Origin: an uncultured Candidatus Poseidoniales archaeon
Lineage (GTDB): Archaea > Thermoplasmatota > Poseidoniia > Poseidoniales > Poseidoniaceae
Assembly (NCBI GenBank): GCA_905182635.1
Contig: CAJJCM010000066.1
Span: 1 to 34,196, forward strand
Direction of reading: 5' to 3'
Length of the DNA: 34,196 nt
Positions 1 through 34,196 of the stretch are shown one piece after another. A model generated the notes under the pieces. That model saw nothing but the letters and a program-made list of their open reading frames with translations. It was not told the origin of the DNA and did no database searches. Position numbers and translations under genes: made by a program. Each line of letters opens with the position of its first letter. Position 1 is the first letter of the stretch.

Positions 1-290
1 CATCAATGGACGCTCCTCCTGCACCACCTGGCATGCCGCCAATGCCTCCTATGCCAGAAATGGACGCACCATCAATGGACGCTCCTCCTGCACCACCTGG
101 CATGCCGCCAATGCCTCCTATGCCAGAAATGGACGCTCCACCAATGGATGCTCCTCCTTCACTACCTGGCTTGGATGCCTTCCCTCCTATGCCACCTATG
201 CCAGAAATGGAAGCACCACCAATGGATGCTCCTCCTGCACCACCTGGCCTGGATGCCTTCCCTCCTATGCCACCTATGCCCGAAATGGAA
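1..290 (+). repeat. In-frame tandem repeat (period 69 nt, then about 78 nt) encoding Pro/Met-rich units
   Basis: Positions 1-66 and 70-135 are identical by eye; two further diverged copies (PPGLDAFPPMPPMPEMEA) follow at about 144 and 222. Confidence 0.9.
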
Positions 291-2957
291 GCCGAAGCAC
301 CTGCTGTAGCATCTTTGATGATGGACAGTGCTGCTCTTCTCGGATCACCTACTCTGCCACCAATGCCAGAAATGGAAGCTGAAGCACCTGCTGAAGAATC
401 TTCAGTGAAGGACAACAGTGCTTGGGTGGTTGGTGGTCCAGCACCATCTGAAGCGACGGAAGAATCATCGCTACTTTCCGGTAGTGCTGCTCTGCTTGGT
501 GGATCTGAAGCGCCAGACGAATCAAAGGGGATTCTCCCCCTCCCTGCATCTCTTTCGCCAGATTCATTGCTCGGGGCCCCTGACAACTTAATGGGCGAAC
601 AAGCAGGAGCAATTATTCGAACCAGTGCTGAAGTCGACGAAGTAATCGGTGACAAACTTGAAGGAACACTTCATGAAGTTGAAAAAGCGACATTGAGCGC
701 AGATGGAGAAGTTATCAAGCAAATTGTAAAAGGTTCACTCAAGATAAACAACCCGTCTGCTGAAGACCGAGTTTATGATATCGATGTTATGCTCGATTAT
801 GCAGATGCCACTGATATCGGCGGAGATAATGTTTCCGTAGATGAATTAGAAGCAGGTGCAAATTACAGCATGAAATACAAAGTCACTGGCAAGAGAATGC
901 TTGTTCTCCGAGAACGCCTTGATACCAATCCTGCTCGTTCACAAGAACATTCCCTCTCCGTTGCATCCAGTGACGAAGGTGGACCAATTGCTTTAGAACT
1001 CGAAGTCGAAAACGTGGGTAGTGTTGCAATTAGCAACGTTATCGTCACTCGTCCGCTTCCGAAAGAGTTCAACTTCGCCAGCACAGGAGTAGCAGTACTT
1101 GATGATCATTTACTCACTTGGGAAGTCGGTTCACTTTCTGCAGGTGAAAAGCAAGTTCTGAGTATTGAAGGGACCATCGTTGTATCTGGAACAAAATCCA
1201 TCAACGCTGGTGTTGCATCGGCTACATACACCTCGAATTCAACATTGTCAAATTTGAACTTCAGAGAACTCGATGCTTTCTGCCGTGGATTCTCTTACAT
1301 GCGTGTCCGTGAAGATGAACGTCCAGACAACTGGCTCTGCCGAACTACGTTTGAGAACCGTTCATCTTTTGCTGTAGATTTGGTGAAACTCCAAGTTCGA
1401 ATGAAAGGAAGTGACGACTTGCTTTTCGACATTAGTGATGTTCGACAAGACGTCAAGCCTCATGGAAAGTGGGAAAGTGAAGAGCGTACGGTTATGGCAC
1501 AGTCAAAACCTGACTTTACCACTGAACTTGCATACACAATCCTACCACGAGCGAGCCGAAGTACCGAAGGCTCAATCAGTCTTGAATCAAAGACTCTACA
1601 AGTTGTTGAAGCGAACTTAGAAAAAGTATACTCAACGACTGGACTGCGTTCATACCGTTCACAAAAGGTAACCGCATGCTTAACATTGACAAATAATGGT
1701 TCTTCAGATATCAATTTGATGCGGATTACCGATGACGTCCCTGGATTATTCAATGCCCCTGATGTCTCTACTATGACCATTAAGATCAACGGCAAGGAAC
1801 TCGATGCTGAACAAATCAAAGCAGAAATCAACAGTGGAATTACACTTGAGAAGACCAATCGTTCACCTGATGGAGACGGTCATACTTTGTCCATTACCGT
1901 CGGTGCACGTGGCCCAGTCGGTCTTAAACCAGGAAAGGACATGACCATCGAATACGATTTGATTGCTCCTGACCCATCCCCTGATAATTCAAACATTACT
2001 GCACCTGCTCGGACTGAATTCAGTGCTGAGCGATACGGACCAGTTTGCACGCGAGATACGACTGAAGCACCTGCAATTAGTGTGATTCACAACCGTCGGG
2101 ATTTCTCCTTTGGAAAGACAACACAAAAGATCGGCGGCAAAGGTCGCCATGAGGTCTTGATTCTCTTCTCCAACGATGGAGATACCGCTTTGCAAGACGT
2201 AATTCTTAGCGATATTATTCCTGAGAAGTTCGAAATTAAAGATTGGTTGATTCGTGGAAACAATGACAAGCGTGACGACTGCGTAATGACATCTGATTCC
2301 GGTGAAGGTGGAACTCACCTCACATGGACGATTCCAATTGTCGAAAAGGGTGAACGACTGGAAGTTTCCTTCGAAATTACAGGTCCTGGTGTCATCGATG
2401 GTGAAGCAGGAAACCGATTCCATGGCGTTCACTTTGGAGATGAAGTCGAAACTGAAGATATCGCATCTCCTGTTGACGAAGCTGTTGAAGAATCCGATGA
2501 GGAACTTGAGGCTGAAGAAGAAATCGAATCAAACATCTCATGGAGAGAGGATGTCTTACTCCGTGTCATGGCTGCTGCTGACATTGATGTCAGTGAACGT
2601 GATGCATTTGTTGCACATGCAGTGAACTTTGATTTGGATGATAACGGCTATCTCAAGAAGGTTGAACTCGAAGCGGCTGCTGATGCATGGAATGCTAATG
2701 CATCAACTGAGGAAGAAGTTGCTGCTGAAGAATCTGAAACTGAAGAGGCTGCTGAAGAATCTGAAACTGAAGAGGCTCCTGAGGCTGAAGAGGCTCCTGA
2801 AGAATCTGAAACTGAAGAGGCTCCCGAAGAATCCTCTGAAGAATCCCCTGAAGACACTGAGGCTGAAGAGGCTTCGGAAAAGAATTGTCCGATTTGTATG
2901 GCTATAAATGCCCATGATGCTGGTGCATGCACCGTTTGCTCATACTCTTTCGAGTGA
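3..2957 (+). CDS. Large modular protein, 5'-truncated: Pro/Met-rich tandem repeats, DUF11-like beta-sandwich repeats, EF-hand-like motif, Glu-rich linker, C-terminal zinc ribbon
   Basis: Frame is open to the window edge. Repeats MDAPPAPPGMPPMPPMPE at the N-terminus; segments such as LELEVENVGSVAISNVIVTRPLPKEF resemble DUF11/conserved-repeat domains; DLDDNGYLKKVELEA is EF-hand-like; the C-terminus has CPIC...CTVC. Sequence at position 1 matches position 70 onward, so the gene begins upstream. Confidence 0.85.
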   Translation, partial: SMDAPPAPPGMPPMPPMPEMDAPSMDAPPAPPGMPPMPPMPEMDAPPMDAPPSLPGLDAFPPMPPMPEMEAPPMDAPPAPPGLDAFPPMPPMPEMEAEAPAVASLMMDSAALLGSPTLPPMPEMEAEAPAEESSVKDNSAWVVGGPAPSEATEESSLLSGSAALLGGSEAPDESKGILPLPASLSPDSLLGAPDNLMGEQAGAIIRTSAEVDEVIGDKLEGTLHEVEKATLSADGEVIKQIVKGSLKINNPSAEDRVYDIDVMLDYADATDIGGDNVSVDELEAGANYSMKYKVTGKRMLVLRERLDTNPARSQEHSLSVASSDEGGPIALELEVENVGSVAISNVIVTRPLPKEFNFASTGVAVLDDHLLTWEVGSLSAGEKQVLSIEGTIVVSGTKSINAGVASATYTSNSTLSNLNFRELDAFCRGFSYMRVREDERPDNWLCRTTFENRSSFAVDLVKLQVRMKGSDDLLFDISDVRQDVKPHGKWESEERTVMAQSKPDFTTELAYTILPRASRSTEGSISLESKTLQVVEANLEKVYSTTGLRSYRSQKVTACLTLTNNGSSDINLMRITDDVPGLFNAPDVSTMTIKINGKELDAEQIKAEINSGITLEKTNRSPDGDGHTLSITVGARGPVGLKPGKDMTIEYDLIAPDPSPDNSNITAPARTEFSAERYGPVCTRDTTEAPAISVIHNRRDFSFGKTTQKIGGKGRHEVLILFSNDGDTALQDVILSDIIPEKFEIKDWLIRGNNDKRDDCVMTSDSGEGGTHLTWTIPIVEKGERLEVSFEITGPGVIDGEAGNRFHGVHFGDEVETEDIASPVDEAVEESDEELEAEEEIESNISWREDVLLRVMAAADIDVSERDAFVAHAVNFDLDDNGYLKKVELEAAADAWNANASTEEEVAAEESETEEAAEESETEEAPEAEEAPEESETEEAPEESSEESPEDTEAEEASEKNCPICMAINAHDAGACTVCSYSFE
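2702..2878 (+). repeat. In-frame low-complexity acidic repeat (gaagaatctgaaactgaagaggct units)
   Basis: Repeated EESETEEA/EEAPE units immediately before the C-terminal zinc ribbon. Confidence 0.85.
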
Positions 2958-2991
2958 TTAAACCAAGCAAGAATATGCGTAGAGATTACGC

Positions 2992-3411
2992 TTATTCAGG
3001 CAAGACCCATTGCGGCCAATTCTCGTTTTGTGAGGAATTACTCACGAGTATCAAGACTGACCTGTTCACATTGGAAAGAACTATTTCCAAGGACCGATGC
3101 GTTGACGGAGTGATAACACCGTCTCTCATATCGACAACTAACCACGCACTGGGATACTGGATCATCCATGCTTCAAGTTCCGCCTCAATTCCTTGAGGAG
3201 GTACACCTTGACGGACACCCGCAATAAATCCCCAACCAGGTGGACAACGACGTTCAGCATCGGTCCACAGAAAAATTCGGGGATTGGTCGGTAGGCGACT
3301 CAATTGTTCAATCGCCTCATCCAAAGTGACGCAAACAGGCCGATTTGGCATTGGCATTGGCAATGAATGACGCCAAGTTCGGTCCAAATCCATCGGTTCT
3401 CTGCGGCGCAT
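2992..3411 (-). CDS. Hypothetical protein, 139 aa
   Basis: ORF fills the gap between the convergent 983-aa gene and the divergent DUF106 gene; non-repetitive, protein-like composition; no family recognised. Confidence 0.55.
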   Translation of the reverse strand: MRRREPMDLDRTWRHSLPMPMPNRPVCVTLDEAIEQLSRLPTNPRIFLWTDAERRCPPGWGFIAGVRQGVPPQGIEAELEAWMIQYPSAWLVVDMRDGVITPSTHRSLEIVLSNVNRSVLILVSNSSQNENWPQWVLPE

Positions 3412-3499
3412 GACAGACCGTTAACGGCGCATCGTTTCAATCCCTCGGCATAGAAGAGATGAAGTGGGGTTCACGGGAGAGATATCCAAGCGAACCTTC

Positions 3500-4444
3500 A
3501 TGCCCTCTATGCGCCGCCCTTTGTTTATGTCCAACGGGAATTCACCCCCGCCACCTCAACCGCCGGGTGGGTCAATGCTGATGATGCTTGGAATTATGGT
3601 GATGATGACGCTGCTCATCATGAACCCTAGTATACGTAATACTTTGGGTGATGTTGCTGACCCGGTACTGTCACCAATTCTCCCAGAAGAAGCATATTTC
3701 GTCCTCACAGTACTCATTTTAGGTAGTTTCTCTATGACCATGAATACCGTTCTTAGGAACTTTTTCACCGACCCGATGGCCCAAGCACACATCGGCCACC
3801 GACAAGGCCAAGTCCGTAAAATGTTGAACGATGCACGAATGTCACGTGACCCGATATTGCAGGAAAAAGCGACGACCCTTCAGCAACAGATGATGCCTGA
3901 ACAAATGAAAGTTCAGATGGGGGCAATGAAACCAATGATGTTTACGATGGTTTTCATCATCGGTATTTTCGCATGGTTAACCAGTGCAGTTGAAAGTTTC
4001 AGAGTCGATTATGTATCTCTACCATGGGTCTCGGAATGGAATTTACTTGATGATAAGTTTCTTTTCTTCCCAGCTTGGATTTGCGCATACATTTGCATGA
4101 GTGCTCCACTCGGCCGAATTATCGACCGGCACATCAAACTGTTCCGATACCGTAAACACCCCTTGGTGACCGCTGGTGAAACCCTCAAAGAACCGCTTCT
4201 GCACCTTGTTGTTTCTTCAAAATCTACTCAAGACAATGACGCTCGACGTCGGCAACAACGTAACCAGCGTAACAATCCAAGCAGCCGCAATAAATCGAAT
4301 GTATGGTCAAAGGAAGACGATGTTGAAAGGCCAAAAAAATCTGAATCAGATGCAAATCAATGCCCAGAATGCGGCCTAAGTATGATCACCAAACTCGGAG
4401 CCCGAAGTAGACGTTGTGACGTTTGTCGACACGAGTGGGTATAG
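3500..4444 (+). CDS. DUF106 / EMC3-TMCO1-like (YidC/Oxa1 superfamily) membrane protein with C-terminal zinc ribbon
   Basis: Hydrophobic N-terminal TM, cytoplasmic coiled segment (RNFFTDPMAQAHIGHRQGQVRKMLNDARMSRDP...QMMPEQMKVQMGAMKPMMFTMVFI), two further TMs; tail CPECGLS...CDVCRHEWV. Start uncertain (GTG 3464 or ATG 3500). Located directly upstream of cmk and cbf5, as in many archaea. Confidence 0.85.
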   Translation: MPSMRRPLFMSNGNSPPPPQPPGGSMLMMLGIMVMMTLLIMNPSIRNTLGDVADPVLSPILPEEAYFVLTVLILGSFSMTMNTVLRNFFTDPMAQAHIGHRQGQVRKMLNDARMSRDPILQEKATTLQQQMMPEQMKVQMGAMKPMMFTMVFIIGIFAWLTSAVESFRVDYVSLPWVSEWNLLDDKFLFFPAWICAYICMSAPLGRIIDRHIKLFRYRKHPLVTAGETLKEPLLHLVVSSKSTQDNDARRRQQRNQRNNPSSRNKSNVWSKEDDVERPKKSESDANQCPECGLSMITKLGARSRRCDVCRHEWV

Positions 4445-4446
4445 AG

Positions 4447-4983
4447 ATGCCACGGATAACCGTTTCAGGCCACCCAGGGAGCGGTACAAGCACCTTAGTC
4501 GCTGGACTCGTAGAGCATTTTGGTTGGACTTCTCTCAACGGCGGTGATGTCTTTCGAAATGAAGCTGCTCGTCGCGAAATGAATCTCCAAGAATTTGGTG
4601 AGTTATGCAAGAGTGACCTCGATGTTGACCGTGCCTTGGACAAACTTCTCCAAGAGAAAATGCTTGCGGATTCTGCAGACATCGTTGAATCTCGATTGGC
4701 GGGATGGTGGGCATATCGGTTGGAGATTCCTTGTGTTCGGCTGTGGCTAGAGGTGGATGAACAAGAACGAGCAAAGCGGGTCTCTCACAGAGAAGGTAAA
4801 TCTATAGAACAAGCACTTGTTGCGAATAAGAATCGCTCAATGGTTGATGCGGAGCGTTTTATGGAACTCTACCAACTCCTACCCGAACAGCGCGAACCCT
4901 ATACCTCATCACTTGACGCAACAAACCTTGGCAGTGAAGAAGTGCTTGCTGCCACAATCACTATTTTGGAGAAATACCTATGA
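4447..4983 (+). CDS. cmk: Cytidylate kinase, archaeal type
   Basis: MPRITVSGHPGSGTSTLV P-loop start, GDVFR motif, ARRE/LxxFGELC-type sequence; context DUF106-cmk-cbf5. Confidence 0.85.
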   Translation: MPRITVSGHPGSGTSTLVAGLVEHFGWTSLNGGDVFRNEAARREMNLQEFGELCKSDLDVDRALDKLLQEKMLADSADIVESRLAGWWAYRLEIPCVRLWLEVDEQERAKRVSHREGKSIEQALVANKNRSMVDAERFMELYQLLPEQREPYTSSLDATNLGSEEVLAATITILEKYL

Positions 4984-5948
4984 AACAACTCATTCTTGAT
5001 ACCACTGCATCTACCAATCTCACCATAGGTGGAAGTCCTGACGCACGAGATGTTGAAGAGCGTCTTGCCTCCGGTTTTATTCTCTTGGACAAACCTGCTG
5101 GACCAACATCACACCAACTCGCATCTTGGGCACGTGACCTGTTTGGTCTCGAGCGCTTGGGCCATGGTGGCACACTCGACCCCTTTGCTACCGGTGTCCT
5201 ACCCTTGATGGCTGGTAAAGCAATGAAAGTAACCAAAAAGATTCTCACTCACAAAAAAACTTATATTTGCATTTTCCGATTTGAAACAATGCCAGAAGAG
5301 GCTCAACTCAAAAAGGTGATGAAGCAACTTACTGGTCGTGTGTACAATGTCCCACCTGAAGTTTCTGCCGTCAAAGTTCAAGTTCGTACCCGTAAGATTT
5401 TCACCTTTGAAAATATTGAAGTGAATGGGAATGATATGATTGCTCGAGTATACTGTGAAGCAGGAACCTACATTCGTACCATGGCTCGTGATCTCGGATT
5501 GCTTTTGAATATGAAAGTACAATTGAAAGAATTACGCCGTGAAACTTCAGGTGTATTTCAATTGGAAGATTGCATCACGATGCAAGAATTAGCAGATGCG
5601 GTCTGGCTATGGAAAGAATGCAACCAACCTGAAGCCTTACTGCGAGTGATTCACCCTATTGAGAAGTTACTTCTCGATTTACCAACTGCTACAGTAAAAG
5701 ATAGTGCTGCTGCTGCTTTAGCCCATGGCGCTCCGTTATTGCGACCTGGCCTGGTCAGTATCCAAGCCGGAGTAAAGTCAGGGAAGGAAGTGATGATTCA
5801 AACTCTCAAAGGCGAGGCTGTGGGCATTGTAACGCTCACGCTCAACTCGGATGAACTCGCTGGTATTAGCGAAGGTGAAGTAGCTCGACCAAGTATGGTT
5901 TTGCTCGATGAAGGATTATACCCTCGTCGCTGGAAGTCTCCAGAGTGA
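4980..5948 (+). CDS. tRNA/rRNA pseudouridine synthase Cbf5/TruB family with C-terminal PUA-like region
   Basis: ILLDKPAGPTSHQLASWARDL, GHGGTLDPFATGVLPL, YCEAGTYIRTMARDLG motifs. The ATG overlaps the cmk stop (ATGA). Confidence 0.92.
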   Translation: MKQLILDTTASTNLTIGGSPDARDVEERLASGFILLDKPAGPTSHQLASWARDLFGLERLGHGGTLDPFATGVLPLMAGKAMKVTKKILTHKKTYICIFRFETMPEEAQLKKVMKQLTGRVYNVPPEVSAVKVQVRTRKIFTFENIEVNGNDMIARVYCEAGTYIRTMARDLGLLLNMKVQLKELRRETSGVFQLEDCITMQELADAVWLWKECNQPEALLRVIHPIEKLLLDLPTATVKDSAAAALAHGAPLLRPGLVSIQAGVKSGKEVMIQTLKGEAVGIVTLTLNSDELAGISEGEVARPSMVLLDEGLYPRRWKSPE

Positions 5949-5963
5949 ATCAAATTTGATTCA
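5946..5963. repeat. Perfect 18-bp palindrome TGAATCAAATTTGATTCA
   Basis: Self-reverse-complementary by inspection; begins with the TGA stop codon of the Cbf5/TruB ORF. Confidence 0.85.
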
Positions 5964-6099
5964 AGCTTCAACATATTCTTCGTAAATATATTCTTCTGTT
6001 TCGATTCTTATTTTCAATACTGACATAATTCCCACATCCACTTTGTCAACAGATGTTGAACGGCCCCCACGGCCTCAAAGCAAGTTTTTGTGAGACGGT

Positions 6100-6121
6100 C
6101 ACCCTATCAAGTTTGAGGGTG
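6100..6121. terminator. Possible terminator hairpin CACCCT-N10-AGGGTG followed by TTTTA
   Basis: 6-bp inverted repeat plus a short T-run in the intergenic region between convergent genes. Confidence 0.3.
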
Positions 6122-6180
6122 TTTTACGCGTTATCCGTCATCGGGTATTGTTTTGGCACCCCAATGCGAGGAAATGTTTT

Positions 6181-8649
6181 TCATTCCAATTTTTTGATTT
6201 TCGCAGGCGTCAGGAAGATGAACAAACTACTGATTGCCAAGAGTGCAAGTATCGAGAGTCCCCAAAACATTCCATCAGAAATTGGAGCAGAATTCGAATT
6301 GACATCGATCGATGAGAGAGCAGGTTCAATGGCGACTGCCAGTATCCCCTCGTTGTTATCCTCTTGACCCTCTTTTATCTCGAGGCCTCGGTCAATAATG
6401 GCGCGAATCTGAACTTGTTCCTTGTCTTCAGGAACTTGCCAATCACAGGTCACGTATGCGACTTTACCAGGCTGGAGCAAGGGTAAGGTTTCAAAATCAA
6501 TCAATTCTGAATTTGATTCACATCGTATGGAGATCAAACTTGCGTCTGCTTGACCGATGTTACGGACAAGAACTCGAATGGAGACAATATCACCCGAACG
6601 AACGATATCTGTTCCAAGGTCGATTTCTTCGACATAGAGGTCGGGTAGGGCAAGAACTTCGAGGTCCAAGATTCGTTCATGGCATGAAGTTTGGTCGCAC
6701 AATGAAACCAGCACAGAAGTGAAACCAGGAGTTGGTGCATTTACAGTCAATGTTTTATTGAATACATCCACTGCGACCCATGAACGGTTTGAAGATGCTG
6801 TTAAGCCAAATGAATCGATATCTGTATAATCAAATGGAATAACGGTTGGAATTGACAATTCAACTGGCACCAATGACTGAAACTCCTGCAGTTCAGGTCG
6901 ATCATCGATGTTCTGCACATTTGCGATAAAAGTCTCGACCCAAGTATTCCCGGCAGCGTCGGTGACTGTGGTTTGAATCGTAGCTTGGCCTGAGGATTCA
7001 GATTGAAGCGACAAGCGGATATCTCCTTCTGTCAAATCAACAACGATGAGTTCCGGGTTGGAATTTGAAAAACTCACGTCCAAGTTTTCGTATGCCGTGC
7101 GGTCATCAGTGCAACGATACAAAAATGGCAAAATACGTCCACCCCCATCTTCAGTCAAGAATTGATCTCCGACTGGGATGCATACAGGGTCTTCATCCCA
7201 TTCGACCTCATAACCCCCTGAGACTGTTAACGATGTGACTTCAAGAGCAGTCGTACTTGCATTTCCGAGAGAATCCCAAGTAAACCATGCTTTCAATTCT
7301 ACTTTGAGTGAGGTATCTCCAGCGGCCAAGTGCTTACCAATCGGGAATGAAAGAGATAAGGAAGGAGACAAAGCCACTGGCTGATTGGTTACCAACTCAT
7401 CATTTACAAATAAAAGCCAACGCGAGTAGACTGAATCTAAGCCGACAACATCCCCGAAAATACGGCCTTGTAATGACAGTGTTGGGTCGTTGACATCAAC
7501 TGTGAATGTCGAAATACATGCATCAATGGTTGTTATTCGAAGTTGAGTGAAAGAATGGTCCGGGAGAAGCATGTGTTCATCAATTGGGCCAAATTCTGAA
7601 AAAGTAATGCCGTCATCGGAAAAGGAATACTCAAGTAACACATCATCGAGTGATTCATTTTCTAAAGTATAGTGGACTCTTCCAATACGTTGGTTCGGAG
7701 GCGTTTCAAATACCTCACTGGTCCAAAGTCCAGATGAGCCTGAGATACTGGATTGAAGGCCACACTCAGCCAATGCCATATTATCGGAAGTCCCTGATGT
7801 TAAGTCGAGTCCAATCACCGGCATCTCATGGCCGGCGAATTGTGCTTGAGCAGAACCGTATTCACCACCATACCAAGGTGTCCTCATGGTGACTTGCATG
7901 CCTACAGCATCGACAATCAATTCCGAATCATCCGTCGAACCCCCCACAGAAACATAATCCAATGTGACCACTGAATTTTGAAGCATGTCCCAATCCCAAG
8001 TGGTGAGACTCGAGACATTATTGGACCAAGTGTTCGAAAGATAATCCAGTGGCCCTTGCGTATGAGAGAAAGTAGTCAGAGGTTCATATTGTCCGTCGAA
8101 ATTGAGTGAAATTCGAACTGAGTCCTGATACAACGGGTCGGGTACAGAAAAAGCGACGACAACATCGACCGCAAGAATATCATAACCAGTGGACCCAAAA
8201 GCATAGAACGAAGAGAGTTGAATCTCAGGACCTGTTGACCAAGAGGTTGCTCCATCAGGACTACCCATTGAGTTATTATGTTCCGTTGGCGTGGACTGTG
8301 CCCAAAAAATCATGCTATCTTGATGCAACGGACGATTGTGAACCATGGTGAGGCGTTGGTCAGCGACCATGGTATCAGTATAGATTGCAGAGTCTTCCGA
8401 AAAGGAGGTGAAAGCCCCAAGTGTCCAATTTGAGGGTTGAGAAAATTCACCTTGGGGAAAGATATCAACGGTATTTGTTTGATGTACTGAACGTGCCGAA
8501 ACTGCGCCGTAAGGGGCTAGAAGCAACAAAAAAAGAAGAAAAAGAACGGTCGAATGCCTCGAACTTGTTGCTCGCATGTAAAGAGGAGGCCAGCGAATAC
8601 ACTTGAATGCGAGGGTCGTTCGTTTCATTGAGTTGGGATTTGAATACAT
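6181..8649 (-). CDS. Secreted/membrane-anchored protein with CARDB-like domain and C-terminal TM helix
   Basis: N-terminal hydrophobic signal (TVLFLLFLLLLAPYGAVSA); CARDB-like LPDLYVEEIDLGTDIVRSGDIVSIRVLVRNIGQADAS; C-terminus MFWGLSILALLAISSLFIFLTPAKIKKLE. Confidence 0.85.
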   Translation of the reverse strand: MYSNPNSMKRTTLAFKCIRWPPLYMRATSSRHSTVLFLLFLLLLAPYGAVSARSVHQTNTVDIFPQGEFSQPSNWTLGAFTSFSEDSAIYTDTMVADQRLTMVHNRPLHQDSMIFWAQSTPTEHNNSMGSPDGATSWSTGPEIQLSSFYAFGSTGYDILAVDVVVAFSVPDPLYQDSVRISLNFDGQYEPLTTFSHTQGPLDYLSNTWSNNVSSLTTWDWDMLQNSVVTLDYVSVGGSTDDSELIVDAVGMQVTMRTPWYGGEYGSAQAQFAGHEMPVIGLDLTSGTSDNMALAECGLQSSISGSSGLWTSEVFETPPNQRIGRVHYTLENESLDDVLLEYSFSDDGITFSEFGPIDEHMLLPDHSFTQLRITTIDACISTFTVDVNDPTLSLQGRIFGDVVGLDSVYSRWLLFVNDELVTNQPVALSPSLSLSFPIGKHLAAGDTSLKVELKAWFTWDSLGNASTTALEVTSLTVSGGYEVEWDEDPVCIPVGDQFLTEDGGGRILPFLYRCTDDRTAYENLDVSFSNSNPELIVVDLTEGDIRLSLQSESSGQATIQTTVTDAAGNTWVETFIANVQNIDDRPELQEFQSLVPVELSIPTVIPFDYTDIDSFGLTASSNRSWVAVDVFNKTLTVNAPTPGFTSVLVSLCDQTSCHERILDLEVLALPDLYVEEIDLGTDIVRSGDIVSIRVLVRNIGQADASLISIRCESNSELIDFETLPLLQPGKVAYVTCDWQVPEDKEQVQIRAIIDRGLEIKEGQEDNNEGILAVAIEPALSSIDVNSNSAPISDGMFWGLSILALLAISSLFIFLTPAKIKKLE

Positions 8650-8706
8650 GACATCCTCTGCGGATTATTGAAATACCACGCGTATGACCGCTACTTACCT
8701 CTCATG

Positions 8707-8778
8707 GCTGTGATGGTGTAGGGGTTAGCACGGCAGATTGTGGTTCTGCCAGCCCGAGTTCAATTCTCGGTCACGGCC
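8707..8778 (+). tRNA. tRNA-His (anticodon GTG); G at 8706 can serve as G-1
   Basis: Cloverleaf folds by hand: acceptor GCTGTGA/TCACGGC, D stem GTGT/GCAC, anticodon stem GCAGA/TCTGC with loop TTGTGGT, T arm CCGAG-TTCAATT-CTCGG, position 73 = C. No encoded CCA. Confidence 0.93.
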
Positions 8779-8781
8779 CCT

Positions 8782-9423
8782 TTAGTTTCCATCCAGTTGT
8801 TTTTGGTTGATTTTATGTCCCATGCGTTCAACTTTCGTCTCTAAATAAAAACGATTTTGGTCACCAACACCCACGACAAGCGGAATCAAATCAACCACAT
8901 TGATTCCATGTTTTTCTAACTGCTCACGCTTGTTTGGATTATTTGAGAGTAGACTGACTCGATAAATATCGAGTGCTGAAAGCATGCTCGCAGCAATACT
9001 GTAATCTCGCCCATCAGCAGGTAGGCCAAGCATCAAATTCGCATCAAGTGTGTCTGCACCTTTATCTTGCAAATGGTAAGCCTGAATTTTGGCATGCAAA
9101 CCGATGCCTCGACCTTCTTGGCGTAGATAAAGCAAGCAACCCCACCCACGTTCGACAATGGCTTTCAAAGCGGAGTCGAGTTGTGGACCACAGTCACAGC
9201 GTAGACTCCCCAGCACGTCGCCAGTCAAACATTCTGAATGTACTCGCACAATCACCGGGTCAGGACCTTTCATGTCACCAATTGTAAGTGCTACATGGTC
9301 GAAGCCTGTTGATGACTCATGGAAAATACGGATTTGGAAGTCACCATGAATCGTTGGAAGTTTTGCTTCACTTGGAACTGAACTGTTTTCCACTAATTCA
9401 ATCGATTCAAGTATTTCAGTCAC
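8782..9423 (-). CDS. ribA: GTP cyclohydrolase II
   Basis: RVHSECLTGDVLGSLRCDCGPQL zinc/active-site motif, LYLRQEGRGIGL motif, C-terminal NPNKREQLEKHGI. Confidence 0.93.
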   Translation of the reverse strand: MTEILESIELVENSSVPSEAKLPTIHGDFQIRIFHESSTGFDHVALTIGDMKGPDPVIVRVHSECLTGDVLGSLRCDCGPQLDSALKAIVERGWGCLLYLRQEGRGIGLHAKIQAYHLQDKGADTLDANLMLGLPADGRDYSIAASMLSALDIYRVSLLSNNPNKREQLEKHGINVVDLIPLVVGVGDQNRFYLETKVERMGHKINQKQLDGN

Positions 9424-9686
9424 TCAATCACCTCGATCAAAAAGCGAAGTTCGCCTGCACTTTCCTCAATGGAAAGAATATTATTTTTACCTCGTGAGGT
9501 TAACAAGGGCATATCATGCACCGTTTCAGGGTCATCAGCCCAAACTTCGAGAATTTGGCCAGTGTCCATATTTGAAAGAGCCTTTTTCGCTTCAGCGACT
9601 GGAATGGGACAAAAAAATCCAATGACATCAAGACGATGAGTTGGCGAAACAGATGCCCCATCTCCAAGGGAAACAACTTCGACCAT
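9420..9686 (-). CDS. TusA/SirA-like sulfurtransferase-family protein
   Basis: LDVIGFFCPIPVAEAKKALSNMDTGQILEVWADDPETVHDMP: CPxP motif and TusA fold pattern; 4-nt overlap with ribA. Confidence 0.82.
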   Translation of the reverse strand: MVEVVSLGDGASVSPTHRLDVIGFFCPIPVAEAKKALSNMDTGQILEVWADDPETVHDMPLLTSRGKNNILSIEESAGELRFLIEVIE

Positions 9687-9807
9687 GGTATACGGTAGTC
9701 ATCATCCCTTTCAAGTCCTCCGAAAGAGAGGCAATGGCTTCAGTGACCAAACTGTAGCCGGGTGAAGAGAACCGCAACTTGATGAAGAGGAACACCTACG
9801 CAAAGCC

Positions 9808-10893
9808 ATGAGCACGAATTCTAAGTCCTCCTCAACAAAAGAGGATTTGAATTGGTCTGAAGTTGGTCAGCTCGGACTTCGATATGCGCGAATCCCATTG
9901 GCTTTACTGTGTGTTGAAGCCTTTTACTGGTTTTTAACTCAACCTTCTGATACTTTGGCGCCGTTACAAGTGACTGAGGCATGGTTATGGAATGAAATTA
10001 CTAATTTGTTGTACAGTGATGGAGAATATGCAGCCTCTTATTTGTCAACGCATAATGGATGGATGACGCGAATTGATTTTGTCCATGTTAACTTCCCTGG
10101 GAATTATGACACGGTAGGCTTGTATGTTTCAGATGAATGTGCTGGCGTCCATGAAATGATCTTCTTGTCGACGCTTGTGGCAATGACTGAAGGTGTACCA
10201 CAACGCCTCAAAATCCGTTCTATACTCGTCATGTGTAGCATCATCTATGTCCTCAATATAATGCGACTGGTGGTGTTCTATCCAATAGCAATGAACGATT
10301 GCGCAGTGAATCCAAATGACCCCGCATGCCTATCTGGAATGTGGGAGTACCACACTGCAGTCTATAAGTGGGGATTTTTGTTGGTTCTCGTAACAATGTG
10401 GGTGGTTTGGTTTTGGAAAGTTGGAGGACCTGCACGAACACTTGATGCAAGCGTTTCAGATGTTGCAGGTGATGAGAAATGGCGATTGAAATTTAGAAAC
10501 TCTTGGGCATCAAAGCACTATTTCCTTCTCATAGGAGCACTGCTACTCATGATGTTCGCAGTACACAATGTTACTTCAAATGAGGAAGCAATGGCGGCAA
10601 AAAAGACTCTTGATTTCTGTATGTTCTCGGAACTTGTATCCTCTGATTGTGGAACAGCGCAAAATCGGTGGGATGATGCCATTGGATATGCTTGGTCACT
10701 CTCTGCACTTGGTCTGGTGATACTCGGGGCAACCTCAGTGGTGATTCAAAGACCAGATGAAGAGGGTAACTGGCCGATAAAAATTCTACCAGAGAATGAC
10801 TTGAAATCTCTTGAAGTTGAGGAAAAGATTCCTCGATCACGACATAATAAGAAAAAATCTGGGTCGTGGAAAAAGAACAGAGAAGAAGAGTGA
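9808..10893 (+). CDS. Exosortase/archaeosortase-family membrane protein
   Basis: Multi-TM protein with the ordered motifs DECAGVHEMIFLSTLV (Cys), YVLNIMRLVVFYP (Arg) and EYHTAVYKWGFLL (His) typical of the Cys-Arg-His/Arg exosortase fold. Confidence 0.78.
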   Translation: MSTNSKSSSTKEDLNWSEVGQLGLRYARIPLALLCVEAFYWFLTQPSDTLAPLQVTEAWLWNEITNLLYSDGEYAASYLSTHNGWMTRIDFVHVNFPGNYDTVGLYVSDECAGVHEMIFLSTLVAMTEGVPQRLKIRSILVMCSIIYVLNIMRLVVFYPIAMNDCAVNPNDPACLSGMWEYHTAVYKWGFLLVLVTMWVVWFWKVGGPARTLDASVSDVAGDEKWRLKFRNSWASKHYFLLIGALLLMMFAVHNVTSNEEAMAAKKTLDFCMFSELVSSDCGTAQNRWDDAIGYAWSLSALGLVILGATSVVIQRPDEEGNWPIKILPENDLKSLEVEEKIPRSRHNKKKSGSWKKNREEE

Positions 10894-12315
10894 TTACTCA
10901 AAAATTGTTCCAGTGACTCTTTGACCGGCCATATCGTGCTTTTGAAGTGCCTTAAGTGCGAGTCCAACCTTACTGGTATGAATGCTAATAAAAGTTGATT
11001 CAGCATCGAAATGTACATCGCCAAGAGCCATTTCATCGCATCGGATTGCACGTTGGAACCAAGAGGCAACTGTGCGAGAAGAGCCGGCTGATGAAGGGTT
11101 GATATCGAGGTGGACGGTAACGAATCCAAAGACATCTGCAGTTTCTCCAAAATCATCTTGGCGAGCGATTGGTTCTCGTTCAACACCATCTGGAAGTTCA
11201 GGGGCTTCCGAATCAACGATATCCAACCCATAGGTTGCCATGATTTTCGAAAGTTGCGGGGCATCGTCCCTAGAGACTAAACTCCAAGCCTCACCCTTAC
11301 GGCCAATTCGGCCAGTTCTTCCAACACGGTGGATGAAAGAATCCAAATCCACTGGCAAATCGTAATTGACGACCAATGTGATTCCATCTACATCAATTCC
11401 ACGAGCAGCAACATCGGTTGCAACAATAGTTTTGACTTCGCCTTCTTTGAAACGGTTGAGAATCTTTTCACGTTGGTTTTGATTCAAATCGCCATGTAAT
11501 CCTTCGACTACAAATCGGTGCTTGTTCAATCTCTGAACTGCTAAGTCAACCATTCGCTTTGTGTTACAGAAAATAATTGTTTGGTCTTCACTGCTCATTC
11601 TGCACATCAATCTTCCGAGTGCCCACAATTTGTTTGCCCGACCTATTTTGATACTGTACAAATCAATAGGAGGAATATCCAATTCTTCGGTATTGGTGAG
11701 AACAAATTCCGGCTCATTCATAAATTCATTCGCCGCATCGATAATCTCTTGTGGGAATGTTGCGGAAAACAGAAGAGTTTGTTCTCTGTTCTTCATGCGT
11801 TCAGTGACCCACATAATATCGGGAAAGAAACCCATGTCAAGCATGCGGTCTGCCTCATCAAGACAGAACAATGATGGTAATTCGAGGTTGATGTGACCAC
11901 GTTCGGTCATATCCATCACACGGCCAGGAGTCCCGACGATAATGTCGACTCCATTGCTGAGAGATTTTGCCTGCTTTTCTAAGTCAGTGCCACCATAGAC
12001 CGTTTGAATAAGAAGTCCACTTTCACCTTGTAAAGTCTGAAACTCCTCAGCGACTTGATTTGCAAGTTCACGAGTTGGCGTTAGAATCAATGCTTGCAGT
12101 TCACCAGTTGGTTGGCAACGTTCGAGAATTGGTAAACCGAATGCTGCAGTTTTACCTGAACCGGTTCGAGCTTGTCCAATGACGTCTCGACCAGAGCGAG
12201 CGATTGGAATCGTATCTTTTTGAACTTGAGTCGTACATTCCCAGCCAATCTTTTCAAGACTGTCAAGTAAATGTTGGGGAAGGTCCCAAGAGTCGAAGCG
12301 GGTATTGGTGAACAT
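10894..12315 (-). CDS. DEAD-box RNA helicase with C-terminal DbpA-like RNA-binding domain
   Basis: ARTGSGKT, PTRELA, DEAD, SAT and HRVGRTGRIGR motifs; C-terminal FVTVHLDINPSS...LKALQKHDMAGQRVTGTIFE region. Confidence 0.92.
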   Translation of the reverse strand: MFTNTRFDSWDLPQHLLDSLEKIGWECTTQVQKDTIPIARSGRDVIGQARTGSGKTAAFGLPILERCQPTGELQALILTPTRELANQVAEEFQTLQGESGLLIQTVYGGTDLEKQAKSLSNGVDIIVGTPGRVMDMTERGHINLELPSLFCLDEADRMLDMGFFPDIMWVTERMKNREQTLLFSATFPQEIIDAANEFMNEPEFVLTNTEELDIPPIDLYSIKIGRANKLWALGRLMCRMSSEDQTIIFCNTKRMVDLAVQRLNKHRFVVEGLHGDLNQNQREKILNRFKEGEVKTIVATDVAARGIDVDGITLVVNYDLPVDLDSFIHRVGRTGRIGRKGEAWSLVSRDDAPQLSKIMATYGLDIVDSEAPELPDGVEREPIARQDDFGETADVFGFVTVHLDINPSSAGSSRTVASWFQRAIRCDEMALGDVHFDAESTFISIHTSKVGLALKALQKHDMAGQRVTGTIFE

Positions 12316-12380
12316 AGGATCATCTCCGTCTCGGGGTTTCGTGTGGATTGCCGAGACGGTGGCAACCCAATCGGGTGGAA

Positions 12381-12596
12381 TCAGTAGTTCTCAAGTTCTT
12401 TGATTTCTGCTTGGAGAATACCCATCCAATACTTTCGAGCATTTTCACGGGTAAGAGGGCGACGAGTTTGTCGAACATGTTCCAAAATATATTGTCGGAA
12501 CTTCAGAGATTTGTTTCTATTAATGCCTTTAGGGGTGATACCATCCCACAAGCGTTCGAATTGCTCAGCCTTATCATTAAATGCCTCAACCACCAT
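12381..12596 (-). CDS. Small conserved-looking hypothetical protein
   Basis: About 71-aa, charged, helical-looking ORF in the gap between the helicase and HEAT-repeat genes, same strand; ATG at 12596 inside a slightly longer GTG-start ORF. Confidence 0.5.
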   Translation of the reverse strand: MVVEAFNDKAEQFERLWDGITPKGINRNKSLKFRQYILEHVRQTRRPLTRENARKYWMGILQAEIKELENY

Positions 12597-12688
12597 ATTC
12601 ACCTCTAAGCAATTCGGCCCACTGACACTCCCTTCTTAACCATACCGACATGCGTCTTGACAAAATGATGAGGTAATTCAATCGTATT

Positions 12689-14077
12689 TCAAAAATAATC
12701 GGCGTCCTCGTCGGGTTCATCGTCTTCAAAATCATCCTCATATCCCATCAATTCATCCTGGCTAACTGCACGATAAACCGGTGCTGGGGCCGGTGCTGGG
12801 GCCGGTTCTGTAGACGCTTCTTTGGGAGCATCTTTTGCATCCTTACCCAATGGCGTATCGCTTTCATTCGAAGTTTGAGGTCCGTCAGTTGAGCGAATGG
12901 GCTCTAAACCGACACGATGGCCCTGTGCCTCAGCGATTTCTCTGTCCAATGCTGGAACGGCCGCCGAAGGTGCGAGTTGAGCATTCTTTTGCGCTTCAGT
13001 TCCATCGAGAGATGCATCAAAGACCATTTCCTTGAGCGAAGCAATTATTTTGTCATTTGTTTCAGTGGAGAGTAATTCTTCTGCCATTGTTCGAAGTACT
13101 TCTTCACCGAACAGCCGAGGAAGAAGTTCAATACATGCAGAACGAACTTTGAGGTCCTTTGAGGTGGTTCCACGAACGACGAGTTCTCGGGCACGACCAT
13201 GGTCAGTATCCAAAGCTTGGACAGCCTTAATCGCACTCAACCGAACTTCTGAATCCGAATCTGACAAAGCACGTTCAGCGAACAGTGTTGCGATTCGAGA
13301 TTCTTTACGGGCAAGGGCTGGAAGGTTCTTGGCAGCAACACGTCGAACCTCGACATCAGCATCGTTCAAGGACCATGAAATGAGATCCCAGACAGCAGAA
13401 TCACCTTTATTGACAATTTTCTTGAGTAAGGCTGTTGCTTTCTTTCTCAGTTCCATATCGTCTTCAAGCAATAACGAATCAACATGGTCAACGACGACTT
13501 CGGGCCAGGTTTCGCATAATCCGGATAATCCGGCCCAAGCCGCATCCATACGAAATCGTACTGGCGAGCGCAGTTCATTTGCTAAAATTGATGAAACTCC
13601 GGATGGAAACACGGGAGAAGTGAGGGTTAAACAGCGACTTGCGGCTTTACGGACATTGATATCTTTGTCGTCTAACATGACGGAAAGCCAATCAAATAAG
13701 TCGTCTGATTTGAGAACTGCGACTTCAGGAAGTACTTCCAAAGCAGCTACACGGTCCTCAACTGCATCAGATTCTAAACACGCAAGGAGAAGTGAATGTG
13801 CTTGATGTACCCTTACACCATGAAATCTCCCCAATGCACGAATAGCATAGGTGCGCCCAAGTGAAATCGTTTGGTCTTTCCATCGAAGAGAAGCCGTCTG
13901 GATTTCACCTTTGAGTAAGGCGAAAACATCGTCATCGGAAAGGGCGACCCAAGGTCCTGTTTCAATTTTCATTTTCTTTACAGATTTCCGCTTCTTTTCA
14001 AAAGTGATTGGGAGACCTGTCCGAGGGTCGCGGGCGACATATTCACGTGACAAAGTAATCTCCTCCGTAGGGCGCAT
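12689..14077 (-). CDS. HEAT-repeat protein with acidic C-terminal tail
   Basis: Multiple HEAT-like helical repeats (e.g. DKDINVRKAASRCLTL, DADVEVRRVAAKNLPALA, DSDSEVRLSAIKAVQAL); PAPAPAPAP linker; tail DDFEDDEPDEDADYF. Confidence 0.87.
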   Translation of the reverse strand: MRPTEEITLSREYVARDPRTGLPITFEKKRKSVKKMKIETGPWVALSDDDVFALLKGEIQTASLRWKDQTISLGRTYAIRALGRFHGVRVHQAHSLLLACLESDAVEDRVAALEVLPEVAVLKSDDLFDWLSVMLDDKDINVRKAASRCLTLTSPVFPSGVSSILANELRSPVRFRMDAAWAGLSGLCETWPEVVVDHVDSLLLEDDMELRKKATALLKKIVNKGDSAVWDLISWSLNDADVEVRRVAAKNLPALARKESRIATLFAERALSDSDSEVRLSAIKAVQALDTDHGRARELVVRGTTSKDLKVRSACIELLPRLFGEEVLRTMAEELLSTETNDKIIASLKEMVFDASLDGTEAQKNAQLAPSAAVPALDREIAEAQGHRVGLEPIRSTDGPQTSNESDTPLGKDAKDAPKEASTEPAPAPAPAPVYRAVSQDELMGYEDDFEDDEPDEDADYF

Positions 14078-14202
14078 ATCCCCAATGCGAATGAATCTAT
14101 GCTTGATTCACCATGGACATCCTCCAACTGTTCTTGAACTCTCGTGCGAGAAATCAAACCGCAGAGGGTAAATGTATTGTAGCGACGGCATCAGCAAGAC
14201 CC

Positions 14203-17200
14203 ATGGACAGTCGTGCGTTTCGCAGAGTTACTCCTGCGATTGTGATGATGGTCATCATGCTCCTAACGCCATTGCAAATGGCACTTACTGCACAAGAACA
14301 CCCCTCGACACTCGAAGACAGCCAAGTATCTTCAAGCCTCCACATGGACCTTGATTTTAATGAGTCGGACGGCTTTATTCAAAGAAACATTACGATTGAA
14401 CAAGCAACGGGCGAAGCAGTGTTGGATCGCCCAGTGATTTCGTGGCAGTCAACCATGAGTACAGGGCTCATCTTTACCCGAACAGGTGCATGTGCAGTTC
14501 ACCTCGAATCTTCGAATGAAGTCTTACTTATGGGGGGGAGAGTTGACCCAAACCCAATGCAAAGTAATGATGAGATGGAAACGAATTTGATTGAAATCTA
14601 CGATGTAGTGAACTCGAGTTGGAGTCTAAGTGATGGAAGCATGGCATTGACGCAAATGTACTTTGGATGCACAGTGGTCGGGGAGAAGGTCTACACAATT
14701 GGGGATTATCACCCCTTCGAATCGCCTGCAATTCAGTCAGAAGGTCTCGTCCAGATTTACAATACCTCCAATGACACATGGGTGGAGGGTACATCAATGA
14801 CAAGTGGCAAAGCAGTCGGACTTGCAGGAGTGGACCATGTTGGCGATTTCATATACGCCGCTGGAGGCGTGAGTCTCAAAGACCGTTCGGATACGACCAA
14901 CCGACTCATGCGCTACAATACCAATACCGATACTTGGGACCAAATGGCGAATATGAGTCTTGCTCGGCACTCCTTTGCGCTGACTGAATATCACGGTAAA
15001 TTGTATGCAATTGGTGGAATTGCTACATATTTCAACCCGACACTCAACCAAACGGTTACTGCCCCGACCAACCATACCGAAGTGTATGATGTTTTGACGG
15101 ACACATGGGTGAATCATTCGGTTTTGCCCTTTGAAATTGCAGCTTATGCAGCCACGGTTCACAACGATGAAATCATCATTTCCGGAGGTATTACGGGAAC
15201 TGGATTCAATGCATTATCGAACGATGTCCATGGCTATAATCCACTCACCGGAGCCATGAGCGTTCATTCACAACTGCCAGTCAACATGTATGACCATACA
15301 ATTACTGGAACAAATGGCACGATTGTTTACGCATCTGGAGACCGATCGTCCTATCGTTTTTCTTCTTGGAGCACAAATTACCATGACCTTTCTGAATTCT
15401 TTGACAATCCTTCAACACATGACGGATGGCTCACGTCGGACATCTTGGATCTTCGAAAGACAGTGCGAGGAACTTCCTCCCCTGTGTGGTTAGAATTTTC
15501 CGGACAGACTCCTGTCGACACCCAACTTCGATTACAATACAAAATTGGAAATGATTTGAACTTACTCGGCACTACGGATTGGCTCCCGATGGGCCCACAA
15601 AACAGTTCACAATTTTTCCAAGTTGGAAACCACTCATTGATGCTTGTAGGTCAAGGGAATTCATTCGTCCAATATCGGGTCCAATTCAATACCACTGAAC
15701 TAAATAATTGGCAAATACCGAACCTTGATTTTGTCAAAATCTATTCTGAAGAATCAACATTTCTGGGACAGCCTCCTTCTTCACTGCATCCAAATGCTGC
15801 ACCAATCAATTTGACAACATTCCATTCATCCTATGCCGCTGCTTCGAGTTATTCCCTGTTGTTGCATTCGACCAACAGCGATGGTTATACCTTGCCAAGT
15901 AATAATCCTGCTGAAATTACATGGGATGCTGAAACTGAAACATTCACAATCGATGATGTCGATGGATTATTGAAGCAAAGTGATGTTCATGTTATCGAAC
16001 TTTCATCGACATCAGAAGGTGATGAAATCAAATGGAGTATCGCTATCGAGGAAGGCTTACCGAGTGATTATCTTGCACTCGAGATTCAAACTCATGGCCT
16101 TCATGAGACGTATTATAGAAGTCCGGATATCATTAATATAGAGAATATTCTTGACATCCATGTCATCGATTATTCTTCCACATTTTCGAGCCAAGGTGGA
16201 CCTGAAGTAACGACGGGTGAAGTCTTTCCCGATGGCGTTCAAATCGATGTGACCGTTGACCATAGTTTCAATTCATCAGCAACTCGACTACTCTATGGCT
16301 TGATTGAGGCACGGTTACACGTTGATGTCGAAAATTCAAACTTTGGTTGGTTCAACTCAACTGGAGAATGGTTTGCACTGCAAACTGGCCTCGAAACTGT
16401 GACGTCCTACACCCTTCCAAACGCCAGTTCAGGTCCTGCCCGAATGTGGCTAGAAGCACGTACGCAAGATGATTTTATCCTCAATGTCAATCCCTCCTCG
16501 AAGGAGTTTGTGCTCAGCGTTGACGTACCACTTCAAACTTCAACATCACCAAGTACTGGCTCCTACATTAATGAGATGCCTGAAAGAAATGTAGAATTTG
16601 AATTTTATGACGTCGGCGGGTTTAGTAATAATACACTGCAAGCGTTTGTCTGGATTGAAGCGCTTCATGATAGCAATTCAGACGGCCTGTATTCACCAGA
16701 TGAGTCAATACAAACTCCTCTCACTACGACGAATACCGGACATGTATGGCTGCTAAATTTAACGGTCAATGATACGGCAAACTCAGATCATCAAATGGTG
16801 CATGTTACACTTGAAGGGACAAACTTTGCCGGAAAGAATATTCGGGATGCCGTACTTTCTCCTTCGAATGGCTTACTCTCATGGATGAGCCGAACTCCCG
16901 AAAAAGCCAATGTATCATTGATCGAATCACTGTTTGAAACGACGGTAGGTGGTGCCCAACGTCTCGAACCAAACGGTCAAATCGGATGGAAAGTCATAGT
17001 AGAAGATAGTAATAACCTCACCGATATTGCGCAAGTTCGTATTGAACTTGGTAACGATGAAACCCTCGGTATGCGCTATAATACCAACTTGGATACCTGT
17101 GAACAACTGGATGCTCGAATCCAAGTTGACTTTTCATGCTTCGCTACAAAAGAAAATGAAAGTTACGTCATCTACTTCATTGGTAAAGTCGGTTGGACTT

Positions 17201-18774
17201 TTGTGAATTCAGGAATTGATGTTGGCCATCTTAAGGTTGAAATCGATGATTATGATGGTACAAGTGAACTGATTTTGGAAGGGCAATGGGTTTTGGAACG
17301 ACAAATTTCCGTTGACATCGAACCTCTTCGAGACATAGATGGGCCAATCCAAGGTGAACTTACCACGGGTTGGAACATGATTTCAGGGGAATCTGTCCAA
17401 CTGAATGCTACGATTAAGCATCTCATCAGCAACTCATCATACAACGGATATGTCTCAGTATTTTGGAGAGGCAAAGTTCAGAATGATTTCTTTTCGAGCA
17501 GTTTTTCTGCTGAAGTCATCGACGGTCAATTATCCACACAAATCCAAACGCCAATGGGCTCAGGGCTCTGGCACCAAACTGTATTGGAGATTTGGGACCC
17601 TTATGATGCAGAGAATCTTTTTTCTACCGATTTACCGAATATGAAATTGGATGGTCACGCTCCTGTTCTGCTCCCTTCAACGTTGACAAGTGGAGTATCT
17701 CGATACCATTTAGATAATGTAGAAATCGGCGTGAATATTGCTGAAGCAAATTCATGGTCAGATAACCTCACCCTAAATTGTCAGATTCAATCCTTGGACT
17801 TCGAATGGCCAATTCTTACGCTTAGCCGCGAATCATCAACCGTGTTCGATGGCAAAACTATGTTCAGTTTCATCTATAATTTTGCCGAGCAAGGAGACCC
17901 ATCTACCCTTTCCACACAATCGAACATCGCTTGTTGGGGAAGTGGAAGTGATGATGCGGGCTGGGTACTCTCCTCTGCGAATGGTAATTCCGCAAACGAC
18001 CCTTGGCTTATTTCCACCCTCAGCAATATTGGCCCTGATTTGGCGATCAGTTCTGTTGAATTCGAAGGCGAATCGAGTTCAGGTTCAACCTTGCGCATGG
18101 AGATGAAGATTTTTAGTTCCGGTGAAAGGATTGAAGTCCCATTTAACATCACTATCAGCATAGTTCAAGGCGAAGTTTCGACCATTGTCGGCCGTGAATC
18201 GGTACCCAGTATTGCAGAGAATACGGCGATAAACATTCGGACTACACTCACCGTCCCAAACGATGATTGGACACTTCTCATCGAAATCGATGCTGAACAA
18301 GAGATTTGGGAACTCAGTGAATTGAACAATATTTGGTCGAAAAATTATACCCAACAAAATGATGGGATGTCAACTGCTCTGATTGCCATCTCCGCAGGGG
18401 GAGGATTACTTGTTGTAATTGGAATCTCAGTCGTCTTGCTCCGTAAAAGAAGCGAAGATGAAACTTTCACTGCTGAGCCTTCACCCGCCAAAAAGCCATC
18501 CTCTGGCCCTCCTTCTCGCACAGGAAGTCCGAAGAAGGCCCCAACGAATCTCAAAGGTCCACCTCCAAAAATATCCGAGGTGGAACCTTCATCCGAAGTT
18601 GAAGCACTTGTGCCAACATCAAAGGTAGCAGAAGTTGGTGATTCGGTCTCCGATTATACCCAACTTCCAGGAGGCGGTGATTATCTATACGAGGGGAGCC
18701 AAACTTTCTACTCTGGTTTACTGTGTGGACGATGGAAACAAAATCCGGACAAATCCTTCACCCGGATGCAATAA
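14203..18774 (+). CDS. Giant surface protein: signal peptide, Kelch repeats, CARDB-like domain, TM helix, cytoplasmic tail
   Basis: Signal FRRVTPAIVMMVIMLLTPLQMALTA; Kelch repeats (NRLMRYNTNTDTWDQMANMSLARHSFALTEYHGKLYAIGG); CARDB-like IGPDLAISSVEF...ELSELNNIWSKNY; TM ALIAISAGGGLLVVIGISVVLL; tail ending YLYEGSQTFYSGLLCGRWKQNPDKSFTRMQ. ATG 14203 preferred over 14113 because the signal peptide follows it. Confidence 0.87.
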   Translation: MDSRAFRRVTPAIVMMVIMLLTPLQMALTAQEHPSTLEDSQVSSSLHMDLDFNESDGFIQRNITIEQATGEAVLDRPVISWQSTMSTGLIFTRTGACAVHLESSNEVLLMGGRVDPNPMQSNDEMETNLIEIYDVVNSSWSLSDGSMALTQMYFGCTVVGEKVYTIGDYHPFESPAIQSEGLVQIYNTSNDTWVEGTSMTSGKAVGLAGVDHVGDFIYAAGGVSLKDRSDTTNRLMRYNTNTDTWDQMANMSLARHSFALTEYHGKLYAIGGIATYFNPTLNQTVTAPTNHTEVYDVLTDTWVNHSVLPFEIAAYAATVHNDEIIISGGITGTGFNALSNDVHGYNPLTGAMSVHSQLPVNMYDHTITGTNGTIVYASGDRSSYRFSSWSTNYHDLSEFFDNPSTHDGWLTSDILDLRKTVRGTSSPVWLEFSGQTPVDTQLRLQYKIGNDLNLLGTTDWLPMGPQNSSQFFQVGNHSLMLVGQGNSFVQYRVQFNTTELNNWQIPNLDFVKIYSEESTFLGQPPSSLHPNAAPINLTTFHSSYAAASSYSLLLHSTNSDGYTLPSNNPAEITWDAETETFTIDDVDGLLKQSDVHVIELSSTSEGDEIKWSIAIEEGLPSDYLALEIQTHGLHETYYRSPDIINIENILDIHVIDYSSTFSSQGGPEVTTGEVFPDGVQIDVTVDHSFNSSATRLLYGLIEARLHVDVENSNFGWFNSTGEWFALQTGLETVTSYTLPNASSGPARMWLEARTQDDFILNVNPSSKEFVLSVDVPLQTSTSPSTGSYINEMPERNVEFEFYDVGGFSNNTLQAFVWIEALHDSNSDGLYSPDESIQTPLTTTNTGHVWLLNLTVNDTANSDHQMVHVTLEGTNFAGKNIRDAVLSPSNGLLSWMSRTPEKANVSLIESLFETTVGGAQRLEPNGQIGWKVIVEDSNNLTDIAQVRIELGNDETLGMRYNTNLDTCEQLDARIQVDFSCFATKENESYVIYFIGKVGWTFVNSGIDVGHLKVEIDDYDGTSELILEGQWVLERQISVDIEPLRDIDGPIQGELTTGWNMISGESVQLNATIKHLISNSSYNGYVSVFWRGKVQNDFFSSSFSAEVIDGQLSTQIQTPMGSGLWHQTVLEIWDPYDAENLFSTDLPNMKLDGHAPVLLPSTLTSGVSRYHLDNVEIGVNIAEANSWSDNLTLNCQIQSLDFEWPILTLSRESSTVFDGKTMFSFIYNFAEQGDPSTLSTQSNIACWGSGSDDAGWVLSSANGNSANDPWLISTLSNIGPDLAISSVEFEGESSSGSTLRMEMKIFSSGERIEVPFNITISIVQGEVSTIVGRESVPSIAENTAINIRTTLTVPNDDWTLLIEIDAEQEIWELSELNNIWSKNYTQQNDGMSTALIAISAGGGLLVVIGISVVLLRKRSEDETFTAEPSPAKKPSSGPPSRTGSPKKAPTNLKGPPPKISEVEPSSEVEALVPTSKVAEVGDSVSDYTQLPGGGDYLYEGSQTFYSGLLCGRWKQNPDKSFTRMQ

Positions 18775-18817
18775 TGTCAATGCTTAACTTCTTGAAGAGG
18801 GGCTGATTGTTCACTCT

Positions 18818-19396
18818 ATGGCGAGTGAGGATATCGAGGATATTCGACGCGTTCTTGCCATCTGCTTTCGAGACGGTGAAACACTCGGCGCATTAGATAT
18901 TGAACGAATACTTTCGTTTGACATGGAATGGATTGCACCGGATGAAGCTGAGAAAGTCGTTCAAGCACTGATTGGCAAAGGTTGGCTATCCGGTGAAGAA
19001 GATGCGCTCACACCAACCGTCTCCCTCACAGGTGTACAATCACCACTCGGATGGTTTCCTCGGCCTTCTCGATTACTTCATCCCGTCCATCCTGAAGACA
19101 AAAGACCTCGGCCGACTATAACTGAATCAATACCTGCATCAAGGCCAGTAGTGCCGGTAAAAAGCGGTACCATGCTGCACGTTTCAGATTCAGACGACCC
19201 TCGTGCCAAACGTACACAACGATTGTCGAAATTCATTTCAAAATCATCCGAAATATCACTTGATGAAGTTGAACGACGAGCGAAACGTAAGCAACAGGCA
19301 TTGGGCTATGTCAGCACTTGGATGTGCCTTGCATTGGTTGCTCGAGAACAGAATCTTTCAATGAAGGAAATCATTGACGCATTAACAACCCGTTGA
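18818..19396 (+). CDS. DUF2240-like archaeal protein
   Basis: N-terminal winged-helix-like region and length resemble the archaeal DUF2240 family; assignment by recollection only. Confidence 0.5.
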   Translation: MASEDIEDIRRVLAICFRDGETLGALDIERILSFDMEWIAPDEAEKVVQALIGKGWLSGEEDALTPTVSLTGVQSPLGWFPRPSRLLHPVHPEDKRPRPTITESIPASRPVVPVKSGTMLHVSDSDDPRAKRTQRLSKFISKSSEISLDEVERRAKRKQQALGYVSTWMCLALVAREQNLSMKEIIDALTTR

Positions 19397-21988
19397 TCAT
19401 CCTTCGCTGGTCGCTCGCTCATCTGTTTCAAGAACCTCTTCTTTATTCCGTGCAGAAAGTTCAATCAAAACTGGCAACAGAAGCAATGCCAGTAACAAGG
19501 AAAAGAAGACCGTGACCGCAGTAATCAATCCGAAGTCTTGGATGACTGGCATAGGTGAAAACATGAGCACAAGGAATCCGAAAGCAGTGGTGAGTGCACT
19601 CATAATCAATGCAACACCTGTCGTCGAAAGAGCGGCACGTAAAGCCTCCCAATGCGTTTTTCTGCGTGCGAGTTCGACTTCAATTCGCCGCCACATATGA
19701 ATCGAGTAGTCGATTCCGATACCAATGGTCAAAGCTGTAACCATCACCGTCAAAACATTCCATTTCAAACCGAGTATAAACATCGAGCCAGCGACCCAAA
19801 GCGAAGCAAGGGCAACCGGTAAGAGCACTGCTACCGCTGGAACAACACGACGTGTCAAAACCAATAAGACCAGCATTGATACAAAGAGCGATATCGCTGT
19901 TGATTTGATTTGGGATGTATTCAAACCATCGATCACAGTTTGCAAAATAACAAGGTCACCGGTCACATACAGGTTAGCATGGTTTTCGAGGTTATTGCGA
20001 AGAGTACCTGGTTCTGAAGTGCTACCAAGTTGTTCTTCGATGTTATCGATGACGATCGTTGATTGTGCGGATGTCGATGCTTCGACACGGACTTCATTTC
20101 TGAAATACTTAATATTTCCATCATCCATAGAGACCGTTTGTTCGATTCGTTGCGCCCATGTTTCACCAGTCAAAACATCAGCAACAGTTTGGTTGCTCGA
20201 AAGTTCAGAAAATACTGAATTCAAGTTTATCTCAATTGAGTCATTCATGACATAAACATCACCTGCAAAGACTTCAAGGTTGTGAAAATCGCCAAAAGAT
20301 GAGTTACGTAAAATAGCATCTCGCACAACAACATAAGGCCCTTCGTAGGAAGGTGAAGCAGGTGCATTGTCAGTACCTACAACATCGTGGTTCGTTTCCA
20401 AGTCAATATGTAAGCCTCTTAATTCATTCAGCATCAATGAATCCCCAGGAATACTCGAAGAAGCATTCAGAGGTTCGAACAGAATGTAAATCAATTTCCA
20501 ACCAGCACTGTCGTAACTTGATGCCATATCTTCTCGGACTTGCATGATTTCCATATCCGGGTCGACAAAGTCTGCGAGGTCGAAATCAGTTTCAAGTGAG
20601 GTTGCACCAAAGATTGAGATACCAGAAATCAAAATAGTCACCAGAATGACTGTAACTTGCTGCTTTTGCTGAATACCGACGATACTACCAACAAGACGTG
20701 GCATGGTTATTGCTTGAGCCAGTTGCGCACTTGAGACCTTCTTACGGACGACATGGAGTGCACCGACCACAACAGTCGAAGAAACAAAAGCACACAGAAC
20801 TCCAAATGCAAGAGCATAACCAAAAGTCGCTAATGGTGGTAATGGAGAAATAATGTTGGCCAAAAATGCGGCCACGGTGGTTACAACTGCTAAAGAGAGT
20901 GGTATAGAGAGTCGGGCACAAGCACGTAGCCACGCTTCTGCAGAATCTTCTGTCTCTTTGCGAATGGCAGAAAATGCTCGCTGTAAATGGATTGCATAAT
21001 CGATACCGAGCCCGAGTACCAGTGGTGCAACAGCCACTTCAAGGGCGGTAAACCGGACCCCGACGAGATTCAAAATACCATAGGTCCAAATTAGAGCAAA
21101 GGATAAGCCGATAAGTGGGAATGCAACATCGTTAAGTGATCTAAAAGCAATGGCTAGAAGAATGACGACGACTAATAAGGCGAGGATGACCAACAAGGCC
21201 AAATTATCAAATGTTCCTTGGTCGATGTCATATGAAATGAGGTCCAGTGAGGCTACACCGTAATTCAGATCTGAAGATTCTGAAAGTTTAGAAAATTCCA
21301 TTCGGAATTGGTCTTGGATAATTTTTCGCTTATCTTCTTCCAAATCAGGGTCGATTTCTAAGACCCAGAGTGTGGAAGTGGCAGTTGGAGCACCATCACC
21401 CGTCCCATTCTTGAGATACGTACAACTCGAATCTATATTCAAATCACTGTGAAGGAGCCCTGCAGATGCATAACGTGCAGCAGAAAGGAGTTGGTCGTCA
21501 GCCGTCAGCGAACAAACTGTATCCTCTTCAAAGAGAAGGTCGAGTATTTCGGTCCATGATTGAACAGAATCCAATGAGGTGCCATTGGCTTCCTCATCGA
21601 GAGCCAATTGTACAATTCCAGGTGCAGCGGTCCAAACTGCAACAGCATCCTGACGCTTGGATGATTCATTTCGCATGTGCTCAAGATGTTCATTCATAGT
21701 TTGCATATGTTCTATAGAAAGGATGTTAGATTCGTCATCGGCTGTAACATGGACGAAGAGTGGTCTTGCTTCATTCGGAAAATATTGATGGATTCTATCA
21801 TGCGCATCACTTGATTCTGAATCCGGTGCAAAATCAGCAAGGTCTGTATTGAATGTTGGGGGAGAGGTGACAAGATGCACACTCAATGCTACTGTAAACA
21901 AGAAGACGACCACGAGTAACACGGGAGCTATACGTTGGAACGAGTGGGACCAACTGGCCATTCGTGTCTCTAACGAACCAGTATCCAT
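19397..21988 (-). CDS. RND superfamily/MMPL-type transporter
   Basis: 863 aa; N-terminal TM, two six-TM bundles with GLGIDYAIHLQRAF and GIGIDYSIHMWRRIE motifs; large extracytoplasmic loops. Confidence 0.92.
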   Translation of the reverse strand: MDTGSLETRMASWSHSFQRIAPVLLVVVFLFTVALSVHLVTSPPTFNTDLADFAPDSESSDAHDRIHQYFPNEARPLFVHVTADDESNILSIEHMQTMNEHLEHMRNESSKRQDAVAVWTAAPGIVQLALDEEANGTSLDSVQSWTEILDLLFEEDTVCSLTADDQLLSAARYASAGLLHSDLNIDSSCTYLKNGTGDGAPTATSTLWVLEIDPDLEEDKRKIIQDQFRMEFSKLSESSDLNYGVASLDLISYDIDQGTFDNLALLVILALLVVVILLAIAFRSLNDVAFPLIGLSFALIWTYGILNLVGVRFTALEVAVAPLVLGLGIDYAIHLQRAFSAIRKETEDSAEAWLRACARLSIPLSLAVVTTVAAFLANIISPLPPLATFGYALAFGVLCAFVSSTVVVGALHVVRKKVSSAQLAQAITMPRLVGSIVGIQQKQQVTVILVTILISGISIFGATSLETDFDLADFVDPDMEIMQVREDMASSYDSAGWKLIYILFEPLNASSSIPGDSLMLNELRGLHIDLETNHDVVGTDNAPASPSYEGPYVVVRDAILRNSSFGDFHNLEVFAGDVYVMNDSIEINLNSVFSELSSNQTVADVLTGETWAQRIEQTVSMDDGNIKYFRNEVRVEASTSAQSTIVIDNIEEQLGSTSEPGTLRNNLENHANLYVTGDLVILQTVIDGLNTSQIKSTAISLFVSMLVLLVLTRRVVPAVAVLLPVALASLWVAGSMFILGLKWNVLTVMVTALTIGIGIDYSIHMWRRIEVELARRKTHWEALRAALSTTGVALIMSALTTAFGFLVLMFSPMPVIQDFGLITAVTVFFSLLLALLLLPVLIELSARNKEEVLETDERATSEG

Positions 21989-22153
21989 TGTTCTTGCGAG
22001 GTAAAGGCACTAAAAAAGAGACGGGGTGGATTCCCTCAAATAAGTGGCTTTCTGAGTTTTTTCAGATCTACTCGTTGCAGTTTTCAACATAATTTCAAGG
22101 ACGAGAGAGGGAGAAGGTTCAAAACAAAGGGGTAGGTCGCAAGAACGATTGCA

Positions 22154-22411
22154 ATGCCTGTTAAAGTCCTCCTCAATGAAAAGAATGAACTGCGCATGCG
22201 CGTGATTGGTGAAAGCCATACCGCTTTGCAAATGCTTCGAGAACGCCTTAACAACAGCAGTAAGGTAGAATATGCAAACTATTTCCCAGGCCATCCGGAA
22301 TTGGATGACCCTGAATTTTATATTCGAACCATTGGAAAGAACGCATCTGACAAGATCTTGAAGGAGATTGTATCAGGACTTGCAAGTGAATTCTCCAGCA
22401 TCAGCCTCTGA
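22154..22411 (+). CDS. rpoL: DNA-directed RNA polymerase subunit L (Rpo11)
   Basis: 85 aa; ELRMRVIGESHTALQMLRERLNNSSKVEYANYFPGHPELDDPEFYIRT matches the archaeal Rpo11/RpoL pattern. Confidence 0.88.
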   Translation: MPVKVLLNEKNELRMRVIGESHTALQMLRERLNNSSKVEYANYFPGHPELDDPEFYIRTIGKNASDKILKEIVSGLASEFSSISL

Positions 22412-22424
22412 ATGGGGTATTCCG

Positions 22425-23828
22425 ATGACCACATGGACGGATTCTCTCGCAGAATCCATTGGACTTGACGGCTATGCAACTGATACACAAGGTATCGGTG
22501 GTGTCTTGAAAGCAAGAGTAGCTGACTTTCGAGTTGAAGAGATTTCAACCCCAGTTCATCTTGATAACCGTGGTCGATTTACTGTAGCTCGAATCATGCT
22601 GACGAATTGGGAAACCAATCGATTCTGTAATACATTGGCAAAAGCACTCTCCATCCCTCGTAATCGTATCTTTTTTGCTGGAACAAAAGACAAGCGAGCA
22701 GTGACGCAACAATTGTTTGTAATCGATGCCCCACAAGCCAAGGTTACTGCTGTTGAAATCCCAGATGTTGAAATTGAAGTACTTGGCCGAACCCACCAGA
22801 AAATAGGATTCGGTAACCACCGTGGAAATCGATTTACAATTGTCATACGAGGCTGTGCTCACGAAGATGGCACACCAATGGACGTTGAAGATGCCTTGCA
22901 AGAAGTCGAAAAGATTCAAAAAGAAATGGCATCGAAATTAGGAGAGGATACCTTTCCGAATTGGATTGGACCTCAACGGTTTGGTGCAGGTCGTCCCGTC
23001 ACTGCAGAAGTCGGCCGTCATGTGATTTCAGAAAATTGGAAAGAGGCAGCCCTTACCTACATCGCCATGGCTGGTGAATCAGAAAACTCAGATGTTGCGG
23101 CATTCAGAAAACATGTTCGAGACAATGGCCCAACTCTAGAAGGACTTGAATTGGCGCCGAAGTGGCTTGGGTTTGAACGCAAGATGGTTGAGCATCTACT
23201 TCACCGCCCTGAAGATTACATTGGAGCGTTCCGCAAACTACCTGGGAACTTACAATTGATGACAGTTCATGCATTACAGTCCGTAGTGTTCAACAAATCA
23301 CTCCATTCACGACTCGCAGCAAATCATCCGATTAGTTCCCCTGTAGCAGGAGATTTTGTCGGACGTATTGATGAAAAGGGACAATTAGATGCACCAAGTT
23401 GTGTCCTTGTTGAAGAACGAACCCTTCCACGAATTATTCGTAATTGCCAACTTGGCCGCCTTGCACCCACAGGTCCATTACCCGGAAGTGAAGTTAAAAC
23501 ATGTGAAGGTTTGACTGGCGATATCGAAAAAGAAATTATTCACGCCATGGGTTTGACAGATGTCAGTTGGGAAATTGAGGCTATACCTCGACTCTCAACA
23601 AGAGGAACTCGAAGATCGTTGGTTACCAATTTCAAAGAAATGAGTGTTGACAGTGTACCTCTTGCCGATGATGATTCAATGGGTGAGCGATGGAAGGCAG
23701 GACCCATTGATAACAGTCGCTGGCACCCTGAAGGCGCCTGTATCCGATTCAGGTTCATCCTTTCTTCTGGAAGCTACGCAACGACCTTGTTAAGAGAATT
23801 CATGCGATGCCCACTGCATCAATTGTGA
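22425..23828 (+). CDS. truD: tRNA pseudouridine synthase D
   Basis: FAGTKDKRAVTQQLFVI, GNHRGNRFTIVIRG, NWIGPQRFGAGRPVTAEVGRHVI motifs; ATG 22425 chosen as it follows the rpoL stop. Confidence 0.92.
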   Translation: MTTWTDSLAESIGLDGYATDTQGIGGVLKARVADFRVEEISTPVHLDNRGRFTVARIMLTNWETNRFCNTLAKALSIPRNRIFFAGTKDKRAVTQQLFVIDAPQAKVTAVEIPDVEIEVLGRTHQKIGFGNHRGNRFTIVIRGCAHEDGTPMDVEDALQEVEKIQKEMASKLGEDTFPNWIGPQRFGAGRPVTAEVGRHVISENWKEAALTYIAMAGESENSDVAAFRKHVRDNGPTLEGLELAPKWLGFERKMVEHLLHRPEDYIGAFRKLPGNLQLMTVHALQSVVFNKSLHSRLAANHPISSPVAGDFVGRIDEKGQLDAPSCVLVEERTLPRIIRNCQLGRLAPTGPLPGSEVKTCEGLTGDIEKEIIHAMGLTDVSWEIEAIPRLSTRGTRRSLVTNFKEMSVDSVPLADDDSMGERWKAGPIDNSRWHPEGACIRFRFILSSGSYATTLLREFMRCPLHQL

Positions 23829-23835
23829 GTAGAAC

Positions 23836-24108
23836 TCAAAGAAGGCCCATCGAAAGCACTTCGATTTCACCGACACCTGGGATTTCAGAAATTTTTCCTT
23901 CCAAAGCATCTGCAAGACCCTCGCCGTCGTTCATCACCACATGGATTTGAACAAACTTGAGTCCAAAAGCCAGAGGCTTTACTTCAACGGATTGAATGTT
24001 GTAAATTTCGTCACTGAGTCCTTGAACTGCTGCTGCGATTGCATCAGAGTCTACATTTTCAGTATCCGCATCGGGATTGAGTTTGTATGTCATTGCAACC
24101 ATACCCAT
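23836..24108 (-). CDS. Translation elongation factor 1-beta (aEF1B)
   Basis: 90 aa; VKPLAFGLKFVQIHVVMNDGEG...IPGVGEIEVLSMGLL is diagnostic of archaeal EF-1beta. Confidence 0.9.
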   Translation of the reverse strand: MGMVAMTYKLNPDADTENVDSDAIAAAVQGLSDEIYNIQSVEVKPLAFGLKFVQIHVVMNDGEGLADALEGKISEIPGVGEIEVLSMGLL

Positions 24109-24117
24109 AGAATCACC

Positions 24118-24285
24118 TCAGGGCCCCTGGTATTGGCAACTTGGGCAGGTGTAGAGCACACCTTGATTGCGGCAACGAGGACTACGTCCGATAGCAGTGC
24201 CGCATCCAGGGCATGGGAATGAAGTTGAACCAGTTTCCACGAGTGGAATACCGGACGATGTGCAATTGGCTGCTCTTTCAGTCAT
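24118..24285 (-). CDS. Small zinc-ribbon protein (HVO_2753-like), 55 aa; not in the supplied ORF track
   Basis: Manual translation: MTERAANCTSSGIPLVETGSTSFPCPGCGTAIGRSPRCRNQGVLYTCPSCQYQGP*. Two CPxC knuckles; located directly upstream of the aEF1B gene, a known archaeal neighbour pair. Confidence 0.88.
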   Translation of the reverse strand: MTERAANCTSSGIPLVETGSTSFPCPGCGTAIGRSPRCRNQGVLYTCPSCQYQGP

Positions 24286-24411
24286 AATAGGTCCTCAGGA
24301 ACAAATGGCCCACGCCCTCCCCTTCTTTATGGTTGCGTGCTGAATCGCCTCACTTTGGTGATGAAAAGCGTTGTTAGGTCTCCGCCATCAATGTCAACAT
24401 ATCTTAGCATC

Positions 24412-24756
24412 TCAGCGGCCAAGAACATTCAAGCGACCATTTCGACCTGTGCTCACAACAAGTTCGCCCTTTCTTTCACGACACCATCCTGATTCAAGAA
24501 CAAGAATGTCACCAACTTGCACGCGTTGTATTTGGTCACCCCATAAAACAAGACCAACGATGCCAGTTTCATCTCGGCCACATGCTGCTGCAACTGGGCC
24601 CACATAGTGCTCTGAATAGACCATCCGACGAGGATAGATTCGAAGCAGAACAATCTCGAGCCGATGAACTGGCTGGTTCGCTTGAAGGTCCGTGATTTTT
24701 TGACGGCTACTCGTTGTTTTCTTCCTCGTATGCTGCGCTATAGGTTTTTGTTCCAT
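24412..24756 (-). CDS. Putative OB-fold nucleic-acid-binding protein
   Basis: 114 aa; IVGLVLWGDQIQRVQVGDILVLESGWCRERKGELVVSTGRNGRLNVLG is OB-fold (RPA/SSB-like) in character. Confidence 0.65.
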   Translation of the reverse strand: MEQKPIAQHTRKKTTSSRQKITDLQANQPVHRLEIVLLRIYPRRMVYSEHYVGPVAAACGRDETGIVGLVLWGDQIQRVQVGDILVLESGWCRERKGELVVSTGRNGRLNVLGR

Positions 24757-24786
24757 GAGGTGGAATTCACCTCAATGCACATCAAT

Positions 24787-25530
24787 CTATTCGGCTTTCT
24801 TTTTGCGCATTGAAAAAGAAGAGGTGATAATGTCTGGAGCTTCTGCAATGTCATCACCACTGAGTTTGAGATTCAAAGCATTTTCATAATTTTCACGGAT
24901 GCACGCTTTTCTAAATTTCCAAGGCATGAAGTTCCGACAAATAAGATACACTTCGGATGATGAATTTCTCGAAGCATGAGGTGAAAATCGGCGGACATCG
25001 TAAAAGTATGGTCGAATGACCTCAATGAGTTCTTCAACGCCAACACCTTGGAACAATTTCGTGACAAATGAACCACCCTTGCATAGGAATGGAAGAGAAA
25101 AATCAAACACTAAGGTGACCAAGTCCATAGCAAGGGCTTGGTCCATGTCCCATTTCCCAGTGATGTTTGGAGATATGTCGGAAATAATAGAATTCAGAGA
25201 ACGTCCTTTCAATTCAGTCTCGACGCGCTGCTGTGTATGAGGTTCTGTGATGTCACCAACAAGAAGAATTGAGCCTTCTACCGGTTGGCATCCCTCCAAA
25301 TCAACTCCAATAACCCAGCCACCTTTGCCAACCAATTCTGTTGCTACTTGGGCCCAACCACCTGGGTGGCAGCCAACATCGAGGATAATGTCGTCTTTTT
25401 CAATCAGATTAAAGCGTTCTTGAATCTGCTTCAATTTGAAGGCTGAACGTGCCCTATAGCCGCTGGCTTTGGCCTGTCTACGCCAAGAATCACGCTTGTG
25501 ATTTTCAATCCAGTGGTCAGCCATACTCAT
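24787..25530 (-). CDS. rlmE: 23S rRNA (uridine-2'-O-)-methyltransferase, RlmE/FtsJ family
   Basis: YRARSAFKLKQIQERFNLI, DVGCHPGGWAQVA, SDISPNITGKWDMDQA motifs; start codon uncertain (25530 or 25524). Confidence 0.9.
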   Translation of the reverse strand: MSMADHWIENHKRDSWRRQAKASGYRARSAFKLKQIQERFNLIEKDDIILDVGCHPGGWAQVATELVGKGGWVIGVDLEGCQPVEGSILLVGDITEPHTQQRVETELKGRSLNSIISDISPNITGKWDMDQALAMDLVTLVFDFSLPFLCKGGSFVTKLFQGVGVEELIEVIRPYFYDVRRFSPHASRNSSSEVYLICRNFMPWKFRKACIRENYENALNLKLSGDDIAEAPDIITSSFSMRKKKAE

Positions 25531-25646
25531 TCCTCCTAACTCCCCTTCGCCACGCACCTGTTGATGAAACCTCGCTTCGATTCAACCCCGAAACAAAGAG
25601 ATGAAGGGGGCCGGCATCCTCGGCGTGACATGATGGGTGGTTGTCA

Positions 25647-26594
25647 ATGATGAAACTCCCGCGTTTTGTTGTTTCTTGCACATTGTGCCTCCTCATTATG
25701 GCTTCGAGCGGTGCTTTGGTTCAAGCGCAGGTCATCGATACATCCGAGACATTACTCACCCCTATCGCAACCGACCCAATGGGTCGCAGTCTTCTGATAG
25801 AAGAAGTTACAACCACATGGTGCCCAACATGTGCTCAAATCGACCCCTATCTCATGGGCGTAGCTGATTCACATGGTTCACGAATTACGATGGTTGCCTA
25901 CCACCCATCCGATGGAGAAGATGCTTTTCAGCCACCTGCTGCCCAACATCGCATCGATCGACTCGGCATTCACCATGGCGGCGCAATACCTTCGCCTACC
26001 TTCTTCGTAGAAGGCAAGAATCCTCGCTCAGGAACGGATGCTTGGAATGATGTGCAACGTGATATTCTCGAACTTGAGTTGACCCGTCAAGATACATCGA
26101 CTCTCCAGTTTGAAGTGGTCCGCAATGAGAATGGAATCACTGCTCGATTACTTTCATTTGAAACAAATATCCCTGAATTTAATGACTCACAATTGACGTT
26201 TCTCGTTCTCGAACATCAAAAAACAGTCCCTACGGGTTTTGTGAATCCCGGAGAGAAAACGCGTGACCGCGTATTGGTTGCCACTGCAGAATGTGAGTTC
26301 AACACTTCAACCATCAAAGTTCAGTTTGAACTCTTAAATGCTGGTGTTGATGAAGGATGTGGCACTGATTTTGAAATCACGTTTGAATACATGGATGAGT
26401 TTAGCATTCTTTTACTTCATGAAAATACCGAAGATGCAATTGTGAACTTGGAGGCTCCTCTTGGCACGTATGGTGCAGTTGAATTCGCATACCGCTCACG
26501 ATTACTTCCTCAATCATCATGGTCGTTGGTCAGCATTGCATTGTTCATCGCAGCCGCTGCAGGCCTCATGGCGATAGTACCGCGTAAGAACTGA
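25647..26594 (+). CDS. Membrane-anchored secreted thioredoxin-fold protein (CPTC)
   Basis: Signal peptide RFVVSCTLCLLIMASSGALVQA; VTTTWCPTCAQIDPYL active site; C-terminal TM WSLVSIALFIAAAAGLMAIVPRKN. Confidence 0.8.
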   Translation: MMKLPRFVVSCTLCLLIMASSGALVQAQVIDTSETLLTPIATDPMGRSLLIEEVTTTWCPTCAQIDPYLMGVADSHGSRITMVAYHPSDGEDAFQPPAAQHRIDRLGIHHGGAIPSPTFFVEGKNPRSGTDAWNDVQRDILELELTRQDTSTLQFEVVRNENGITARLLSFETNIPEFNDSQLTFLVLEHQKTVPTGFVNPGEKTRDRVLVATAECEFNTSTIKVQFELLNAGVDEGCGTDFEITFEYMDEFSILLLHENTEDAIVNLEAPLGTYGAVEFAYRSRLLPQSSWSLVSIALFIAAAAGLMAIVPRKN

Positions 26595-26617
26595 AATAGA
26601 TTAGAATCAGGCGTGAA

Positions 26618-26980
26618 ATGTTTGATAAAGGAAATAATCTACCGGATTCCGGAAGAGTTTCGATGCAATACTGCGCAGCATTGATAACCTACCCTGCCTA
26701 TTTGGATGTAATGGCAGAAACATGGGATGACGTAACCAAGGATGGCACTCAGCCTCTCAAAGAGTGGGTTGTTGAATACACTGTATTAGTGAATCGAAGT
26801 ACAAATCATCACCTCAGTATCATGTATGGTGAAGAGATCGCAGATGTTCAAAGAAGTCTGTTGCATGAACTTAGAAAAAGTTACGGCGAAAATGAACGTA
26901 TTGATGTCACTGTTCAACGAATGGAAGAAATCCAAGACACCTCAGAACCAATCCCCTTTGAAGGCAGTTTCACACCTTAA
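26618..26980 (+). CDS. Hypothetical protein, 120 aa
   Basis: Coding-like composition; same strand as the upstream thioredoxin-fold gene; no family recognised. Confidence 0.6.
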   Translation: MFDKGNNLPDSGRVSMQYCAALITYPAYLDVMAETWDDVTKDGTQPLKEWVVEYTVLVNRSTNHHLSIMYGEEIADVQRSLLHELRKSYGENERIDVTVQRMEEIQDTSEPIPFEGSFTP

Positions 26981-27576
26981 TTGACTTTGGAGCGGTAATG
27001 GACTTCAATCACTTCACCGTTTTGCAAAAGATAGTCGTCAAAGGATGTAACACGGTTCTCCACAGTTGCACTTTCTCCTGAGGCATGGACATGCATGACC
27101 ATTTCGTGAGTGGAGTTGACACGGTAATCAAAAATCCCAGTTTCATTGAAATGATAACCCCAGATGTCAAAAAATACACCGAGTGGGACATCGCCAGCCT
27201 CGTTGACTTCGATATGAAGCCTTCCTGAGCCATCGTGGGTGTGAATGACGTGCATGTTGTTTTCATTGCCATTACAGACCTCAGTTTGAACCCCTGTGTC
27301 GGATTCAACAACATATTGGTTACCATTGATAAAAACTTGCAAAGTAACATGGTCATGACGTGATAATTCTGCACCGTGTTGGACACAATCCAAGGCTAAG
27401 GGGTCTGGTGAATCCGCCGTTGAAGAAAGACTTTCGGTCGTAGTCGAATCATCATCAATTGCATCAGCTTGCGCATTTCCATCTTCAAAGAGCCCCTTGT
27501 CTTGGGCGTAAAGAACGAGTAAGGCTGCTAAAGCCACTGCAGTTACGACACTCCAAAAAGCCATCTCTCGATTCAT
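26977..27576 (-). CDS. Membrane-anchored His-rich protein with HTHDxSGxLHIE...LGxFFDIWG motif
   Basis: N-terminal TM (MNREMAFWSVVTAVALAALLVLYA); MHVIHTHDGSGRLHIEVNEAGDVPLGVFFDIWGYHFN; two Cys; directly downstream of VKOR. Confidence 0.75.
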   Translation of the reverse strand: MNREMAFWSVVTAVALAALLVLYAQDKGLFEDGNAQADAIDDDSTTTESLSSTADSPDPLALDCVQHGAELSRHDHVTLQVFINGNQYVVESDTGVQTEVCNGNENNMHVIHTHDGSGRLHIEVNEAGDVPLGVFFDIWGYHFNETGIFDYRVNSTHEMVMHVHASGESATVENRVTSFDDYLLQNGEVIEVHYRSKVN

Positions 27577-27590
27577 AGTTCCACCTTTCT

Positions 27591-28181
27591 CTAAACAGCG
27601 TTCCATTCATTGCCCTGGTTCATCCGCATCAAGCGAAGGAATCCGATAAACGCTGCAATATTTGCAAGGTGCGCTGTGGAACAGTATTGGCAGATTTTTT
27701 CCATTTGAATCTCATAATAGATGAGGAGGCCGATGACAAAGAAGCCGGCAAAAGTGATGTAGGTTCCATATTTAAGATACGAAGTCACCCAATTTGCATT
27801 TGGTTCCTTTGAAGAAGAATACACCAAATACAAAAGAATACAAAAGACTGCAGCACCAATTCCACCCCAAGGTATCCCGAAAATCGGGTCGGTATTGTAG
27901 TTTGAATTTCCAATTACGTCATCGCATGAAAGTATCGAGTTCGATGCACAAAAGTTCCCACCTTCACTTATTTTTGATGATATCCAAAGCGTTTGGAACG
28001 AAACGGCCATACCTGCGAGACAGGTGAGAATGAGGCCAAAAAATACTCTGCCTCGTTCACTTCCTAATGATGGAAACTTCTCGGAAAACGGTGTGGCTAA
28101 TGAACGCCCTATAGGGAGCACCAAAACAAGACCAACGACGGTTGGAATGAGGTAAATCATCAATTGGAGGTTCGGATCCAT
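27591..28181 (-). CDS. Vitamin K epoxide reductase (VKOR) family protein
   Basis: 196 aa; multi-TM; CASNSILSCDDVIGNSNY loop cysteines and MEKICQYCSTAHLANIAAFIGFL redox CxxC motif. Confidence 0.88.
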   Translation of the reverse strand: MDPNLQLMIYLIPTVVGLVLVLPIGRSLATPFSEKFPSLGSERGRVFFGLILTCLAGMAVSFQTLWISSKISEGGNFCASNSILSCDDVIGNSNYNTDPIFGIPWGGIGAAVFCILLYLVYSSSKEPNANWVTSYLKYGTYITFAGFFVIGLLIYYEIQMEKICQYCSTAHLANIAAFIGFLRLMRMNQGNEWNAV

Positions 28182-28868
28182 TCAAGCCTCAACTCCTGCT
28201 CTCGGAACCAATGTGATGATCGCATCACGGATATCATCGTTTGGATGTTCGGCTGAACTCCATGCAATGATGCCATCAGGTTGGATGAGGTAATAACTCG
28301 GTGTACCGCTGACTTTCCATTTCTTCATGTTCTCTTGATCAAGGTCATCAATATACGGGAAGTTGTGAGCTGAGCCTGGCCTTGAAGCGCAATCTTTGCC
28401 ATTACAACTTTCACCAGAGTCCGCCGTTTTATCACGGAAAGCAATAATCTCAGCACGGCTGGATTCATGGCCTGGAATATCAAGTTCAGTCGCGCTGGCA
28501 ATGAAGTTGACTTTCGCTCCATCCCAGCCGGAATTGCCAGCAAAGTCTTGTGAGTTCGTGGCCATGTCGGCTGCAGATGCCACACAATACGGGCAGTCTG
28601 TATCCATGAATTCAATGACGACCCATTCGCCGCTGATGTCGCCTTCTTCCCAACTGGAATTCCAATACGATTCCAAATTGAAATCAGACCAACCTACACC
28701 GTTGTAAAATTGTCCTTCAAGTGCTGGTGCACGTTCTCCTTCTTTGGTTCCTGTTGCAATTGGGCTGGTTGTAGCAGCAATAATCATGATGCCAACAAAG
28801 AAGAGAGCCATAACTCGAATCAATACTGTCGTTCGTACATCTGCTTCATCATCGTAGGTGTGCTTCAT
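28182..28868 (-). CDS. Secreted/membrane-anchored thioredoxin-like (TlpA/DsbA-like) protein, CPYC
   Basis: N-terminal TM; WVVIEFMDTDCPYCVASAADM; KKWKVSGTPSYYLIQPDGIIAWSS (cis-Pro region). Abuts VKOR with no spacer. Confidence 0.87.
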   Translation of the reverse strand: MKHTYDDEADVRTTVLIRVMALFFVGIMIIAATTSPIATGTKEGERAPALEGQFYNGVGWSDFNLESYWNSSWEEGDISGEWVVIEFMDTDCPYCVASAADMATNSQDFAGNSGWDGAKVNFIASATELDIPGHESSRAEIIAFRDKTADSGESCNGKDCASRPGSAHNFPYIDDLDQENMKKWKVSGTPSYYLIQPDGIIAWSSAEHPNDDIRDAIITLVPRAGVEA

Positions 28869-29827
28869 TCTTTCATCTCCTCATCGATTCCAATTTCTTG
28901 AATAAGTGCTTTGGTAGTGTGGCGGATAGCAGCCTCGCTGTTAAACCGGACATCGTAGCCTGTCGACATCATCTTATCAATCCCGAGCATTGCCCTTGGG
29001 ATGTCGCCAGCCCAGCCTCGGTCGCCACCGGTATATTCGATGGTTGCATTGTGGCATCCCGTTTCTTCAACAACTATTTCAGCAATTCTTCGGACTGAGG
29101 CAGTATCATGCGAACCAAGGTTGAAGAGATTGAGGGGGTCATCGGTATGTTGCATGACATGAAGTATTCCATCGACGCAATCCTCGACTTCCATGTATGA
29201 TTTTTCTTGCAAACCATTTCCAAGTACTTCCAGGCGGGAAGGGTCGGCTTTGAGTTTGTGAATGAAATCAAAAATGACGCCATGCGTACCACGTGTTCCT
29301 ATAATGTTGGCAAAACGGAAAATCCATGCTTGTAAACCGAATGTTCCAACCCAACTGCTGATCAGACCCTCACCGGCTTGTTTACTCGCACCATACAATG
29401 AGATGGGCAAACAAGGACCATGATTTTCAGGTGTTGGGAGTGGAGCATCTTCGCCATAGACAACAGATGAAGAAGCAAAAGCAATTTTCTTTACATCGCA
29501 ACGGCGCATTGCTTCGACGACGTTGTAAGTCGCAAGTGTACCTTGTTTCAAGTCGGTATCTGTGATGCGGGTTCCGAGGCGAATATCTGGGTTTGCGGCA
29601 AGATGAAACACACAATCAATGCCTTCCATTGCAGCATGAACCGTATCAAAATCCGTCACGTCCCCTTGAACGTGAGTGACAATTCCAGAGTCGAGATGGG
29701 ATTGAATGAATTCCAGTTTTCCACTCGAAAGGTTATCCAACGCAACAACACTGTCGCCTCGCGCTACTAAACGGTCAATCAAATGAGAACCGATGAACCC
29801 TGCACCCCCAGTGACTAATGCTCGCAT
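28865..29827 (-). CDS. NAD-dependent epimerase/dehydratase (UDP-glucose 4-epimerase-like)
   Basis: MRALVTGGAGFIGSHLIDRLVARGDSVVALDNLSSG; ASSSVVYG; SLYGASKQAGE (YxxxK). ATG 29827 preferred. Confidence 0.9.
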   Translation of the reverse strand: MRALVTGGAGFIGSHLIDRLVARGDSVVALDNLSSGKLEFIQSHLDSGIVTHVQGDVTDFDTVHAAMEGIDCVFHLAANPDIRLGTRITDTDLKQGTLATYNVVEAMRRCDVKKIAFASSSVVYGEDAPLPTPENHGPCLPISLYGASKQAGEGLISSWVGTFGLQAWIFRFANIIGTRGTHGVIFDFIHKLKADPSRLEVLGNGLQEKSYMEVEDCVDGILHVMQHTDDPLNLFNLGSHDTASVRRIAEIVVEETGCHNATIEYTGGDRGWAGDIPRAMLGIDKMMSTGYDVRFNSEAAIRHTTKALIQEIGIDEEMKE

Positions 29828-29961
29828 GGTCGCAACAGGAAACACACATCTATGAGCCTTTGCGAATATTGTTTTCATGAAACAGCGATGGCTTTGATAA
29901 CCGTTAACGATATCCTACAAGATTACTGCCAAGGATAAAACCGGCAGTGGAGTTGAAAAAC

Positions 29962-30216
29962 ATGCCAAAAAAGAATGAAAACACGATGCCTATAACCCAA
30001 GATGAAACAACAAACCTACTGGTCGGCTATGTCCGAAAAAGTAACGCTGGAGGAGCCTTAAAAATCTCGATCAATACAGCCGCCTTTTCGGATTGTTCGA
30101 CCTATGTCACCAGTGATGGACAATCATACGTCCCATTGGTTATGTCTCTGAACGCCCTTGAGAAAGTTCTCAACGGGGAACGTGCGGTGACGACCGTTTC
30201 CCAACTTCAAGATTGA
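29962..30216 (+). CDS. Small hypothetical protein
   Basis: 84 aa from ATG 29962 (GTG 29947 alternative); compact soluble-protein composition; divergent from the epimerase gene; followed by a strong hairpin. Confidence 0.6.
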   Translation: MPKKNENTMPITQDETTNLLVGYVRKSNAGGALKISINTAAFSDCSTYVTSDGQSYVPLVMSLNALEKVLNGERAVTTVSQLQD

Positions 30217-30266
30217 AGAGAATCTTTCCTTGATGCTTTCACGTATTTCATAGAAGTGCGGTGCCG

Positions 30267-30296
30267 CTTACTCAGGTGTTTCGACCCCTGAGTAAG
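30267..30296. terminator. Perfect 10-bp inverted repeat CTTACTCAGG-(10 nt)-CCTGAGTAAG followed by CCTTTCTCT
   Basis: Direct inspection; intergenic, 50 nt downstream of the small hypothetical gene. Confidence 0.65.
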
Positions 30297-30380
30297 CCTT
30301 TCTCTACAATTACCACAAAGATACGTCGAGATTACTATATTACTAAATAGAACCGGAAACCGCGAAGGAACGGTGGAATC

Positions 30381-31316
30381 ATGCTAGAGCACGTCGATTC
30401 GGTGAAACCCTTCATCGTTGCAGGCATGCCAATGTACAATGAGGAAGAAACGATTGGAACGGTCGTAGTAACGGCTTTACGCCATGTTGATGCTGTCATT
30501 TGTATTGATGATGGTTCTTCAGATTCAAGCGCTCGTATCGCTGAAGCATGTGGCGCTACCGTCATCCGCCACCGAACAAATAGGGGCTACGGTGGAGCTC
30601 TCAAGACTTTGTTCATCAAGGCGAAAGAACTCAATGTGGATGCCATGGTCGTCCTTGACAGCGATGGTCAGCACCGTTCTGAAGACATCCCAAAACTTTT
30701 GAAACCTATTCTTTCTGGAAAAGCGGACTTTGCAATTGGTTCACGTTTCATCGAGGGCGGAGGTGGGACTGACATGCCTGCATATCGCCGCCTCGGTATC
30801 AAAGTCATTACCGCTGCGAGTAATCTTTCGAGCGACCTTGGAATCAAAGATACCCAATCGGGATTCCGAGCGTTTTCCCGGACTGCTTTGGAGCGTCTTC
30901 GATTTGATTCCGAGGGGATGGAACTTTCCTTGGAAATGCTTGAAGATGCTCGGGAAAAGCAACTTGAGATCGTTGAAGTACCAACGATGATACGCTATGA
31001 CGTCCCTAAAGGGTCGAACTTCACTGCTGTATCTCATGGATTTACCGTACTCACATGGGCAATGCTCTCTCTTTCACAAAAGAAACCACTTCTTGTGCTT
31101 GGTATCCCCGGGTTTGGACTTCTGGCGACAGGTGCGGCAATGGGGATGAATACTGCACGTGGTGTTACGACACACATCGACAGTTTTGTTGGACCAGGAC
31201 TCTCAGCGATTTGGATTGGAGTTTTAGGACTCTCGCTTATGGCCACTGGTTTGGTTCTTCAAAGCGCTCGTGGCTTTTTGCGTCACTTGCTTGTTCGTGA
31301 ATTCGGGCTTGATTGA
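30381..31316 (+). CDS. Family 2 glycosyltransferase (dolichol-phosphate mannosyltransferase-like) with C-terminal TM helices
   Basis: VAGMPMYNEEETIGTVV, CIDDGSSDSSARIAE, VVLDSDGQHRSEDIPKLL, GSRFIEGG, SGFRAFSR motifs; C-terminal hydrophobic segments. Confidence 0.9.
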   Translation: MLEHVDSVKPFIVAGMPMYNEEETIGTVVVTALRHVDAVICIDDGSSDSSARIAEACGATVIRHRTNRGYGGALKTLFIKAKELNVDAMVVLDSDGQHRSEDIPKLLKPILSGKADFAIGSRFIEGGGGTDMPAYRRLGIKVITAASNLSSDLGIKDTQSGFRAFSRTALERLRFDSEGMELSLEMLEDAREKQLEIVEVPTMIRYDVPKGSNFTAVSHGFTVLTWAMLSLSQKKPLLVLGIPGFGLLATGAAMGMNTARGVTTHIDSFVGPGLSAIWIGVLGLSLMATGLVLQSARGFLRHLLVREFGLD

Positions 31317-31388
31317 AACGATTGTTTTTGCCCGGTCACTCCGCATTCACGGAGTATCATTCAAGACCCGCCCCTCTATCGCATCTAC

Positions 31389-34196
31389 ATGGAGAAGGAG
31401 CGCGCAGGCGATAATCTCCTCGACAAATTCTCCATGTTTCGCAATCAAGCGAGAGAATTGACAATGCGCCGAGTCGACCGTGTGTACAGTAGCATCCTTG
31501 CATCACCCGCTACTGTGGTCATCCTTTTGGTCATCATAGCAGCCTTTTTTGCTCAACAAGGACTCACTTTTCAAGAACAAATCGATGGTGATGTCGAAAT
31601 CTTTCTCCCTGATGGTGCGCCTTCAACGGAATTATTGAAAGAAGTTCGAACCGAATGGTCAACGGATATCGCCATTATCTATGTTCAAACCCCTAATGCG
31701 TTCGACCCGATGAACACGGTGAACATTACGAATGAGGAGTATTTACGTGAAATCAGTTGGGTCGAGGGCGACGATGATAACGCCAATGGAGCAGGTTTTA
31801 CTGGTCGCGGAATTGATTACATTAAAGATGATCAGGGCCGTGATGATGGGGTACTTTGGATTATATCTCCTGCCCAGGTCATCAAGGAAATCAATTCGGC
31901 GGATGGTCGGTTTAACAGTTCAATGTGCAAACATGGGGTCAATACACGAATCCCACTGGATTTTGATTGTGACCTCCTTCCCGGCGGAGGGGCATACGCC
32001 ATTCCAAACCAAGAGACAATCGACCGAATTATTGAAGAATCAGAGGGTGGTTTTGATGCGTTATTTAAAGACACAAATGATATGGATCTCAATGTCGATA
32101 GCGATGGTGATGGAAACACAACCAATGACATTGATGGTGATGGAATCTGGGATACTGCAGCGATTATCATAGGCATGCACCATGACCCAACCGAAGCGGG
32201 ATTCCGTGATTTTAGCGACTTGCATAAACATTTCCAAAATGTGATTGACAACCGTTCACAAGACATGCAAAATACAGAAATGACCGTAACGGGGTTGACG
32301 AAAGTTCTCGAAGATATTTCAGATGCAATTTACAAAGATTTACTCAAAATCCTCCCCTATTCTGTTCTTTTCACCATCCTCATCATCACACTGCTCCATC
32401 GTTCACTGAAAGTGGTCGTCATCACGGGTACTCCGATTGTCATGGCACTTGCGGTGACCTTCGGTTCATCGGTTCTTTTGGACATTACATTGACGCCGAT
32501 GATTGTAGCAACCTTCCCTATTCTGATAGGTTTAGGGGTTGACTATGCCTTACACATGGTCAATCGAATTGAAGAAGTTCGACGAAAAGAAATCGACAAG
32601 GCTCACGACGAAAATGAACGTCGACGTCGCCAAGGAAAAGTTCCAGAAGAGGTGCCAGATCTTTGGGACCCTGATTTTTATCGCGAATGTGTTCTTGAGA
32701 TGACACGTTCAACCGGTGTCGCTGTATTCCTTTCAGCATTGACGACCATCGTTGGTTTCTCTGTGTTGATTGCACCTCAAATTGTCACTATATCCCCGAT
32801 TCGCTCAGTTGGTATAACCCTCTGTATTGGAATTATTTCAACACTTATTTTCAGTATAATTTTGGTTCCGACATTGGCTTGGATGCTTCGTTTCAACAAG
32901 CGTTCAAACCCTTCGATGTGGAGGAACATCGGCAAATGGCCAGTGCGTGGATTTGTCTTTATTCTTGTAGGAGCCATTGTGGTTACTGGGTGGGGTGTGC
33001 TTAATTTAGATGAAATGAATGAACCAATTACGGGTTCTTCCGAAGCGCCTGACGGTATTGCCTCATTGAATACGCTGGCGAAATATTCAAGAGAATTCAG
33101 TGGTGGACAAACCTCACTCTTCATATTTGATGCAGAAGAACGTACGACCGAAGCTGTACAAAATAAAACGGATAATATCCGAGACCTTCCTGTACTGGAT
33201 GCTATCGATGCACTCGAATACAAAATCGACCAAATTGATGAAACGAATACAACCAGTATTGTCACCTTCCTGAGAACAGTTCCTGCAACGATTACGCTTA
33301 CAGATGGTGTTACCTTGTATGAAGGAAGTCTTTGGGATTTACTGCATGAGCCTTGCTGGGAGAGTAACGACCCGATTGAATGCAATGTCTGGCTCAGCCT
33401 TGAGCTCACAGGCCAAGACGGTCGACAAGGGTTGAGAAAGGATATGGTCAATGTTGCGTTGGATACACTCTCGGATGAAGTCCGTTCCATGTTGCTCAAT
33501 GAGCAAGGGACAAAATCCATTGTCTATGTCACTCAACCCTACATGAACCTCAATGTGGCTGGTGAATTACGAGAGGAGATTGATTCACTGCTAGAAAATG
33601 AACCACCCGTGGACGGAAAAACTCGTGCCTCACTCTTGACTGGAGGATTACCGGTGTCGCTTGATATCAACGACGGTATTCACGATGCACAAACTTCAAC
33701 GACAATAATCACATTAATTGTTTTAACGATTCTCTTAGCCATTATATTCCGTTCACCTCGACTTGGAATCTATACCATGATTCCTGTCGCTATTGTCATT
33801 TTGTGGCAACCGTTATTGATGAAGAGTGGTGATGTCAATGTCAATATTTTTACCGCGATGATTGGAACAATTGTCTTTGGAATTGGAGTTGATGACTCGA
33901 TTCACGTGATGCATCGAATACGTGAAGAAGGCGAGACGCCGACCGGTATTGCAAATGCAATAGAGGAAACTGGTCAGACAATCTTCGAGACGACTGCAAC
34001 CACTGTCGGTGGTATATCTGCGGGATTCATTGCGGCCTTCCCAGGTTTGGAGAATTTCTTCATGCTCATGTGTCTCTTGATCTTTTTTGCTTTCATCACA
34101 AGTGCATTCTTACTTCCAGCCATCATCACAGCAGAGCATACACTGCGAGCAAAAATTCGTGGAGATGGACCATGGGCCGATTATGGCGATGGAATC
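31389..34196 (+). CDS. RND superfamily/MMPL-type transporter, 3'-truncated; not in the supplied ORF track
   Basis: Manual translation from ATG 31389 (MEKERAGDNLLDKFSMFRNQARELTMRRVDRVYSSILASPATVVILLVIIAAFF...) stays in frame to the window end (936 codons); GLGVDYALHMVNRIEEVRR and GIGVDDSIHVMHRIREEG motifs. Confidence 0.9.
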   Translation, partial: MEKERAGDNLLDKFSMFRNQARELTMRRVDRVYSSILASPATVVILLVIIAAFFAQQGLTFQEQIDGDVEIFLPDGAPSTELLKEVRTEWSTDIAIIYVQTPNAFDPMNTVNITNEEYLREISWVEGDDDNANGAGFTGRGIDYIKDDQGRDDGVLWIISPAQVIKEINSADGRFNSSMCKHGVNTRIPLDFDCDLLPGGGAYAIPNQETIDRIIEESEGGFDALFKDTNDMDLNVDSDGDGNTTNDIDGDGIWDTAAIIIGMHHDPTEAGFRDFSDLHKHFQNVIDNRSQDMQNTEMTVTGLTKVLEDISDAIYKDLLKILPYSVLFTILIITLLHRSLKVVVITGTPIVMALAVTFGSSVLLDITLTPMIVATFPILIGLGVDYALHMVNRIEEVRRKEIDKAHDENERRRRQGKVPEEVPDLWDPDFYRECVLEMTRSTGVAVFLSALTTIVGFSVLIAPQIVTISPIRSVGITLCIGIISTLIFSIILVPTLAWMLRFNKRSNPSMWRNIGKWPVRGFVFILVGAIVVTGWGVLNLDEMNEPITGSSEAPDGIASLNTLAKYSREFSGGQTSLFIFDAEERTTEAVQNKTDNIRDLPVLDAIDALEYKIDQIDETNTTSIVTFLRTVPATITLTDGVTLYEGSLWDLLHEPCWESNDPIECNVWLSLELTGQDGRQGLRKDMVNVALDTLSDEVRSMLLNEQGTKSIVYVTQPYMNLNVAGELREEIDSLLENEPPVDGKTRASLLTGGLPVSLDINDGIHDAQTSTTIITLIVLTILLAIIFRSPRLGIYTMIPVAIVILWQPLLMKSGDVNVNIFTAMIGTIVFGIGVDDSIHVMHRIREEGETPTGIANAIEETGQTIFETTATTVGGISAGFIAAFPGLENFFMLMCLLIFFAFITSAFLLPAIITAEHTLRAKIRGDGPWADYGDGI

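Follow-up and report, generated by a model that had tools for sequence, protein, structure and literature searches.

Why is a His-rich, membrane-anchored protein encoded directly downstream of VKOR in a marine archaeon, and does that position reveal what the protein does? The window, by which we mean the whole 34,196-nucleotide stretch analyzed, comes from a Candidatus Poseidoniaceae metagenome-assembled genome (MAG), whose host group ranks among the most abundant uncultured archaea of the ocean. The first-pass annotation took the linkage of this protein, here called HTHD, to VKOR and thioredoxin as a sign of a candidate new component of disulfide or metalloprotein maturation.

That annotation described a real gene: the open reading frame, with its motif MHVIHTHDGSGRLHIE...LGVFFDIWGYHFN, lies 14 bp from the stop codon of VKOR (Table 1). 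It starts with an ATG at 27576, just after AAAGGTGGAACT, a GGTG-containing stretch; an alternative in-frame ATG at 27606 would give a 209-aa protein. HTHD contains 12 His and two Cys (C64 and C101) and is the last product of a co-directional epimerase-TRX-VKOR-HTHD unit, in which the TRX gene abuts VKOR and all genes are separated by at most 14 bp or overlap slightly. The small protein encoded convergently adjoins the VKOR unit across Poseidoniaceae, and is also found at two loci of the sister family f2 (L132, L133). Elsewhere in the window, by eye, a multi-pass protein at 9808-10893 resembles archaeosortases or exosortases and a protein at 8782-9423 resembles RibA-type GTP cyclohydrolase II. 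The best database matches of HTHD are from Candidatus Poseidoniaceae (Marine Group II) MAGs. Homologues turned up in 203 of the 244 Poseidoniales genomes, and the motif histidines vary hardly or not at all, even as far as bacteria, so the protein is far beyond what chance would produce.

Table 1. Features of the HTHD locus, in window coordinates.
Feature	Position	Strand	Description
HTHD protein, 199 aa	26977-27576	minus	Candidatus Poseidoniaceae MAG
HTHD, membrane anchor			N-terminal, about residues 3-26
HTHD, linker			acidic, Ser/Thr/Asp-rich
HTHD, predicted beta-grasp domain			about residues 58-199; predicted extracytoplasmic
HTHD, His/Glu cluster	27208-27357	minus	invariant or nearly so in archaea and bacteria
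H74xH76	27349-27357	minus
H112xH114 with D115	27232-27243	minus
H121xE123	27208-27216	minus
Cys pair C64, C101	27385-27387, 27274-27276	minus	predicted structural disulfide, from co-occurrence
VKOR homologue, 196 aa	27591-28181	minus	Pfam VKOR PF07884, E 5.8e-14
TRX, thioredoxin-like (AhpC/TSA) anchored protein, 228 aa	28182-28868	minus	TDCPYC motif; AhpC-TSA E 4.3e-9
NAD-dependent epimerase/dehydratase	28865-29878	minus	heads the unit; E 2.6e-47
Conserved convergent small protein, up to 120 aa	26618-26980	plus	no confident family; DUF6956 E 0.029
Omp28/TlpA-like secreted thioredoxin-fold protein	25641-26594	plus	TTWCPTC motif; Omp28 subfamily 8.3e-5, under its cut-off

The earlier description of HTHD as a membrane protein applies to its single N-terminal anchor helix, but the rest is a soluble domain beyond the anchor. 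This domain probably lies outside the membrane, given the anchor and the fusion of its relatives into secreted proteins. AlphaFold2 modeled HTHD with 40 archaeal homologues at a mean pLDDT of 91.3, and the soluble domain alone (42 rows) at a pLDDT of 95.4 and a pTM of 0.89. The model itself is confident and reads as a predicted beta-grasp, whose top Foldseek matches in the PDB are the transcobalamin beta-domain (7qbe, 5no0) and 3u7z, a deposit named 'putative metal binding protein' that we take to be of the DUF4430 kind (probability 0.95-1.0, TM to target ~0.55-0.58, E 4e-3 to 0.1). Because the E values are weak, this likeness is one of fold and falls below family certainty. The DUF4430 profile PF14478 has no match in this genome at E≤10, and none appeared in the Pfam scans.

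In scans of the protein and its members, none of the Pfam, NCBIfam or PHROG models accounted for the family. HTHD is therefore best seen as a family without a name that belongs to a familiar kind of protein, and not as a new system. An uncharacterized envelope family shared by archaea and bacteria, as had been surmised, is what was found. Sequence searches of solved structures, run with the protein itself and again with a profile, gave no matches; there was no credible structural match in a viral structure library, and viral contigs and phages yielded no relatives. Literature searches on the HTHD motif, and on VKOR together with either HTHD or Marine Group II, found nothing, and a search for 'YHYH' with copper found nothing relevant. 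Two candidate identities were rejected. DUF7363 (PF24063) scored 12.8 bits (E 0.19) against a curated cut-off of 28.3 and was matched by one of 20 members, and a thioredoxin or DsbA-like identity fails on the absence of a CxxC motif, the 37 residues between C64 and C101, and the lack of a Pfam thioredoxin match.

Conservation separates the histidines from the cysteines. In 40 archaeal rows, C64, H74, H76, H112, H121, E123 and W139 are invariant and H67, G95, M108, T113 and H114 nearly so. When archaeal and eight bacterial plasmid members are considered together (20 rows), H74, H76, G95, H112, H114, H121, E123 and W139 are invariant, and D115 of the HTHD motif nearly so. A conserved His-rich set is what would be expected of an extracytoplasmic metal-binding protein, and HTHD has one. 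The joint His and Cys conservation implied by the first-pass annotation thus holds for the histidines, down to bacteria, but not for the cysteines, which are not family-wide: both are present in 5 and both absent from 11 of 16 bacterial rows, with one alone in none. Since they come and go together in bacteria, C64 and C101 probably form a structural disulfide. Three rows of an HTYD type, from another family of the same archaeal class (f3), have the first Cys only; in two archaeal paralogues fused to GDSL, and in one repeat from Paraburkholderia, the His set is lost and both Cys remain. The simplest reading of these patterns is that HTHD has two separable parts, a putative functional site of His and Glu residues and a structural disulfide that is optional.

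HTHD has relatives throughout Poseidoniales and in a sister lineage; others, detected by tblastn, are carried on bacterial plasmids. The plasmid proteins have only ~21-25% identity to HTHD and mostly lack the Cys pair, but share HxH, G95, HTHD, HxE and W139, which places them in the same family. Examples of their genes lie directly downstream of a P-type ATPase gene on pFRL4 and of merB on pACHL02. Of 16 non-redundant plasmid loci, which are not all independent, metal genes lie within 7 kb at 11, in several cases immediately beside the HTHD gene, and five show none; in the control, a small one, metal genes occurred in one of four 50-kb stretches (200 kb, 184 genes) of four such plasmids, and plasmids are a biased sample enriched in metal genes. 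MerR and a P-type ATPase are immediately upstream at Streptomyces and Mycobacteroides loci, as are merA-merB at two Pseudarthrobacter loci. A P-type ATPase occurs with DUF305 in Pimelobacter, and DUF305 alone in Acidovorax; the Curtobacterium gene is next to an HMA/P-type ATPase and a metal-sensitive regulator, with a multicopper oxidase as well; CopC/CopY are near the gene in Mycolicibacterium vanbaalenii, and further mycobacterial loci have a P-type ATPase. The metal partners comprise P-type ATPases, MerR/CsoR/CopY regulators, merAB, CopC, DUF305 and multicopper oxidase, in a bacterial context drawn from plasmids. One Mycobacteroides plasmid copy (L071:6695-7600) is annotated short because a stop codon interrupts it just before the HTHD motif.

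One archaeal locus, of family f3 (L094:1885-8594), also has a metal partner. There, the HTYD variant lies beside SCO1/SenC (1.5e-26) and a TlpA-type protein, the latter followed by an apparent CcdA; the locus encodes two thioredoxin-motif proteins, and a secreted protein next to HTYD that has no Pfam match is possibly cupredoxin-like. The linkage to SCO1 comes from this one archaeal locus; two related loci (L095, L101) keep the upstream protein, and SCO1 was not seen nearby. The invariant HxH/HTH/HxE pattern, the bacterial metal-resistance context and this SCO1-containing locus together give indirect support for putative metal binding by HTHD.

The position that raised the question argues for a different role, in which HTHD, with a cycling Cys pair, works in the VKOR-TRX disulfide pathway as a chaperone or redox partner. 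HTHD directly follows VKOR in 38 of 40 fetched VKOR-type loci, the exceptions being a contig end and a rearranged genome; L052, which is among these 40 loci, comes from a genome classified in f2 but has the arrangement of Poseidoniaceae (f1), and may be a binning error. An Omp28/TlpA-like gene is convergent next door, TlpA/CcdA occur near HTHD in some plasmid loci, and in one genome (G018) an HTHD domain lies in frame behind a TlpA-like (CSNC) domain (contigs C6, L018/L136, and C104, L135). In that genome TlpA-CcdA is joined to the HTHD anchor beside VKOR and the two TlpA copies differ at their C-termini; the fusion may be an assembly chimera or a rearrangement or recombination product. Because the swap occurs in only one genome of a 40-genome sample of its genus, with the TlpA-CcdA gene apart from HTHD in the others, we give it little weight. 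On a tree of 48 HTHD rows the VKOR-linked copies group together (83/76), with one change needed in 88% of bootstrap trees, and the 38 linked loci therefore amount to about one move. A pathway member would be expected to occur consistently with and next to VKOR, which was found in 178 of 238 Poseidoniales genomes, but each gene occurs without the other. HTHD is cleanly missing from at least 12 Poseidoniaceae loci that have epimerase-TRX-VKOR and the convergent genes, judged as far as the contigs reach and leaving out L112 and L113. VKOR and the epimerase likewise occur without HTHD at seven f2 loci, six with a recognizable TRX. Conversely, HTHD occurs without any VKOR match in seven genomes of genera g12 and g14; with MAG completeness of 84-94%, any single absence carries little weight, but the pattern is consistent across each genus, and the three copies read keep both Cys. 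The usual f2 neighbor is RtcB, with AlkA or AlaS near, and this position recurs in one f1 genus (L099); such neighbors, typical of most Poseidoniales outside the VKOR-linked group, are uninformative about metal. Linkage to VKOR is thus not general but limited to part of one family, mapping to a single origin on the tree. With no CxxC in HTHD and no Cys in most bacterial rows, we consider a working role in the disulfide pathway quite improbable, and the proposal of a new disulfide-maturation component is not supported in the form given.

The fusions raise other options. HTHD domains occur in secreted proteins with FSH1 serine hydrolase and YHYH, with YHYH alone and with BD-FAE (L086, L087, L088, L058), and tandem or fused copies occur in bacteria. 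GDSL hydrolases also carry a degenerate HTHD with both Cys and no His cluster (L089, L090, L091). Association with three esterase-type hydrolases (FSH1 with YHYH, BD-FAE and GDSL), the tandem copies and the transcobalamin-like fold keep alive the idea of a secreted ligand- or surface-binding accessory module, whose His cluster would serve a ligand or substrate rather than metal handling. We regard this as unlikely, as it leaves the metal-operon contexts and the invariant HxH/HTH/HxE pattern unexplained, and the loss of the His set in the GDSL-fused copies suggests another role for the stand-alone form. Having so many invariant polar residues in one domain (H74, H76, H112, H114, H121 and E123, with D115 nearly so) could also befit a small metal-dependent enzyme with a catalytic His/Glu cluster, and the YHYH domain is itself a predicted Zn-dependent hydrolase (PMC7824862). 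However, the top structural matches include no enzyme and no metabolic context recurs, making catalysis very doubtful.

The explanation we favor, at about even odds (roughly 0.5), is that HTHD is an external domain, anchored in the membrane, that binds metal, most probably copper or another soft metal. Metal binding is the likeliest function because the His cluster is conserved and the bacterial relatives are often in metal-resistance clusters. H74xH76, H112xH114 and H121xE123 would form the metal site on the beta-grasp scaffold, the C64-C101 disulfide would tie the N-terminal segment to the loop before the HTHD motif, and the protein would act at the membrane's outer face to buffer, sequester or pass on metal. 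The Poseidoniaceae gene would have moved into the TRX-VKOR operon, where VKOR may at most oxidize C64-C101; as the disulfide would stabilize the domain, HTHD would at most be a client of VKOR and not a component of its pathway. A more ambitious version is a long shot: HTHD could be an undescribed archaeal-bacterial extracytoplasmic metal-receptor domain, a beta-grasp relative of the B12-carrier beta-domain that delivers or buffers copper on the outer side of the membrane, in which the VKOR-made disulfide of Poseidoniaceae controls whether metal is bound and links the handling of copper with oxidative folding.

The family spans the divide between archaea and bacteria and turns up repeatedly in operons for mercury, copper and heavy metals, yet Pfam, NCBIfam and PHROG have no model for it. 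With a metal site that can be tested, a function could be assigned both to HTHD of Marine Group II and to unnamed genes of resistance operons. The case also illustrates how one gene move can lie behind dozens of genomes that look 'linked'.

Among known systems, HTHD resembles in its predicted fold the transcobalamin beta-domain and DUF4430-type proteins (5no0, 3u7z), but adds the HxH/HTH/HxE cluster and the Cys pair, and lacks a sequence match to PF14478. With CopC, DUF305 and SCO1, which occur in some HTHD loci and whose Pfam and NCBIfam models do not match it, the likeness would be one of function, the His-rich handling of metal outside the cytoplasm.
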